Below are positions 1-61,439 of a stretch of 61,439 bases of DNA, in pieces. Origin of the DNA: Brachyspira sp. SAP_772 (GTDB lineage Bacteria > Spirochaetota > Brachyspiria > Brachyspirales > Brachyspiraceae); NCBI RefSeq assembly GCF_009755885.1, contig NZ_VYIX01000003.1:245764-307202 (forward strand). Direction: 5' to 3'. The notes beneath the pieces are model-generated. The model made no database searches. It saw only the letters and a list, made by a program, of their open reading frames with translations, and was not told where the DNA came from. The position numbers and the translations under genes were made by a program. Position 1 is the stretch's first letter. Every line of letters begins with the position of its first letter.

Positions 1-1
1 T

Positions 2-496
2 TTTGGTGTTGGAATTTTAATATTAGGTAAAAGCGGTGTTGGTAAGAGTGAGGCTACTTTAGAGCTTATATATAAAGGTCATAGGCTTATAGCAGATGAT
101 ACTGTTGAGTTTAAGAAATTAAAAGACGGTAGGATTATTGGTAAAAAACATGATGTTATTAAGCATAAAATGGAAGTGAGAGGTATTGGAATAGTAGATA
201 TAAGCAGGCTTTCTGGTATGAGTGCCATTAGGGATAAAAAAAGGCTTGATTTGGTGATTGAGCTTGAACAGTGGAAAGATGATGAGCAGTATGACAGAAT
301 GGGGCTTTATGATAAAACTTATAATATACTAAACACTGAAATACCTTATATAAAATTGCCTGTACGTGCCGGAAGAAACATATGTATATTAATAGAAACT
401 GCTGCTAAGAATTTGCGTCTAAAAGAGATGGGCTACAACAGTGCTAAAGAATTAGATAAAGATTTAATAGAAGCTATGCAAAAAAAAGGTTCATAA
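2..496 (+). CDS. hprK: HPr kinase/phosphorylase, C-terminal part (5' end outside window)
   Basis: The reading frame is already open at base 2, so this is the C-terminal kinase domain of a gene that begins upstream. The family phosphorylates and dephosphorylates HPr on a regulatory serine, linking PTS activity to metabolic state. The Walker A loop GKSGVGKS is at visible residues 9-16, followed by the 'RLIADD' strand and the family signature MEVRGIGIVDI near residue 57. The 3' third (GRNICILIETAA) matches the usual C-terminal helix of HprK. The gene ends 33 bases before mnmA, on the same strand. The ATG at 170 is internal and is not a start. Identification is firm; the N-terminal domain cannot be judged here. 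Confidence 0.93.
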   Translation, partial: FGVGILILGKSGVGKSEATLELIYKGHRLIADDTVEFKKLKDGRIIGKKHDVIKHKMEVRGIGIVDISRLSGMSAIRDKKRLDLVIELEQWKDDEQYDRMGLYDKTYNILNTEIPYIKLPVRAGRNICILIETAAKNLRLKEMGYNSAKELDKDLIEAMQKKGS

Positions 497-529
497 AAAC
501 ATATCTATATTAAAAAGGATTAAAAATAT

Positions 530-1591
530 ATGTCAAAAATAGCTGTTGGTATGAGTGCGGGAGTAGATTCTACAACAACGGCAAAACTTTTAAAAGAACA
601 AGGTAATGAAGTTTTTGGCGTTACTATGCTTCTTTGGGACGGTGATGAAAGAGCTCCTTTAAGTGGTTCTTGTTATGGTCCTTATCAAAACAAAGTGGTA
701 GAAGAATGCAAAAAATATGCCGCTCAAATTGGCATTGATTATTATGCTTTTAATGTTAGTGAATTATTTCAAAAAAAAGTAATAGATTATGTAAAAGATT
801 CATACAAAAAAGGACTCACTCCAAACCCTTGTATAATGTGTAATAGAGAAATTAAGTTTATGGCTTTATTTGATGCCATAGAAAAAAGCGGTTTAACTTT
901 CGATAAATTTGCTACTGGGCATTATGCAGGTGTGAGATATGATGAAGAGGAAAAAAGATATATACTTTTAAGAGGTAAAAATCATATAAAAGATCAATCT
1001 TATTTTTTATATAGATTAACTCAAGAGCAATTATCAAAAATAATGTTTCCTATGTATGAAATGACTAAGGAAGAAACAAGAAACTTAGCAAGAGAATATA
1101 GCCTTATTGATGTGGCAGAAAAAAATGACAGTCAAGATTTTTTTGCTGGGGAATATCATAGGTTATTTGATGAAGATTTAGAAGGAAATATTGTACATAT
1201 AGAAACTAATGAAATATTAGGGCATCATAATGGAATATGGCATTATACGGTTGGGCAGAGAAAAGGACTTGGTATTGCATATAAAGAGCCTCTTTTTATA
1301 ATCTCATTAGACAGCAGCACTAACACAGTTTATGTTGGAAATAAAAATCACACCATTATAGACAAAGTTACAATATATGACATAAATTGGATAGTAAACA
1401 AAAGAGAAAAAGAGTTTACAGCATTAGTAAAAACAAGAAGTGCACATAAAGGTACTATGGCTAATGTAGTGCCAATAGATGACAGCAGAATAGACATACA
1501 TTTTTTAGAGCCTACAGGTATAGTAGCCAAAGGACAATCATGCGTTTGCTATGACGGCGAGATTACATTGTGCGGCGGAATTGTATATTAA
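530..1591 (+). CDS. mnmA: tRNA-specific 2-thiouridylase MnmA, lacking the usual second catalytic Cys
   Basis: This cytoplasmic enzyme adenylates U34 of Lys/Glu/Gln tRNAs and transfers sulfur to make s2U. The N-terminal PP-loop is SAGVDS (residues 9-14), the first catalytic region is NPCIMC with Cys101 and Cys104, and the C-terminal beta-barrel ends in the usual GQSCVCYDGE...GGGI-like tail. Length (353 aa) is normal. The loop that usually reads DS-TGICF-IGE is here DSQDFFAGE (residues 200-208), so the second catalytic cysteine is replaced by Phe. The start ATG follows AAAAAGGAT with good spacing. It may be cotranscribed with hprK. Sulfur transfer by a non-standard route (for example a CxxC-bound Fe-S cluster) is inference. 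Confidence 0.93.
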   Translation: MSKIAVGMSAGVDSTTTAKLLKEQGNEVFGVTMLLWDGDERAPLSGSCYGPYQNKVVEECKKYAAQIGIDYYAFNVSELFQKKVIDYVKDSYKKGLTPNPCIMCNREIKFMALFDAIEKSGLTFDKFATGHYAGVRYDEEEKRYILLRGKNHIKDQSYFLYRLTQEQLSKIMFPMYEMTKEETRNLAREYSLIDVAEKNDSQDFFAGEYHRLFDEDLEGNIVHIETNEILGHHNGIWHYTVGQRKGLGIAYKEPLFIISLDSSTNTVYVGNKNHTIIDKVTIYDINWIVNKREKEFTALVKTRSAHKGTMANVVPIDDSRIDIHFLEPTGIVAKGQSCVCYDGEITLCGGIVY

Positions 1592-1868
1592 AACAATTAT
1601 TTTTATTCAACTTTTTCCCGTGTACGAGCTGTACCACCTTGCCGCACGGTAATGCTATGCTTTAATTATAACTTCTTAGTCGTGCGGAGGAGTGCATTTT
1701 AATGTACAATTAAATTATAAAATTCATAATAAAAATGCAGTCTTTTTGGTTCTTTTGGCCATGCCACAAGGGTACTTCCTTCGGTCGTAAAAGAACTAGG
1801 GGCGTGTACCCTAAGGGCACGCTTCGCAGGGGGCAACGCCACCACAAACTAGAAATTTTTAGTATATA
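1592..1868. repeat. Intergenic repeat unit 1 of 3 (tandem cluster)
   Basis: First of three adjacent units of about 270 bases filling the convergent gap between mnmA and the YbaN-like gene. It begins with a caattattttt-tcaactttttcccg block, carries a GC-richer middle, then a 'gcagtctttttggttctttt...cgtaaaagaact' block that can fold on itself, and ends with aaatttttagtatat. The 26 bases at 1642-1667 recur exactly, inverted, at 15628-15653. No open reading frame in it looks like a protein. Confidence 0.7.
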
Positions 1869-2150
1869 ATTAAACAATTATGTTTTATTATTATAAGTAT
1901 TTGTTTTTGTTCAACTTTTTTGTCGCTCTCGCGGTGCGGACTTCGTCAAAAAGTTGCAAAAAACGCATATACTATAGTTAATATCTTATGAATATATAAA
2001 AGAATATAAGATAATACCTATATTTTAGCTAAAATTGCAGTTCTTTTGCTTCTTTTATACCAATACCACAGGCACTTCCTTCGGTCGTAAAAGAAGTGGG
2101 GTGCGGGGCAAAGCCCTGCAAATAATTAAAATAAAAAATTTAAAATATAT
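1869..2150. repeat. Intergenic repeat unit 2 of 3
   Basis: Second tandem unit. It has the ttcaactttttt...ggacttcgtcaaaaagttgc block near 1910-1965 and a variant of the second block (gcagttcttttgcttctttt...cgtaaaagaagtgggg) near 2037-2102, followed by a short inverted repeat gggcaaagccctgc. The variant resembles the copy at 15.4 kb (inverted) more than its own neighbours. Confidence 0.65.
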
Positions 2151-2416
2151 TGAAACAATTATTTTTTATCAACTTTTTCCCGTAGCTACACTCTGTGGAC
2201 TTCGTCAAAGTTGCAAAAAGTACAAATTTATATATCTTCAATATCTATTAATAAAAACAATATTTATATTTTACTAAAAAATGCAGTCTTTTTGGTTCTT
2301 TTGGCCATGCCACAAGGGTACTTCCTTCGGTCGCAAAAGAACTGGGGGTGCGTGGGCTAGCCACCGCAAATATTAAATAAAACTAATTTTTTATAAACTT
2401 AAAAATTTTTAGTATA
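2151..2416. repeat. Intergenic repeat unit 3 of 3
   Basis: Third tandem unit. The tcaactttttcccg...cttcgtcaaagttgcaaaaag block is at about 2169-2219 and the gcagtctttttggttctttt...cgcaaaagaact block at 2283-2342, almost identical to unit 1. It ends in aaaaatttttagtatat, just before the stop codon of the minus-strand gene at 2428. Confidence 0.68.
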
Positions 2417-2427
2417 TATTAAAACAA

Positions 2428-2832
2428 TCATTCCTCTTCTTGATAGCTTATTCGCATCTTACTTAACTCTTCCTCTGAAACTGTTCTTATTTGTGTGAAG
2501 AAATAAACATATTTTGAAATGAATAATATTATCAAAACTATACGTGCATATATATTATCTACTAAAATGAATGTAATTATAAGCATGCAGCTTACAGGTA
2601 TAAGTATAGTTAATTTTCCTTTTAGAGTCATAGCTCTTGATTTTACAAAACTCTCTAAATATCTTTTGTATAATTTTGTAGATAAAAACCAATCATGAAA
2701 TCTTTTAGAGCCTTTAGCAAAGAAAAATGAAGCCAAGAGTAAAAACGGCGTTGTAGGTAAAATAGGCACAACTATACCAACAGCCCCTACCCCAAGAAAT
2801 ATAAAGCCTAAAACTATAAATAATATTCTCAT
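2428..2832 (-). CDS. YbaN/DUF454-family small membrane protein
   Basis: A protein of about 134 aa of the DUF454 (YbaN) family, whose biochemical role is not known. It opens with a hydrophobic helix rich in Gly and Val, then the family motif PILPTTPFLLLASFFFAKGS, a soluble stretch with SKRFHDWF and a second pair of membrane helices (about residues 75-110). I place the start at the ATG at 2832 because AAGAGGA lies about 10 bases before it; the longer frame to 2865 would need a TTG with no ribosome-binding site. It is convergent with mnmA across the repeat cluster. Confidence 0.8.
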   Translation of the reverse strand: MRILFIVLGFIFLGVGAVGIVVPILPTTPFLLLASFFFAKGSKRFHDWFLSTKLYKRYLESFVKSRAMTLKGKLTILIPVSCMLIITFILVDNIYARIVLIILFISKYVYFFTQIRTVSEEELSKMRISYQEEE

Positions 2833-2943
2833 AAAACAATTATCCTCTTGGTTTAAATATAACAAATAAACAAAAATATCCCACTCTTAAAATAAAGAAT
2901 AGGATATTAATAAAAAAATAATATATTTTAGTGTATAATATTA

Positions 2944-3198
2944 TTATTCAGCTATTACGCTTATAGTTTTTTTACCAAACTTATTAGTGTGGAATTTAAC
3001 AACACCATTAGCAGTTGCAAAAATAGTATGGTCTCTGCCTATATCCACATTTTTACCAACATGGAATTGTGTACCTCTTTGTCTAACTATAATGTTACCA
3101 GATACAACCTTTTCTCCACCATAAACTTTTACACCTAAACGTTTAGATTGACTGTCACGTCCATTTTTTGAACTTCCGCCACCTTTCTTATGTGCCAT
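2944..3198 (-). CDS. rpmA: 50S ribosomal protein L27
   Basis: L27 sits near the peptidyl-transferase centre of the large subunit. The 84-aa protein starts [16 protein letters not shown], the canonical N-terminus, and ends in the usual beta-barrel (VGRDHTIFA-like segment, [13 protein letters not shown]). It has no N-terminal extension of the kind removed by Prp in Firmicutes: an in-frame TAA lies two codons upstream of the ATG. The start overlaps the end of the prp gene by 11 bases and its ribosome-binding site AAAGAGGAG lies inside prp, so translation is probably coupled. Last gene of the rplU-prp-rpmA operon. Confidence 0.97.
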
Positions 3199-3544
3199 TT
3201 TTTAACTCCTCTTTATATTTTACATAGTCGGGATACTCTTTAATAAGAGATTTTATACCTAGTAAATACCCTCTACTAACTGTAATATACTCATAAGCTT
3301 TTTCTCTATCAAGTTTATCAAACCCAATCAATTCAAAGCTTAAATATCCATCATTAATTTTATGTTTAATACTCTTACTGCCAACTATTTCAGTAAGAGC
3401 TCTTAGCATAGCCTGAGATAAAGCACTCAAAGCTATACATACCTCATAACCTTCACCAGACTTTTTTATTCCAGCATGCCCTTCTATAGTAACTTTTATT
3501 ATAACACCATCACTATTATAAACAACACTGAATAAAGAAGACAT
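3188..3544 (-). CDS. prp: Prp-like cysteine protease (YsxB family), between L21 and L27
   Basis: Ribosomal-processing cysteine protease family (118 aa). The catalytic His lies in [13 protein letters not shown] and the catalytic Cys in the following [10 protein letters not shown], matching the family's GHAG...VCaavSaL pattern. In Firmicutes, Prp cuts a short N-terminal extension from L27. Here the neighbouring L27 has no such extension, so the substrate in this organism is unclear. The gene sits in its conserved place between rplU (6-base gap) and rpmA (11-base overlap). Both catalytic residues are kept, so loss of activity is not indicated. Confidence 0.88.
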
Positions 3545-3550
3545 TATATA

Positions 3551-3865
3551 TTAAGCTAAAGTAATATCTTCTATAGTGATTTTATGATATTTATGTCTAT
3601 GACCTGTTTTTCTTTTGTAATCTTTTCTTCTTTTGTGTTTACCTATAACTACTTTATCACCTTTTAAGCTTTCGACTATTTTAGAACTTATTTTTACTCC
3701 ATTTACATAAGGTGTACCAACAACTACACTTTCATCATCTTTTTTTAGAAGGAGTGTTTTTATTTCTGGTGATTCTTTAGCATCATCGCCCAAATATTCT
3801 ATTAAGATATCTTGACCTTTTTCTATTTTGTATTGTTTTCCCTTTACTTCTACTATTGCATACAT
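3551..3865 (-). CDS. rplU: 50S ribosomal protein L21
   Basis: First gene of the rplU-prp-rpmA operon. The 104-aa protein begins MYAIVEVKGKQYKIEKGQ, the L21 opening, and carries the C-terminal basic segment KRRKDYKRKTGHRHKYHKITI typical of the family, which binds 23S rRNA. A fully consensus promoter lies 57 bases upstream. The start ATG is preceded by GGAGAAAAACCATC. No oddity seen. Confidence 0.97.
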   Translation of the reverse strand: MYAIVEVKGKQYKIEKGQDILIEYLGDDAKESPEIKTLLLKKDDESVVVGTPYVNGVKISSKIVESLKGDKVVIGKHKRRKDYKRKTGHRHKYHKITIEDITLA

Positions 3866-3921
3866 GATGGTTTTTCTCCATTTATATTAATTTTAAATTT
3901 CTACTATTACATGAGTAATAA

Positions 3922-3950
3922 ATTATACTATATTTTTACAATTCTGTCAA
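3922..3950 (-). promoter_or_regulatory. Consensus sigma-70-type promoter of rplU operon
   Basis: On the minus strand the sequence reads TTGACA, 17 bases, TATAAT: a perfect match to both hexamers with ideal spacing. It lies between rplU and the SurA-like gene and points at rplU. Confidence 0.85.
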
Positions 3951-3952
3951 CA

Positions 3953-4906
3953 CTATTTATATAACTTTATAGTAACTCTTTTAGTTTCATCATCGAGCCA
4001 TTTTACAAAAGAGTCTCTCATACGAATCTCACTTAGATAGTTTTTTACTCTTGTGCGAATGCTGTCCATATCTTTTTGTATTTCTACTATTTTTACTATA
4101 TAAAAGCCCTTACCAACTAACTCACGCACTGAGCTAACAGTTCCTACCTTATACCCTCTTTTTGCCAAATTAAGTCCTGCATTTACCTGTGCAGGCAGTG
4201 AACGTTTTCCAGCATCATATAAAAGATTATAACCCAAATCTCCGCCATAATTCTTTGTTTTTTCATCATCACTATATTTTTTAGCCAACTCAGCAAAATC
4301 ATTGCCTCTTACTGCCATAACACGCACTCTGTCAGCTAACTCCTGTTTTTCACCTTTTTCTGTAAATGTTGTAGCTTTGAAAAATATCCAAGAAAGTTTT
4401 ACTAAAGTATCCACCTCAAAAGCTGTTTTATCTTTACTGTTATTATAATACTCATCTGCCTCAGCATCGGTAATTTCTGTATTATTAACAACAAGGCCGC
4501 TTAAATTCTCCATAGCTATTTGTTTTTTGATAGAATTGCGGTATTCTTCATAGGATATACCTTCTGCTTTTAATTGCTTAGCAAATTGATCTAAAGTAAG
4601 ATTATACTGACTAGCAATATTTTCAAGACGCCTGCTTACATCATTTTCTTCTATTACATAATTATATTCTTGAAGTTTCAAATACATTATTCTCTCTTCA
4701 ACTAAATCCTTATAAACCATATCATCATTGATTTTTTTACCAATAGACCTAGCTTGCAGAGATAAAAAAGATTTCCTACTTACAAAATCCTCATAAGTAA
4801 TAGGCATTGAACCCACAACTCCAACTATACTATTAACCACATCATTAAATAAAAAATTACTGTAAAAAATGAATACAGATAAAATAAGTAAAATCTTTTT
4901 TTTCAA
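3953..4906 (-). CDS. SurA-like peptidyl-prolyl isomerase / periplasmic chaperone
   Basis: Exported foldase of the SurA/PpiC type (about 317 aa). A signal peptide (KKKILLILSVFIFYSNFLF) opens it, followed by an alpha-helical SurA-N-like chaperone region with the IVGVVGSMPITYEDF strand, then a PpiC parvulin domain at about residues 165-275 containing 'DFAELAKKYSDDEKTKNYGGDLGY', the family signature. I choose the TTG at 4906 because GGGGGAG is just upstream; the frame extends to another TTG at 4936 without a site. It probably helps outer-membrane proteins fold in the periplasm. Strong call for the family, not for a specific orthologue. Confidence 0.82.
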   Translation of the reverse strand: MKKKILLILSVFIFYSNFLFNDVVNSIVGVVGSMPITYEDFVSRKSFLSLQARSIGKKINDDMVYKDLVEERIMYLKLQEYNYVIEENDVSRRLENIASQYNLTLDQFAKQLKAEGISYEEYRNSIKKQIAMENLSGLVVNNTEITDAEADEYYNNSKDKTAFEVDTLVKLSWIFFKATTFTEKGEKQELADRVRVMAVRGNDFAELAKKYSDDEKTKNYGGDLGYNLLYDAGKRSLPAQVNAGLNLAKRGYKVGTVSSVRELVGKGFYIVKIVEIQKDMDSIRTRVKNYLSEIRMRDSFVKWLDDETKRVTIKLYK

Positions 4907-4999
4907 TATTCTCCCCCATATATAATTATTAACCAAATTGAAAATAAATCATAAAAAGGAATTTATAATATTATAGAATAGAATTATAATATATTATCA

Positions 5000-5038
5000 A
5001 AAAAAATAAATAAGGGGCTATTATTTTTTAACAGCCCC
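5000..5038 (-). terminator. Rho-independent terminator of the outer-membrane-type gene at 5063
   Basis: On the minus strand, AGGGGCTGTT then AATAGCCCCT form a GC-rich stem (arms 5014-5019 and 5033-5038), followed by TTATTTATTTTTTTT. It sits 25 bases past the stop codon. Confidence 0.8.
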
Positions 5039-5062
5039 TAAAATATATTTTAACAATAAAAA

Positions 5063-5713
5063 TTAATTACCGAAGTGAAGTCCTACGCTAAGACCTATAC
5101 CCAAATCGAGGTAACTAGTTACAAAATAACCCATAAATAACTGATCAACCTTATAAGTAGCAGGAATCATATAGTCTACATACAAATTAAGTCCAACTAT
5201 AAAAGCTAACTGTCTAGATATAAAGAATCTCTGCTCTACAAGTGCTTTTAAATAAATACTTATAGGAGGAGGAGTCATAGTAAGTACTATATTTGGAGCA
5301 TATATTAAAGCTTTAGCACCAATTCCAACACCCAAAACTGTGTCTCTAGGAATTAAGCTATTAACATTACCGATTACAAACTTAGTTGTAAAACCCAATC
5401 CCATACTTAAACCACTTTCTTTATTAACTACTTTTTTATCACCGGGGTAAGTAATACCTATAGTAGTTTGTTCTATTCCAACATCACCTAAAAGACTTAT
5501 ACCTTTTAAACCATTTTGCATAGGAAGCATATATCCTATTTGAACAGAAAGGTCTGGTCTTACTTCTGTTGATCCATTAATTTTTACAGTCTGAGAATCC
5601 AAAATTGGAAATCCAGTTACAGCACTAAGCTGTCCTACAACATCAACTTCAAATGCTGGAAAAACTGTACTAAAACTCACTAAAAAGATTGCTAAAATTA
5701 GTTTTTTCATCAT
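5063..5713 (-). CDS. Predicted outer-membrane beta-barrel protein
   Basis: A 216-aa protein with a cleavable signal peptide (MMKKLILAIFLVSFSTVFPA) and alternating hydrophobic/glycine-rich strands with aromatic ends (for example IGYMLPM, SMGLGFTTKFVIG, YLDLGIGLSVGLHFGN at the C-terminus). This is the pattern of a small outer-membrane barrel. I do not recognise a named family. A similar architecture is seen in the protein at 56794-57498. It has its own promoter (5750-5778) and terminator, so it is monocistronic and probably well expressed. Confidence 0.65.
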   Translation of the reverse strand: MMKKLILAIFLVSFSTVFPAFEVDVVGQLSAVTGFPILDSQTVKINGSTEVRPDLSVQIGYMLPMQNGLKGISLLGDVGIEQTTIGITYPGDKKVVNKESGLSMGLGFTTKFVIGNVNSLIPRDTVLGVGIGAKALIYAPNIVLTMTPPPISIYLKALVEQRFFISRQLAFIVGLNLYVDYMIPATYKVDQLFMGYFVTSYLDLGIGLSVGLHFGN

Positions 5714-5749
5714 TGTCTCCTAAAATACTAATTACCTATACTTAATTAA

Positions 5750-5778
5750 AGTATAATAATATTTAACCCATTAGTCAA
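5750..5778 (-). promoter_or_regulatory. Promoter of the outer-membrane-type gene
   Basis: Minus strand: TTGACT, 17 bases, TATACT, 36 bases before the ATG at 5713. Near-consensus hexamers and spacing. Confidence 0.75.
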
Positions 5779-5901
5779 GTATTAAATTTTGTATAGGCTT
5801 TCAATATAATAATAATACTACATATATTTATCGGATTTTTTTCATAAAAATAAATTACATCTACAACAAAACTAAAAAAATTTAATTTTTTTTCATTATA
5901 C

Positions 5902-5929
5902 TTGAAAAACTACAACTATTTATTATAAT
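5902..5929 (+). promoter_or_regulatory. Promoter of the FAH-family gene
   Basis: TTGAAA, 16 bases, TATAAT, ending 26 bases before the chosen ATG at 5956. Confidence 0.72.
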
Positions 5930-5955
5930 TAATTAAAGTTTTTTTGGAGAACAAC

Positions 5956-6837
5956 ATGAAATTTGTATCTTTTTTAGAATGGAATAACACAGAAGCTATA
6001 GGAATTTTAACTAAAAATGAGCAAAGTGTTATACCTATAGCAGATATTATACCAGAGTTTAAAAACTATAATATGATTAATTTTATTGAAAATTGTAATA
6101 AAGATGTACTAAACAAATTAGAAAAAGAAATGGACTCTTTTAAGCAAACTTATTCAATAGAAAAAATTCAAATACTATCTCCTATAACAAAACCAATACA
6201 TGATATTATATGTGTGGGAGTAAATTATCAGGATCATATTAATGAAGTAAAAAACAATATTAATGATGTGCAAAACACAAAGCCAGTATACTTTTCTAAA
6301 AGAGCCATTTATATAATAGGGCATAATCATAATATAAATGCAAGATTAGATTTAGATGAAACTTTAGATTATGAAGTAGAATTAGCTATAATAATAGGCA
6401 AAAAAGCAAAAGACATAAAAATAGAAGAAGTAAATGAATATATATTTGGATATAGTATTTTTAATGATATATCTTCAAGAAAAATACAAAAAGAGCATTC
6501 TCAGTGGTATAAAGGAAAAAGTTTAGATACTTATAGTTCAATGGGGCCATGCATTGTATATAAAGATGATATAAAAGATATAAATAACCTAAACATCAAA
6601 TCAACTCTAAACGATGAAATAAGACAAAACTCAAATACAAAAAACATGATACATAATATATATGAATTAGTAAGCGATGTATCTAAGGGAATGACTCTTG
6701 AAGCAGGAGATATTATAGCTACAGGTACACCTTCTGGGGTTGGTATGGGCTTTAAGCCTCCTAAATATATGAAAACTGGAGATAAGATAACTTGCTACAT
6801 AGAAAATATTGGCGAGCTAACTAATTATGTTAAATAA
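5956..6837 (+). CDS. Fumarylacetoacetate hydrolase-family protein
   Basis: FAH-fold metal-dependent enzyme (293 aa), a family that includes acylpyruvases, fumarylpyruvate hydrolases and oxaloacetate decarboxylases. The N-terminal region is variable; the catalytic part contains IICVGVNYQDHINE, PVYFSKRA, the metal-binding DYEVELAIIIGKKAKD and ATGTPSGVGMG, all family hallmarks. The start is the ATG at 5956 because TTGGAGA precedes it; a TTG at 5944 overlaps that site. It stands alone under its own promoter and is convergent with tdk, one base apart. The substrate cannot be read from sequence. Confidence 0.87.
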   Translation: MKFVSFLEWNNTEAIGILTKNEQSVIPIADIIPEFKNYNMINFIENCNKDVLNKLEKEMDSFKQTYSIEKIQILSPITKPIHDIICVGVNYQDHINEVKNNINDVQNTKPVYFSKRAIYIIGHNHNINARLDLDETLDYEVELAIIIGKKAKDIKIEEVNEYIFGYSIFNDISSRKIQKEHSQWYKGKSLDTYSSMGPCIVYKDDIKDINNLNIKSTLNDEIRQNSNTKNMIHNIYELVSDVSKGMTLEAGDIIATGTPSGVGMGFKPPKYMKTGDKITCYIENIGELTNYVK

Positions 6838-6838
6838 A

Positions 6839-7420
6839 TTATAAGTTTAATTTAACTTCATCTTCGCCCTCATAGCAGTACCTACATACGCATTTATATA
6901 TATCATCCCCTATCACAATTCTATCAACATCTTTTATTATTCTTTTTGAATATATTCCCTTTCTTCCGCAATCACATTTACCAAACACTTTTATATGCAC
7001 ATCAATTAAATCTTCTTCTATTAGGCTGCTCACACTCTCCCAATAATTCCTCTTAAAGTCCATATCCAAAGAAGCTATGTAAAAATCAATATTAGTATTG
7101 TTTTTTGATAAATCTTTTATTAATTTAATAAAATCAGAAGTTTTATTTAAAAAGCAAAACTCATCAATACCTATAACATCATAATTTGATAGATAATTTT
7201 CTATATCGGCAAATTTATCTTCTAATTCTTCTTCTGTGATAATATCTATTCTCTCATCAAACACAACATTTTTATCTCTGCAAAAATATCCCCTATAAGA
7301 AATATTAGGATATATAAATAATATCTTAATATCACTTTTCTCCATAAGGAGATAATCCAAACTCTTTATTAAATATTTAGATTTTCCAGCAAACATAGGA
7401 CCCGTTATTAAATAATTCAT
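6839..7420 (-). CDS. tdk: Thymidine kinase (type II), divergent
   Basis: Thymidine salvage kinase (193 aa). It has the P-loop GPMFAGKSKYLI at residues 7-18, the Walker B-like IGIDEFCFL, the lid/substrate region YIASLDMDFKRNYW, and two pairs of Zn-binding cysteines (CDC near 149 and CVCRYC near 178). Compared with the usual family, GQF after the Asp-Glu becomes CFL and the lasso segment is altered, so it is a divergent member and another nucleoside could be used. Convergent with the FAH gene. Confidence 0.8.
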   Translation of the reverse strand: MNYLITGPMFAGKSKYLIKSLDYLLMEKSDIKILFIYPNISYRGYFCRDKNVVFDERIDIITEEELEDKFADIENYLSNYDVIGIDEFCFLNKTSDFIKLIKDLSKNNTNIDFYIASLDMDFKRNYWESVSSLIEEDLIDVHIKVFGKCDCGRKGIYSKRIIKDVDRIVIGDDIYKCVCRYCYEGEDEVKLNL

Positions 7421-7604
7421 AGAAATATAAAACCCAATATAGTTAATTAGTAAAAAATTAAATAGATTTTATCAAAAAAAACACTTTTTGCAAGTATAAC
7501 TATGAAATATACAATTGTAAAATATTTGTAAATTACACTTTATTTAAAATAAAAAATGATATAAAATATTTTTGAAAAATAGTGAAAGGATAAAAAGATA
7601 ATTT

Positions 7605-9275
7605 ATGAATAATATAGTTGTATATTTAATAACGTTAATAGTATTAGCTTTTCTTACATTTATCTTAATAAAAAAAATAATTGCAAACAAAGATAATAAA
7701 GTAGGAAAAGTATCTGGTAAATTAAGCAAAGAGAGAATATTAGAATTAAAGAAAAGAATTGCTAAAGATGAAAATGACTATGAGGCAATATATGAACTTG
7801 CAATGTTAGAAGAGAATATTGGAGAGAATGAAGAGGCTTTAAAAAAATATGAACAATTAATGGATATAGGATACTTAAGAGGAAAGGCTCAGCTTGAAGC
7901 TGCTAAAAAATTAGAAAAAAAATATTCTGAATTAGGAAATAGAGAAAATATATTAAAATATTCTGCTATTGTTTTTAAGATAGACCCTAAAAATACAAAA
8001 TATGCTATAAAGGCAGCTACTATATTAACTTATGAAGGAAGTTTTAAAATAGCTTGCGATTATTTTTCTAAGGTATTATCTGCAAAAGAAGAGTTTGATA
8101 TTGATGATATTAAAGCGGCAGCATTTGCTTTTTATAAAGTTAAAGATTATAAAAAATCTCTCGCATTTTTAGAAACACTATACAAAAGAGTAAACAAAGA
8201 AAAAGGAAACAAAGAAACATCTAAACAAATAGCTAAATCTTTAATTTCACTTTATTTAATATCTGAAGAAATTAATATAGCAAAATCTTTCTTAGAGGTA
8301 ACACTTGCAGATAAATTCCACGATGATAATTATATATTTTATTTAAACAAAGTATATTTATTTGTATTATATAAATTAGACGACAGCAAATTATTTAAAG
8401 AATATTATAACAAAATATACTCATTATATAAAATTCCTCAATTTGACAAAAAAATATCTGCTTTAATATTTGACTATGCATTCTATTCATATTTTTTAAG
8501 AGATATTGATTTTTCTATACAAGCTTTTAGAAATATAAAATCATTTAACTTAAAAGAATTTGATATTTATGATGTTGATAAAATATTAAGCTATTTATCT
8601 GAAATATATAAAGCATCAGATCAATTAAATAAAATAAAAGATTCCGGCTCATATTCTCTACAAAAATACAAAAACGACAACTTTGAAAATTATATAGATA
8701 AAGATTTAACAGCATTCTGGGATAAAACAATAAATTTATGGGAAGCTTCTTTTATAGATTTTGATTATCTATCAACTTTAGTAGATGCAAGGCCTACACT
8801 TAATGTTGATGCGGTATTAAATCAATTAAAAATTTCTGTAAATGATGATAAACCAAATAAATTTACAACCACCAATAAAATAGATAAAATATTTAAAATG
8901 AGCATATTTGATTTTAAAAAGGTTTGTCAAAATATAATAAGAAACAAATTATCACATTCAATAGTTCAGGAATACACAGGAGAAAAAGGAAAAAACAGTT
9001 ACGGAGATGAAGTAGATTATTTAGCATACAACATGAAAAGCAGCAAAAAAGATTTAACTCTAATATCTTTCAAAAGATGGAACAATGTAGAGATTGGAGA
9101 GCTTATGATTAGAGACTTTTTAATGCTTGTTTCTGAGGCTGGGGCTAAAAATGGAATATTAATTGTACCTGTGGATCTTACAAGCAGTGCTAAAAGTTAT
9201 GTACTTCATAATGATAGAATAGAAGTTTATTCTAGGGCACAATTTAATAATTTATTAAAAGATGAGTCTATATAA
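7605..9275 (+). CDS. Membrane-anchored TPR protein with C-terminal Mrr-like nuclease-fold domain
   Basis: A 556-aa protein. Residues 4-25 form one N-terminal membrane helix (short outside part, KK stop-transfer), then TPR-like helical pairs run from about 45 to 400 (for example YEAIYELAMLEENIGENEEALKKYEQL). From about 435 to the end the sequence resembles the Mrr_cat/restriction-endonuclease fold: GDEVDYLAY with Asp468/Asp471, then LISFKRW with Lys490, then GILIVPV...AKSYV and IEVYSRAQFNNLL. In true Mrr the core reads D...(E/Q)xK; here the x-K pair is Ser488-Phe-Lys490, so activity is uncertain. Known family: Mrr domains bind or cut DNA. The role here is unknown. Confidence 0.7.
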   Translation: MNNIVVYLITLIVLAFLTFILIKKIIANKDNKVGKVSGKLSKERILELKKRIAKDENDYEAIYELAMLEENIGENEEALKKYEQLMDIGYLRGKAQLEAAKKLEKKYSELGNRENILKYSAIVFKIDPKNTKYAIKAATILTYEGSFKIACDYFSKVLSAKEEFDIDDIKAAAFAFYKVKDYKKSLAFLETLYKRVNKEKGNKETSKQIAKSLISLYLISEEINIAKSFLEVTLADKFHDDNYIFYLNKVYLFVLYKLDDSKLFKEYYNKIYSLYKIPQFDKKISALIFDYAFYSYFLRDIDFSIQAFRNIKSFNLKEFDIYDVDKILSYLSEIYKASDQLNKIKDSGSYSLQKYKNDNFENYIDKDLTAFWDKTINLWEASFIDFDYLSTLVDARPTLNVDAVLNQLKISVNDDKPNKFTTTNKIDKIFKMSIFDFKKVCQNIIRNKLSHSIVQEYTGEKGKNSYGDEVDYLAYNMKSSKKDLTLISFKRWNNVEIGELMIRDFLMLVSEAGAKNGILIVPVDLTSSAKSYVLHNDRIEVYSRAQFNNLLKDESI

Positions 9276-9341
9276 TTTATTTTTACGGTTTATATAATTA
9301 AGATGTTATAATAGTGAATTTTATTAAAGGATATTTATATA

Positions 9342-10022
9342 ATGAAAATTTTTTTAACTTTAATTACTATTATAATGATGTTAGTTTTTACTGTTTCTTG
9401 CACTCAAAAAACAGATTCAGAAAATAATATTGCTCAAAACAATACAGCAGAAAATGCTCATAATGCACATGCAGCTCATAATGCTTCTGGTTCTAAAATC
9501 ATAGATGCAATGCATGCTCCTATGATGGCTCAGGCTTTTGAGAAAACTAAAAATATAGATGTTGATTTTTTAGTTAATATGATACCTCATCATCAAGGAG
9601 CTATAGATTCTTCTAAAATACTTCTTGAAACTACTACAAATGAAACTCTAAAAACTTTAGCTAATAATATTATAAAAGCTCAAGAGAAAGAGATAGAAGA
9701 GTTTAAAGCTTTAGTAGAAGAATTAAAAGCAAAAAATACAGATTATAGCGATATAGACACTGTAGCTTTTGGAAATGAGGCAGAGAAGATTATGAATGAT
9801 ATGATGATGGAAATGTCTATGATAGAAGTTACTGCAGATAATGACATAGATTTTCTTAAAGGAATGATACCTCATCATCAGGCTGCAGTTGATGCTTCTA
9901 AGCAAATATTATCATATACAAAAGATGATAAAATTAAAGAAATAGCTAATAGAATAATAACTGACCAAGAAAAAGAAATAGCAGATATGAATAATTTATT
10001 AACTTCATTAACATCAAAATAA
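9342..10022 (+). CDS. DUF305-family lipoprotein with two His-His modules
   Basis: Exported lipoprotein (226 aa): the signal peptide ends in TVSC, with Cys20 as the likely lipidated residue. A His/Ala/Asn-rich linker (HNAHAAHNASG) leads into two copies of the DUF305 helical module, each with the motif MIPHHQ (His83-His84 and His178-His179) followed by the DQ/AQEKEI helix. DUF305 proteins are found near copper and other metal-resistance genes and the His pairs could bind metal; that role is inference. A strong terminator follows, so it is monocistronic. Confidence 0.85.
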   Translation: MKIFLTLITIIMMLVFTVSCTQKTDSENNIAQNNTAENAHNAHAAHNASGSKIIDAMHAPMMAQAFEKTKNIDVDFLVNMIPHHQGAIDSSKILLETTTNETLKTLANNIIKAQEKEIEEFKALVEELKAKNTDYSDIDTVAFGNEAEKIMNDMMMEMSMIEVTADNDIDFLKGMIPHHQAAVDASKQILSYTKDDKIKEIANRIITDQEKEIADMNNLLTSLTSK

Positions 10023-10047
10023 AAAAAATAGTAAATAAGACAATATT

Positions 10048-10087
10048 AAACGCTATGGATTTTTTATTATCTATGGCGTTTTTTTAT
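10048..10087 (+). terminator. Terminator after the DUF305 gene
   Basis: An 11-base-pair stem AAACGCTATGG / CTATGGCGTTT (with two G-U pairs) is followed by a T-run. It ends transcription of the DUF305 gene before lpxD. Confidence 0.85.
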
Positions 10088-10186
10088 TTAAAAAAATATA
10101 ATAAAAAATATAAATTTGCAAAAAAATATATTTATTTATAAAATTAAATAATAATTAATAATTTTTTAATATTAAATGGAGCAAAT

Positions 10187-11227
10187 ATGAATATTAAAGA
10201 TATTGCTAAATTTTTAAATGCTATAAAAATACTAGGAGATGACAATGTTAATATAACAACTCTCTCTCCAATTAATGATATATCAGAAGGCTCTATAGTT
10301 TGTGTTGATAATAATAAATATATAGAAGCTGCTTTAAATAGTAAAGCTAATGCAATTATTTTAAGAGAGGATTTGGCAAACACTATAGAAGATTTTAAAA
10401 ACAAAACTGCTATTATTCATCCAAATCCCAAAGAAGCATTCATAAAACTTCTTTATATTTTATTTGAAGATAAAAAATATCCATTAGGCACTATAGAAAG
10501 TACTGCTGTTATAAAAGAGAATGCAAAAATAGATAAAGAAACATATATAGGAGATAATGTCCATATTGGAAAGAATGTAAAAATAGCTAAAGGCAGTGTA
10601 ATAGAGAGCGGAGTATTTTTGGGAGATGATGTTGAAATAGGAGAGAATTGCCTTATACATTCAAACGTTTCTATACATGACAGATGCATAATAAAAAACA
10701 ATGTTATAATAGGTTCATCTACCGTTGTTGGAAATGATGGTTTTGGATTTTTTGAAGTTAATGGAAAGCAGATGAAAATTCCTCAAAGGGGAAATGTTTT
10801 AATAGAAAACGATGTTGAGATAGGTGCTAATGTTTGTATAGACAGAGCTACTTTAGGCTCTACAATAATTAGAGAGGGCGTAAAAATAGACAACTTAGTT
10901 CAAATTGCTCATAACTGTGACATTGGAGAGCATTCTATAATTGTATCGCAAGTTGGAATTGCAGGAAGCAGTAAGTTGGGTCATCATTGTGTGCTTGCAG
11001 GACAGGTTGGTTTGGCTGACCATGTTACTTTGGGTGACAGAGTTATATTGGGCGGACAAAGTGGTGTTATGTCTAATGTGAAAATAGAATCAAACTCTGT
11101 TATGCTTGGCTCTCCTGCTCAAAATATTAACAGAGAAAAATTAAAAATGATAGCAGAGCAAAAACTTCCAGAATTAATTAGTTTGGTAGAAGAGCGTTTT
11201 GATGTTAAGATAAGAAGAGCTAAGTAA
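10187..11227 (+). CDS. lpxD: UDP-3-O-acylglucosamine N-acyltransferase
   Basis: Third enzyme of lipid A synthesis, N-acylating UDP-3-O-acylglucosamine in the cytoplasm. The 346-aa protein has the N-terminal uridine-binding domain (to about 100), then a left-handed beta-helix of hexapeptide repeats ([28 protein letters not shown]) and the catalytic region [12 protein letters not shown]. The C-terminal helix ([13 protein letters not shown]) fits the family. The TGGAGC ribosome-binding site precedes the ATG. The EamA transporter gene follows after 2 bases and is probably cotranscribed. It implies a lipid A-like outer membrane. Confidence 0.95.
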
Positions 11228-11229
11228 AA

Positions 11230-12093
11230 ATGATTAATGTACTATTAGTAATCATAGCATCTATTGCCTATGGTTTTCTTCCAATATTTACAAAAAATAT
11301 TATAAGAGAAAATTATTCATCCGTGGCTATAGTTTTTTATAGATATGCTTTTACTGCTATTTTTTTATTTTTTATAATACTCATAAGAAAAAAAAGTTTT
11401 AAAATAGATAAAAGACAATTTTTAGAATTAATTTTATTTAGCATCGTTGGGCTTGGTTTAACATTTTTCTTTTTGTCTCTATCGCTATTATATATATCTG
11501 CAGGGCTTACCAATATGATTCACTTTGGATATCCTGTTGTAGTAATTATATTGATGGCTATAATTTACAAAGAAAAAATTAATATACTAAAAATACTATC
11601 TGTAATTTCTGCTGTTGTTGGAATAGTGCTTTTAACTAGGGTTGTTGAAGTAGAATCTTTTAAGGGGGTAATATATGCTTTAATAACAACAGTAACTTAT
11701 GGAGTATATATTATATCAAACAAAAAGGCTTCATTTGCTAAACTTGATACTATGGTTTCACTTTTTTATATGTCTTTATTTGTATCTATAGTATTTTTTA
11801 TATGGGGAATATCAACTAATAGCCTAAAAATGATTGACAGCATAAATGTATTTAATAATTTTATTGCCATATCTTTACTTTGTACAATATTTTCTTTGGG
11901 TCTTTTGCTTTATGGTGTAAAACAATTAGGCTCTTCACTTGCCTCAATACTAAATATGTTTGAACCCACAACTACAGTGATAGCTTCTATTTTTATTTAT
12001 GATGAGACATTAACCATAAATATATTATTTGGTTCAATACTAATTGTAATGTCCACTATATTTATGATAATGTCATCAAAAATAAAAGCTTAA
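11230..12093 (+). CDS. EamA-family (DMT superfamily) transporter
   Basis: Integral membrane protein of 287 aa with about ten hydrophobic helices in two repeats of five, the layout of EamA/RhaT-type metabolite exporters. The second repeat has ALITTVTYGVYIISNKKAS and the conserved C-terminal helix pair LASILNMFEPTTTVIAS...DETLTINILFGSILIV. Substrate unknown. It starts 2 bases after lpxD and ends 19 bases before the convergent RND gene. Confidence 0.86.
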   Translation: MINVLLVIIASIAYGFLPIFTKNIIRENYSSVAIVFYRYAFTAIFLFFIILIRKKSFKIDKRQFLELILFSIVGLGLTFFFLSLSLLYISAGLTNMIHFGYPVVVIILMAIIYKEKINILKILSVISAVVGIVLLTRVVEVESFKGVIYALITTVTYGVYIISNKKASFAKLDTMVSLFYMSLFVSIVFFIWGISTNSLKMIDSINVFNNFIAISLLCTIFSLGLLLYGVKQLGSSLASILNMFEPTTTVIASIFIYDETLTINILFGSILIVMSTIFMIMSSKIKA

Positions 12094-12112
12094 AAAAACT
12101 CTATAAAAATTA

Positions 12113-15100
12113 TTACTTACCTGTTACAGTTATAGTATCATAATTAGAAAAGTCGTTTTTGCTTTCTAAATCTTTTTTATCATAATCTTTTAGAGGTATT
12201 TTATTTCTTATAGCAGCATAAACTGTTGGAACTATTATTAAAGTAAACATAGTTGAAAGTAAAAGCCCTCCTAAAACAGCAATAGATAAAGGCTGATACA
12301 TTTCATTTCCGCTTCCTACAGATAATGCCATAGGCAAGAGTCCTAGTATTGTTGTAAGTGTTGTCATTAGAACTGGTCTTAAACGTCTAGGTCCAGATTC
12401 TAAAGCAGCCTCATCTCCGCTAACATGTTTTTCATGCATAAGCTGATTCATATAGTCTATAAGTACAATTCCATTATTTACTACAATACCAATAAGCACT
12501 ATAAAACCTATTCCACTATACACGCTCAAAGTTTGCCCGCTTATAAATAATGCTATCAAAGAACCAGCAAAACCAAACGGAATTGCTAATGCTATAACAA
12601 AAGGTGCAATAAGCGATTCAAACTGACTTGCCATTATGGCATAAACTAAAACTAATGCTAATATCAAAGCTTGAAGTAATTGTAAAAATGCTTCATTCAT
12701 ATCCTCAAAATCACCCGCATAATTAATGCTAAATCCTGAAGGTATAAATACTTCATTGTTTATCTTCTCTTGAACATCTAGCATTACATCGCTTAAAGCT
12801 CTATTGTAGGCTGAAGCTCTTATGCTTGTTATTCTTGTGCTGTCTTTTCTTTCTATCTCTGTAGGGCCGTAACTTTTCTCTACTGTTGCTATTGATGATA
12901 TAGGTACTATTCCTGAACTTGTTGGTATCATTAATCTTGATATATCATCTATATTAAGCCTGTCAGGTTCTCCAAGCTGAACATTAACATCTATATCTGT
13001 AACATCAGAATTGTCTGGTGTCATAGTTGTTGCTGTTGTTCCTGCGAAACTTGTTTTAATAATATTTGCTATAGTGTTAACATTTAATCCCATTTTGGCT
13101 GCTATTTCTCTATTAATGTATACTTTTAATTCTGGGTTAGAATCATCTCTTGTAAGTCTCGGCTCTCTTATACCTTCTATGTCAGATATTGCATTTATTA
13201 TATTGTTTGCTATTTCTGTGGCTTTATCCAAATCATCTCCTACAAGCTCTATTTCTATTTCTTGTCCGCCTGTGCCTCCGTTTCTACCGCCACCGCCTAT
13301 AGCTGAAGTTGTTATTGCTGCTATATTTATTTGTGCTGGGTAAGATGATAATGCATTTCTTGTAAGCTCTATATATTCATCAACTGACTTTTCTCTGCCC
13401 TCGCTTTTCTCTCTTAACTGCACCCTTATTTCAGCAGAGTTTTCTTCTGCACCAGATTTTACTCTTGACTGCATTCTGTCAAAATCTTCTCCTATTACCT
13501 CTTGTATATCGCTTTCCATTCTATTTACAAATGATTGTGTTTGTTCTGATTTTGTACCTACTGGCATTTTTACATCAATCTTAAATTGACCCTCATCTGA
13601 AGTTGGAAAACCTTCCTTTCCTATAAATGTTAATCCTATAACTATTACAAAAAGTATCACACTCAAAGAAGAAATCAAAACTTTCTTTTTATTTTTTATA
13701 GAAAAGTTAAGCATAAAAGAGTATATATTATTAACTCTGTCATGAAATTGTTTATTAACAAAATTTTCTATAGGTATTAAAAATTGTGTTTTTTTATTCG
13801 TTACAAGTCTAGCCCCAAGCATAGGAACAACCGTAAGAGCAACAAATAAAGAGCCTATCATTGAAACTGTTACAGTAATGCATAAATCTCTAAAAAGCTG
13901 ACCTGTTTGACCTTCAACAAAAAGAAAAGGTAAAAATACAGCTATTGTAGTGAGAGTAGAAGCTGATATTGCTAATGCCACTGTAGAAGTGCCGTTTATA
14001 GCAGAAGAATATTTTCCGTATCCGCTATTTCTATAAAAGAATATATTTTCAAGCACTACAATAGAGTTATCTACCATCATACCAATTCCTAATACAAGTC
14101 CTGATAATGAAATGATGTTTAAAGTTATTCCCATAAAATACATTAATGTAAATGTAATAATTATTGATATGGGTATTGATATCGCTATTATAGAAACAGT
14201 TTTTATATTCCACAAATAAAGCATAAGTATTATAACAGCAAACAAACTTCCCTGCCAAGCCGTTTCTAATACTCCGTTTATAGATTCGTTTACATTGTCA
14301 GCATTGTTGAATAATATTTCATACTTTATACCATCTGGAAGATTCAAATTCTCTAATTGTTTTTTTACAGATTTTGATACATTAACAGAGTTTCCTCCCG
14401 ATTCTTTATTAACAGATACCGATATAGCAGGCATTCCATTTATTTTTACTATCTCAGAATCGTCACTGTATCCTTGATAAACCCTTCCTATGTCTTTTAA
14501 TTTTATAGGCGTGTCATTGGTTTTTAATGCCACAACAGTGTTTTCAATATCTTCTACAGTTGTAAACTCTCCCATTGTTCTTATGGTATATTTATAAACT
14601 CCTTCGTATGTATCGCCTCCTGATAGGTTTTGATTTTCTGATGATAAAAGAGAAACTATTGAATTAATGTCTATACCATAAGCATGAAGACGGTTTAACA
14701 CTAAATCAACTTTCATTTCTGTTTTAAGGCCGCCTCTAATTTCTGCTCTTGCTACTCCTGATGCTTGCTCTATTTTGTTTAATATTTGATTGTCTATTAA
14801 AGTATATAATGCCCCTAAATTATCTGTACCAAAAAATGCTATTTCCATAACAGGCATCATATCTGTAGAAAATTTAAATACTGTAGGGCTTTCAGCATCA
14901 TCTGGAAGAGAATTTTTTATTCCATCTATTGCCTCTCTTACATCAGCTGTAGCAACTGCTAAATCTGTACCCCAATTAAACTCTATAAATACACTAGACT
15001 GACCTTCTTCTGAAGTAGAAGTTATTGAATTAATGCCGCTTACTGTGGCAACTGCATTTTCAACAATTCTAGTTACAGATTTTTCTACTTCTTCAGGTCC

Positions 15101-15265
15101 TGCATTCTCATATGTTGTTCTTACTGTAATGTATGGAAGCTCCATATCAGGCAAGAAATCTACTGCTAATTTTGTTAAGCTTACAAAACCTAATATCAAT
15201 ACTGCTATTATACACATAAAAACAGCTACGGGTCTTTTTACTACTAACTCTATAAAACTCCTCAT
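12113..15265 (-). CDS. RND efflux transporter, inner-membrane subunit (AcrB/HAE1 type)
   Basis: Proton-driven tripartite pump subunit of about 1050 aa. It begins with RSFIELVVKRPVAVF, has a large periplasmic loop (about 35-330), six membrane helices including GLVLGIGMMVDNSIVVLENI, the second periplasmic half with a Gly-rich loop (GGGGRNGGTGG), and the second membrane half (FVLIGIVVNNGIVLIDYMNQ...RLRPVLMTTLTTILGLLPMAL). I choose the ATG at 15265 because GGGGGAG lies 5 bases before it. No membrane-fusion or TolC-type gene is adjacent, so its partners must lie elsewhere. Confidence 0.93.
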   Translation of the reverse strand: MRSFIELVVKRPVAVFMCIIAVLILGFVSLTKLAVDFLPDMELPYITVRTTYENAGPEEVEKSVTRIVENAVATVSGINSITSTSEEGQSSVFIEFNWGTDLAVATADVREAIDGIKNSLPDDAESPTVFKFSTDMMPVMEIAFFGTDNLGALYTLIDNQILNKIEQASGVARAEIRGGLKTEMKVDLVLNRLHAYGIDINSIVSLLSSENQNLSGGDTYEGVYKYTIRTMGEFTTVEDIENTVVALKTNDTPIKLKDIGRVYQGYSDDSEIVKINGMPAISVSVNKESGGNSVNVSKSVKKQLENLNLPDGIKYEILFNNADNVNESINGVLETAWQGSLFAVIILMLYLWNIKTVSIIAISIPISIIITFTLMYFMGITLNIISLSGLVLGIGMMVDNSIVVLENIFFYRNSGYGKYSSAINGTSTVALAISASTLTTIAVFLPFLFVEGQTGQLFRDLCITVTVSMIGSLFVALTVVPMLGARLVTNKKTQFLIPIENFVNKQFHDRVNNIYSFMLNFSIKNKKKVLISSLSVILFVIVIGLTFIGKEGFPTSDEGQFKIDVKMPVGTKSEQTQSFVNRMESDIQEVIGEDFDRMQSRVKSGAEENSAEIRVQLREKSEGREKSVDEYIELTRNALSSYPAQINIAAITTSAIGGGGRNGGTGGQEIEIELVGDDLDKATEIANNIINAISDIEGIREPRLTRDDSNPELKVYINREIAAKMGLNVNTIANIIKTSFAGTTATTMTPDNSDVTDIDVNVQLGEPDRLNIDDISRLMIPTSSGIVPISSIATVEKSYGPTEIERKDSTRITSIRASAYNRALSDVMLDVQEKINNEVFIPSGFSINYAGDFEDMNEAFLQLLQALILALVLVYAIMASQFESLIAPFVIALAIPFGFAGSLIALFISGQTLSVYSGIGFIVLIGIVVNNGIVLIDYMNQLMHEKHVSGDEAALESGPRRLRPVLMTTLTTILGLLPMALSVGSGNEMYQPLSIAVLGGLLLSTMFTLIIVPTVYAAIRNKIPLKDYDKKDLESKNDFSNYDTITVTGK

Positions 15266-15394
15266 TTGCACTCCCCCTTCTTATATAGTATGTATACATA
15301 TTGTTGTTGTATAATTTTTATATTTTAGACGAATAAGGTTATAAAAAAGTTTTAAATTAAGTTATGTATTAGGGTGTATTTGTGTGAATTTTTT

Positions 15395-15568
15395 ATTTGC
15401 AGGGCTTTGCCCCGCACCCCACTTCTTTTGTTGCCACAAAGAAGCAAAAAGGCTGCATTGTTTATACTTAAAATATTGGGATTATTTTATACTTAATACA
15501 TATTCCTAAAATATTAGCTATAGTACTTGCACTTTTTGGTTCTTTTTGCGGCGGGAAAAAGAACAATA
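15395..15568. repeat. Intergenic repeat unit, inverted relative to the 1.6-2.4 kb copies
   Basis: Between the RND start and the radical-SAM stop. The block gcagggctttgccccgcacc...acttcttttgttgcc...gaagcaaaaaggctgca matches the reverse complement of repeat unit 2. It is followed at 15529-15568 by gcactttttggttctttttgc..., which holds a 9-bp hairpin GTTCTTTTT / AAAAAGAAC (15539-15547 and 15556-15564) found again at 60583-60608. Confidence 0.65.
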
Positions 15569-15589
15569 TAAATTTTATAATTTAATTGT

Positions 15590-15846
15590 ATATTAAAAGG
15601 CACGCCCCCGCACAACTAAGGAGTTACAATTAAAGCATAGCATTACCGTGCGGAAAACTCATATGGCGAATACTTCAAAGAAAAAAATAATTGTGAATAA
15701 AAAAGCACTCCTCCGCACGCGTAGAAGGTTATGATTAAAACAGAGTATTGTCGTGCGGCAAGCCGCCGACCGTAGGGAGTGCACAGCTAGGCGAGTAGTG
15801 CGGCAAGGTGCTACAGCTAATACGCGGTAAAAAGTTGAATAAAAAT
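15590..15846. repeat. Second intergenic repeat copy downstream of the radical-SAM gene
   Basis: This GC-richer stretch ends at the stop codon of the YhcC-like gene. It holds an exact inverted copy (15628-15653) of bases 1642-1667, and 15698-15846 resembles the reverse complement of about 1607-1705 (cgtgcggaggagtgc, ccttgccgcac, tcaacttttt). The frames crossing it are low-complexity and not gene-like. With the previous unit, and a featureless 15272-15394, it accounts for the whole gap between the two genes. Confidence 0.62.
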
Positions 15847-16779
15847 CTATAAAAACCTGCAGCCTTGTCTCAACTCTTTCTCTGTCATCAATTTGTTTAT
15901 AGAGTTTATTATTTCGCCTTTGGATTTTTTCCATTTCGGTGCTATTAAACTATCTCCTAAACTGTCGCCCATAATCCTCGACACTATTATATCTTCTCTT
16001 AAAATAGATATAGCATCCACCATAAGCTCTATATAAAAATCTTCATCAAGTGTAGGAAAATCATAATTTTTGTACATTGCCTCAAAAGCACTTCCAACCA
16101 CAATATCAAGCTGATGAAACTTTACACTGTCAATTTTTAAATTAGAAATATCTCTAACAGTTTGAAGCATCTCTTCTCTTGTTTCTAAAATTATTTTTTG
16201 TCCTTCTATCTTTTTAGGCAAACCAAATATTATATGAGTTGATATTATTAGATTACTATAATTATTTTTTATGTTTTCTGTCATCTTAGCAAACGACTCA
16301 AAATTATGTCCTCTGTTTATAAAAATAGAAGTATCATCATTTGAAGATTGAAGCCCCATTTCAAGCCATATCTCTTTATTATATTTTTTTGATAAATTAT
16401 TTAATTCTAAGAGTACTGCCTCTTCAAGCATATCACTTCTTGCTCCAAACATTAAACCAACACAGTCCTCAAACTCAATTAATTTATTTGCATATTTAAG
16501 AGATTCTGATGAAGCTAATTTTGATAATGGAGTGCCAAGCTGAAAATAAGCATAATATTTTTTGTATCTATTTTTATAATTGTTTACGCCGTTTATCCAT
16601 TGATTTTTAATATCATCTTCTTCCACATACGGAGGCTTATAACTATTTAAATTGCAAAACTTGCATCCTCCATTATTTGCCTTATGAGCACATCCGAAAT
16701 CTGTGTCTATAGAAATCTTACCAACCTTAAAACCGAACTTTTTTTTTACATAATCAGAAAAACTATAATAATTTTGCAT
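15847..16779 (-). CDS. Radical-SAM protein of the YhcC/TIGR01212 family
   Basis: A 310-aa radical-SAM protein of unknown reaction. The cluster-binding cysteines are in GCAHKANNGGCKFCNLNSY (C-x8-C-x2-C, about residues 29-42), the spacing of the YhcC family. Further family features are YFQLGTPLSK, CVGLMFGARSD, EIWLEMGLQSSND and HIIFGLPKKIEG. It starts right after the smpB stop codon (2-base gap), so the two are one operon. The 3' end runs straight into the repeat region, and the last codons (KELRQGCRFL) lie at its edge. Confidence 0.88.
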   Translation of the reverse strand: MQNYYSFSDYVKKKFGFKVGKISIDTDFGCAHKANNGGCKFCNLNSYKPPYVEEDDIKNQWINGVNNYKNRYKKYYAYFQLGTPLSKLASSESLKYANKLIEFEDCVGLMFGARSDMLEEAVLLELNNLSKKYNKEIWLEMGLQSSNDDTSIFINRGHNFESFAKMTENIKNNYSNLIISTHIIFGLPKKIEGQKIILETREEMLQTVRDISNLKIDSVKFHQLDIVVGSAFEAMYKNYDFPTLDEDFYIELMVDAISILREDIIVSRIMGDSLGDSLIAPKWKKSKGEIINSINKLMTEKELRQGCRFL

Positions 16780-16781
16780 AT

Positions 16782-17267
16782 CTATCTTTTAATATATCTT
16801 TCCATTTCCCTGTCTAATGCTTTTTTCTTTAGAGTCTCTCTCTTATCATGAAGCTTTTTACCTTTAGCTAAAGCAAGCTCAACTTTAACCTTTCCCCTGC
16901 TAAAATATAAACTAATAGGAATGAGAGTAAGCCCCTGCTCTTTTATTTTACCATAAAGCCTTTTAATCTCTCTTTTTTTCATTAAAAGCTTCCTTTCACG
17001 CAAAGGGTCATGATTGTTTCTGTTTCCAAAATGATACGGAGAAATATGCATATTCACTATAAAAAGCTCTCCCTTTTTAAAAGATGCATAAGAATCAGAC
17101 ATATTAACTCCCCTATCTCTAAGAGATTTAACTTCCGTACCAAGTAAAACTATACCCGCCTCAAACTTCTCTATCACTTCATAATTAAAAAGTGCTTTTT
17201 TATTTCTTGCTATCTCTCCAGATGAGATGGAATTATTTTTTTTATCTTTTTTATCTTTCTTAGCCAT
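16782..17267 (-). CDS. smpB: SsrA-binding protein
   Basis: SmpB partners tmRNA in rescuing stalled ribosomes. The 161-aa protein has the OB-fold core with ARNKKALFNYEVIEKFEAGIVLLGTEVKSL..., then ISPYHFGNRNNHDPLRERKLLM and the basic C-terminal tail GKKLHDKRETLKKK. A Lys/Asp-rich extension of about 14 residues precedes the core. No ssrA gene is visible in this window. The promoter is at 17298-17325, and the YhcC-like gene follows in the same operon. Confidence 0.96.
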   Translation of the reverse strand: MAKKDKKDKKNNSISSGEIARNKKALFNYEVIEKFEAGIVLLGTEVKSLRDRGVNMSDSYASFKKGELFIVNMHISPYHFGNRNNHDPLRERKLLMKKREIKRLYGKIKEQGLTLIPISLYFSRGKVKVELALAKGKKLHDKRETLKKKALDREMERYIKR

Positions 17268-17297
17268 TTTTTATTTACTCTTATATGATGTTTAAAG

Positions 17298-17325
17298 ATT
17301 ATACATAAATTATAAAAATTGTCAA
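17298..17325 (-). promoter_or_regulatory. Promoter of smpB
   Basis: Minus strand: TTGACA, 16 bases, TATAAT. Perfect hexamers, 31 bases before the smpB start codon. Confidence 0.8.
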
Positions 17326-17358
17326 AATAAAGAAATAATTAAAAACTATATTATCAAT

Positions 17359-18348
17359 TTATATTTTTTTGCATGAGTTTCTAATTACTATATTTGGCTG
17401 AAGTATTATGTTTATATTATTATTTACTCTCTCACTTATAATATTTAATACTGATAATACTGCATTTTTTCCCATTTCATAAGCTTGAGAAGATACCGTA
17501 GTAAGTCCTATCATAGAAGAAAATGGTATATTATCATAACCAATTAAAGATATATCATTAGGTATTGATATTCCATATTCTTCTGTTGCTTTTTTTATTC
17601 CAAAACACATTATATCGCATGCAGAAAATATAGCTGTATAATTAAGTTTAGATTTTATAATACCTTTCATTTGTTCATAGCTTTCATCAAAATTAAAATT
17701 AGCTATTTTTTTATATTTGGAATCATCAAAATCTATATTATTATCATTCAATGCCTTTGTAAAACCAGCAAATCTTTCTTTCTCTGTACTAATATCTTGA
17801 AGTCCTGCCATATATATAATATCTTTATGTCCCAAATCTATCAAATATTTAGTGGCATTATAAGCTCCTATTTCATTATCAGAACCAACATAATTGATAT
17901 TATTAATATCCACTTTTCTATCTAAAAATATAATAGGGACATTTACTTTTGTTAATATTTCATTAAAATATTCACTGTCGCCTGTGGATGCCACTATTAT
18001 ATATCCAGATACTCCAATTTTTGCAATATCTTTAAAATTTAATATATCTTTATTTTCTTTAAACTGTGAAAGTATGATATGATATCCATAAAGATTTGCA
18101 GTATTCTCTATTCCTTCAATTATGTTCGCAAAAAAAGGATTTGTAATATCTGGAATAATTACAGATATAATTTGTTTATTTTTAATATTTTTCTTTAGAT
18201 GATAGCCGTCAGAATTAGCAATTTTATTTATTTTCTTTTTTATCTTTTCATCTACGCTGCTATTTCCATTTAATACTCTAGAAACAGTAGCAATAGAAAC
18301 ATTTGCTTTTTTAGCTATATATGTAAGAGTTATTTTTTTATCATTCAT
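17359..18348 (-). CDS. LacI-family transcriptional regulator
   Basis: A 329-aa repressor-type regulator. The N-terminal helix-turn-helix is LTYIAKKANVSIATVSRVLNG (residues 8-28), with the hinge helix after it, then the periplasmic-binding-protein-like domain (IISVIIPDITNPFFANIIEGIE, DRKVDINNINYVGSDN, FSACDIMCFGIKKA, DISLIGYDN). It is transcribed away from the ABC/DhaK operon and is the obvious candidate regulator of it; inducer unknown. Two palindromes in the shared upstream region are candidate operators. Confidence 0.92.
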   Translation of the reverse strand: MNDKKITLTYIAKKANVSIATVSRVLNGNSSVDEKIKKKINKIANSDGYHLKKNIKNKQIISVIIPDITNPFFANIIEGIENTANLYGYHIILSQFKENKDILNFKDIAKIGVSGYIIVASTGDSEYFNEILTKVNVPIIFLDRKVDINNINYVGSDNEIGAYNATKYLIDLGHKDIIYMAGLQDISTEKERFAGFTKALNDNNIDFDDSKYKKIANFNFDESYEQMKGIIKSKLNYTAIFSACDIMCFGIKKATEEYGISIPNDISLIGYDNIPFSSMIGLTTVSSQAYEMGKNAVLSVLNIISERVNNNINIILQPNIVIRNSCKKI

Positions 18349-18435
18349 AACAAATAAATCATATTATTACAATTTTATATTAAAAAATATAATATATGAA
18401 TTTTAATTTGTCAATATTATTTTCAAAAATAAGTA

Positions 18436-18470
18436 TTTTTCAGAAAATTTTTTGAAAATTTTCTGAAAAA
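18436..18470. promoter_or_regulatory. Perfect 15-bp inverted repeat, candidate operator or hairpin
   Basis: The arms TTTTTCAGAAAATTT and AAATTTTCTGAAAAA are perfectly complementary around a 5-base centre. It is 88 bases upstream of the LacI gene start and far upstream of the ABC operon. It could be an operator for the LacI-type regulator or an RNA hairpin; position favours control of the regulator itself. Confidence 0.5.
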
Positions 18471-18487
18471 AGTTGATTTTTAAGATT

Positions 18488-18502
18488 TAGTTTACTAAAC
18501 TA
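18488..18502. promoter_or_regulatory. Odd-centred palindrome TAGTTTACTAAACTA, candidate LacI-type operator
   Basis: Two perfect 7-base arms around a single C. Size and symmetry fit operators of LacI-family proteins. It lies 140 bases upstream of the divergent regulator gene and about 275 bases upstream of the operon promoter. Confidence 0.45.
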
Positions 18503-18523
18503 TTTGTATAAAAATAATAATAA

Positions 18524-18658
18524 ATAATTTTTATTGATGTTGAAAATATTGTATTAGCAAACAGTTTATTTAAGATTGATAATCTTATAATAGCTGCTAA
18601 ATATTATGATGCTATAATTAAAGCCCAAAGATTTACTTTTATATTAAGTTTTTATTAG
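18524..18658 (+). pseudogene. Possible short gene remnant between regulator and ABC operon
   Basis: The gap 18349-18840 contains the two palindromes, the operon promoter and this stretch. It encodes about 44 codons of normal-looking protein (DVENIVLANSLFKIDNLI..., then AAKYYDAIIKAQ) with no good start codon or ribosome-binding site. A shifted frame just after it continues coding-like (SIIESNFSKSLVLSYGAF, stop near 18731). This may be the tail of a decayed gene. Weak; chance composition is possible. Confidence 0.25.
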
Positions 18659-18776
18659 ATCAATAATTGAATCTAATTTTAGTAAAAGTTTAGTTTTATC
18701 TTATGGAGCTTTTATTTTATATACATCTTAATTACATATACAATATTGAAAATAAATTAAAAAACATTAAATAAAT

Positions 18777-18804
18777 TTGATTTATTAATTATTTTTACTA
18801 TAAT
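18777..18804 (+). promoter_or_regulatory. Promoter of the ABC transporter/DhaKL operon
   Basis: TTGATT, 16 bases, TATAAT, 36 bases before the chosen ATG at 18841. Confidence 0.65.
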
Positions 18805-18840
18805 TTTAGTTACATAAAATACAAAAAAATGGAGCTTTAT

Positions 18841-19854
18841 ATGAAAAAAAGTTTACTCACACTATTTTTACTATCAATGTTTTTATTTTCTTGTAACAGC
18901 GGAGGACAAGAAGGAGCTGCAAAAACAGGTGATTCTTCAAAAAAATACACAATAGCATCTGTTGGAAAAATTGAAGGTATATCTTGGTTTATAAGAATGA
19001 GAGAAGGTGTAGATAAATTTAAAGCAGATACTGGTCATGACGCTTTCATGATAAGCCCTGCTCAAGCTGATGCTGCACAACAAGTACAAATTGTAGAAAA
19101 TTTAATAGCTCAAGGAGTAGATGCTATATGTATAGTTCCATTCTCTCCAGAATCTGTAGAACCTGTTTTGAAAAAAGCAAGAGATAACGGAATAAAAGTA
19201 ATAGTTCACGAAGCTTCTCAGCAACAAAATGCTGACATAATAATAGAAGCATTCTCTAACTATGATTTCGGTCAAAAAATGGCTGAATATCTTGTTAAAA
19301 TAATGGGAGAACAAGGTGAAGTTGCTAATTTTGTTGGTAGCTTAACATCTAAATCTCATAATGAACAACAAGACGGTGTTGAAGCATATTTGAAAAACTA
19401 TCCTAACATTAAATTAGTTTCAAGAAGAAATGAAGATTATGATGACCAAACAAAAGCTTATGAAAAAACAAAAGAGCTTTTAACAACTTATCCTAACTTA
19501 ACTGGTATAATAGGAAGTGCAAGTACAACAGTACCAGGTGCTTCTTTAGCTATAGATGAAAGAAAATTACAAGATAAAGTTACTATAGTTGGAGTTGCTA
19601 CTCCTTTAGATGCTAAACAATATTTAGATAGCGGTGCTGCTGACGTAATAGCTTTATGGGACCCTGCAGTATCTGCTTATGCTATGAACGTTATAGCTGT
19701 TAAATTATTAAACGGAGAAACAATAGAAAATGGTGCTGATTTAGGATTAGAAGGATACAATAGCATAAGACAAGATGAAAATGATCCTAAATTATTCTTC
19801 GGTGAGGCTGGAATATTCTTAGATAAAGATACAGCATCTGGATATAATTTCTAA
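18841..19854 (+). CDS. Sugar-type ABC transporter substrate-binding lipoprotein
   Basis: First gene of the operon (337 aa). A lipoprotein signal peptide ending LFSC is followed by a Gly/Ser/Lys linker and a two-lobe binding protein of the RbsB/LsrB type (Peripla_BP_4): TIASVGKIEGISWFIRMREG, QVQIVENLIAQGVDAICIVPFSPE, GIIGSASTTVPGA and DAKQYLDSGAADVIALWDP. The start at 18841 is chosen because TGGAGCT precedes it; the frame extends to 18829 but that ATG overlaps the site. The ligand is probably a small sugar or sugar-like compound; LsrB- and RhaS-like proteins are the closest pattern by eye. Confidence 0.9.
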   Translation: MKKSLLTLFLLSMFLFSCNSGGQEGAAKTGDSSKKYTIASVGKIEGISWFIRMREGVDKFKADTGHDAFMISPAQADAAQQVQIVENLIAQGVDAICIVPFSPESVEPVLKKARDNGIKVIVHEASQQQNADIIIEAFSNYDFGQKMAEYLVKIMGEQGEVANFVGSLTSKSHNEQQDGVEAYLKNYPNIKLVSRRNEDYDDQTKAYEKTKELLTTYPNLTGIIGSASTTVPGASLAIDERKLQDKVTIVGVATPLDAKQYLDSGAADVIALWDPAVSAYAMNVIAVKLLNGETIENGADLGLEGYNSIRQDENDPKLFFGEAGIFLDKDTASGYNF

Positions 19855-19898
19855 TTTAAATAATATAAGTAGATTTATCATATAAAGGAATTAATATT

Positions 19899-21398
19899 AT
19901 GAAAGATAGCATAGTTTACTTAGATAATGTAGAAAAAAAATTTGCAGGGGTTTATGCCATTAAGGGTGTAACTTTCTCTGTAAAACCTGGGGAAGTTCGT
20001 TGTTTGGCTGGTGAAAACGGATGTGGTAAATCTACTTTAATAAAAATTATTTCTGGATTCTATAAACCAGACGGCGGAAAAGTATATTTAAATGGATATG
20101 AATATTATGATTTGATGCCATTAGAAGCTATAAAAAATGGTATACAAGTTATTTATCAAGATTTTTCTTTGTTTCAAAATCTTACAGTTGCTGAAAATAT
20201 CTCTTATAGCTATATGGTAAGTGAAAAAAGAAAATTCTTTAACTATAAAGAATCTTTGAGAATAGCTGAAAGCGGATTAGATAAAATAAAAGTTAATATA
20301 GATTTAAATGCCACTTTAAGCGATTTAACAGTAGCTGATAAACAATTAGTTGCTATAGCTAGAAGTTTAGTTTCAGAAAACACAAAGCTATTAGTTTTAG
20401 ATGAACCTACAACTGCCCTAACACATAATGAAGTTGAAAGATTATTGGATGTAATTAGAATATTAAAAAAAGACGGCGTATCTATAATATTTGTAAGTCA
20501 TAAACTTATGGAATTAACATCTGTAAGTGATTCTATAACTATATTAAGAAACGGTGAAGTTGTAGCTAATGGAGATATGGCTGATTTTGATGAAAGTAAA
20601 ATTACATATTATATGACTGGAAGAAAATTCTCAGGTGAAAAATATGTTGTAAATAACCTTGAAACTGCTAAAACAATTTTGGAAGTGCAATCAATGTCTT
20701 TAAAAAATAAATACACTGATATATCATTTTCATTAAAAGAGGGAGAAGTATTGGGTATTACTGGACTATTAGGCTCTGGAAGAAGTGAAATTAGTCAATC
20801 CTTATATGGAATGCTTCCTTATGACAGCGGAAAGATTATTTTTCATGGTAAAGAAATATCTATAAGAAATATACTAGATGCAAGAAAACATGGTATATCT
20901 TATGTACCAGAAGATAGGCTTACAGAGGGTTTATTCTTAAGACAGCCTATTATTAGTAATATAATTGTATCAATATATAAAGAATTATCTAATATATTAG
21001 GTGTTATAGATTTCAAAAAAGCTAATGAAGTAAGCTTAAATAAAACAAAAGAACTAAAATTAAATACCACTAATTTAGATATGTTTGTTCAAAATCTTTC
21101 TGGAGGAAACCAGCAAAAAGTTGTTATAGCGAAATGGCTTGTATCTGATACTAAATTAATTATATTGAATGGTCCGACAGTGGGAGTAGATATTGGTGCT
21201 AAATATGAAATACACTTAAAACTTAAAGAAATAGCAAAAAACAATATAGGCGTTATAATAATATCTGATGACGTTTCTGAACTTATAGAAAACTGCAATA
21301 GAATATTAATTATCAATAAGGGCAGATTAGTTAAAGAAGTAAAATCTGAAGATCAAACTGTAGAGAGTTTATCTAATTTAATATTAAGTGATTATTGA
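19899..21398 (+). CDS. Sugar ABC transporter ATP-binding protein, duplicated (RbsA/MglA type)
   Basis: A 499-aa double ABC ATPase that powers the transporter. The first half has Walker A GENGCGKSTLIK (about residues 40-51) and Walker B LLVLDEPTTALTHNE. The second half has the degenerate P-loop GLLGSGRSEIS, the signature LSGGNQQKVVIAKWL and LIILNGPTVGVDIGAKYEI, where the Walker B Asp-Glu is replaced by Asn-Gly. One active and one altered site is usual in this family. It lies between the binding protein and the two permeases. Confidence 0.94.
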   Translation: MKDSIVYLDNVEKKFAGVYAIKGVTFSVKPGEVRCLAGENGCGKSTLIKIISGFYKPDGGKVYLNGYEYYDLMPLEAIKNGIQVIYQDFSLFQNLTVAENISYSYMVSEKRKFFNYKESLRIAESGLDKIKVNIDLNATLSDLTVADKQLVAIARSLVSENTKLLVLDEPTTALTHNEVERLLDVIRILKKDGVSIIFVSHKLMELTSVSDSITILRNGEVVANGDMADFDESKITYYMTGRKFSGEKYVVNNLETAKTILEVQSMSLKNKYTDISFSLKEGEVLGITGLLGSGRSEISQSLYGMLPYDSGKIIFHGKEISIRNILDARKHGISYVPEDRLTEGLFLRQPIISNIIVSIYKELSNILGVIDFKKANEVSLNKTKELKLNTTNLDMFVQNLSGGNQQKVVIAKWLVSDTKLIILNGPTVGVDIGAKYEIHLKLKEIAKNNIGVIIISDDVSELIENCNRILIINKGRLVKEVKSEDQTVESLSNLILSDY

Positions 21399-21415
21399 TT
21401 ATTAGGAAAATAAAT

Positions 21416-22399
21416 ATGATGAAGAAATTATTTAAGCAACAGGAATTTTTTATATTAATTATTTTATTAATTGTTTCCTCTATAATAGCTGTTATAAATC
21501 CCAAATTTTTATCTATAGGAAATATTTACAGCATACTAAAAAGTACAACAGTTTTAGGTATATTATCTATAGGGGTTTTACTTGTAATTATTTTAGGCGG
21601 TATAGATGTATCATTTCCAGCGATAGCTGCTTTTTCAATGTATACATCTTCTTTAATAGTTTTGAATTTTATGCCTCAGGCAAATGTAGTTATAATAATG
21701 ATTATAGCTATAATAATAGGTGCTGCTTGCGGATTTATAAATGGATTTTTCATTTCAAAATATGATTTTCCTGCTATGGTTGTAACATTAGGAACTAGCA
21801 GTGCTTTGTTAGGATTTATGTATACTTTCATAGGAACAAGAATCAATCATAAATTATCACCTTCATTGGTAGAATTTGGAAAAGCTACTATATTTAATTA
21901 TACTCAATCTGATGGTGTTATTGTTGGTTTGCCAGTTGCATACTTAATATATGTAATTATAGCAATATTAGTGGCATTATTTCTAAGAACAACTATGTTT
22001 GGACGCTCTATATATGCAGTTGGAGGAGACCAAATATCAGCTATAAGAATAGGTTTAAAAGTAAAAACTATCAAAATAGCTGTTTATATGTTTGTTGGTG
22101 TATTGGCTGGTATAGCAGGTGTTATACACTCTTCATATTTAAGAATGTCTAACCCTTTTGAATTATATGGAACAGAACTATTAGTTATAGCTTCTACAAT
22201 ATTAGGAGGAGCTACAATAGGAGGAGGAAGAGGAACTGTTATAGGTACTTTTTTGGGAATGCTGCTTATAACTATAATAAGTAACAGCTTAATATTATTA
22301 GGTGTACCAAGTTATTGGCAAAAAGTAGTTATAGGTGTGTTTATATTATTATCTGTATCAATACCACAATTAGTGAAAAAATATACTACTAAGCTTTAA
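21416..22399 (+). CDS. Sugar ABC transporter permease 1 (RbsC type)
   Basis: Inner-membrane permease of about 327 aa with roughly nine to ten helices. The family signatures GGIDVSFPAIAAF and GFINGFFISKYDFPAMVVTLGTSS, and the C-terminal GGATIGGGRGTVIGTFLGM, mark the BPD_transp_2 family. I use the ATG at 21416, preceded by TTAGGAAAATAA; the frame extends to a TTG at 21395 overlapping the ATPase gene. It pairs with the next permease to form a heterodimeric channel. Confidence 0.92.
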   Translation: MMKKLFKQQEFFILIILLIVSSIIAVINPKFLSIGNIYSILKSTTVLGILSIGVLLVIILGGIDVSFPAIAAFSMYTSSLIVLNFMPQANVVIIMIIAIIIGAACGFINGFFISKYDFPAMVVTLGTSSALLGFMYTFIGTRINHKLSPSLVEFGKATIFNYTQSDGVIVGLPVAYLIYVIIAILVALFLRTTMFGRSIYAVGGDQISAIRIGLKVKTIKIAVYMFVGVLAGIAGVIHSSYLRMSNPFELYGTELLVIASTILGGATIGGGRGTVIGTFLGMLLITIISNSLILLGVPSYWQKVVIGVFILLSVSIPQLVKKYTTKL

Positions 22400-22416
22400 A
22401 GAAAGGTCTTACAAAT

Positions 22417-23442
22417 ATGAAACAATTACAAGATTTAATGAAAGATAAAAAAATATTCAGACTATTAATAATAGGTGTTCTAATTATTATAATAATGTCT
22501 ATATTAACTAACGGCAGATTTTTATACATTAAAAATCTATCATCTATGTTATTTTTAATACCAGAATTGGGAATATTATCATTGGGTATTATGATAGCGA
22601 TGATAGTTGGAGGTATAGACTTATCATTAGTTTCTATAGCAAATTTAAGTGCTATATTGGCAACTAAATTTATACTATATATGAATGGAAGTCCTATAGG
22701 AATTGTATTAGGCATATTATTAGGATTATTAATCGGTGCTATATGCGGATTTATAAATGGTTTCTTAATATCAAGAATAAATGTACACCCTATACTTGTT
22801 ACATTAGGTACTTTCCAATTATTTCAAGGTATAGGTGTAGTTATAACAAAAGGATATGCTGTAACTAATTTGCCGCAAGCATTTATACATATAGGTAACG
22901 GTTCAATATTAAATATTCCAATACCTTTTATTGTATTATTAATGGTATGGGCATTTGTAGCATTTCTTCTAAATAAAACTGGCTTCGGGCAAAGTTTATA
23001 CTTAATAGGTACAAACTACAAAGCTTCAAAATTATCAGGATTAAATAGCGATCAAATTTTAAATATTACTTATACAATAGTTGGTATCATTGGTGCTATA
23101 GCTGGTATTATAATGGTTGCTAGAACTAATTCTGCTAAATCTGATTATGGTTTATCATATACTTTACAAAGTATATTGATATGTATGTTGGGAGGAGTTA
23201 ATTGGTCTGGAGGCGTAGGTAAATCTATAGGTATTATAATATCTGTATTTATACTACAATTCTTATCATCAGGTTTTTCTTTGATGAGATACAGTAACTT
23301 CTTTAAAGATTTCACTTCAGGAGCTTTCTTATTGTTCATACTTATTTTCTACCACTACATGGGAATATATGATGAAAACAAAAGTAAGAAGCTATTGAAA
23401 AAAATGAATAATACCGCAACAGATGGAGGAGGTACAAAATGA
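22417..23442 (+). CDS. Sugar ABC transporter permease 2 (RbsC type)
   Basis: Second permease (341 aa), same family: GGIDLSLVSIANLSAI, GFINGFLISRINVHPILVTLGTFQLFQG, and GGVNWSGGVGKSIGIIIS near the C-terminus. It starts 17 bases after the first permease with GAAAGGTC before the ATG, and its end overlaps the cupin gene by 4 bases (ATGA). The two permeases are clearly different sequences, so the pair is not a recent duplication. Confidence 0.92.
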   Translation: MKQLQDLMKDKKIFRLLIIGVLIIIIMSILTNGRFLYIKNLSSMLFLIPELGILSLGIMIAMIVGGIDLSLVSIANLSAILATKFILYMNGSPIGIVLGILLGLLIGAICGFINGFLISRINVHPILVTLGTFQLFQGIGVVITKGYAVTNLPQAFIHIGNGSILNIPIPFIVLLMVWAFVAFLLNKTGFGQSLYLIGTNYKASKLSGLNSDQILNITYTIVGIIGAIAGIIMVARTNSAKSDYGLSYTLQSILICMLGGVNWSGGVGKSIGIIISVFILQFLSSGFSLMRYSNFFKDFTSGAFLLFILIFYHYMGIYDENKSKKLLKKMNNTATDGGGTK

Positions 23443-23915
23443 GTTTTATAGATATCAAAATAGAAGATATTACAAAAGAAAATTCAAAAGAATTTGGTAC
23501 TTTAGTAACTGATAAGTTTTCAGAGCCTTCTTATAAAGATGATAGTTATTCTTATTTCAGCAAATTAGCTGTAAACAATTTTACAGAGGATGTAAGTTTT
23601 TCTATAGTACAATCTTATAAAGAAGCTAATGGTATAGTGCCAACTTTAGAGTATCATGAAAAGACTGTTGAAGTATTGATACCTACTGATGATGTTATAC
23701 TTGTACTTGCTAAAGGAGATAAAGTACCAGATATAAAGACGGCAAAAGCATTGCTTCTTAAAAAGGGAGATGCTTTTATTATTGACCCGTATATATGGCA
23801 TTATGCTCCGCTTACAACTGACAAGGTAGTTAATACTTTTGTTATATTTAATTGTAATACATCTGACTCTGATTTATTTAAATTAGAAATAGAAGATAAA
23901 TTAAGAGCTGTTTAA
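23439..23915 (+). CDS. Cupin-fold protein, ureidoglycolate-lyase-like
   Basis: A 158-aa soluble protein. The second half reads like a cupin or AllA-type barrel: YHEKTVEVLIPTDDVILVLAKGD, then LLLKKGDAFIIDPYIWHYAPLTTD with a conserved His in a Trp-His-Tyr-Ala-Pro context typical of ureidoglycolate-lyase-like proteins. No ureide pathway genes are nearby. Because it sits between the permeases and DhaK, a role in isomerising or binding the transported sugar is more likely; that is inference. Translation is coupled to the permease by ATGA overlap, and AGGAGG precedes the start. Confidence 0.68.
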   Translation: MSFIDIKIEDITKENSKEFGTLVTDKFSEPSYKDDSYSYFSKLAVNNFTEDVSFSIVQSYKEANGIVPTLEYHEKTVEVLIPTDDVILVLAKGDKVPDIKTAKALLLKKGDAFIIDPYIWHYAPLTTDKVVNTFVIFNCNTSDSDLFKLEIEDKLRAV

Positions 23916-23947
23916 TTATTATAAAAAACTGATTTTAGGAGAAAAAA

Positions 23948-24949
23948 ATGAAAAAAATTATAAACAAACCTGAAAATTTTGTTGATGAAACTATTGAAGG
24001 TATTTTATATGCTTATGGCGATAAAGTAAAAATATTAAATGGTGATAATAGAATATTATTAAATAATCAGCCTGTAGCAGATGGAAAAGTAGGAATAGTA
24101 ACAGGCGGCGGAAGCGGACACTTACCTGTATTTTTAGGATATGTTGGTGATGGTATGTTAGACGGATGTGCTATTGGAAATGTATTTGCTTCACCTTCTG
24201 CAAATAAAATGACTGATATGATAAAAGCATGTAATCATGGTGCTGGAGTATTATGTTTATATGGTAACTATGGCGGAGATAATATGAACTTTGATATGGC
24301 ATGTGAAAATGCTGATTTTGAAGATATTAAAACTGCTACAGTGAGAGTAAAAGATGATATAGCTTCTAATGATGATCCAGAGAAAAGAAGAGGCGTTGCT
24401 GGTATGGTATATGCTTTCAAAATAGCAGGTGCAGCTGCTAAAAAAATGATGAGTTTAGAAGAAGTTGTTAGAGTAACTGAAAAAGCTTTAGCAAATATTA
24501 GAACTATGGGTGTTGCTTTATCACCTTGTATTTTACCAGAAGTTGGAAATCCTACTTTCTTTATTAATGATGATGAAATGGAAATAGGTATGGGAATACA
24601 TGGAGAGCCCGGAATAGATGTAAAAAAAATGATGAGTGCTGATGAAATAGCTGAATTAATATTTAAAAAATTTGAAACTGAATTGTCTTTTAATAAAGGT
24701 GATGAAGTATCTGTAATGGTTAATGGATTAGGTGCTACTCCAATGGAAGAACAATTAATAGTATATAGAAAATTGCATCTTCTTTTACAAGAAAGAGGAG
24801 TAACTTCTTTTATGCCTCATATAGGAGAATTTGCTACTTCTATGGAAATGGCTGGACTTTCAATTACTGTATTTAAATTGGATGAAGAATTGAAAGAACT
24901 TTTAAGATATCCAGCAATGACACCTTTTTATACAAATCATAATAAATAA
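23948..24949 (+). CDS. dhaK: Dihydroxyacetone-kinase-family substrate-binding subunit (DhaK)
   Basis: A 333-aa DhaK subunit, which binds the keto-substrate covalently through a histidine. Seen: VTGGGSGHLPVFLGYVGDG (contains the conserved His of the GSGH loop), NYGGDNMNFDMA (conserved Asp), DDPEKRRGVAGMVYAFKIAGAAA, and MGIHGEPGI with the substrate-binding His. No DhaM gene follows, so the phosphoryl donor is either ATP through DhaL or a distant PTS protein. DhaK-family enzymes also act on tetruloses such as erythrulose, and the ABC transporter next to it fits a carbohydrate other than plain dihydroxyacetone. Confidence 0.92.
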   Translation: MKKIINKPENFVDETIEGILYAYGDKVKILNGDNRILLNNQPVADGKVGIVTGGGSGHLPVFLGYVGDGMLDGCAIGNVFASPSANKMTDMIKACNHGAGVLCLYGNYGGDNMNFDMACENADFEDIKTATVRVKDDIASNDDPEKRRGVAGMVYAFKIAGAAAKKMMSLEEVVRVTEKALANIRTMGVALSPCILPEVGNPTFFINDDEMEIGMGIHGEPGIDVKKMMSADEIAELIFKKFETELSFNKGDEVSVMVNGLGATPMEEQLIVYRKLHLLLQERGVTSFMPHIGEFATSMEMAGLSITVFKLDEELKELLRYPAMTPFYTNHNK

Positions 24950-24976
24950 TTTATAATAAAAAATGGAGAAAAATAA

Positions 24977-25600
24977 ATGACTGCTTACGAATTGAAAAAT
25001 GTTTTTTCATCTATTAGCGATATAATAAGTAAAAATAAAGATTATTTAATAGAGTTAGATGCTCAAAATGGCGATGGAGATTTAGGCTTATCAATGTCAA
25101 ATGGATTTAAAGCTGTATCTGATTTTCTTAATACTAATGAAGAGAAAGATATAGGAAAAGTATTTATGAAAATGAGTTCTGTTTTCAATGAAGTATCTCC
25201 GTCATCTTTGGGTACTATACTTTCTTTTTCTATGATTGGTATTGCAAAATCTTTGAAAGGTAAAGAAGAAGCTAATGTAGCTGACTTTTCTAATGCATTA
25301 GAAAATGGAGTTAAGCTTATTATGGAAAAAGCTAATTCTAAATTGGGCGAGAAAACAATTTTAGATTCTCTATATCCAGCAGTAGAAACGTTAAAGAATA
25401 ATCAAAACTTAGAACCTAAAGAATTATTTAAAAAAGCTTTTGAAGCTGCTAGTGCTGGTTCTGAAAGCACAAAAAATATGAAAGCTGTTCATGGCAGAGC
25501 TAGCTATTATGGTGAAAAAAGTATAGGTGTATTAGACGGCGGTTCTGTTGTTGGAAAATTAATTTTTGAGGGAATATATAATTATTATTCTAATAAGTGA
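24977..25600 (+). CDS. dhaL: Dihydroxyacetone-kinase-family nucleotide-binding subunit (DhaL)
   Basis: A 207-aa all-helical DhaL subunit that carries ADP/ATP and phosphorylates the substrate held by DhaK. Mg-binding aspartates are in LDAQNGDGDLGLSMSNGF (about residues 27-44). The nucleotide region has SLGTILSFSMIG, and AGSESTKNM...GRASYYGEKSIGVLDGG. The last motif reads DGG where many members have DPG. Spaced 27 bases after dhaK, with TGGAGAAA before the ATG. Separate DhaK and DhaL without DhaM is the less common arrangement. Confidence 0.9.
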   Translation: MTAYELKNVFSSISDIISKNKDYLIELDAQNGDGDLGLSMSNGFKAVSDFLNTNEEKDIGKVFMKMSSVFNEVSPSSLGTILSFSMIGIAKSLKGKEEANVADFSNALENGVKLIMEKANSKLGEKTILDSLYPAVETLKNNQNLEPKELFKKAFEAASAGSESTKNMKAVHGRASYYGEKSIGVLDGGSVVGKLIFEGIYNYYSNK

Positions 25601-25621
25601 TAATAAAACAGGATATATAAA

Positions 25622-26491
25622 ATGTCTAAAAATATTTTAGTGATAGGAAGTATTAATAAAGATTTAGTTATTAATACTCCTCGTTTTCCTAAAGAAGGCG
25701 AAACTATACTTGGCAATAATTTTTCAACAAGCAATGGCGGTAAAGGTGCTAATCAAGCATGTGCTATAGGTAAATTAGGCGGAAAAGTAGGCATGCTAGG
25801 TGCTATTGGAAATGATAATTTTGGTAAAGATTTATCAAATGCATTATCTTCTAATAATGTTAATATAGATAATTTACTAATAAAGGATAATATTTCTACA
25901 GGCATAGCAGTTATTACAGTTACTGAAGATGGCGCTAATCATATTATAGTAGCACAGGGGGCTAATGCTTTAATTACAAAAGATGATATTAAAGAAGATG
26001 TAATTTCATCATTTGATATAATAGTTATGCAATTAGAAATACCTTTAGAAATAGCAAAATATGCTGCTGCTACTGCTAAAAAACTTGGTAAAACTGTGGT
26101 ATTAAATCCTTCTCCTGCTGTAAAGCTTGATAGAGAATTTTTAAGTTGTGTAGACATATTAATTCCAAATGAAACAGAGATTGATATTATAGGCGGTATA
26201 GATTATGTTCTTGAATGCGGTGTTAAAAATATAATACTTACTTTAGGTGCTGACGGATGTGATTTTATAACAAAAAAAGAAAGAAAACATTTTAATGCAT
26301 ATAAGGTTAATGTTGTAGATACCACTGCTGCGGGAGACAGTTTCTTAGGCGGTGTTGTGAGAATGATAGCTGATGATAAAACTATGGAAGAAGCTATTGA
26401 ATTTGCTACTAAAGTTTCTAATATAACAGTTACTAGAAAAGGAGCAATAGATTCTATACCTACATATAATGAAGTTATTGAAAGCTATTAA
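25622..26491 (+). CDS. Ribokinase-family (PfkB) sugar kinase
   Basis: A 289-aa PfkB-family kinase close to ribokinase. Seen: IGSINKDLVI at the start, SNGGKGANQACAIGKLGG (substrate-binding), VLNPSP, and DTTAAGDSFLGG with the catalytic Asp of the anion-hole motif (the usual DTTGAGD with Ala for Gly, as in many ribokinases). Last gene of the operon, followed by a terminator. It could phosphorylate the imported sugar or an intermediate; ribose itself is possible, but with DhaKL beside it other sugars are as likely. Confidence 0.87.
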   Translation: MSKNILVIGSINKDLVINTPRFPKEGETILGNNFSTSNGGKGANQACAIGKLGGKVGMLGAIGNDNFGKDLSNALSSNNVNIDNLLIKDNISTGIAVITVTEDGANHIIVAQGANALITKDDIKEDVISSFDIIVMQLEIPLEIAKYAAATAKKLGKTVVLNPSPAVKLDREFLSCVDILIPNETEIDIIGGIDYVLECGVKNIILTLGADGCDFITKKERKHFNAYKVNVVDTTAAGDSFLGGVVRMIADDKTMEEAIEFATKVSNITVTRKGAIDSIPTYNEVIESY

Positions 26492-26517
26492 TAATAAATA
26501 ATTAATATTCTATATTT

Positions 26518-26551
26518 AAAGAGTGTCTTTTTTAAAAAGCACTCTTTTTTA
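26518..26551 (+). terminator. Terminator of the ABC/DhaKL operon
   Basis: Stem AAAGAGTG / CACTCTTT separated by a T/A-rich loop and followed by a T-run, 27 bases after the last stop codon. Confidence 0.85.
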
Positions 26552-26598
26552 TACCCTAGTACAGTATACAAAAAAAATTAACTTTTTTTATTTTTTCG

Positions 26599-26626
26599 GG
26601 AACTTTTATTTTTTTCGTACGTCTAA
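26599..26626 (+). promoter_or_regulatory. ECF-sigma (RpoE-like) promoter before the GYGR genes
   Basis: GGAACTT at 26599-26605, exactly 15 bases, then GTCTAA at 26621-26626. This is the textbook element read by extracytoplasmic-function sigma factors of the RpoE type. The start point would fall near 26632, leaving a leader of about 45 bases to the first gene. The spacing and both motifs match, in a region otherwise nearly pure A/T. Confidence 0.75.
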
Positions 26627-26678
26627 TAAAGCATAAGAAAACAAAAAACAATAAAATAAATAAAAAGGGAGATTAAAA

Positions 26679-26930
26679 ATGAAAAAAGGTTTTATAATTT
26701 TAGTTTCTATAGCAATAATGGTATTTGGCTCTGTATCTTTATTTGGACAATATGGATATGGTAGAGGTTATGGCAGAGGATACGGTGCAGGATATGGCAG
26801 AGGCTATGGAATGGGATGCAATTATGGTTATGGCAGAGGTTACGGATATAATGAAGGTTATAGATATTATAATCAAAGATTTAGCGGATACAATGGATGT
26901 TATTACTATAATAATCCATATGTAAAATGA
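26679..26930 (+). CDS. Exported Gly/Tyr/Arg-rich repeat protein, short copy
   Basis: An 83-aa protein with a signal peptide (residues 1 to about 23, ending VSLFGQ) followed by repeats of GYGRGY and GYGAGY, two isolated cysteines and a Tyr/Asn-rich end. GGGAG lies before the ATG. The signal peptide and first repeats are almost identical to those of the next gene, including at the DNA level, so the two arose by duplication. This copy lacks the helical C-terminal domain. Not a recognised family; regulation from the ECF-type promoter upstream suggests a cell-envelope stress role. Confidence 0.68.
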   Translation: MKKGFIILVSIAIMVFGSVSLFGQYGYGRGYGRGYGAGYGRGYGMGCNYGYGRGYGYNEGYRYYNQRFSGYNGCYYYNNPYVK

Positions 26931-26973
26931 ATAATAATAAAAAATAAAAACATACAACTAAAGGAGAATTAAA

Positions 26974-27504
26974 ATGAAAAACATTAACAAAAAAGTATTA
27001 ATATTAGTTTCTATAGCAATAATGGTATTTGGCTCTGTATCTTTATTTGGACAATATGGCTACGGAAGAGGCTATGGTTATGGCAGAGGATACGGCAGAG
27101 GTTATGGAATGGGATGCGGTTATGGAAGAGGTTATGCTAGAGGATACGGCAGAGGAATGGGATGCAACTATGGATATGGAAGAGGCTATGGTGCTGGATA
27201 TGGTTATGGTAGAGGTTACGGTTATGGTGCTGGATATGGAAGAGGTTATGGATACAACAACCTTACTCAAGACCAAATTAACCAAATACAATCTATAGAA
27301 AGTAAATACTTCCCTCAAATAGATGATTTGAGAAGAGAAGCTTACAACAAAACTCAAGCTATAAACTTAGAAATGAGCAAACAAAATCCTGATCAAAATG
27401 TTATAAATCAGGCTATAGATGAGAGAACAAAAACATTATCTGATTTAGACAAATTAAGAGCAGAGTTTTTCTTGGAAATGGATAAAGTGTTTCAAGTAAA
27501 ATAA
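26974..27504 (+). CDS. Exported GYGR-repeat protein with Spy/ZraP-like helical domain
   Basis: A 176-aa protein. The signal peptide (to about residue 27) is followed by about 65 residues made of GYGRGYG, GYGAGYG and MGC repeats, then from about 96 a helical domain starting NLTQDQINQIQSIESKYFPQI that resembles the LTxxQ motif of Spy/CpxP/ZraP-type periplasmic chaperones and metal sensors. In that family the helical part binds unfolded protein or zinc. Arg/Gly/Tyr-rich tracts could bind RNA, metal or polyanions; function here is inference. It follows its short paralogue by 43 bases, with AAGGAGA before the ATG, and ends in a terminator. Confidence 0.75.
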   Translation: MKNINKKVLILVSIAIMVFGSVSLFGQYGYGRGYGYGRGYGRGYGMGCGYGRGYARGYGRGMGCNYGYGRGYGAGYGYGRGYGYGAGYGRGYGYNNLTQDQINQIQSIESKYFPQIDDLRREAYNKTQAINLEMSKQNPDQNVINQAIDERTKTLSDLDKLRAEFFLEMDKVFQVK

Positions 27505-27522
27505 AATATTTATAGTTAAATG

Positions 27523-27558
27523 AAAATACCTGCATATTATATGTGCGGGTATTTTTTT
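27523..27558 (+). terminator. Terminator after the GYGR genes
   Basis: A 12-bp stem AAAATACCTGCA / TGCGGGTATTTT with one G-U pair, loop of 9, ending in a T-run. It closes the two-gene GYGR unit. Confidence 0.87.
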
Positions 27559-27700
27559 ATTTTAAAAATATATTTAAAAAAACATTTTAAATAAAATATT
27601 ATTAATTCTTTATAAAACAACAATTTTTAAACTTCAATTAACATAACAATAGATATTTATAGATAATAGAGCCGATAATAATTGATAGAGGTTTTAAACA

Positions 27701-29230
27701 ATGAGAAGATTTTTATTTATTATTTTATCGGTAGTATTTTTTGCTGCTTTAGAAAATTTATATTGTCAATACACAGAAATCACACAAGATGATATTGTTA
27801 TAGAAAAATTGGTTACAGGATACCAAATAAATATAAGAAAAAAAAATAATATAGACAATATAAGACTATTATTTAAATTGCCAAATAATAAATACTCATA
27901 CCTTTATCTTAATCAATCATCTGACGCTAATTCATTAATAAATATTAACAAAGTATCAGTACATAGTAGATTGGGAACATCTTTACAAACATCTATAGGG
28001 GAATCTGTATATTTAGATACTAATAATGGAAATGCAAGAATATTATTAACAGATAATACAGAGCTTGTATTAGAGGCCTTGGATAATAATGGAAATATTG
28101 TAACAGATTCAACATTTTTATTTAAAATAGATAATAATAAAAAAACTAACCCTATAATAACATTAAGAAATGTTCAAAAAGAAGGTAATTTATACGCATT
28201 TTATCTTTACTATTCAGGCGGTGAAAATGGAAAATATGCCTTTTATGTGAGAGAAGGTTTAACTAATACTACATATAAATTAATTAAAACTTCATTTAAT
28301 TATGCACTACAGGCAGATAATAATGGAATAATATTAGAAGATACCTACAACAGCAAAATAGGCAAACAGCTATATATAAAAGCCTATTTTAAAGAGTTGC
28401 CAGAAGATAGATATTTATCATTTAATGTGTTTAATACTAAAGGAGAGACTTTTACTTATCCTATAGATTATATAATACAAAATCAAACAATAAAAAATAC
28501 TGCAAATACTGTTACAACAGAAGAAAAGATTAATGTTCCTCCTGTAATAGAACCTCCTAATCAAGAAATTATAGAATTAAATACAAATGAGATGATAGTA
28601 AGCAAAAAGCAAATAAATAATAACAATATAGAAAGAAACTTTTTTGACGGTGAAGCAATAGATTCATTAAATAAAGCTAGTGAATTAAAAAGCCACTATG
28701 CTGATGATGAAAAAGATTTAAACAGTCAAATATATAATATTATAAAGAAGTATAATTCAGCTATAGATTTAGTATTAGTATTAGATACAACAGAAAGTAT
28801 GGATCCATATTTAATTTCAATAAAAGAAGAAATAAAATCTATAAGCAAAGAAGTATTTAAAAAGGATGTTAATTCAAGAATTGGATTTATGCTTTACAGA
28901 GATGTAAGAGATGCGTATCTTACAAAAAAAATAGATTTTGATAATAACATAAGCAAAATACATAGAGATGTTAATTATTTTAGTGCTAAAGGCGGCGGAG
29001 ATAAAGCAGAACCTATGTATGAAGCAATACAAAAAGCTTTAGAAGATTTTAATTATAAGAATGAAAATAAAGTAGTAATAGTAATTACTGATGCCCCTGC
29101 AAAAGTTATAGGTAAAGCTAATGCTGATACAAATAAAAAAACAGCAAAAGAAAAAAATATTGACATAGAATATATACTTGTAAAAGAAATAAGAAGAAGC
29201 ACAGAAGATATAGAAAAGCCAATATTTTAA
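27701..29230 (+). CDS. Exported von Willebrand factor A-domain protein
   Basis: A 509-aa secreted or periplasmic protein. After a signal peptide (about 1-22), residues 25-290 are beta-rich with no family I recognise. A vWA domain follows from about 355: AIDLVLVLDTTESMDPYL, whose MIDAS starts at Asp362 as DTTES (most relatives read DTTGS), then RIGFMLYRDVRDAY, AEPMYEAIQKAL and KVVIVITDAPAKV. vWA domains bind protein ligands through a metal ion. It sits alone, with GATAGAGG before the ATG and a hairpin after the gene. Partner unknown. Confidence 0.8.
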   Translation: MRRFLFIILSVVFFAALENLYCQYTEITQDDIVIEKLVTGYQINIRKKNNIDNIRLLFKLPNNKYSYLYLNQSSDANSLININKVSVHSRLGTSLQTSIGESVYLDTNNGNARILLTDNTELVLEALDNNGNIVTDSTFLFKIDNNKKTNPIITLRNVQKEGNLYAFYLYYSGGENGKYAFYVREGLTNTTYKLIKTSFNYALQADNNGIILEDTYNSKIGKQLYIKAYFKELPEDRYLSFNVFNTKGETFTYPIDYIIQNQTIKNTANTVTTEEKINVPPVIEPPNQEIIELNTNEMIVSKKQINNNNIERNFFDGEAIDSLNKASELKSHYADDEKDLNSQIYNIIKKYNSAIDLVLVLDTTESMDPYLISIKEEIKSISKEVFKKDVNSRIGFMLYRDVRDAYLTKKIDFDNNISKIHRDVNYFSAKGGGDKAEPMYEAIQKALEDFNYKNENKVVIVITDAPAKVIGKANADTNKKTAKEKNIDIEYILVKEIRRSTEDIEKPIF

Positions 29231-29235
29231 TTAGT

Positions 29236-29280
29236 TTTGAGTTTATTATTTTTTAATTAATAAAATATAATAAACTCGAA
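29236..29280. terminator. A/T-rich hairpin between convergent genes
   Basis: TTTGAGTTTATTAT and ATAATAAACTCGAA form a stem of about 14 bp (one G-U pair). There is no clear T-run after it on either strand. It may be a weak bidirectional terminator for the vWA gene and the cupin gene; the remaining bases to 29399 show nothing else. Confidence 0.45.
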
Positions 29281-29399
29281 TTAAAATATTATTTAGTCCA
29301 TACAATATAAGTTTATTACTTTATTTAAAATTTATCTTTTATTTACATATAATTATATAGTTAAATAGTTTTAAAAGGTTTATTAATATTATATAAAAA

Positions 29400-29729
29400 T
29401 TAGTTATTCAAAAAATCTTCTCTTTTAGGTGTAAATGTGTCTAAAAGTTTACCTTTTTTAATACATTTACATCCATGAGAAATATTTTTAGCAAAATGCA
29501 TACTATCTCCAGCCTTACATAAATATTTCTCTTCGTTAATTGTAAACTCAAACTCACCGTCTATAATATAAGTAATTTGTTCATGTACATCATGAGAATG
29601 AGTGTCAGCTATAGCTCCTTCATCAAATTCCATATAAACAGTCATAAGATTATCTGAGTAAGCTAATATTTTTCTTTTAAGACCATTTCCTAAATTTTTT
29701 AATTCTATTTTATTAAAGTCTTTATACAT
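29400..29729 (-). CDS. Small cupin-domain protein
   Basis: A 109-aa single-domain cupin. Motif 1 is THSHDVHEQITYIIDGEFEF (two His, one Glu as metal ligands, around residues 43-62), motif 2 is KAGDSMHFAKNISHGCK. Such proteins bind a divalent metal and are oxygenases, isomerases or sensors; the actual reaction is not readable. It lies 56 bases after the phloretin-hydrolase-like gene and may be in the same unit. AAGGATAA precedes the ATG. Confidence 0.83.
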   Translation of the reverse strand: MYKDFNKIELKNLGNGLKRKILAYSDNLMTVYMEFDEGAIADTHSHDVHEQITYIIDGEFEFTINEEKYLCKAGDSMHFAKNISHGCKCIKKGKLLDTFTPKREDFLNN

Positions 29730-29785
29730 AAATTATCCTTATCATTTATAAAAAAATAATACTTTTTGTCATATGATAATATATA

Positions 29786-30580
29786 TTACAAATTATCTTT
29801 ATTCTCAAGATAAACACTAGGTAAAATTTCTGCTAAATTAGTAAATTCTTTTATATTATGTGCAAATAATGCTTTAGTAATAAAATAAGGTACTGATTCA
29901 TTTTCAGGTAAAATCTTTACAATTTTTCCATCTACAACTCCAAATCCAATCCAAAAACGAGAACATAACATCACACCATCTTTATATGGATACCATTTAT
30001 GAGTCATAGCGGCAGGACATCCTCCCTCCCCTATAGCACATACCATAGAACTGCAAAACTCTGTTCTTACTATACTCTCATCATATCCAAAATCTTTAGG
30101 ACTTTTAAAACATAATTTTAATTCCTCAGGTCCCATTCCTATATCTTCAAGCACATAATGATTTACCCCCCAAGTTTTCTCATTCATTGGGATATTTGGA
30201 TTGCACACATAATCCGCATTATCTGCCTTTGCAAAATAATGATCTTCAGGATCCCATATTTTATATCTTAAATCAGACCCAACACAATGCCAAGCAAACC
30301 ACCAATCAAGCATATCACTTGTTACATTAGGCATATAAGTAGTATTACATACATATCCCGTACCATCATCTTGTATTCCATAACCTATTTGACAAAAATT
30401 ATCATCTTTTCCAGCAAGATAAGTATTTTTTTCATCAAATGGTATTGCTTTTAAATTGTTAGGCTGTCCATTATTTAGTATTTCTAATTTTTCAGTTGGA
30501 ATCTCCGCAAGCTCTTTTTCAAAATATTTATAATATGGTAAAGATTTTTCTTCTTTAGTAACAGCAACTTTTTTAGACAT
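29786..30580 (-). CDS. Phloretin hydrolase / DAPG-hydrolase-like protein
   Basis: A 264-aa protein of the DAPG-hydrolase (PhlG) and phloretin-hydrolase type, zinc enzymes that cut the C-C bond next to a phloroglucinol ring. The core motif is WWFAWH (about 92-97), DLRYKIWDPEDHY with metal-ligand His and Glu candidates, then MVCAIGEGGCPAAMTHKWYPYKDGVMLCSRFWIG, with a late His in the C-terminal helix (LFAHNIKEF). AAGGAG precedes the ATG. No plant-polyphenol pathway genes are near; the substrate is an inference. Confidence 0.78.
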   Translation of the reverse strand: MSKKVAVTKEEKSLPYYKYFEKELAEIPTEKLEILNNGQPNNLKAIPFDEKNTYLAGKDDNFCQIGYGIQDDGTGYVCNTTYMPNVTSDMLDWWFAWHCVGSDLRYKIWDPEDHYFAKADNADYVCNPNIPMNEKTWGVNHYVLEDIGMGPEELKLCFKSPKDFGYDESIVRTEFCSSMVCAIGEGGCPAAMTHKWYPYKDGVMLCSRFWIGFGVVDGKIVKILPENESVPYFITKALFAHNIKEFTNLAEILPSVYLENKDNL

Positions 30581-30631
30581 TATCCAACTCCTTTTATTTT
30601 AATAAAGAATATAATAATAAATTTAAAACAC

Positions 30632-30658
30632 AAAAAAACCAGCCGTGATAGGCTAGTT
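30632..30658 (-). terminator. Terminator of the 16S rRNA transcript
   Basis: Minus strand: AACTAGCC / GGCTGGTT stem (one G-U pair) followed by TTTTTTT. About 80 bases past the 3' end of 16S. No 23S rRNA, 5S or tRNA lies between, so the 16S gene ends its own transcript. Confidence 0.82.
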
Positions 30659-30735
30659 AATTAACGAGGTATAGATATATAAAAGTTCTTTCAAATATGA
30701 ATAGCAGTAAGAGTTTAAAGGGACAAACTCCGAAT

Positions 30736-32246
<1,511 letters not shown>

Positions 32247-32479
32247 CTCACTTTTTCAGTGAATCGTTTTCGATTCTTTATTTTATCACTTTACTAAGTG
32301 ATGATTTACTTTTTAGCAAAGAAATTGTTACTTATTGTAACGCGTTTAGGTCTCCGAACTTAATTAAAAGTTCGTTTACACCAGTTGTGTTTTGTTTTAT
32401 TAAACTAGCTTCTGCTATCCATATTTCAAAGAACTTTTTGTTTCAAGCGATTTTTTTATTTCTCATCGTTTGTTTTATT
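32247..32479 (-). other. 16S rRNA leader with small hairpins
   Basis: Between the likely start of transcription (about 32473) and the 16S 5' end. It holds the hairpin GAATCG-tttt-CGATTC, a second ATCACTT...AAGTGAT and a third CGAAC...GTTCG. Such structures are typical of rRNA processing leaders. Confidence 0.5.
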
Positions 32480-32507
32480 ATTATAGCATGAGAGCGATAA
32501 ATAGCAA
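32480..32507 (-). promoter_or_regulatory. 16S rRNA promoter
   Basis: Minus strand: TTGCTA, 16 bases, TGCTATAAT (extended -10, full TATAAT). Correctly oriented and about 230 bases before the 16S gene. The remaining gap to 32839 is A/T-rich and holds only the divergent promoter at 32781. Confidence 0.72.
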
Positions 32508-32780
32508 TAGGTTTTAATCCAGTTTTTTTAAATTTTTCCACAATTTATTTAAAATTACACTATATATACTACATATTATACATATTTTTAAAGCCAAATT
32601 TCAAAAACTCCAAATTCGAATCAAATTCAGCTCAAATTTAAACCTAAATTCTTCTAAAAATACCTTTTACATGGAAATTTTTACCCGTTCCAGACATTTT
32701 TTTCACTTATTTTCAAAACTTTTCCAAATTTCTAAAATAAATGCAAAAAAAATTAATAATTACAAAATTCTTTGTTAAGC

Positions 32781-32809
32781 TTGATTTTATATCAATTTTA
32801 ATGTAATAT
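32781..32809 (+). promoter_or_regulatory. Promoter of the winged-helix/H1-like operon
   Basis: TTGATT, 17 bases, TAATAT, 31 bases before the start at 32840. Confidence 0.5.
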
Positions 32810-32839
32810 AGTAATCTATAATAATCGGAGAGAAGTATT

Positions 32840-33592
32840 TTGGAAACAATGTTAGATATCATAAATAAGGTACAATTAGAAAGTATCAAAAATTTAGATA
32901 AGGATACTTTTATATCAATAGCTAATTTATGTTCTTTCATTCCTAAATCTCTAACAGAAAGCAACAAATGGAAAAAACTTCCCCTATCTGCTAAAGAAGT
33001 ATATAGAGTTTTAGTTGCTAATTATGACTACGAAAATGGCATAGCAAAAACTACTCACTCTCAAATGCTAAATGAGGCAGGAATCGGGGGAAATGCTACT
33101 ATAGTAAAATCTTTAGATACTTTAGAAGAAAACAATTTTATTACTAGAGTTGAATCTAAAGTAAAAAGTCATTATTACCTTATGCCGTATCAAGAAAAGT
33201 TTTTTGCTGATATGTGCCATTTTAGCCCAAGAGATTTTTCTGTACTATACACAATAAACAAAAAAGTTAAAAAAGAACAGCAAGTTAAACAAGCTATAGA
33301 TAAACTATTTTTCAAAGTTTGTTATAAATTAAGCTATCTTGGTATAGATAATCCGCAAAAATTAATAGAAAAATACTCTTCCGATGGTTATAAATTGAGA
33401 GTAATACAATTTATGGCTGATTCGGTTTATATAGTTAAGAAGTATAATCTAAACAATGACAATATAGACCTAAATAAATATCTTATAGATTTATTAAAAA
33501 AGGGAAACATTAAAGAAAACATATTTGACAATGATAAAATGAATGCTATAAGAAATATAATAATAAAAAATAAACAAAATATTACAGAGTAA
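32840..33592 (+). CDS. Winged-helix (HTH_36-like) protein, unnamed
   Basis: A 250-aa cytoplasmic protein. Residues about 48-115 form a winged-helix DNA-binding domain (LPLSAKEVYRVLVANYDYE, KTTHSQMLNEAGIGGNATIVKSLDTLEENNFI) like those in replication-initiator and HTH_36 families. The rest is helical and Lys-rich, unrecognised. The start is TTG at 32840 (CGGAGAG eight bases before) or ATG at 32849. It ends 4 bases before the H1-like/LysM gene, so the two are almost certainly one operon. Possibly a regulator or chromosome protein. Confidence 0.6.
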   Translation: METMLDIINKVQLESIKNLDKDTFISIANLCSFIPKSLTESNKWKKLPLSAKEVYRVLVANYDYENGIAKTTHSQMLNEAGIGGNATIVKSLDTLEENNFITRVESKVKSHYYLMPYQEKFFADMCHFSPRDFSVLYTINKKVKKEQQVKQAIDKLFFKVCYKLSYLGIDNPQKLIEKYSSDGYKLRVIQFMADSVYIVKKYNLNNDNIDLNKYLIDLLKKGNIKENIFDNDKMNAIRNIIIKNKQNITE

Positions 33593-33596
33593 AAAT

Positions 33597-35759
33597 ATGG
33601 CAACAAAAAAAACAACAAACAAAGAAGAAGCAAAAAAAGCTACCACAGCTAAAAAAACTACTGCAGCAAAAAAAACTGCTAATAAAGAAACAACATCTAA
33701 AGAATCTGCTGCAGTAAAGAAAACAGCTTCAAGCATTAAAAAAACAGACACTGCAAAAAAAGATACAGCTAAAAAAACTGATACTAAAAAAACTGAAGCA
33801 TCTGTAAAAAAAGCTTCAACAGTTAAAAAAGCTGTAGCTTCTAATAAAGAAACAACATCTAAAGAATCTGCTACAGTAAAGAAAACAGCTTCAAGCATTA
33901 AAAAAACAGACACTACAAAAAAAGATACTGTTAAAAAAACTGATACTAAAGATACAACTAAAAAAACTGTATCCCCTTTAACTTCTTTAAAAAAAGATAA
34001 TACTCAAAAAACAATAGATAATATTTTCAAAAAAATGGCTACTAAAGATGATGATGCTGATAAATCTTCAAAAACGTCAAAAGAAACAACTTATACTCCA
34101 TTAAGAACATCATCAACTATAAGAAAAATAGAGCCAATAAAAACAACTGAAAAACCTTCTGAAAGAGAATCTATTTCTTTACTAAAAGAAGCTATAAGAG
34201 CTAAATCTAAAAATGTTTCAAAACCAATAGTAGCAAAAAAACATTTAGTTGTAACAGATGATAAAGTTGAAGAAGAAACAACTAACAAAGAAGTTAATAA
34301 CGAAACAAAAAATAGTGAAAATATTTTTAATAAAACAAGTGATATAGTAAGTAGTGTACTTAACAAAAAAGAAAATGATATAGTTCTTAAAGAAAATAAT
34401 GATAAACCTCAAACTTTAGAGGAAGTTGTAAAAAAATATCATTTTGATTCTTTTGATAAATACAAAGAAGAAGAAACTAAAGAACCTCAAGAGATAAAAG
34501 AAGAATTAGAAAAAATAAAAAGCGATATAGAAGATATAGAACAAGTAGAAAATAAAGTTATAGACGAAAAAGTAGAAACAGTAAAAGAAGAAATAAAAGA
34601 AAAAATAACTTATACTAAAGGTGATATATTTAAAAATAGAAAAGTTGTACTTCCTACAATAATGCAGCAAAATGTTAATGAAGAGTCAAAGTTTAATCAG
34701 GAAGAAATGGATAAAGCAATAGAAAATGCTGCAGAAATAGACGATGATACTCCTGTAGAAGATTATCAAAATTATTCAAATCAAAAATTAAAAGAATTAG
34801 AAGAAAAAGATATTAAAATAATAGAAACTGAAGAAGAATTAAAAACTTCTACTGTTATACCTGAAATAGAAAAAAAACCTGTAGAACCATACAAAGTTCC
34901 AGACCATTCTATTGACAAAAAAGATGAAAACAAATCAAATAAACTAATACCAATTATAGGTATTATAATTATAATATTAGGATTATCATTCTTAGGTTTT
35001 CAATTCTTTACTTCCAAAAATGATAATAATGATGATGGTTTTTATAATATAGTTACAAATGAAAATGTATTAAGCAATGAAAATCTTAATGAAATGACAA
35101 ATGATTATGATAGCTTATCTGATATATCAAATATAAATGCTATAAGCAGCAATAGAAATAACCTTATAACTAATCAACAAAATAATAATACAAATAAGGT
35201 TATAACCAATAATATAGCAACTAATAATAACATTGCAACAAATGTTAATAATAATACTAATCAGATAAATAGAACAACAAATAATAATCAAGTAAATACT
35301 AATACAGCAACAACAGTAAAAACAAACTCAATTAATACAAATGTTACTCCTCCAAAAGAGCCTGAATTACCTAATCCGCCTGTAATACCAAACCCTCCTA
35401 CTCCACCAGCAACACAAAACAACACTCAAAACAATGCTACTACATATTTAGATGGTAATTTATATAAAACTCAGTGGACAGATACTTTAACTTCTATTGC
35501 TACAAAAGAGCTTGGAGATGCTAGAAAATGGCCTATGATTTTTGCTGCTAATGATAATATATTTACTGACCCTGATAAAATAGTATTTAATGTAAATATA
35601 ATAATACCTGATGACGGCAAAAAAAAAATTGAAGATATGAATGCAAGTGAAAAAAAAAATCTATATGATGCCTATATAAAAGTTGCTGATAGATATATGG
35701 AGCTTGGTAGAACTAATTTATCTAATATAGTGAGAAATGCTGCTAATAATATAAAATAA
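33597..35759 (+). CDS. Membrane protein joining an H1-like lysine-rich tail to a LysM-like domain
   Basis: A 720-aa protein with four parts. Residues 1 to about 130 are Lys/Thr/Ala-rich with KKT, KKTA and AKK repeats, like histone H1 tails, including two 36-residue copies starting at 29 and 83. Residues about 130-445 are acidic and coiled-coil-like. A single membrane helix lies at about 449-469 (KLIPIIGIIIIILGLSFLGF). After it an Asn/Thr-rich linker leads to a LysM-like domain at about 623-672 (WTDTLTSIATKELG...WPMIFAAND...IVFNVNIIIP). The positive-inside rule puts the H1-like end in the cytoplasm and LysM in the periplasm. I know no named family with this order. Confidence 0.65.
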   Translation: MATKKTTNKEEAKKATTAKKTTAAKKTANKETTSKESAAVKKTASSIKKTDTAKKDTAKKTDTKKTEASVKKASTVKKAVASNKETTSKESATVKKTASSIKKTDTTKKDTVKKTDTKDTTKKTVSPLTSLKKDNTQKTIDNIFKKMATKDDDADKSSKTSKETTYTPLRTSSTIRKIEPIKTTEKPSERESISLLKEAIRAKSKNVSKPIVAKKHLVVTDDKVEEETTNKEVNNETKNSENIFNKTSDIVSSVLNKKENDIVLKENNDKPQTLEEVVKKYHFDSFDKYKEEETKEPQEIKEELEKIKSDIEDIEQVENKVIDEKVETVKEEIKEKITYTKGDIFKNRKVVLPTIMQQNVNEESKFNQEEMDKAIENAAEIDDDTPVEDYQNYSNQKLKELEEKDIKIIETEEELKTSTVIPEIEKKPVEPYKVPDHSIDKKDENKSNKLIPIIGIIIIILGLSFLGFQFFTSKNDNNDDGFYNIVTNENVLSNENLNEMTNDYDSLSDISNINAISSNRNNLITNQQNNNTNKVITNNIATNNNIATNVNNNTNQINRTTNNNQVNTNTATTVKTNSINTNVTPPKEPELPNPPVIPNPPTPPATQNNTQNNATTYLDGNLYKTQWTDTLTSIATKELGDARKWPMIFAANDNIFTDPDKIVFNVNIIIPDDGKKKIEDMNASEKKNLYDAYIKVADRYMELGRTNLSNIVRNAANNIK
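33681..33785 (+). repeat. In-gene tandem repeat, copy 1 (H1-like region)
   Basis: Encodes NKETTSKESAAVKKTASS then IKKTDTAKKDTAKK. Nearly identical to 33843-33947, 162 bases away. Confidence 0.85.
33843..33947 (+). repeat. In-gene tandem repeat, copy 2 (H1-like region)
   Basis: Second copy: NKETTSKESATVKKTASS then IKKTDTTKKDTVKK. The few changes are mainly Ala-to-Thr or Ala-to-Val, suggesting a recent duplication. Confidence 0.85.
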
Positions 35760-36136
35760 TGAAAAAAAGTAAAAAGAAAAATGATATATTAGAGTTCTCT
35801 TGTATCGGTTGCGGGTTATGCTGTAAAGAAAATGGATATATATATTTCTCTTTAGAAGATATAAAAAAAGCTTCGGATTATTTGAATATCAATCCTCTTG
35901 TATTTATAGATAAATATTTAAAGCATAGTTATTCATTGGAATATCATATAAAAGTTGATGAAGAAAATAAGTGCCCTTTTTTAGATGAAAATAATAAATG
36001 TATTATAAATGATGCTAAACCAAAACAATGCTCTACATTTCCATATTGGAATGAATATACTGATAAAAATGGTAATTTAATATCTGGAAAATTCAATAGA
36101 CCTTGCCCGGGAGTGAAAGTTAAAAAGAAAAAATAA
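35759..36136 (+). CDS. YkgJ-family cysteine-cluster protein
   Basis: A 125-aa protein of the YkgJ family (zinc- or iron-chelating Cys cluster), function not established. Cysteines: SCIGCGLCCKENGY (around 14-23), CPFLDENNKCIIND (around 72-82), KQCSTFPYW and PCPGV. These four groups are the family pattern. Its ATG overlaps the last base of the preceding stop (TAATG), so it is translationally coupled to the H1-like/LysM gene. The tail is Lys-rich (VKVKKKK). Confidence 0.88.
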   Translation: MKKSKKKNDILEFSCIGCGLCCKENGYIYFSLEDIKKASDYLNINPLVFIDKYLKHSYSLEYHIKVDEENKCPFLDENNKCIINDAKPKQCSTFPYWNEYTDKNGNLISGKFNRPCPGVKVKKKK

Positions 36137-36233
36137 TATGAAATTTATAAAAAAATAGTTGTTTTATTTTTTTATAAAATATTATATACTAGAATTACAC
36201 ACAATTATTATAATTTAAGGAAAATTAATAAGT

Positions 36234-37685
36234 ATGTCTGAAGAATTAAATATTGATAAATATATCGTTCTTACTTTAGATGAAATAAAAGAAATAAAAG
36301 ATAATTTAATAGCACATAATATACCATTATTTAGAATGGATAAAGAAAATAATATAATAGCTTTTCCAACAGAACAGTTAAGCCTTGTTATAGATAATCC
36401 TAAATATTCTAATGTGAAATTATATGCTCCAAAGAGTTTCTCACACTTTATAAATGAGTTTAAATTATTAAATACAAACTCTGCTGCAACATATATAGAA
36501 ACCAATAAATATGTATTTCAAACTCCAAAAGAAGCTGCAGAAGAGATGAGCAGAAAAATATCTGAAATCTCTAAAATGAGTTATAATGAAAAAGTAAATA
36601 TAATTGAAACTTACAATAAAGAATTAAAAGAAATTAAAGTTGATGAGAAACATGCAATCAATAGAAACACAGCACAGCAGATAGTTGATGCTGGTAATGA
36701 TGTTGGGCTTATTGCTAAAGTTACTATGTTTGAAAGCATCAAAAAAATAAAAGGCAATGAACTTACACAGGATCAGGCAAAATTGGAAAATCAAGAGATT
36801 AATGATACTACAACTTCTTTGGTAAACACAATAGTTAATATGCTTTCAAAGAATTTAGAAACGCAGAAGGTTTTTACAGAGTTAAGAAATTATTCTGACG
36901 GCGGAGTAATGGCTCATTCAAATAGAGTTTTTGTTTCTTATGTGAATTTTCTTGCATTTTATAACAATCTCATAAAAAGAAGAAATTTAATACATAGCAT
37001 AAGAACAGCTTTTCCTACTGTATATAAAAAATATTATGAGAATATGACCACTTCTTCAGAAAAATACAGAATATACGAAGACTTTAGAACACTTGAAGAT
37101 TGTATTGATAATGGTATGCGTTTTGTTGAAGAGAAAGAGATGAACTTGTATTCTATTGGTGCTTTGCTTCATGATATAGGTAAAGTAAAAGATTTGGATT
37201 ATTTTGAAGGTGAATCTGGAAGAGATTATGAAAGAATAAAAAAACATTTATTCAATAGCTATACTCTTGTAAGTCAAACTTCTGAATATTCTCTTGAGGT
37301 TATTTTAACTGTTGCTTTGCATCATGAATATTATGGACTTGGTTATGGACCTTATGAGCGTTTATACAAATTAAAATTAGAAAAAGTACCAAGCTTTCAA
37401 ATACCTAGAATAATGTCTTACGAGGCTAAGGTAATAGATGACTGTGATGCTTTTGCTTATTTCCCTGCTAAGATGCTTGAGATAATAGATGTATATGATG
37501 CTTTAATTGACCCTGCAAGAAAATATAGAGGAGGAAAAACTTTTACTCCTGAAGAAGCTCTAAACATTATGAAGGAAGATTTTATAGAAAAGCATGTGAA
37601 GTTAGACCCTATACTTTATGATGTATTTGTTGAGTTTTTAAGCAACTCTATAGAAAAAGATTTACTTTCTTCTAAGTTAGAATAG
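36234..37685 (+). CDS. HD-domain protein, HD-GYP-like but divergent
   Basis: A 483-aa cytoplasmic protein. The N-terminal 200 residues are unrecognised. The HD metal-binding domain spans about 240-430, with HSNRVFVSYVNF, the HD motif in GALLHDIGKVKDL, HHEYYGLGYG in place of the usual HHE-x-xDG-x-GYP, and DAFAYFPAKMLEIIDVYDALIDPARKYRGGKTFTPEEAL. HD-GYP proteins degrade cyclic di-GMP; because the GYP loop is changed, activity on that substrate is not certain. Preceded by TTTAAGGAAAAT. It sits apart from the YkgJ gene by 97 bases. Confidence 0.82.
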   Translation: MSEELNIDKYIVLTLDEIKEIKDNLIAHNIPLFRMDKENNIIAFPTEQLSLVIDNPKYSNVKLYAPKSFSHFINEFKLLNTNSAATYIETNKYVFQTPKEAAEEMSRKISEISKMSYNEKVNIIETYNKELKEIKVDEKHAINRNTAQQIVDAGNDVGLIAKVTMFESIKKIKGNELTQDQAKLENQEINDTTTSLVNTIVNMLSKNLETQKVFTELRNYSDGGVMAHSNRVFVSYVNFLAFYNNLIKRRNLIHSIRTAFPTVYKKYYENMTTSSEKYRIYEDFRTLEDCIDNGMRFVEEKEMNLYSIGALLHDIGKVKDLDYFEGESGRDYERIKKHLFNSYTLVSQTSEYSLEVILTVALHHEYYGLGYGPYERLYKLKLEKVPSFQIPRIMSYEAKVIDDCDAFAYFPAKMLEIIDVYDALIDPARKYRGGKTFTPEEALNIMKEDFIEKHVKLDPILYDVFVEFLSNSIEKDLLSSKLE

Positions 37686-37768
37686 ATTTATTATATTTGA
37701 TTAAATAAATAACAAATATTTAAGTGTTTTAATTTATTGATTGTACTATATAGTTTCATATAAAAATA

Positions 37769-37920
37769 TAAATATTTTATTCAACTCTTTCCCGCCTTCG
37801 CTTTGCGGACTTCGTCAAAGTTGCAAAAAGTGCAAGTACTTTAGCTTTATATATTTGGAATATGAATAAAATATAAAATAATACTTGTATTTTTTACTAA
37901 GTTAAAAATTTTTAGTATAT
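37769..37920. repeat. Half-unit of the intergenic repeat family
   Basis: Contains tattcaactctttcccgcc, then ggacttcgtcaaagttgcaaaaagtgcaagtac, and ends in aaaaatttttagtatat right at the stop codon of the minus-strand gene at 37920. The second block of the full unit is missing. Same position logic as at 1.6-2.4 kb: convergent gap, boundary at a stop codon. Confidence 0.65.
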
Positions 37921-38324
37921 CAATTATTCTCTTTTAAATAATTAATAAATCTCTCTGGCAAATACACATTACTATATTCTAACGCTCTTCTAAATAAAGG
38001 AGCTATTTCTGATACTTTAAATCCCGCTATGCCGCAGCCTATCTCTGTAACAAGAAATTTTTTATCTTTATTTTTTATAGTAAAATCTAAAAACTCATCG
38101 ACATATTTTCTTATTTCATCAACACTCATCTTTCCGCTTCTCGTATAATCAACCGTAGGAATAGCAAAAGTTTTACCCTGAAGACCAAAAGCCTTGCCAT
38201 ATATAGCTCCCCAATTCATAGCCATTCTTGCAGCACCGCCTGCATGCATGCCTTCAGTATTGCTTCCAAATACAAAAACTTCATCATCTTCTAATTTGTT
38301 AATATATTTTGCTGATACTCTCAT
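37920..38324 (-). CDS. Phage-type A1S_2505-like (macro-fold-like) protein
   Basis: A 134-aa protein matching the family annotated in phages as A1S_2505-type non-structural protein: VFVFGSNTEGMHAGGAARMAMNWGAI, GLQGKTFAIPTVDY and VTEIGCGIAGFKVSEIAPLFRRAL, a pattern resembling macro domains. Macro domains bind ADP-ribose-like ligands. Function here is unknown. It is followed by the repeat half-unit, and ftsQ ends 11 bases upstream, so it may be in the metG/ftsQ unit. Confidence 0.75.
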   Translation of the reverse strand: MRVSAKYINKLEDDEVFVFGSNTEGMHAGGAARMAMNWGAIYGKAFGLQGKTFAIPTVDYTRSGKMSVDEIRKYVDEFLDFTIKNKDKKFLVTEIGCGIAGFKVSEIAPLFRRALEYSNVYLPERFINYLKENN

Positions 38325-38335
38325 AAATATAAACC

Positions 38336-39106
38336 TTAATTAATTATAGCTTCATTAAATCTAAAATCAATTCTATAAGTTAAAGTAGCCTGATCATGCA
38401 CCGTTTTTAATATGGCAGCAAGATCAACAAATTTACTAGCTGTAACATATTTGTCTAATATCACCTGAACCTGATAGCCCCTTGGATAAAGTATTAAATC
38501 CTTTCCAAAGGCATTTATTTCTGAAATGAGATTATATATATCATAATTATTAGTTTTTAATTCATATAAAACGCTTCTTAAATATTTTGTATAATCATTT
38601 TCTATTTTTTCATTTGTTGAAGTGATGGTTAAACCTGTAATATAAGGAACATCATAATTATAAATAGATGAATTTCTTATAATATATCCGTCATCAGTAA
38701 TTTCGTATATGCCATTTTGAGATTCTGCTAAAAATAAAGTTTCTCTCTCTTTTATGTTTATGATTAGTAAATCTGGAAAAGATATTTTTATGCTGTCTAC
38801 TTGAAGTCTAATATTTTTTTCTATTCTTTCTTTTATTTCTTTTCTTGGTATAAAAAATAAACTTTTATTATTATAATCGCTCAAATTAGCTTCTTCTATT
38901 ACAGTAATTGGTGCTATTAATTTAAGCCCCCTTATCTCAACTCTCAAAACCTTAGCTTTATTAAAAACAAAACCAATGCCAACAATAAATATTATTATTA
39001 AAAAATATAATATTATTTTCTTAATTAATTTTTTTTGCTTTTGACTTAATTTATTTTTTTGAAGCTTTTTTCTTAATTTGCTTTCATTAAAAGTTTTATT
39101 TTTCAT
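38336..39106 (-). CDS. ftsQ: Cell-division protein FtsQ/DivIB-like (POTRA)
   Basis: A 256-aa single-pass protein. The N-terminal 27 residues are Lys-rich cytoplasmic, a membrane helix at about 28-46 (IILYFLIIIFIVGIGFVF) follows, then a POTRA domain at about 52-120 (VLRVEIRGLKLIAPITVIEEANL, SIKISFPDLLIINIKER) and an FtsQ-type domain with KYVTASKFVDLAAILK. It acts in the divisome, scaffolding FtsB/FtsL. It is not in a dcw cluster here but directly after metG (33-base gap), which is unusual. Confidence 0.8.
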   Translation of the reverse strand: MKNKTFNESKLRKKLQKNKLSQKQKKLIKKIILYFLIIIFIVGIGFVFNKAKVLRVEIRGLKLIAPITVIEEANLSDYNNKSLFFIPRKEIKERIEKNIRLQVDSIKISFPDLLIINIKERETLFLAESQNGIYEITDDGYIIRNSSIYNYDVPYITGLTITSTNEKIENDYTKYLRSVLYELKTNNYDIYNLISEINAFGKDLILYPRGYQVQVILDKYVTASKFVDLAAILKTVHDQATLTYRIDFRFNEAIIN

Positions 39107-39139
39107 TTTTTATATTTTTATTTTTTTTATTTACTTCTT

Positions 39140-41089
39140 TTAATTTACTTCGCATCCAGCTTTAAAACCTTTCTCAGTTACCATAAGAGAAAGAGTCTCT
39201 CCATTATCTGCCAAAAGAAGCATACCATGTGAATTAACACCTCTAAACTTTTTAGGCTTTAAATTAGCAAGATAAAGCACAGTTTTTCCAACCATCTCCT
39301 CTGGTTTATAATACTCAGCAATAGAAGAAACAACTACTCTCTGCTCGCCTCCGCCTATATCAACTACAAACTTTAAAAGCTTATCAGCATTTTCAACTTT
39401 CTCAGCAACAACTATTGTAGCAGTTAATAATTCTAACTTCTCAAAATCCTCTTTTTCTATATAAGGCTTATGTTTATCTTCTTTAGGAGGATTAACTTCT
39501 TTTTTGTTTTCCTCAGAAGAAGCACCAATCTCTTTTTCTATATCATATCTATTAAATAAAGGATCTCCCTTTTCTATTTTTATGCCAGCCTTTAAAGAAC
39601 CCCACTTCTTAGCATCTTCCAAAGGTACACTGTCTCCAAGGCCAAGTCTGTTAAATACCTTTTTAGGAGTCTCTACAAAAAATATCTGTAAATAAGCAGT
39701 TACTATATAATATGCCTGAAAAGATAGATACATTACATTAGCTAAATGATCTCTTTTACTTTCATCTTTAGCAAGATTCCAAGGAGCACTCTCTTCAACA
39801 TATTTGTTTACCATCTTTATAACTTCCCAAATGTTAAATAAAGCCTCTTGAAATTTAAAAGAGTCTAAAGCAGATTCTACATTAGCATCTAAAGTAAGCA
39901 CTGCCTTTTTTAATTCTCTCTCTCTGTCAGAATAAACACTCTCAACCTCTTCTGGAAGAACACCGTCAAAATATTTTCCAAGCATTGTAGTGATTCTATG
40001 CCACAAATTACCATAATCATTAGCCAAATCACTATTGATTCTCTTTAAGAAAAGCTCTTGTGAATAAAATCCATCAACACCGAAATTAATCTCTCTCATA
40101 AGGAAATATCTTAAAGCATCAACGCCATATTTATCTATTAAAGTATTAGGATCAACAACATTTCCTCTACTCTTACTCATTTTCTTGCCATCATCAAAAA
40201 GCACCCAACCATGACCAAACACTTTTTTTGGAAGCGGTATATCAAGCATTTTAAGCATTATAGGCCATATAATAGCATGGAAACGAACTATCTCCTTACC
40301 AACAAAATGAACATCGCAAGGCCAATATTTTTTATATAGCTCATCTTCTTCACTATAACCTAAAGCTGTAATATAGTTTGATAAAGCATCAATCCATACA
40401 TATATGCTGTGCTCATTATCTATAGGGCAAGGTATACCCCAGTTTAAACCTTTACGAGTAACAGCTAAATCTTCAAGACCGGGAAGTAAAAAGTTTTTAA
40501 GCATCTCGTTTTGTCTCTCTTTAGGCTCTAAAAACTCTGGGTGTTCTTTATAATAATTGATAAGCCAATCTCCAAACTCAGAAAGTTTAAGATAATAGCA
40601 TTCCTCTTCTTTATATTCTAATTCTTTCTCACAATCAGGGCAGTAACATTTTCCATCATCTTTTTTTACAACCTGACTCTCTGTGAAAAATGCTTCATCA
40701 CTCACACAATAAAGACCTTTATAAGAGCCTTTGTAAATATATCCTTTATCATAAAGTTGTTTAAATATATTTTGTACTCTTCTTTCATGGTAATCATCTG
40801 TTGTTCTTATATAATGACTATAATCTATATGAAGTCTTTTCCACAATTTTTTTGTAGCTTCTACTATATTATCAACATATTCTTTGGGAGTAGTCTTAGC
40901 TTCTTCTGCTTTTCTTTGAATCTTCTCTCCATGTTCATCAGTACCTGTTAAAAAATAAACATCATACCCCATTACTTTCTTATATCTCGCCATAGTGTCT
41001 GCCGCTATAGTACAGTAACAGTGTCCTATATGTAAATAATCTGAAGGATAATATATTGGAGTTGTGATATAAAATTTTTTGTCTGTCAT
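39140..41089 (-). CDS. metG: Methionyl-tRNA synthetase with C-terminal tRNA-binding domain
   Basis: Class I synthetase of 649 aa that charges tRNA-Met. Seen: the HIGH-type motif HIGH (residues 20-23), a Cys-rich Zn region (CYCPDCEKELEYKEEECYY around 140-160), KMSKS at 303-307, the anticodon-binding helical domain, an acidic linker (EENKKEVNPPKEDKHKP) and an EMAP/Trbp111-like tRNA-binding domain (about 540-649, LTATIVVAEKVENADKLLK...NLKPKKFRGVNSHGMLL). The start ATG follows AGGGAGAAATAATA. First gene of the metG-ftsQ unit under the promoter at 41122-41150. Confidence 0.96.
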   Translation of the reverse strand: MTDKKFYITTPIYYPSDYLHIGHCYCTIAADTMARYKKVMGYDVYFLTGTDEHGEKIQRKAEEAKTTPKEYVDNIVEATKKLWKRLHIDYSHYIRTTDDYHERRVQNIFKQLYDKGYIYKGSYKGLYCVSDEAFFTESQVVKKDDGKCYCPDCEKELEYKEEECYYLKLSEFGDWLINYYKEHPEFLEPKERQNEMLKNFLLPGLEDLAVTRKGLNWGIPCPIDNEHSIYVWIDALSNYITALGYSEEDELYKKYWPCDVHFVGKEIVRFHAIIWPIMLKMLDIPLPKKVFGHGWVLFDDGKKMSKSRGNVVDPNTLIDKYGVDALRYFLMREINFGVDGFYSQELFLKRINSDLANDYGNLWHRITTMLGKYFDGVLPEEVESVYSDRERELKKAVLTLDANVESALDSFKFQEALFNIWEVIKMVNKYVEESAPWNLAKDESKRDHLANVMYLSFQAYYIVTAYLQIFFVETPKKVFNRLGLGDSVPLEDAKKWGSLKAGIKIEKGDPLFNRYDIEKEIGASSEENKKEVNPPKEDKHKPYIEKEDFEKLELLTATIVVAEKVENADKLLKFVVDIGGGEQRVVVSSIAEYYKPEEMVGKTVLYLANLKPKKFRGVNSHGMLLLADNGETLSLMVTEKGFKAGCEVN

Positions 41090-41121
41090 TTATTATTTCT
41101 CCCTAAAACTATACTTAGATA

Positions 41122-41150
41122 ATTATACTAAAATAAATGCTTTTTGTAAA
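41122..41150 (-). promoter_or_regulatory. Promoter of metG
   Basis: Minus strand: TTTACA, 17 bases, TATAAT, 32 bases before the start. Confidence 0.75.
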
Positions 41151-41889
41151 GATAAAATTTTTATATATATTGTTTAGGAGTAATAGATATTGCACACTTT
41201 TTAGTTTAAATAAAGTAGGTATTCCTTCTAATTTTAATTAGTACAAATAAAAAAGTAAATATCTATAAAATAATATAAATCATAAAAAATATAATATTAA
41301 TTATTAATAAATTAAAAAACAAAAAATTATAAACTTTAAAATTTAGATTATAACTTATTATAATTAAAAAAATATATCATAAGAAAATAAGACCATATAA
41401 AATAAGAATAGAAACCCTAAAAATATAATCAGGACTCAATAAATAAAAAATTATTAATAAAGTTATTTGAATACAAAGACTTATACATTGTATTCAAACA
41501 TCTAGTGTAAGAATCGTATCCATCATAATGACATATAAAAAATAATTAAATATATTTTGTAAAAATAATTAGATTAAAAGAGTTTACATTACAGTCACAT
41601 TTAGTTATATGATATAGTTGTTGAAAGCAAACATAATTTATATAAAAAAGTTTTATGATTAATTGTACTCAAAAATCAACTTTAGAAAATACAAATCATA
41701 AATTAGGAAAATATAATAACTTTTTTAATTACATAATAAATACTTAAAATACAATGTGCCAAACTTACATGCAAATAAAATATAAATTTTAGCTTTATTG
41801 CCTATTAAATATACAATATAATCTACTTAATTTTTTTACATAACTATTTTAAAATTACAACATTTATATTCTGATAAAATTTTATAATA
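41151..41889. other. About 740-base gene-free A/T-rich stretch
   Basis: No convincing reading frame on either strand, no rRNA/tRNA and no repeat-family copy. The only ordered element is an 11-bp perfect inverted repeat, TTTGAATACAA (41466-41476) and TTGTATTCAAA (41488-41498). A short frame starting at the ATG near 41656 (about 30 codons, MINCTQKSTLENTNHK...) could be a remnant of a decayed gene, but no ribosome-binding site supports it. Possible old deletion or decay next to a surface-polysaccharide gene. Confidence 0.5.
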
Positions 41890-42903
41890 TTACTTTATTA
41901 ATCCAAGCATATGATTTCTTAATTTATCTCTATATTTTTTTATTGGAATAAACCACACTATTTTATCTATTAATTTTTTTATAAGAATTAATAGTCCATT
42001 TATTGTACTCTTTAATTTATTTACATTACCATCCAATTCATTTATTGTATGAGCTAAGATAATATTTCTCATATTAATAAAATGCATATGGTCTTTAATA
42101 ATATCTTTTTCTTCATAACCTATATTATAAGATTTTTTTTCCGTATCATTTAAAAATATTTTTATTTCTTTAAAATAATTTACCGTAAGCTCACGAGACT
42201 CGTCTAAACAATTGTGGTAAATATTACATTTATCTATATCATTTAATATATTTCCTGAATATTCAACTGGTTTATATTTAAAATAATCAAATTTATTTGC
42301 AAATTTTCCATATATGATCACCTTTTTTTTCATCAAAGCTGACCAATATGCTGCATGATAAGAATTAGTTAATATAATATTTGATGATGATATAAAATTA
42401 ACAATGTTTTCAATACTACTACTATTAGTGATAGTTTCATAATCAAAAACTTTTTGAAAAAATGCATGTCTAACTACTCCGATATCTCTTTTAATTAGAT
42501 TAGAATCATAATCTAAATATGGAATCATACATGTAGCACAAGGTACATATTTTATATTAGATTCATGATTATAATCTCTTATAGATAATAACGCAACTTT
42601 ATTAAATTGTATATCTTCTTTTACTATTTGATTTGGTCTATTATGGAACCCCAATGACCAAAATATAACATTATTAGATAAATCTAATAATCTATTTATA
42701 TTGTGGTTATGACTATCATTATTATATAGTAATCCTCCTCCACCTATAATTACAGTATCAGATTTTTTTATAATTTGAAAATTAATATTCGAAATATTAT
42801 GTATATAAATATCATATTTATATAAATCTTGAAAAAAATTATAATATCCGCATAACATATCTCCTATATTTTTATAATCTATATAATGTATATAATGTAA
42901 CAT
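41890..42903 (-). CDS. Polysaccharide pyruvyl transferase family protein
   Basis: A 337-aa protein resembling the pyruvyl-transferase (CsaB/WcaK) family, which adds ketal-pyruvate to cell-surface sugars. Seen: YKNIGDMLCGYYNFF at the start, TVIIGGGGLLYNND, VIFWSLGFHN, IILTNSYHAAYWSALMKKKVIIYGKF. The C-terminal 80 residues are Lys/Ile-rich helices not typical of the family. AAGGAAAATTTT precedes the ATG. A terminator separates it from the oxidoreductase genes just upstream. Substrate unknown; it is the only surface-sugar gene in this stretch. Confidence 0.76.
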   Translation of the reverse strand: MLHYIHYIDYKNIGDMLCGYYNFFQDLYKYDIYIHNISNINFQIIKKSDTVIIGGGGLLYNNDSHNHNINRLLDLSNNVIFWSLGFHNRPNQIVKEDIQFNKVALLSIRDYNHESNIKYVPCATCMIPYLDYDSNLIKRDIGVVRHAFFQKVFDYETITNSSSIENIVNFISSSNIILTNSYHAAYWSALMKKKVIIYGKFANKFDYFKYKPVEYSGNILNDIDKCNIYHNCLDESRELTVNYFKEIKIFLNDTEKKSYNIGYEEKDIIKDHMHFINMRNIILAHTINELDGNVNKLKSTINGLLILIKKLIDKIVWFIPIKKYRDKLRNHMLGLIK

Positions 42904-42920
42904 AAAATTTTCCTTATATT

Positions 42921-42954
42921 AAAAACGGTTGCTAATATTTCATTAACAACCGTT
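42921..42954 (-). terminator. Terminator after the fused oxidoreductase operon
   Basis: Minus strand: AACGGTTG / CAACCGTT 8-bp stem followed by TTT. 30 bases past the stop codon at 42984. Confidence 0.75.
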
Positions 42955-42983
42955 ATATTTATTTATGTTCTAATAATAATTTA

Positions 42984-45248
42984 TTATAGAACAGGACTTT
43001 CATGCATAGCTTTTAAGCGAGCCCATCTATTATCAACATCTGCTTGGAATTTATCAAGTATGTCTTGATGTTTAAGAAGATGTTTAGTTTTACCCATTAA
43101 TTTTAACCATTCAGTAACAGGTTGTTTTTTATCATCAGCTACCATATTAGTGATAGTAGTAATACCTTGTTCAACCTCATATAATGGGAAGAAACAACAA
43201 TCAACAGCAGCTTTAATAATATCTTTACCCATATCATCAGGAGTTTTCCAGTTTAATGGACAAGTGATAAGAAGTTTAACGAAAGCAGTACCAACGTTAT
43301 TAGCATACCATTGAGCTTTAGCAGCTTTTTTAACTAAATCTAAAGGATAAGCTTCACAACCAGTAGCAATATAAGGTATATGACAACCATTAAATATTTG
43401 AGCTACGTCTTTGTGACCAAATTGTTTACCAACTTCAGCTTTACCAACGTTAGAAGTAGAAGTTCTATGACCTAATGGAGTAGAGAATGATAATTGGTTA
43501 CCAGTGTTCATGTATCCTTCATTATCATATTCTAAGATAATCATTTTGTGATTTCTAATAGCAGCACCAATAGAAGGTCCCATACCTATGTCATGACCAC
43601 CGTCACCAGTAACCATTATGAATGTAGGATCTTCTGGTCCGTCTATTTCTCCTCTTCTTTTTCTTTCATGATACATTTCAACAATACCAGAAAGAGTAGC
43701 AGCACCGTTTTGGAACAAGTTGTGAACATAAGTAGTTCTATAAGAGCTGTAAGGATAACCAGTAGTAACAACCATAGAACAACCAGTATGTACCAAAAGT
43801 ACAACAGCACCTTCTATACCTTTCATGAAAGTATTGATACCAGAGAATATACCGCAACCGTTACAAGCACCATGACCTTGAGCATAACGATAAGCTTTAC
43901 CAGTTAATTCTCTAAGAGGCGGAACTTTAACATCAAGTTTATGAGTTTGTTCGTTCATAGTAACAGTGATACCAGATTTTTGACTCTCTAAAGTAAGAGG
44001 TTCATGAATAGGTTTCATTTTAACATTAGGATCACCCATATACTGCTCTAAGTAATCATGTTTAGCAACAGAACCAGCAGAAGCTAATTCTTTTAAACCT
44101 AATTCAAATAATTCTTTAGCTTTATCAAGAGTAAACTCAGTACCGCCAAGACCATAAACTCTGCTAACGATAGAAGATTTGTTGTTAGGATCATTTTTAA
44201 GAGCAGCTCTAATCTCAGTAGACATGTTACCGCCCATACCAGAATAAGTATCTTGTCTGTCCCCTACAACAACTACTTTAACATTAGCAAGTAATTTTTG
44301 TAATTCTTTTTCAGGGAAAGGACGAATTTGAGTAATAGCAAAAGCACCTATTTTAAGACTAGGGTTAGCTTTTCTCATTTCATCAACAGCCAAAGTACCA
44401 GTTTCATAAGCAGAACCGCAAAGCATTAAAGCAACTTCAGCATCTTCCATATTATGAGTTTCTATAGGAGAGTATTTTCTTCCAGAAAGAGAAGCAAACT
44501 CTTCAAATACTTCAGCAATAATAGCTCTAGAATCTTCTAAAGCTTGAGAAAGTTGTAATTTACTACCTGTTAATTCATCTTCATTCATGTAAGGCCCAAT
44601 AGTAACAGGGTTTTTAGTAGGCTCAACAGAAGTAACTTCAGGAGTATATTTACCTAAGAAATCTTGAACATCTTTATCATTTTTGAAAAGGTGGATTTTT
44701 TTCTTTTGGTGAGAAGTAAAGAATCCATCAGAAGAAACAATGATAGGAAGTTTAGCTTTCTCAGCAATTTTTAATGCAAATATATTGAAGTCATAAACCA
44801 TCTGAGTAGTATGAGCCATAATGATAATCCAACCAGTGTTAAGAGCCATCATTATGTCAGATTGGTCACATTTAATATCTAATGGACCAGAAACAGTTCT
44901 GTTTACAACGTTTAATACCATAGGAAATCTTGTTCCCGCTTGAACAGGTAATTGTTCCATAGCAAAAAGTAAACCGTTAGCAGAAGTAGCATTGAATACT
45001 CTACCGCCAGCAGTAGCAGCACCGTAACAAATACCAGCTGCACCATGCTCACCGTCACCGGGGATCATGCAAACAGTATGTCTGCCATTAGCTTTCATTT
45101 CATCTAAGTACTCAGCAATTTGAGTAGATGGAGTGATTGGGTAATAACCCATAACGTGATAATTGATTTGAGCGGCTGCAATGGCTGCTAATTCATTACC
45201 ACTTTCAAGTATGTTTTCTTGCTCAGCAAGATTATATTTTTGTGCCAT
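42984..45248 (-). CDS. 2-oxoacid:ferredoxin oxidoreductase, fused alpha-beta subunits
   Basis: A 754-aa fusion of the alpha (to about 430) and beta (about 445-754) subunits of a 2-oxoacid:ferredoxin oxidoreductase of the pyruvate/2-ketoisovalerate type. Alpha shows ESGNELAAIAAAQINYHVMGYYPITPSTQI; beta shows YAQGHGACNGCGIFSG and the thiamine-diphosphate/Mg motif GDGGHDIGMG at about 548-557. It decarboxylates a 2-oxoacid to acyl-CoA and passes electrons to ferredoxin. It follows the gamma-delta fusion by 14 bases, with AAGGAGCG before the ATG. Which 2-oxoacid is used is inference. Confidence 0.88.
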   Translation of the reverse strand: MAQKYNLAEQENILESGNELAAIAAAQINYHVMGYYPITPSTQIAEYLDEMKANGRHTVCMIPGDGEHGAAGICYGAATAGGRVFNATSANGLLFAMEQLPVQAGTRFPMVLNVVNRTVSGPLDIKCDQSDIMMALNTGWIIIMAHTTQMVYDFNIFALKIAEKAKLPIIVSSDGFFTSHQKKKIHLFKNDKDVQDFLGKYTPEVTSVEPTKNPVTIGPYMNEDELTGSKLQLSQALEDSRAIIAEVFEEFASLSGRKYSPIETHNMEDAEVALMLCGSAYETGTLAVDEMRKANPSLKIGAFAITQIRPFPEKELQKLLANVKVVVVGDRQDTYSGMGGNMSTEIRAALKNDPNNKSSIVSRVYGLGGTEFTLDKAKELFELGLKELASAGSVAKHDYLEQYMGDPNVKMKPIHEPLTLESQKSGITVTMNEQTHKLDVKVPPLRELTGKAYRYAQGHGACNGCGIFSGINTFMKGIEGAVVLLVHTGCSMVVTTGYPYSSYRTTYVHNLFQNGAATLSGIVEMYHERKRRGEIDGPEDPTFIMVTGDGGHDIGMGPSIGAAIRNHKMIILEYDNEGYMNTGNQLSFSTPLGHRTSTSNVGKAEVGKQFGHKDVAQIFNGCHIPYIATGCEAYPLDLVKKAAKAQWYANNVGTAFVKLLITCPLNWKTPDDMGKDIIKAAVDCCFFPLYEVEQGITTITNMVADDKKQPVTEWLKLMGKTKHLLKHQDILDKFQADVDNRWARLKAMHESPVL

Positions 45249-45262
45249 TTATACGCTCCTTA

Positions 45263-46294
45263 TTATTTTTTATAACGACTGTATGTAAGTTTATCAACAT
45301 CACAATTAGCTTCTACTTCTATTCTTAAAGCCTGCTGATCTTTTTCAAATTTACCAGAATAAGGTCCTTTAGGGCAAGCTCTAACGCATTTTAAACAACC
45401 TTTACAATATTGATAATCGATACCCATCATGTTCATAGCTGTTTTATTAGGGTCTTTCCTGTCTGGTCCTTTTTCCCAAACGATACAAAGGTCAGGACAA
45501 ACAACTTCACAGTTAGCACAATCAATACAATTAGCAGGATTAAATACAGGTATATTACCAGTACGAGTAACTTGTAAGTCTTTTAAAGTAGAGTTACCAG
45601 CAGCACTGATGTATCCGCCTGTTAATTGGTTGTTTTTACCATATACAGGTTCTGGTTTTTTATAAGGAATATATGGATATTTGCCATCTGCTTTGAATTC
45701 TTTAACAACAGATTCACTTCCGCCTTTTCTGAAAGCCTCAATATTTGGCTCAACTAATTCAGCTTTTCTTCCGCCAAATTGTTTTCTAATTTGTTCTTCA
45801 AATTTAGCAGAATCTATGAAATCAAGCTGATTAACCATAGCACCCATAATAATAGTGTTAGCGGCTTGTGAAGGAAGTTTCAAATCATTAGCAATTTTTA
45901 TTGCATCAACACAAACTACTTTACCACCATGTAATTTAGCAAAATCTCTTGCCTCATCAGGTGTTTTATTAGTGTTAAAAATAACAATAGCATCTTCTTT
46001 AACGCCAGCTAAAGTAAGAGGGTTTTTAAGAAGATTCATGTGGAACACTGCCACTACGTGGGGTTCTTCTACAGTAGAGTTTACTCTAACTTCAGTTTCT
46101 GAAAACCTTACAAAAGATTTTACTGGAGAACCTTTCTTTTCTGAACCATAACTTGAGAATGCAGCACCATAGAAACCTTGAGTTAAAACGCCTACTTCTG
46201 CAAGCATTTTACCAGCACTATTAGCACCCATTCCACCGATACTTTCGAGACGAATCTCGAAAAATCCTAAATCATTGACTTTTGGGAGTTTCAC
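45263..46294 (-). CDS. 2-oxoacid:ferredoxin oxidoreductase, fused gamma-delta subunits
   Basis: A 343-aa fusion: the gamma domain (about 1-180, RLESIGGMGANSAGKMLAE) and, after a linker, a delta-type ferredoxin domain with two [4Fe-4S] motifs, CIDCANCEVVCPDLC near residue 255 and CKGCLKCVRACP near 295. It accepts electrons from the alpha-beta partner. The start is GTG at 46294, chosen because AAGGAG lies just before it. Promoter at 46363-46390. Both genes have stronger codon-choice regularity than neighbours, as expected for an abundant enzyme. Confidence 0.9.
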   Translation of the reverse strand: MKLPKVNDLGFFEIRLESIGGMGANSAGKMLAEVGVLTQGFYGAAFSSYGSEKKGSPVKSFVRFSETEVRVNSTVEEPHVVAVFHMNLLKNPLTLAGVKEDAIVIFNTNKTPDEARDFAKLHGGKVVCVDAIKIANDLKLPSQAANTIIMGAMVNQLDFIDSAKFEEQIRKQFGGRKAELVEPNIEAFRKGGSESVVKEFKADGKYPYIPYKKPEPVYGKNNQLTGGYISAAGNSTLKDLQVTRTGNIPVFNPANCIDCANCEVVCPDLCIVWEKGPDRKDPNKTAMNMMGIDYQYCKGCLKCVRACPKGPYSGKFEKDQQALRIEVEANCDVDKLTYSRYKK

Positions 46295-46362
46295 AGTTTT
46301 ATTCTCCTTTATTATTAAAATATGTGATTTTTGGGTTAATACTCTTATATATCAACCTATAT

Positions 46363-46390
46363 ATTCTACTACAAAATATATAAAAGTCAA
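46363..46390 (-). promoter_or_regulatory. Promoter of the fused oxidoreductase operon
   Basis: Minus strand: TTGACT, 16 bases, TAGAAT, leaving about 68 bases to the GTG start. Confidence 0.65.
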
Positions 46391-46485
46391 ATTAAATATT
46401 ATGAATATTTTATTTTTATCTATTTATTAATAAAAGTGCTGTTTGTTCATTTAATTATGAAATTATGAAAATACAAAAAAACATA

Positions 46486-46514
46486 TTGTTAAAAAAGTAT
46501 ATTTATATTGTAAT
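46486..46514 (+). promoter_or_regulatory. Possible promoter of the FGGY kinase
   Basis: TTGTTA, 17 bases, TGTAAT; each hexamer is imperfect. 42 bases before the ATG at 46557. Confidence 0.4.
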
Positions 46515-46556
46515 AAATACAAAAAAGAATATTCTATTAAATAATTAGGAGTTTAT

Positions 46557-48143
46557 ATGAAATATATAATTGGTGTAGATGTAGGAAGCGGAAGCGTGAG
46601 GGTTGGTATATTCTCTACTACAGGAGAAAGTATAATATTTAAAAGTAAAAACATAAAAATAAGAAAAACTGGAAATAATTTTGTAGAACAATCAAGTATG
46701 GATATTTGGGAAAGTCTTTGTTTTGTTATAAAAGAATCAATAAAAGAGGCTAAAATAGAGCCTAAAGATATAGTTTCTATGGGGTTTGATGCTACTTGTT
46801 CTCTTGTTGTATTAGATAAAGAGGATAAGCCTGTTAGTGTTAATCCTGATAACGATGATTATTGGAATATTATAATGTGGATGGATCACAGGGCTTATGA
46901 AGAGGCAGAATTTATAAACTCTAAAGATTATAATGTATTAAAGTATGTGGGCGGTAAAATTAGCGTAGAAATGGAAATGCCTAAGATTTTATGGCTCAAA
47001 AAAAATCTAAACTCTTCATATAAAAGAATAGATAAATTTTTCGATTTAGCTGATTTTTTACAATACAAAGCATGCGGCTCTTCAATAAGAAGTTCTTGTA
47101 CTTTAGGATGCAAATGGACTTATTTGGTGCATGAAAACAGGTGGGATAAAGATTTTTTAAAAGATATAGGGCTTGATGATTTATTAGAAGGAGACAAAAT
47201 AGGCTCAATTGTTAAAGAACCGGGCTCTTTAGCTGGCAATTTAACAGCTGAAAGTGCTAGAGAATTGGGATTACATGAAGGGGTAAAGGTAGCTGTAGGT
47301 ATGATAGATGCTCATGCTGGCGGTTTAGGTTCCTTAAGAGATGAGGCTGATGATGTTATGGTGGTAGTAGCTGGAACTTCTGCTTGCCACATGATGAACA
47401 GAAACGATTCTACCTTTATAAACGGTATATGGGGACCTTATTATAATGCTATGGTTTCTAAGATGTGGCTTAATGAAGGAGGTCAAAGTGCTTATGGAAG
47501 CTTATTAGACTATACTTTAAGAAGTCATTCCTATTATAATACTATACTAAAAGAAGTTGATGGGGTACATAATAAAATCTACGATATTTTAAATAAAGAA
47601 GTAGAAAGATTAAGAGATATAAACCCTTTTACAATCAAAGATTTAAATGTATTAGACTATCATTATGGCAACAGATCCCCTAGGGCTGATGCTAAAGCGA
47701 GGGGAATGATTGTTGGTATAGATATGGCTGAAGATTTAGAATCTATGGCGAAAATATATTGGGCTGTTATTGACAGTATTTGTTTCGGTACCAAACACAT
47801 TATAGATACTTCTAGAAATAATGGCTATAAAATCAATGATATAATAGTTTGCGGCGGTTTAACTAAAAATCCTTTATATATGAAAGAATTAGCAAATATA
47901 TGCAATCAAGATATTTATTTTGCAGGGCATGATGAGGCTGTTGTATTGGGAAGTGCGATTATTGCTGCTATAGCTTCTGATATATACCCTACATATAAAG
48001 AAGCTTTAAGTAATATGGGTAAGTTAGGAAATAAAGTTGAGCCTGATAATAACTTAAAAGAATACTACAATAAAAAATATGAAATATATTTAACTATGTA
48101 TGAAGACAAAATAAAATATGAAGACATTATGAAAGATTTTTAG
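46557..48143 (+). CDS. FGGY-family carbohydrate kinase (ribulokinase-like)
   Basis: A 528-aa sugar kinase. Seen: YIIGVDVGSGSVRVGIF (phosphate-1 region), NFVEQSSMDIWESLCFVIKE, GFDATCSLVVLD, WMDHRAYEEAEFIN, the IDAHAGGLGSL region, VVVAGTSACHMM and IIVCGGLTKNPLYMKELANI. The GFDATCSLV segment resembles FGGY-type D-ribulose kinases. It stands alone, with TAGGAGTTTAT before the ATG. No ribose- or arabinose-pathway neighbour, so the true pentose is not known. Confidence 0.85.
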   Translation: MKYIIGVDVGSGSVRVGIFSTTGESIIFKSKNIKIRKTGNNFVEQSSMDIWESLCFVIKESIKEAKIEPKDIVSMGFDATCSLVVLDKEDKPVSVNPDNDDYWNIIMWMDHRAYEEAEFINSKDYNVLKYVGGKISVEMEMPKILWLKKNLNSSYKRIDKFFDLADFLQYKACGSSIRSSCTLGCKWTYLVHENRWDKDFLKDIGLDDLLEGDKIGSIVKEPGSLAGNLTAESARELGLHEGVKVAVGMIDAHAGGLGSLRDEADDVMVVVAGTSACHMMNRNDSTFINGIWGPYYNAMVSKMWLNEGGQSAYGSLLDYTLRSHSYYNTILKEVDGVHNKIYDILNKEVERLRDINPFTIKDLNVLDYHYGNRSPRADAKARGMIVGIDMAEDLESMAKIYWAVIDSICFGTKHIIDTSRNNGYKINDIIVCGGLTKNPLYMKELANICNQDIYFAGHDEAVVLGSAIIAAIASDIYPTYKEALSNMGKLGNKVEPDNNLKEYYNKKYEIYLTMYEDKIKYEDIMKDF

Positions 48144-48259
48144 ATAAATATTTATAAAATTATATTTTTTATATTACAGAAAACCTATTTTCTTTTAGGA
48201 TTTAAAATAATAAAATTAGGGCAAAGTATATTAAGAACTTTAAAAATCTCAAAATTTGT

Positions 48260-48288
48260 TTGACATACCTAAAAAATTATAATACTAT
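48260..48288 (+). promoter_or_regulatory. Promoter of the chemotaxis receptor
   Basis: TTGACA, 17 bases, TACTAT. Its expected start point (about 48295) leaves a normal leader only if translation starts at 48333, which supports that choice. Confidence 0.6.
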
Positions 48289-48332
48289 ATACCATATATA
48301 GGTAAATGAAAAATAATAGAGAGTCTAATAAA

Positions 48333-50174
48333 ATGAAAAATAAATTTAATAGTTTAACAATACAAATCCCTATGGCAATTAATATATTTATTACTTCATT
48401 GCTATTTATATCAATATTCACATTAGTAAGTATGTCTTCTAAAGCCATAGATAAAGCAAATTATGATGGTTTTCAAACAACTGTAAAAGGATATACAACT
48501 TTTATAAATTCTTGGTCTGAAAATCAGCTTGTATTAGCAGATACTTATTCTTCATTATCATTTGTAATTAATTATATGATACAAAGAAATGTTGAAGCAG
48601 AAGCTAATATGCTAACTGTATTAGGATTAATGGGGGCAAAAAACCCTTATGTAATTAGTTTATCATTGGTAGAAAAAGACAGCACTATTATAAACAGCTC
48701 ATCAAAGGCAGATGATATAAGCGGAAAAAAAATATCTGAATTGTTTCCAGATTTATGGCAAAAATTTGACAGTGTAAAAAAACCTACATTGTCAGACAAT
48801 ATATATAAAAATAAAGATGGTAAATGGATTATAGGTTGTATATCTCCTGTACTTTCAAGAACGGATCAAAGTTATTTGGGGGCTATGCTTGTAATATTGG
48901 ATTGGTCTAAGGTTGTTGATGAGATGCTAATTAATATTGGAGATAATTTTGATAATGATAGAAGAATTTTTATTATTAATCAAAAAAATATTATAATGCA
49001 TAATTTATTAGAGAATATTGGAAAAGAATTTCCAGTTGAATTTAATAATGTAATTAATGAAAAAGAAGGATATCTATCATTTACAGAATCATCTGTAGAG
49101 AAATCATGCTTCTTTTACTCTGCTAATACCCTTCCTTGGAAATTAGCAATTGCCATACCAAATAAATTATTAAATCAAAATAGAAATCAATTAATAATTA
49201 CTGGAATTATTATAGGAATCATAGGAATTATTATTGGATATGTAATAGGATACTTCTATACAAAAATAAAAATTTCACCTCTAAAAATTGTAGCAAAAGA
49301 GGCAAAAGATATGTCAAAAGGAAACTTTGTATTAGAAGATCATAAATTCCAAAATAATGAAATAGGTGAAATAGCAGATTCTTTTAGAGAGATGAGAGAT
49401 GCTCTATCTAATATAATTAATGAAGTTAACAACACTTCTCAAAAGATTAATGAATCAGCTTTAACATTATCTAGAGGAAGCGATGATTTAGAGAGAAGAA
49501 CAGAAGAGCAAGCAAGCAGTTTGGAAGAAACTTCATCTGCAATACATCAAATGGCTTCTACAATAAAAAGCTCTACATCAAACTCTCTAGAAGGCAATAA
49601 TATGATGGCATCATCTAAAGAAGCTGTAGAAAATGGTGCTAGAAGTATATCTGCAACTACAACAAATATAGAAGAAGTTTATGAAGACAGTGAAAAAATT
49701 AAAAGCATAACAAAAACAATAGAAGATATAGCTTTTCAAACTAACATACTTGCCCTTAATGCATCTGTAGAGGCTGCACGTGCAGGAGAACATGGAAAAG
49801 GTTTTGCTGTTGTAGCTTCAGAAGTAAGAAACTTAGCTCAAAATGCACAAACCTCTGCTAAAGATATAACATTATTAATAGACAACATATACGAAAAAAT
49901 TAACAAATCTGCAGAAACTGCTAGAGAATCTAAATTAATATTTGATGATATACAATCAAAAGTAGAAAATACCGCTAAAATAATGAATGAAATAAGCACA
50001 ACTGCCTTAGAACAAGAAACTTCTATAGAGCATATAAATACATCTATATCAAAAATAGATGATATTACAAATAAAAATGTTGCTTTGGTAGATGAGACAG
50101 CTATATCATCAAAAGAAATTTTAGAACAAGCACAAAATTTGCAAGAATTAATGAAATTCTTTAAGATGAATTAA
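48333..50174 (+). CDS. Methyl-accepting chemotaxis protein
   Basis: Chemoreceptor of about 613 aa. A membrane helix near the N-terminus and a second at about 297-318 ([21 protein letters not shown]) flank a dCache-like periplasmic sensor of about 250 residues, followed by HAMP and a signalling coiled coil. The hairpin tip [37 protein letters not shown] is strongly conserved. The frame extends to an ATG at 48306, but I prefer 48333 on promoter spacing and an AGAGAG site. No CheR-binding pentapeptide at the C-terminus. Monocistronic, so the ligand is unknown. Confidence 0.92.
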
Positions 50175-50255
50175 TTAATAAAAAATTGACATTAAAAATT
50201 ATTATATATATAATCTTTTATATAAATAATAATTCTTGGAGAATTGGAGAAAACG

Positions 50256-50666
50256 ATGAAAAAAACATTATATATAATTTTTGCTTTATCAATGCTAATT
50301 ACTTCTTATGCTTATTCTAAATCTGTTGCAATAAGTGAAGTTCCTAAAAGTGCTATAGCATTTGCTGATAAATATTTTCCAGATAATTATTTATATAGAG
50401 CTTCTGAAATGTCTGGTACGTATATTTTAATATTCAAAGGCGGATTAAAAATATATGTAAACAATAGAGGAGAATGGGGCACTATAAGCGGCGGAGGAAA
50501 TGAAATATCTATAGATTATCTTGAAGAGAATATAAAAAACGCTATAAAGAAAGAATTTCCAAATGAAAAAGTTATATATATACAGAAAAAAAGTAAAGAT
50601 TACAAAATTGAATTCAAAAATAGACAAAAAATTACTATAGACTTTGACGGAAATATTAAAAAATAA
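50256..50666 (+). CDS. Exported PepSY-like small protein
   Basis: A 136-aa protein with a signal peptide (KKTLYIIFALSMLITSYAYS). The rest resembles the PepSY-like (DUF2874) fold: AIAFADKYFPDNYLYRASEMSGTYILIFKGG, VNNRGEWGTISGGG, and VIYIQKKSKDYKIEF. The ATG at 50256 follows TTGGAGA; the frame runs to a TTG at 50244 overlapping the site. It resembles the protein at 51870-52304 in layout and motifs. Convergent with the GT28 gene, whose stop codon is 3 bases away. Confidence 0.72.
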   Translation: MKKTLYIIFALSMLITSYAYSKSVAISEVPKSAIAFADKYFPDNYLYRASEMSGTYILIFKGGLKIYVNNRGEWGTISGGGNEISIDYLEENIKNAIKKEFPNEKVIYIQKKSKDYKIEFKNRQKITIDFDGNIKK

Positions 50667-50668
50667 AA

Positions 50669-51781
50669 TTAAATATTATCTGCTAAATATTTAACAATAT
50701 CATCTCTTACATTTCTGCCATAATAATCAAATTGTGCCTCTCGCATTTTTACAAGTTTTTCTCTATTATTAGCGATAAGTAAATCTATTTTGTTAAATAT
50801 ATCATCTGTAGATTTTGAATCTAAACCTAAACCATTTTGCTGTATATAAATAGGATTCTCTTCTTCCTGACCAGGCAAAGCCCCCATAGATACTATTGGG
50901 ATAATACAATTAACTGCCTCTATTATAGCTGTAGGGCCTGATCTTGTTATCAATATATCATTCTCATGAAAAAGTTTTGCTATATCTTGTGTGTAGCCTA
51001 TTATCTGAGGACTATAACTCCTTGAAGAATAAAATTGAGTTAGCTTATTGTATGTACTCTTATTTCTTCCGCATACTATTGTAACTTCACAATTATATCT
51101 GCTATAGAGATTTTTTATTATATATAGAAGTCTTTTAGTTTTTTCAGAATTGTTTAGTATTAATATTTTTAGTTTTCCGTCAATATTTGTATTTTTAATA
51201 ATCTCTTCTTTGCTTGCAAAAGGGGCTGTAAAACCATCTCTTACAGGAAGACCAAATGTTATAAGCTTTTCTCTATCTATTCCATTTTTTATCATATATT
51301 CTGTAGCTTCTTTTGATGGGCTTATTATTTTATCTGCCCTATTATCAAACCAAATCTTTGTTATTGTAATCAAATCTGTAATAAGTATAAAAAACTTCAC
51401 ATCCAACTTATTTTTCTCTATGATATTTAATAAACTTCCGCTAAAAAGAGGATGAACATTTAAAATTAAATCTGGCTTATATTCTTTATAAATCTTTAAA
51501 AAACTTCTCTTAATTGTTATAGAATTATTTCTATTAATAAAATCTTTATTTTTAAATGAAAACTTAAAAATATTCTCCCAAAGTTTAGGAAAATATTTTA
51601 CACACTGATTATAAAGTCTCTCTCCTGCTAATAAATCAGGTCCGCCTAAAGTAAAACCATTAACTACTTTTATTTCAATGCTATCTTTATATAATCTTTC
51701 AAATCCCTGAATAAGTGCGGTATGTACACTTTTATGTCCATGACCTGTATATTCTGAAGATATTATAAGTATTTTTTTCAT
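50669..51781 (-). CDS. GT28 glycosyltransferase, MGDG-synthase/UgtP-like
   Basis: A 370-aa glycosyltransferase of the GT28 type that makes glycosyl-diacylglycerols. Seen: MKKILIISSEYTGHGHKSVHTALIQGFE, KPDLILNVHPLFSGSLL, GLPVRDGF and ILITRSGPTAIIEAVNCIIPIV followed by ALPGQEEENPIYIQQNGLG (sugar-nucleotide binding). The enzyme would use UDP-galactose or UDP-glucose and diacylglycerol at the inner membrane. Promoter at 51828-51855. It lies between two PepSY-like genes. Confidence 0.84.
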   Translation of the reverse strand: MKKILIISSEYTGHGHKSVHTALIQGFERLYKDSIEIKVVNGFTLGGPDLLAGERLYNQCVKYFPKLWENIFKFSFKNKDFINRNNSITIKRSFLKIYKEYKPDLILNVHPLFSGSLLNIIEKNKLDVKFFILITDLITITKIWFDNRADKIISPSKEATEYMIKNGIDREKLITFGLPVRDGFTAPFASKEEIIKNTNIDGKLKILILNNSEKTKRLLYIIKNLYSRYNCEVTIVCGRNKSTYNKLTQFYSSRSYSPQIIGYTQDIAKLFHENDILITRSGPTAIIEAVNCIIPIVSMGALPGQEEENPIYIQQNGLGLDSKSTDDIFNKIDLLIANNREKLVKMREAQFDYYGRNVRDDIVKYLADNI

Positions 51782-51827
51782 TTTTTTACCTTTTACATAA
51801 CTATTAATATATCATTAATATATTAAT

Positions 51828-51855
51828 ATTATAATAAAATGAAATCTTTTGTCAA
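51828..51855 (-). promoter_or_regulatory. Promoter of the GT28 gene
   Basis: Minus strand: TTGACA, 16 bases, TATAAT. Exact hexamers, 46 bases before the ATG. Confidence 0.75.
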
Positions 51856-51869
51856 TCTAATTAATTATT

Positions 51870-52304
51870 TTAAATTATATTTCCTTCTTTATCAAAAGAA
51901 ATTATTTTTCCATCATCAACTTTAAATTGATAGCCTTTAGATTTTTTATATATTGAGTTTATTTTGTTATATTTTTCTTTTATAGTGTTTATAATATTTG
52001 AAGGAATAAACTTATTTGCTTTTTCAAATGATATTATATTTCTATTGCCTATAATATTAATCCATTCACCCTTATAATTAAAATGTATAGAACTTCCGCC
52101 TTTAAATACTACAATATAAGTGTTACCACTCATTAAAGTATGATGAATAGTATAATCATTAAAATTATTTTCTATAAATTCTTTTGATAAATCTGGTATC
52201 CTCTCATAAGGTATTGGATTAAAATGTCCGCCGTCATCATCAAAAAATATATAGCCTGAGCTAAAAAAACTTAAAAATAGTAAAAATAAATAAAGCTTTT
52301 TCAT
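51870..52304 (-). CDS. Exported PepSY-like small protein, second copy
   Basis: A 144-aa exported protein with a hydrophobic leader (KKLYLFLLFLSFFSSGY), an acidic stretch DDDGG, and a PepSY-like body: TLMSGNTYIVVFKGGSSIHFNYKGEWINIIG, YKKSKGYQFKVDDGKIISFDKEGNI. It shares the FKGG...KGEW...KSKxY...F-x-G-N layout with the protein at 50256. The two flank the GT28 gene but on different strands, so the pair is not a simple tandem copy. Role unknown. Confidence 0.7.
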   Translation of the reverse strand: MKKLYLFLLFLSFFSSGYIFFDDDGGHFNPIPYERIPDLSKEFIENNFNDYTIHHTLMSGNTYIVVFKGGSSIHFNYKGEWINIIGNRNIISFEKANKFIPSNIINTIKEKYNKINSIYKKSKGYQFKVDDGKIISFDKEGNII

Positions 52305-52365
52305 TATTAATTTTCTCTATTATATTTATTATATAACTAATATATTAAATATAATAAAATATTTG

Positions 52366-52860
52366 TTATATTGTTTCAGCTTTTTTCCAAATATTATTAA
52401 GTTTATCTTGCAAAATAAGCGAAGATGCATTTATTATATAAATAAGGCTAAAAGGTATAACTCTTAAAATAGTAAAAATTCTATCAATATCATCATCTGT
52501 ATAATTAGCACTAAGTGCAAAAATAATAATGCTAAATATTATATTAAAAAACAAAGCAATAAAAATAACAATATCTATCAAAACTATCATAACAGTTTTA
52601 TCTTCAGTGTTATTCATTCCAATTTGAGTAGGCATTTCTTTATACACTATCTTACCATACTTGTAATACCAATATTTAAAATAAAGCCCGCAAGTAAAAA
52701 ATCCAAATAATACTTCAATTAATGGGTTAATATCTTCTTTACCTGTGAAATCTTTTATTTCTGTTGTAGTTTTATATATCCAATAATAATAAAATAATCC
52801 ACAGGTAAGTATATTAAGCAAAAGAAGTAAAGGAATTGGAAAGATTACTCCTTTTTTCAT
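52366..52860 (-). CDS. DUF4234-family membrane protein
   Basis: A 164-aa protein with four predicted membrane helices: two early ones in the family motif pattern (LLNILTCGLFYYYWIYKTTTEIKDFTGKEDI and FGFFTCGLYFKYWYYKYGK), a third at about 93-115 and a fourth at about 133-150. This is the DUF4234 pattern; function unknown. It lies 28 bases after lysC and is likely cotranscribed with it. Confidence 0.78.
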   Translation of the reverse strand: MKKGVIFPIPLLLLLNILTCGLFYYYWIYKTTTEIKDFTGKEDINPLIEVLFGFFTCGLYFKYWYYKYGKIVYKEMPTQIGMNNTEDKTVMIVLIDIVIFIALFFNIIFSIIIFALSANYTDDDIDRIFTILRVIPFSLIYIINASSLILQDKLNNIWKKAETI

Positions 52861-52888
52861 AAAAATTTTTTCTCCGAATTATTCCTAA

Positions 52889-54244
52889 TTATTGCTCAGT
52901 AAAAAAAGCTTTATATAAAGCATTAATAGCCTTATTTAAATCTTTTTCTTTTACCCCTATCATAATACTAGCTTCACTAATACTCTGGTTAAGCATTTCA
53001 ATATTAACATTAGCCTTCTCAATAGCATTCATAGCCCTAGCAGAAATACCAATAACCTCCTGCATTCCCTCTCCAACAAGCATTACTAAAGCTAATTCAT
53101 TATCAAAGAAAACATTATCCACATTAAGCTCATCACGTACCCTTTCATAAATGCGTTTTTCTTTATCTGCTGTTAAAGTAGAACCTCTAACTATTACAGA
53201 TATATTATCTATACCAGAAGGAGCGTGCTGATATGGTATGCCTTCATCTTCTATTATCTCTAATAATTTTCTGCCAAAACCAACTTCCCTATTCATAAGA
53301 TATTTACTAACATAAAGACAAGAAAAGTCAGATTCTCCAGAAACACCAACAACAGGATTTTTTAATTTATCTCTTTTAGCAACTATTCTAGTACCTTTAG
53401 AAGCAGTGTTATTAGTATTAAGTATATGAACAGGTATATTAGCTTCATAAACAGGCTGAAGTGCCTCTGCATGAAGAACATTAAAACCGCCATAACTAAG
53501 CTCACGCATCTCTCTATATGTAAACTCATCTATAAGCTTAGGATTATCCACTATACTAGGAGAAGCAGCCAAAACTCCATCTACATCAGTAAAGTTTTCA
53601 TATACTTCAGCTTCTACTGCCTTAGCAAGTATAGAACCTGTAATATCGCTTCCGCCCCTCGGGAAAGTTACAACATCTCCCTTTTGTGTATATCCAAAAA
53701 ATCCGGGAAAAACTACTATAGCACTTTCATCTTTTAATTTAGCAAGATTCTTATAAGAAATATCAAGCACAGCAGCATTTCCAAACTCTTCTGATAATAA
53801 CAACCCAGCATCTTTTGGATTAACATATTTTGCCTCTACTCCTAAACTATTAATATATGAAGCTACTACTTTAGCATTAATATCTTCTCCAAGAGCCTTA
53901 ACCCCATCTGTAAACTTCACAGCAATACTTTTATCTTCTGATATTCTATTTTTTATGTCACTGTCGATTTCTTCTAAAAGCGAATGTGATAAACCTAAAT
54001 CATCTATTATGCTTTTAAATCTCTCTAGTATTATCTTTAATTCATGATTACCGTCTTTTCCAGCAAGTATTGCATCAGCAAGTGCTATAAGCAAATCTGT
54101 AACCTTTGTATCTTCTTTTACCCTCTTACCCGGTGCAGAAACTACAACTATTCTTCTATCTTTATCAGATAAAACTATATCTACAACTTTTTTTATTTGT
54201 ACAGCATTAGCAAGCGAAGAGCCTCCAAATTTTGCCACTTTCAT
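52889..54244 (-). CDS. lysC: Aspartate kinase
   Basis: First enzyme of the aspartate-family pathway (Lys/Thr/Met), phosphorylating aspartate. The 451-aa protein has MKVAKFGGSSLANAVQIKKV, VVVSAPGKR, FPRGGSDITGSILAKAVEAEVYENFTDVDGV, and two C-terminal ACT domains (VGVSGESDFSCLYVSKYL and IGISARAMNAIEKANVNIEMLNQSISEASIMIGV), which usually bind lysine or threonine as feedback inhibitor. GGAGGATATTAAATA precedes the ATG. No riboswitch is evident in its leader. Confidence 0.93.
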   Translation of the reverse strand: MKVAKFGGSSLANAVQIKKVVDIVLSDKDRRIVVVSAPGKRVKEDTKVTDLLIALADAILAGKDGNHELKIILERFKSIIDDLGLSHSLLEEIDSDIKNRISEDKSIAVKFTDGVKALGEDINAKVVASYINSLGVEAKYVNPKDAGLLLSEEFGNAAVLDISYKNLAKLKDESAIVVFPGFFGYTQKGDVVTFPRGGSDITGSILAKAVEAEVYENFTDVDGVLAASPSIVDNPKLIDEFTYREMRELSYGGFNVLHAEALQPVYEANIPVHILNTNNTASKGTRIVAKRDKLKNPVVGVSGESDFSCLYVSKYLMNREVGFGRKLLEIIEDEGIPYQHAPSGIDNISVIVRGSTLTADKEKRIYERVRDELNVDNVFFDNELALVMLVGEGMQEVIGISARAMNAIEKANVNIEMLNQSISEASIMIGVKEKDLNKAINALYKAFFTEQ

Positions 54245-54475
54245 TATTTAATATCCTCCGTAAAAACACAAATATATTACTATTTATAATAACATAAATA
54301 ATACTTTTATTCAATTATCAATTAAAAAATTATTAAAATAATAATACGGAATTTTATGTTTAATAATTAATGAATTATTATATTAGAGAATTAAGCAATA
54401 TATTTTCATAATTTAATTATATAACTAAAATGACGAAAATAGTTAATTGTATAGCTGTGTAGAGTGTAATAAAAT

Positions 54476-56086
54476 ATGATAAGCATTAAAAGAAGACGTC
54501 AAATAAAAGCAACTATTATAGTATCTTCAACACTAATAATAATTTTAGCTGTAGTACTAATAATAGGATACTATCCTTTTGGATTACATCAAAAAAACAT
54601 GAAAAATATTAACATGCCTAAAGATAGTATTATGTATGTAAGTGCTAAAAGTATAAATGAAAGTATATCTAAATTTACAGGCTCTGTATATGCTTATAGA
54701 ATATCACATGATGAATCTATGTATGATTTCTCCATAATGATAAAAACTATTGATGCTTTCTTTTATAATTTAAAAAATAATTCAAACTTTTTTGTAAAGC
54801 AATTTTCTAAAATTTTAACATCAAGAAATGCCTCTATACTTTTATGGAAATATAATAATAATCTTTCAAACTCTGAGTTATTATATTTATTTGATGTTGG
54901 TAAACTTAATACTTTTTTGGCAAATAGTTTTTTTAATTTAAAAACAATTAACATAGGCACTATAAAATATGAAATAAAAAAAGAGATATATAACAATTAT
55001 AAAATATTTGGTTTAATAAGTGATAAACCTTTAATTTATTTTTCTTTTTATAATGGAATTGTAATAATTAGCAAAAATTATTCTAGTATAAGAAAAATTA
55101 TAGATTTCTTTGATGCTAAAGCTGGAAGTTTTGAAGATATTAACATATTAAAAAACTCATCATTAGATTATAATCCTGATATTTCTTTTTATATAAACAA
55201 AAAATTATTTGATGATAATAAATGTGAAGGTTCTATGCTGTTTACTCCAATAAAATATTTTAAAGATGTATACGACATATATGGAAATATAAAACTATAT
55301 GATGATAACGGCAAAATGGATATTTTTGTTGATTATCAATATGGCGGCTCTGATAAGTTTGAGCTTTATAATTTGAATAAAAAAAATAATATACAGAACT
55401 ATTTGCCATATCAAAATACAGTTGTATATTTATCATTAAAATCCTATATTTCTGGACTATACCCTATTATATATAATGACTTAAAAAATAATAATGATAC
55501 TAAGATAGAAAAAGAACTATTAAACTTATTTAATAAAATGAATAACAAATATTCTTTTTTAACTATCATTAGTGATTTATACGGAGAGATGGCATTAGCT
55601 TATATAGAATCAAGTAAAATAATTTATCCTGTTATGATATTTAATATAGAAAACTATGATAATATCTTACCAAAATTAGAAAATGAATTATTAAAAAAAT
55701 ATATTAACATTACAAAGTCAGAGAAAAATTATAATAATAGTTATATATATTCTTATACTTTTCCCGATGGTTCATCATTATATTATACATTTATAGATAA
55801 AATATACTTTTTCAGCGAAAATGTAAGAGCCATAGAAACAGCAATAAACAATATAAATACTAAAGATACTCTAAATGAAATAACAAAGAAAATAGATGAT
55901 TATAATCCAAATTATATATTTACAATACAATTAGAAAAAGCAAATAGCATATTAAAATATTTTAATGTGCCTCTTAGAAATTGGAGCTATCCTAATAATT
56001 TAGTAATAGGAAGCACTATAAACTCAAATCATACGCATATAAATATAAACTTCGATGCAAATTTCACAAAATTAGAAAATAATTAA
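54476..56086 (+). CDS. DUF3352-like single-pass membrane protein
   Basis: A 536-aa protein. Residues 12-33 are a membrane helix after a basic start (ISIKRRRQIKATII). The rest is an Asn/Lys/Tyr-rich extracytoplasmic body with beta-strand/helix repeats resembling the DUF3352 family: PKDSIMYVSAKSINESISKFTGS, SILLWKYNNN, FDVGKLNTFLANSFF, PDISFYINKKLF and DLYGEMALAYIES. Function of the family is unknown. No ribosome-binding site of note before the ATG. It is followed by a short gap and the YkvA gene. Confidence 0.6.
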   Translation: MISIKRRRQIKATIIVSSTLIIILAVVLIIGYYPFGLHQKNMKNINMPKDSIMYVSAKSINESISKFTGSVYAYRISHDESMYDFSIMIKTIDAFFYNLKNNSNFFVKQFSKILTSRNASILLWKYNNNLSNSELLYLFDVGKLNTFLANSFFNLKTINIGTIKYEIKKEIYNNYKIFGLISDKPLIYFSFYNGIVIISKNYSSIRKIIDFFDAKAGSFEDINILKNSSLDYNPDISFYINKKLFDDNKCEGSMLFTPIKYFKDVYDIYGNIKLYDDNGKMDIFVDYQYGGSDKFELYNLNKKNNIQNYLPYQNTVVYLSLKSYISGLYPIIYNDLKNNNDTKIEKELLNLFNKMNNKYSFLTIISDLYGEMALAYIESSKIIYPVMIFNIENYDNILPKLENELLKKYINITKSEKNYNNSYIYSYTFPDGSSLYYTFIDKIYFFSENVRAIETAINNINTKDTLNEITKKIDDYNPNYIFTIQLEKANSILKYFNVPLRNWSYPNNLVIGSTINSNHTHININFDANFTKLENN

Positions 56087-56149
56087 TAGCACTATTTAAA
56101 ATTATAAATTATAATTAATATTATTATTTTGTTTAGAGGATATATTAAA

Positions 56150-56635
56150 ATGTATTTAAAAAACAAAGCAAAAAAAATATGGTTATCAATAATATCTAAT
56201 ATCAATTATGATAAATTAGACTCTTTACTTTTAAAGACTAAAGAAATATTTGCCGCTATGCAATCATCAGATAGACTTTATTTATTGAAAGACAAAATAG
56301 AATTATCTCTTAGTATGATAAAAGACTATATAAATGGTAATTATAAAAATGTTCCTTGGAAAGTAATATCTGCAATAGGTGCATCATTACTATATTTACT
56401 TCTTCCATTTGACGCCATAGCAGATTTTTTACCGTTAATAGGTTTGCTCGATGATGCTTTTATTATAGGGCTATGTATAAAATCTTTTAATGATGAAATA
56501 GAAAAATACAGAGTGTGGAAATATAAAATTTATGATTACACAGAATACGAAGATGAAAAATACAAATACAAAGAAGAAGAAGAAGAAGAAGAAGAAGAAG
56601 AAGAAGAAGAAACATCTAAAGAAAGAGAAGAATAA
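56150..56635 (+). CDS. YkvA/DUF1232-family protein with a poly-Glu tail
   Basis: A 161-aa protein. The DUF1232 motif is PWKVISAIGASLLYLLLPFDAIADFLPLIGLLDDAFIIGLCIKSF (membrane-associated, function unknown). The C-terminus carries a run of 13 GAA codons followed by TSKEREE. I prefer the ATG at 56150 because AGAGGA lies 9 bases before it; a TTG at 56129 overlaps that site. The tail ends 7 bases before the tRNA-Arg gene on the other strand. Confidence 0.82.
   Translation: MYLKNKAKKIWLSIISNINYDKLDSLLLKTKEIFAAMQSSDRLYLLKDKIELSLSMIKDYINGNYKNVPWKVISAIGASLLYLLLPFDAIADFLPLIGLLDDAFIIGLCIKSFNDEIEKYRVWKYKIYDYTEYEDEKYKYKEEEEEEEEEEEEETSKEREE
56573..56611 (+). repeat. (GAA)13 microsatellite encoding poly-Glu
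   Basis: Thirteen in-frame GAA codons near the end of the YkvA-like gene. Slippage would change the length of the acidic tail without a frameshift. Confidence 0.9.
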
Positions 56636-56642
56636 AAAATTA

Positions 56643-56716
56643 CGCGTCTGAGAGGATTCGAACCCCCAACCGACGGAACCGAAATCCGCTGCTCTATCCA
56701 ATTGAGCCACAGACGC
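56643..56716 (-). tRNA. tRNA-Arg (anticodon TCG)
   Basis: Minus strand, 74 bases: acceptor GCGTCTG/CAGACGC, D-arm GCTC-AATTGGAT-AGAGC, anticodon stem GCGGA/TCCGT with loop TTTCGGT (TCG), T-arm around TTCGAAT. CCA is not encoded. Confidence 0.93.
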
Positions 56717-56793
56717 TTTTTTAATTTTTATAAAATTTTTATAAAAATTAATGTTAATTAATTATCGGTAAATATTTTTATTATTATACAATA

Positions 56794-57498
56794 TTATAGT
56801 TTAGGAGCAAATCTCAAACCTAATTGTAAACCTAAATCAAAACTATCAACGCTTGTATATTCATTATCTATAGTATTCTTTTGAGCCAAACCAAAATCAT
56901 AGCCTAAATAAGCTCCAATATTCAAAGCCATTTTGGAACCAAAGTATATAGAATAATCAAAAGTAACTTTAACATAAGGAATAACATTTCTGTCATACTG
57001 CTCTATATCTTTTCTTTTTAAACTAGATGTCACTTTTTCATTGATACCAAGTATAGTGCTATCTACTTCATAAGCAGCTGTAATAGGTATCTTAACACCA
57101 GCACCAACCCCAATAGCAAATTGACCAATATTAATTTTGGGAAGCAGTCCAACTTGAAAACTATGAGTATACATGTTTAAGTTCATTTCAGTTTTTTGAC
57201 CTAAAATATTAGACTCTAGCAAATACATTTTATAGCTGTCATAACTATATCCAAACTCACCCAATATACTAATACACAATTTGCCAATACCTATCATATA
57301 ACCAATTTGAGCAGTAACACCAGAATCAAAACCAACCCTGCCTTTATCAGATAAAGCCTCATAAGTACCAGTAGGCACACCAATAGATAAACCCAAAGGT
57401 ACATTAATTATAGTTTCAAAACCGCTGGCTGCAAATACTGTTATATTAGTTACAGCTAAAATAATAATTGTTAATAATAGTTTTTTAATTTTTTTCAT
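56794..57498 (-). CDS. Predicted outer-membrane beta-barrel protein
   Basis: A 234-aa exported protein: signal peptide KKLLLTIIILAVTNITVFA, then glycine-rich strands with aromatic residues (LGLSIGVPTGTYEAL, QIGYMIGIGKLCISILGEFGYSY, FAIGVGAGVKIPITAAYE, MALNIGAYLGYDFGLA, LGLQLGLRFAPKL). Ends in a hydrophobic strand, as outer-membrane proteins do. Not a named family. It resembles the protein at 5063-5713 in design but I see no clear sequence match. GGAGGGTC precedes the ATG. It sits between tRNA genes. Confidence 0.68.
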   Translation of the reverse strand: MKKIKKLLLTIIILAVTNITVFAASGFETIINVPLGLSIGVPTGTYEALSDKGRVGFDSGVTAQIGYMIGIGKLCISILGEFGYSYDSYKMYLLESNILGQKTEMNLNMYTHSFQVGLLPKINIGQFAIGVGAGVKIPITAAYEVDSTILGINEKVTSSLKRKDIEQYDRNVIPYVKVTFDYSIYFGSKMALNIGAYLGYDFGLAQKNTIDNEYTSVDSFDLGLQLGLRFAPKL

Positions 57499-57570
57499 TT
57501 TAGACCCTCCATAATATAAATGGTATATTAAAGAGGAAAAATATCAATAGTAATTGTTTTTATTAGGAAG

Positions 57571-57645
57571 GGCGAAAGACGGGACTTGAACCCGCGACAT
57601 CCAGATCCACAATCTGGCGCTCTAACCAACTGAGCTACATTCGCC
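57571..57645 (-). tRNA. tRNA-His (anticodon GTG)
   Basis: Minus strand, 75 bases: the anticodon loop TTGTGGA (GTG) sits in a CCAGA/TCTGG stem. An extra 5' G (G-1) faces C73, the hallmark of tRNA-His. One T-T mismatch near the base of the acceptor stem. Confidence 0.93.
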
Positions 57646-57683
57646 ATAAAAGAAAAAAAGAGCCTTTGATTTAAGACCCTATG

Positions 57684-57757
57684 CGCGCCAGACAGGAATC
57701 GAACCTGTAACCTACTGCTTAGAAGGCAGTTGCTCTATCCAATTGAGCTACTAGCGC
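57684..57757 (-). tRNA. tRNA-Arg (anticodon TCT)
   Basis: Minus strand, 74 bases: acceptor GCGCTAG/CTGGCGC (one G-U), anticodon stem ACTGC/GCAGT with loop CTTCTAA (TCT), T-arm ACAGG-TTCGATT-CCTGT. Confidence 0.94.
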
Positions 57758-57759
57758 AT

Positions 57760-57833
57760 TCGGGATGGTGAGACTCGAACTCACAACCCCCTGCTCCCAA
57801 AGCAGGTACGCTAACCAATTGCGCTACATCCCG
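57760..57833 (-). tRNA. tRNA-Pro (anticodon TGG)
   Basis: Minus strand, 74 bases: starts CGGGATG, anticodon stem CCTGC/GCAGG with loop TTTGGGA (TGG), T-arm around TTCGAGT, discriminator A. Two bases from tRNA-Arg(TCT), so the three tRNAs here are one transcript. Confidence 0.94.
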
Positions 57834-57918
57834 TTAAATATGTTCCTCAATTATATATTAATTTCTTTTTTTGTCAACTAATTTATTATATTATTTTTAT
57901 TTGATAATTACTTAAAAC

Positions 57919-57946
57919 TTGACTTATTAAAAAAAAAATATATTAT
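57919..57946 (+). promoter_or_regulatory. Promoter of the ptsN-kdsB-comF operon
   Basis: TTGACT, 16 bases, TATTAT, 24 bases before the ATG at 57971. Confidence 0.6.
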
Positions 57947-57970
57947 AAGTTTTATAAGGTTATAAATATT

Positions 57971-58366
57971 ATGTCTAAATATATACTGCCAGAAAATGAT
58001 ATCATTAGAACTGCAAATTGGATAAGCAATTTTCTAATAAGAGAAGGATATCATATTGATTATACTCTTCAAAGCTTAAAAGAAATTGATAAGTTCTTCA
58101 AAGAAAAAATAAATAAAATATTAGAAAATGATGATAATAATAGAAACTTTATATTTGCTATAGCTGCATATATTGGCGAAATTATTAAAATGAATTTTGA
58201 TGGAAAGTGGAGTATATCCAGAGAAATTGATTTGGATGACGAAGCTATAGGTATAGATTTTAAAAATCATAAAACAATATATCCGCTTAATATAACATTA
58301 GAGCTTATTCAAAAACAATATACATTAGAACAATATATAAAAGAACATTTTAATACATATATTTAA
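57971..58366 (+). CDS. Small cytoplasmic protein, unrecognised
   Basis: A 131-aa protein with no family I can name. Helical N-terminus (LPENDIIRTANWISNFLIREGYHIDYTLQSLKEIDKFFKE), then FAIAAYIGEIIKMNFDGKWSISREIDLDDEAIGIDF and a short helical end. The order 'AAYIGEII...GKW' resembles several small, often immunity-like, families, but I cannot place it. AAGGTTATAAATATT precedes the ATG. First gene of a likely operon with ptsN, 16 bases away. Confidence 0.6.
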   Translation: MSKYILPENDIIRTANWISNFLIREGYHIDYTLQSLKEIDKFFKEKINKILENDDNNRNFIFAIAAYIGEIIKMNFDGKWSISREIDLDDEAIGIDFKNHKTIYPLNITLELIQKQYTLEQYIKEHFNTYI

Positions 58367-58382
58367 AAAAGGATTTTCGCTT

Positions 58383-58868
58383 ATGATGAGTTTGAATGAA
58401 ATTTTAGATAACGTAAAAAAATCGTATATAATGCTGGATTTAAAGGCAAATAACAAACAAGAAGCTATAAGTGAAATGTTAATATATGCAGAATCTAATG
58501 GACTTAGAATAAATATTTCTAAAACTATTGATTGTATGTTTAAAAAAGAAAATATTATATCAAGCGGTTTAGGTTATGGCGTAGCTTTTCCCCATTTAAG
58601 GACTAAAGAAGTTCAAGAAAATGAATTAATATTTGCAATATCAAAACCCGGTATTAACTATTATGCTCTAGACCAAAAACCTGTTCATCTGCTTACAATG
58701 TTTTTAACCCCTATAGATAAAAGCGATAAATATTTACAATTATTATCACTTATGACTAAAATATCAAAATTAAGTATGTATACTGTATTATTATTAGAAT
58801 CAAAAAGCCAAGAAGAGTTTAAAGATAAATTAGTAATTATGGTAAAAGACATTATAGGCGGTAAATAA
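58383..58868 (+). CDS. ptsN: PTS EIIA-type protein (PtsN-like)
   Basis: A 161-aa fructose/nitrogen-type EIIA domain. The active His is His71 in the motif GLGYGVAFPHLRTKEVQEN; other features are LLTMFLTPIDKSDKYLQLLSLM and the C-terminal helix. In bacteria with a regulatory PTS, such a domain takes phosphate from HPr and controls other proteins. No EIIB/EIIC is adjacent, so it is probably regulatory. With hprK at the start of the window, it fits a PTS used for control more than sugar transport. Confidence 0.84.
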   Translation: MMSLNEILDNVKKSYIMLDLKANNKQEAISEMLIYAESNGLRINISKTIDCMFKKENIISSGLGYGVAFPHLRTKEVQENELIFAISKPGINYYALDQKPVHLLTMFLTPIDKSDKYLQLLSLMTKISKLSMYTVLLLESKSQEEFKDKLVIMVKDIIGGK

Positions 58869-58869
58869 A

Positions 58870-59631
58870 ATGAGAAAAGTAACAGCTATAATACCTGCAA
58901 GATATGATTCTACAAGATTTCCAAAAAAGCTCACTTATGAATTATTAGGCAAGCCTATAATTATTGCTGTTTATGACAATGTTAAGGCTACTAGAAATAT
59001 AGATGATGTTATAGTGGCAACAGATTCTAAAGAGATAATGGACATATGCGAAAAAAACAATGCTAAAGCTGTTATGACATCTGTGCATCATACTTCTGGC
59101 ACCTCAAGAATAACAGAGGTTGCTAAGAATATTGATTCTGACATTATTATTAATGTTCAGGGTGATGAGCCATTAATTAATGAAGATGTGCTTAAACCTG
59201 TTATAAATGCTTTTGATGATGAAGATGTTGATATAGCTACTTTAAAAACAAAAATTGATGATTTTAGTCCTTTAATTAAAGATGAAAATGCTGTGAAGGT
59301 GGTATGCGATTATAAAGATTATGCAATGTATTTTTCAAGGGCTACTATTCCGCATAAAAGATTTGACCAAGATATATTAGTAAAATATTATAAGCATATT
59401 GGGGTTTATGCTTTTAGAAGAGAGGCTCTTTTAAAAATAGAAACATTGCAAGAATGCGAATACGAAAGAATAGAAAAGCTTGAACAGTTAAGATGGCTTT
59501 ATAATGGCATGAAAATCAAAGTATTAGAAACTAATCATTTTATACATGGAATTGACACAAAAGAAGATTTAGAGATTGTTCAAGAGTATTTAAAAAAAGA
59601 GGCATTAATAAAATTAGGAAATAATGCTTAA
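58870..59631 (+). CDS. kdsB: 3-deoxy-manno-octulosonate cytidylyltransferase
   Basis: Activates Kdo as CMP-Kdo for lipopolysaccharide or lipid A core. The 253-aa protein has AIIPARYDSTRFPKKLTYELLGKP (nucleotide-binding), VIVATDSKEIMDICEKNN, HHTSGTSRI, IINVQGDEPLINED and YKHIGVYAFRREALLKI, all KdsB features. It starts 1 base after the ptsN stop codon and overlaps comF by 8 bases, so the three are cotranscribed. With lpxD in the window it supports a lipid A-containing envelope. Confidence 0.93.
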   Translation: MRKVTAIIPARYDSTRFPKKLTYELLGKPIIIAVYDNVKATRNIDDVIVATDSKEIMDICEKNNAKAVMTSVHHTSGTSRITEVAKNIDSDIIINVQGDEPLINEDVLKPVINAFDDEDVDIATLKTKIDDFSPLIKDENAVKVVCDYKDYAMYFSRATIPHKRFDQDILVKYYKHIGVYAFRREALLKIETLQECEYERIEKLEQLRWLYNGMKIKVLETNHFIHGIDTKEDLEIVQEYLKKEALIKLGNNA

Positions 59632-60355
59632 AAAATTCTTTACTATAATTTTTAATATACTTTTTCCAAATCATTGCATCATATGCAAAAACATTATACA
59701 AAGTGATAATATGAATTATATATGCATAGATTGCATTAACAAATTAAGCTATATTCATAAAGATGATTATATAAGATGCAATCGCTGTGGAAGAATAATA
59801 GACACAGAAGATTCAACTTGTATATGCTCATACGAAAACATTTATTTTGATGAATGCAAATCAATGCTTTATTATGATGATAAAACAAGCAATTTAATTC
59901 ATAAAATGAAGTTTAGCCATAGATATTTAATTTGCAAAGATTTTGCTGCCATGCTTTCTTTTTATTATAAAGATTATATTAATAAATTTGATGCTGTTTC
60001 ATTTGTACCGCTTGGAAAAAATAGACTGCTTGAAAGAGGTTATAATCAAAGCGAACTTATAGCAAGACATATATCTAAAATAATAAATATACCATTAATA
60101 GAAAATATAATAATTAGAAAAAAAGAAAGTAAGCCTCTTAGCATGATAAAAGGAAAAGAGTTAAGAGAGAAAACAATAAAAAACGCTTTTAAAATAAACA
60201 AAAAATATAAATTTGATAAAAGCAAAAAAATAAATATCTTAATAATAGATGATGTATTTACAACAGGTTCAACTTTAAATGAGATGTCATTAGAATTAAG
60301 AAAATTGGCGTTTATAGAAAGAATAGGCGTACTTACGGTAGCGTCAGCGAGATAA
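59624..60355 (+). CDS. comF: ComF-family protein (phosphoribosyltransferase-like)
   Basis: A 243-aa ComF-like protein. The N-terminal Zn-finger has CIICKNIIQSDN, CIDC, CNRCGR and CICS; the C-terminal PRTase motif is ILIIDDVFTTGSTLNEM. In competent bacteria ComF supports DNA uptake; elsewhere its role is less clear. Its start overlaps the end of kdsB by 8 bases, so translation is probably coupled. The reading frame ends just before another copy of the intergenic repeat. Confidence 0.87.
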   Translation: MLKKFFTIIFNILFPNHCIICKNIIQSDNMNYICIDCINKLSYIHKDDYIRCNRCGRIIDTEDSTCICSYENIYFDECKSMLYYDDKTSNLIHKMKFSHRYLICKDFAAMLSFYYKDYINKFDAVSFVPLGKNRLLERGYNQSELIARHISKIINIPLIENIIIRKKESKPLSMIKGKELREKTIKNAFKINKKYKFDKSKKINILIIDDVFTTGSTLNEMSLELRKLAFIERIGVLTVASAR

Positions 60356-60394
60356 AAAATTATTATATTAGTTACCAAAATATATTTTGAGTTT

Positions 60395-60625
60395 TTGTTT
60401 GTGGTGGCTTTGCCCCCACACCCCCACTTCTTTTGCCGATAGGCACCTACTCGGTATTGGTATAAAAGAAGCAAAAGAACTGCATTTAATTAAGTCTAAC
60501 TTTTTATGCATAGACAAAAACATGATATTATTTTAGCTTTATATATTCCATAGATACAAAGCTATAACACTTGCACTTTTTGGTTCTTTTTGCTGCGGGA
60601 AAAAGAACAATAAAAGTTGAAAATT
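60395..60625. repeat. Intergenic repeat unit between convergent comF and recG
   Basis: Contains 'gtggctttgcccccacaccc...acttcttttgccg...ggtataaaagaagcaaaagaactgca', the reverse complement of the second block in repeat unit 2, then ttgcactttttggttcttttt with hairpin arms 60583-60591 and 60600-60608. Same family as at 1.6, 15.4 and 37.8 kb. Confidence 0.68.
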
Positions 60626-60681
60626 AAAAAATTATAATTAATATTATATATCAATAGTTTTGAAACAGTTATAATAAAAAA

Positions 60682-61439
60682 CTAAATATTCATTTCTTTC
60701 TTTAAATAATTCGCTTTAATAACAAAGTCTTCATTCTCTCTAAAAAACTCTTCTCTATCAAGCTTCAATAATTCTCGCATCTCATCTTTTGCCTTACGCA
60801 TAATCTCAGCATCTTTTACAATATTTCCAATCTTAAAATCTGCTATACCGCTTTGCTTATCCCCTAAAAACTCTCCAGCACCTCTAAGCTCTAAATCTTT
60901 TTCAGCTATTTTAAATCCGTCAGTAGTTTCGCATATAACATTAATTCTTTCTTTTATTATATCATTAAGCTCACTATGAAGTATTAAGTAACAATAGCCA
61001 AGCTTATCGCCACGCCCAACTCTTCCTCTAAGCTGATGAAGCTGCGATAATCCAAAACGCTCTGCACCTTCTATTAATATTGTCGTGGCGTTGGGGTTGT
61101 CTATACCCACTTCGATTACCGTTGTTGAAAATAGCACCTTTATCTCACCGTTTGAAAACCTATTCATAATATATTCTTTCTCTTCATCTTTCATCTTGCC
61201 ATGTATTATTTCTATATTAATATTTTCAAAATAGGTTTGCTTAGCCCTCTCAAACTCGCTCGATAAAGTAATTATGCTGCTGTCATCATTCTCTATAAAA
61301 GGAAAAACCACATACCCCTGCTCGCCTTTTGCTATTCTGCTTTTTAAAAACTTATAACAATGATCCCTCTCATATAACTCTTTATATTTGGTAAGTACTC
61401 CCTTTCTTCCTTTTGGCATACTCTTAATAATAGATAAAT
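60682..61439 (-). CDS. recG: ATP-dependent DNA helicase RecG, C-terminal part (5' end outside window)
   Basis: The reading frame is open to the right edge; the ATG at 61419 is internal. The C-terminal half of RecG (about 252 residues) shows the motor motifs: FENINIEIIHGKMKDEEKE, VLFSTTVIEVGIDNPNATTILIEGAERFGLSQLHQLRGRVGRG, then the DLELRGAGEFLGDKQSG segment (RecG/TRG wedge-coupling region). RecG rewinds stalled replication forks and recombination intermediates. Preceded on the other strand by the convergent comF and the repeat. Confidence 0.93.
   Translation of the reverse strand, partial: LSIIKSMPKGRKGVLTKYKELYERDHCYKFLKSRIAKGEQGYVVFPFIENDDSSIITLSSEFERAKQTYFENINIEIIHGKMKDEEKEYIMNRFSNGEIKVLFSTTVIEVGIDNPNATTILIEGAERFGLSQLHQLRGRVGRGDKLGYCYLILHSELNDIIKERINVICETTDGFKIAEKDLELRGAGEFLGDKQSGIADFKIGNIVKDAEIMRKAKDEMRELLKLDREEFFRENEDFVIKANYLKKEMNI

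Follow-up and report, generated by a model that had tools for sequence, protein, structure and literature searches.

Open reading frame analysis of a 61,439-nucleotide stretch of the Brachyspira sp. SAP_772 genome (hereafter the window) reveals an ATG-initiated gene that encodes a protein of 720 amino acids. From the N-terminus, the product consists of a tail rich in Lys, Thr, Ala, and Ser, a long acidic region, a single transmembrane (TM) helix, an Asn-rich linker, a LysM domain, and a helical hairpin (Table 1). The tail, lone TM helix, and LysM-like end had all been recognized in an original prediction made from the DNA itself, and our analysis supports that layout. The whole protein yields no confident domain in Pfam. 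A frame artefact or chance open reading frame is ruled out by orthologues that are 28-85% identical across two genera and by conserved gene order.

The gene is closely packed between two others. Four bases separate it from the stop codon of an upstream winged-helix (wHTH) gene at 33592, and the start codon of a downstream CxxCxxCC gene at 35759 overlaps it by one base, which confirms the operon spacing first proposed. A sequence search identifies one such locus per genome in 26 of 29 Brachyspiraceae genomes, and an orthologue is present in a third genus (G028) too. The two remaining family genomes contain neither the gene for the 720-residue protein nor the wHTH gene, absences that are uncertain given assemblies of low completeness or with contamination. 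Intact orthologues range from 503 to 887 residues, with the variation falling largely in the tail and linkers, and the three-gene order is kept in three Brachyspiraceae genera at loci with enough contig. At one orthologous locus (L061:4738-8817, G011), paired frameshifts occur in the tail, and breaks interrupt both the orthologue gene and a downstream HD gene; sequencing errors in A-rich sequence could account for these.

The wHTH protein is 50-98% identical across two genera and is modeled as a winged helix plus a helical domain. Structure comparison of this model gives weak matches (Z about 7-8.6) to RepA_N-type plasmid initiators (Z 8.6-7.9) and MarR/Fur-type regulators. Foldseek returns nothing for the model at E<=0.001, and a profile search with the wHTH alignment against the PDB produces chance matches only. 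The wHTH protein likely binds DNA. In the sister family (G144 and G154), its homologue adjoins a lytic transglycosylase (SLT) gene rather than a LysM protein gene (L126:4272-7316 and L127:4593-7734), again a cell-wall partner. A lone 16S rRNA gene lies just upstream of the wHTH gene (window positions 30736-32248, minus strand), and the window holds no other rRNA.

Table 1 Features of the 720-residue protein gene and its neighbors, in window coordinates.
Feature	Position	Strand	Basis or remark
Winged-helix (wHTH) protein gene, 250 aa from TTG, single copy	32840..33592	+	Model resembles RepA_N-type plasmid initiator and MarR/Fur-type wHTH domains
Whole gene: basic tail, acidic disordered region, TM, Asn-rich linker, LysM, helical hairpin	33597..35759	+	720 aa
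Lys/Thr/Ala/Ser tail, residues 1-133, histone-H1-like composition, predicted disordered	33597..33995	+	Composition, charge, AlphaFold2
Tail repeat copy 1, 118 nt	33676..33793	+	
Tail repeat copy 2, 118 nt	33838..33955	+	94% identical to copy 1
Conserved short helix ERESI(S/T)LLKEAI.AK, residues 189-205	34161..34211	+	Orthologue alignment, model
Net-acidic cytoplasmic region, residues 221-449, mostly disordered, short conserved helices	34257..34943	+	
Single transmembrane helix, residues 450-472	34944..35012	+	
Asn/Thr- and Pro-rich periplasmic linker, residues 473-618	35013..35450	+	
LysM domain, residues 622-672	35460..35612	+	Profile, NCBIfam, model, structure alignment
C-terminal helical hairpin, residues 683-719	35643..35753	+	Common to other spirochaete LysM proteins
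CxxCxxCC (PF03692) metal-chelating domain protein gene, conserved neighbor	35759..36136	+	1-base overlap

Membrane orientation and the cytoplasmic region

No signal peptide precedes the TM helix, and in each of the 23 orthologues measured the outer flank of the helix carries a net negative charge. On these two grounds the protein is most simply predicted to adopt an N-in/C-out orientation, with the 449-residue N-terminal region in the cytoplasm. The same signals put the Lys-rich tail on the inner side of the membrane and not on the outer one, and the predicted N-in topology and DNA-side/wall-side architecture are those the original prediction had proposed.

Residues 4-133 are 78% Lys, Thr, Ala, and Ser (31% Lys) and carry a net charge of +26. 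Within a background of 74 open reading frames from the same genome, where the richest 130-residue window in these four residues has a median content of 31%, the tail is a strong outlier; the runner-up is a soluble DUF4912 protein at 72%, and the third-highest frame reaches 43%. The claimed resemblance to histone H1 holds for composition. Two direct repeat copies are present as described, spaced 162 nt apart, though each spans about 39 codons rather than 36 residues. Like the bacterial histone H1-like proteins Hc1, Hc2, and BpH1, the protein has a Lys/Ala-rich repeat tail. It matches no histone H1-like family model in Pfam or NCBIfam at E<=1, and one of 21 orthologues reaches the NCBIfam histone H1-like model NF038052 at 1.5e-5. 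The N-terminus is basic in all 23 measurable orthologues, which span three genera, with a cumulative net charge of +17 to +34 despite large changes in length. In many Brachyspira species the tail contains 12-19% Glu and 2-8% Asp and is only moderately positive.

Similar tails occur elsewhere in the genus. The soluble DUF4912 protein of the same genome (L063:6080-6997, minus strand) bears an H1-like tail of 110 residues, rich in Lys, Thr, and Ala, that leads into an acidic stretch; the protein matches HC2 (PF07382) at 3.1e-6, below the cut-off. A Brachyspira coiled-coil protein has a shorter Lys/Thr tail. Given these two examples, the tail could be a general feature of Brachyspira proteins.

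From residue 220 up to the TM helix the net charge is -25. AlphaFold2 predicts disorder for the tail and for most of the cytoplasmic part, and in the acidic region it places low-confidence short helices (e.g., 298-318) with no long coiled coil. Of the "acidic coil" initially described, the acidity thus stands and the coil does not. Every intact orthologue in two genera retains one short helix, ERESITLLKEAI, and the G028 orthologue contains three copies of a similar pattern. This helix is likely a partner-binding motif.

The LysM domain and its HU-bearing relatives

A profile built from 21 orthologous C-termini matches solved LysM structures, including E. coli Kbp (7pvc, 1.9e-7) and a phage tail protein (9g8s, 1.8e-8). 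The NCBIfam model PRK11198 matches at 3.5e-6, below its cut-off, and is listed for 14 of the 21 orthologues. AlphaFold2 models the C-terminus as a beta-alpha-alpha-beta unit with a pLDDT of about 82-91 followed by two helices, and structure alignment of the LysM model gives Z scores up to 7.4 over 54 residues (rmsd 1.3). The Pfam LysM model PF01476 matches neither the 720-residue protein at E<=1 nor any of the 21 orthologous C-terminal fragments scanned singly at E<=10. Profile, model, and structure alignment nevertheless agree on a LysM-like domain where one had been suggested (residues 623-672), with its start now placed one residue earlier.

By both profile and structure alignment, the closest LysMs are those of Kbp and of phage baseplate and tail proteins, not those of wall hydrolases. 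Kbp is a K+ binder. The canonical Gly of the GD-T/S-L loop is replaced in the 720-residue protein (WTDTL), and Trp627, Asp629, Thr630, Trp645, Pro646, Asn652, Pro659, and Asp660 are invariant over two genera. The single-copy, conserved locus rules out a phage origin for the domain. The LysM-plus-hairpin module is also found on spirochaete lipoproteins with no cytoplasmic part and on other proteins.

Searching the Spirochaetota with the C-terminal LysM-hairpin profile shows that similar C-termini are joined to various other N-termini. An N-terminal HU domain (PF00216) is present in proteins from G067 (2e-20), G154 (1.4e-7), G042 (6.5e-24), and G184 (7.2e-20), as well as in treponeme-family proteins from G118 (2.9e-13), G204 (3.2e-11), and G283 (6.5e-18). 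Each of these has one TM helix and a LysM or LysM-like C-terminus, with Pfam LysM above the cut-off only in G067, G154, and G184. Aligned by hhalign to a set that includes these HU-TM-LysM proteins, the C-terminus of the 720-residue protein scores 97.8% (E 1.1e-12) over 92 columns, hairpin included. HU-TM-LysM proteins are patchily distributed outside Brachyspirales, and a strict threshold recovers the treponeme form from 3 of the 79 genomes in its genus. A soluble HU gene lies directly upstream of, or overlaps, the HU-TM-LysM gene in G067, G184, and G118 (gene pairs at L130:1853-3734, L193:2353-3746, and L195:2810-4646), an arrangement that suggests a possible HU heterodimer with one membrane-anchored subunit. 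Two treponeme-type proteins (L139:2717-4489 and L140:4108-5724) combine an Hsp70-like N-terminal domain (PF00012 at 6.7e-6 in the former) with acidic repeats, one TM helix, and a C-terminal LysM.

The 720-residue protein has no PF00216 match in a Pfam scan. Its clade is well supported in a phylogenetic tree (96/98) but is not joined with support to the HU-bearing clades, while an HU-like paralogue from Brachyspira groups with G154 (93/98). A firm claim of HU-bearing ancestry for the protein is rejected because its clade sits at an open fork in the tree; replacement of HU by the basic tail in its lineage is possible.

At 1e-6, 255 of 296 Spirochaetota genomes contain PF00216, none of them from Brachyspiraceae, and no free HU or IHF was found in the 29 Brachyspiraceae genomes with this model at E<=1. 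In nearly all 29, the top match at E<=1 is a 526-650-residue frame of the HU-like TM-LysM paralogue, with shorter frames where the contig or reading frame is broken. The copy in the SAP_772 genome (G000:C3:201789-203423, equivalent to L202:2790-4424, minus strand) is 544 residues long, contains a TM helix and a LysM-like C-terminus, and matches PF00216 at 7.9e-13 in three stretches that represent HU-like repeats; repeated HU-like units characterize the paralogue in some Brachyspiraceae species. Since these HU-like domains align chiefly with the first half of the HU profile, their DNA binding is uncertain. Judged by sequence, this paralogue holds the only recognizable HU in Brachyspiraceae genomes.

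A predicted nucleoid-to-wall anchor

We predict, with middling confidence, that the 720-residue protein is an inner-membrane anchor spanning the distance from nucleoid to cell wall. The cytoplasmic polybasic tail would bind DNA without sequence preference in the manner of histone-H1-type tails, and the single TM helix, by its sequence features, places the C-terminus in the periplasm, where the LysM domain, whose fold is shown, and the hairpin would engage, or be positioned by, peptidoglycan. The short conserved cytoplasmic helices may recruit a partner, plausibly (from gene order only) the wHTH protein, which would add a sequence-specific DNA contact. The chromosome would in this way be fastened to the wall for positioning or segregation. 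Several spirochaete proteins join a cytoplasmic module to a TM helix and a LysM, and the 720-residue protein belongs among them; HU serves as the module in several others. We favor this anchor because a plan of DNA module, TM helix, and LysM recurs, with the basic tail in a similar position, and because a wHTH gene is adjacent; both the relatives with HU in the cytoplasmic position and this wHTH neighbor support the arrangement of DNA inside and wall outside. Further support comes from the tail being compositionally extreme and basic in every measurable orthologue, the LysM fold, the N-in topology, the conserved three-gene order, the C-terminal match to the set with HU-bearing proteins, the soluble HU genes beside three of those proteins, the HU-like paralogue, the lack of free HU or IHF in the 29 genomes, and the precedent of Rv3852. 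Counting against the anchor are the kinship of the LysM with Kbp and phage proteins, the presence of the LysM-hairpin module on lipoproteins, the lack of a supported join to the HU-bearing clades, the only moderately positive tails of many Brachyspira species, the similar tails on other Brachyspira proteins, and the sister-family wHTH homologue that adjoins a transglycosylase gene instead of a LysM protein gene.

More tentatively, spirochaetes, and Brachyspiraceae above all, may anchor the nucleoid to peptidoglycan directly, using single-pass proteins in which a DNA module (HU or an H1-like tail) is coupled to LysM, and Brachyspiraceae may have lost free HU and retained HU-like domains only in wall-anchored form. 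Known chromosome-membrane contacts are transient or involve the membrane only (Noc, RocS, RacA with DivIVA, and Rv3852). A DNA-to-peptidoglycan protein, if real, would couple the genome to the wall mechanically. Spirochaete cells are long and thin and flex, and such coupling could help hold their genome copies in position. Because a whole family apparently has no free HU and carries HU-like domains on a membrane protein only, the idea is directly testable.

The best rival model, which we consider rather unlikely, is a landmark of the HubP/FimV type with reversed polarity. Here LysM would hold the protein at a site on the wall (pole or division plane) and the disordered charged part would recruit flagellar, chemotaxis, or division proteins as clients, with the tail being no DNA binder. 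Repeat number in HubP/FimV varies between close species (PMC12918733), and the cytoplasmic region of the orthologues likewise varies greatly in length while keeping helical motifs such as ERESITLLKEAI; the treponeme-type proteins with Hsp70-like domains also show that modules unrelated to DNA are used in this setting. However, neither Pfam nor NCBIfam detects a FimV/TPR domain, the N-terminus is consistently basic rather than the region being solely acidic, relatives have HU at the corresponding cytoplasmic position, and the neighboring wHTH protein likely binds DNA.

HU in the relatives also counts against a second, quite improbable alternative, an envelope protein whose generic polybasic, low-complexity tail contacts acidic lipids, RNA or ribosomes, or its own acidic region and mainly stabilizes the link between membrane and wall. 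The AT-rich genome and the Lys/Thr tails on at least two other Brachyspira proteins are consistent with such a tail, and the polyampholyte layout, positive in the tail and negative in the middle, would permit self-association. Against this, the tail stands well apart from the other open reading frames and is basic in three genera, and the DUF4912 tail-bearer itself matches histone-H1-like families, albeit below the cut-off. Least probable is that the LysM-like domain binds a periplasmic protein or ion instead of peptidoglycan, leaving DNA anchored to the membrane only, as with Rv3852: the kinship with Kbp and phage tail proteins, the altered loop, and the lack of a PF01476 match fit this idea, but the FimV LysM-like domain does bind peptidoglycan (PMC12918733) and eight residues of the domain are invariant over two genera.

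Comparison with known systems

A search of the available literature for HU-LysM fusions, Brachyspira LysM proteins, and Brachyspira nucleoid proteins found no earlier description, and no literature was found on HU-TM-LysM proteins of Spirochaetota. The original prediction knew no named protein with this order, and we likewise found none for the whole order, though each half has a counterpart, in HubP/FimV (PMC12918733) and in Rv3852 (PMC8233713).

HubP and FimV, polar landmarks of gammaproteobacteria, combine a periplasmic LysM-like domain and a single TM helix with an acidic cytoplasmic region that is long and disordered and contains variable repeats (PMC12918733). The 720-residue protein shares the periplasmic LysM, the one TM helix, and the extended acidic cytoplasmic region. 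In HubP/FimV, however, LysM is N-terminal and follows a signal peptide, and the cytoplasmic C-terminus carries a FimV/TPR domain, whereas here a basic N-terminus is cytoplasmic and a C-terminal LysM is periplasmic. Membership in this family is rejected on the reversed orientation and the absence of the FimV family in Pfam and NCBIfam. The Hsp70-like treponeme-type proteins have a HubP-like layout, also with reversed polarity.

On the DNA side, the nearest analogue by architecture is Rv3852, a mycobacterial membrane-anchored nucleoid protein in which H1-like repeats are combined with a TM helix and which binds DNA (PMC8233713). Compared by architecture only, both proteins have cytoplasmic H1-like basic repeats and one TM helix; Rv3852 differs in carrying its helix at the C-terminus, and neither a LysM nor any other wall domain is described for it. 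RocS of Streptococcus pneumoniae links nucleoid and membrane in one protein and functions in chromosome segregation (PMC11500499). It differs in having an amphipathic helix and a helix-turn-helix domain and no wall-binding domain. Burroughs et al. (2017) reportedly described HU-CCDC81-TM-SPOR proteins of Bacteroidetes, with a predicted DNA-binding-type domain inside and a peptidoglycan-binding one outside; these have SPOR in place of LysM and HU in place of a basic tail. The HU-TM-LysM proteins share with the 720-residue protein an apparent N-in single TM helix, a C-terminal LysM plus helices, and a cytoplasmic module of DNA-binding type, and some adjoin a second DNA-binding gene. They differ in the module itself, HU versus a basic tail, and in the neighbor, a soluble HU gene versus a wHTH gene.
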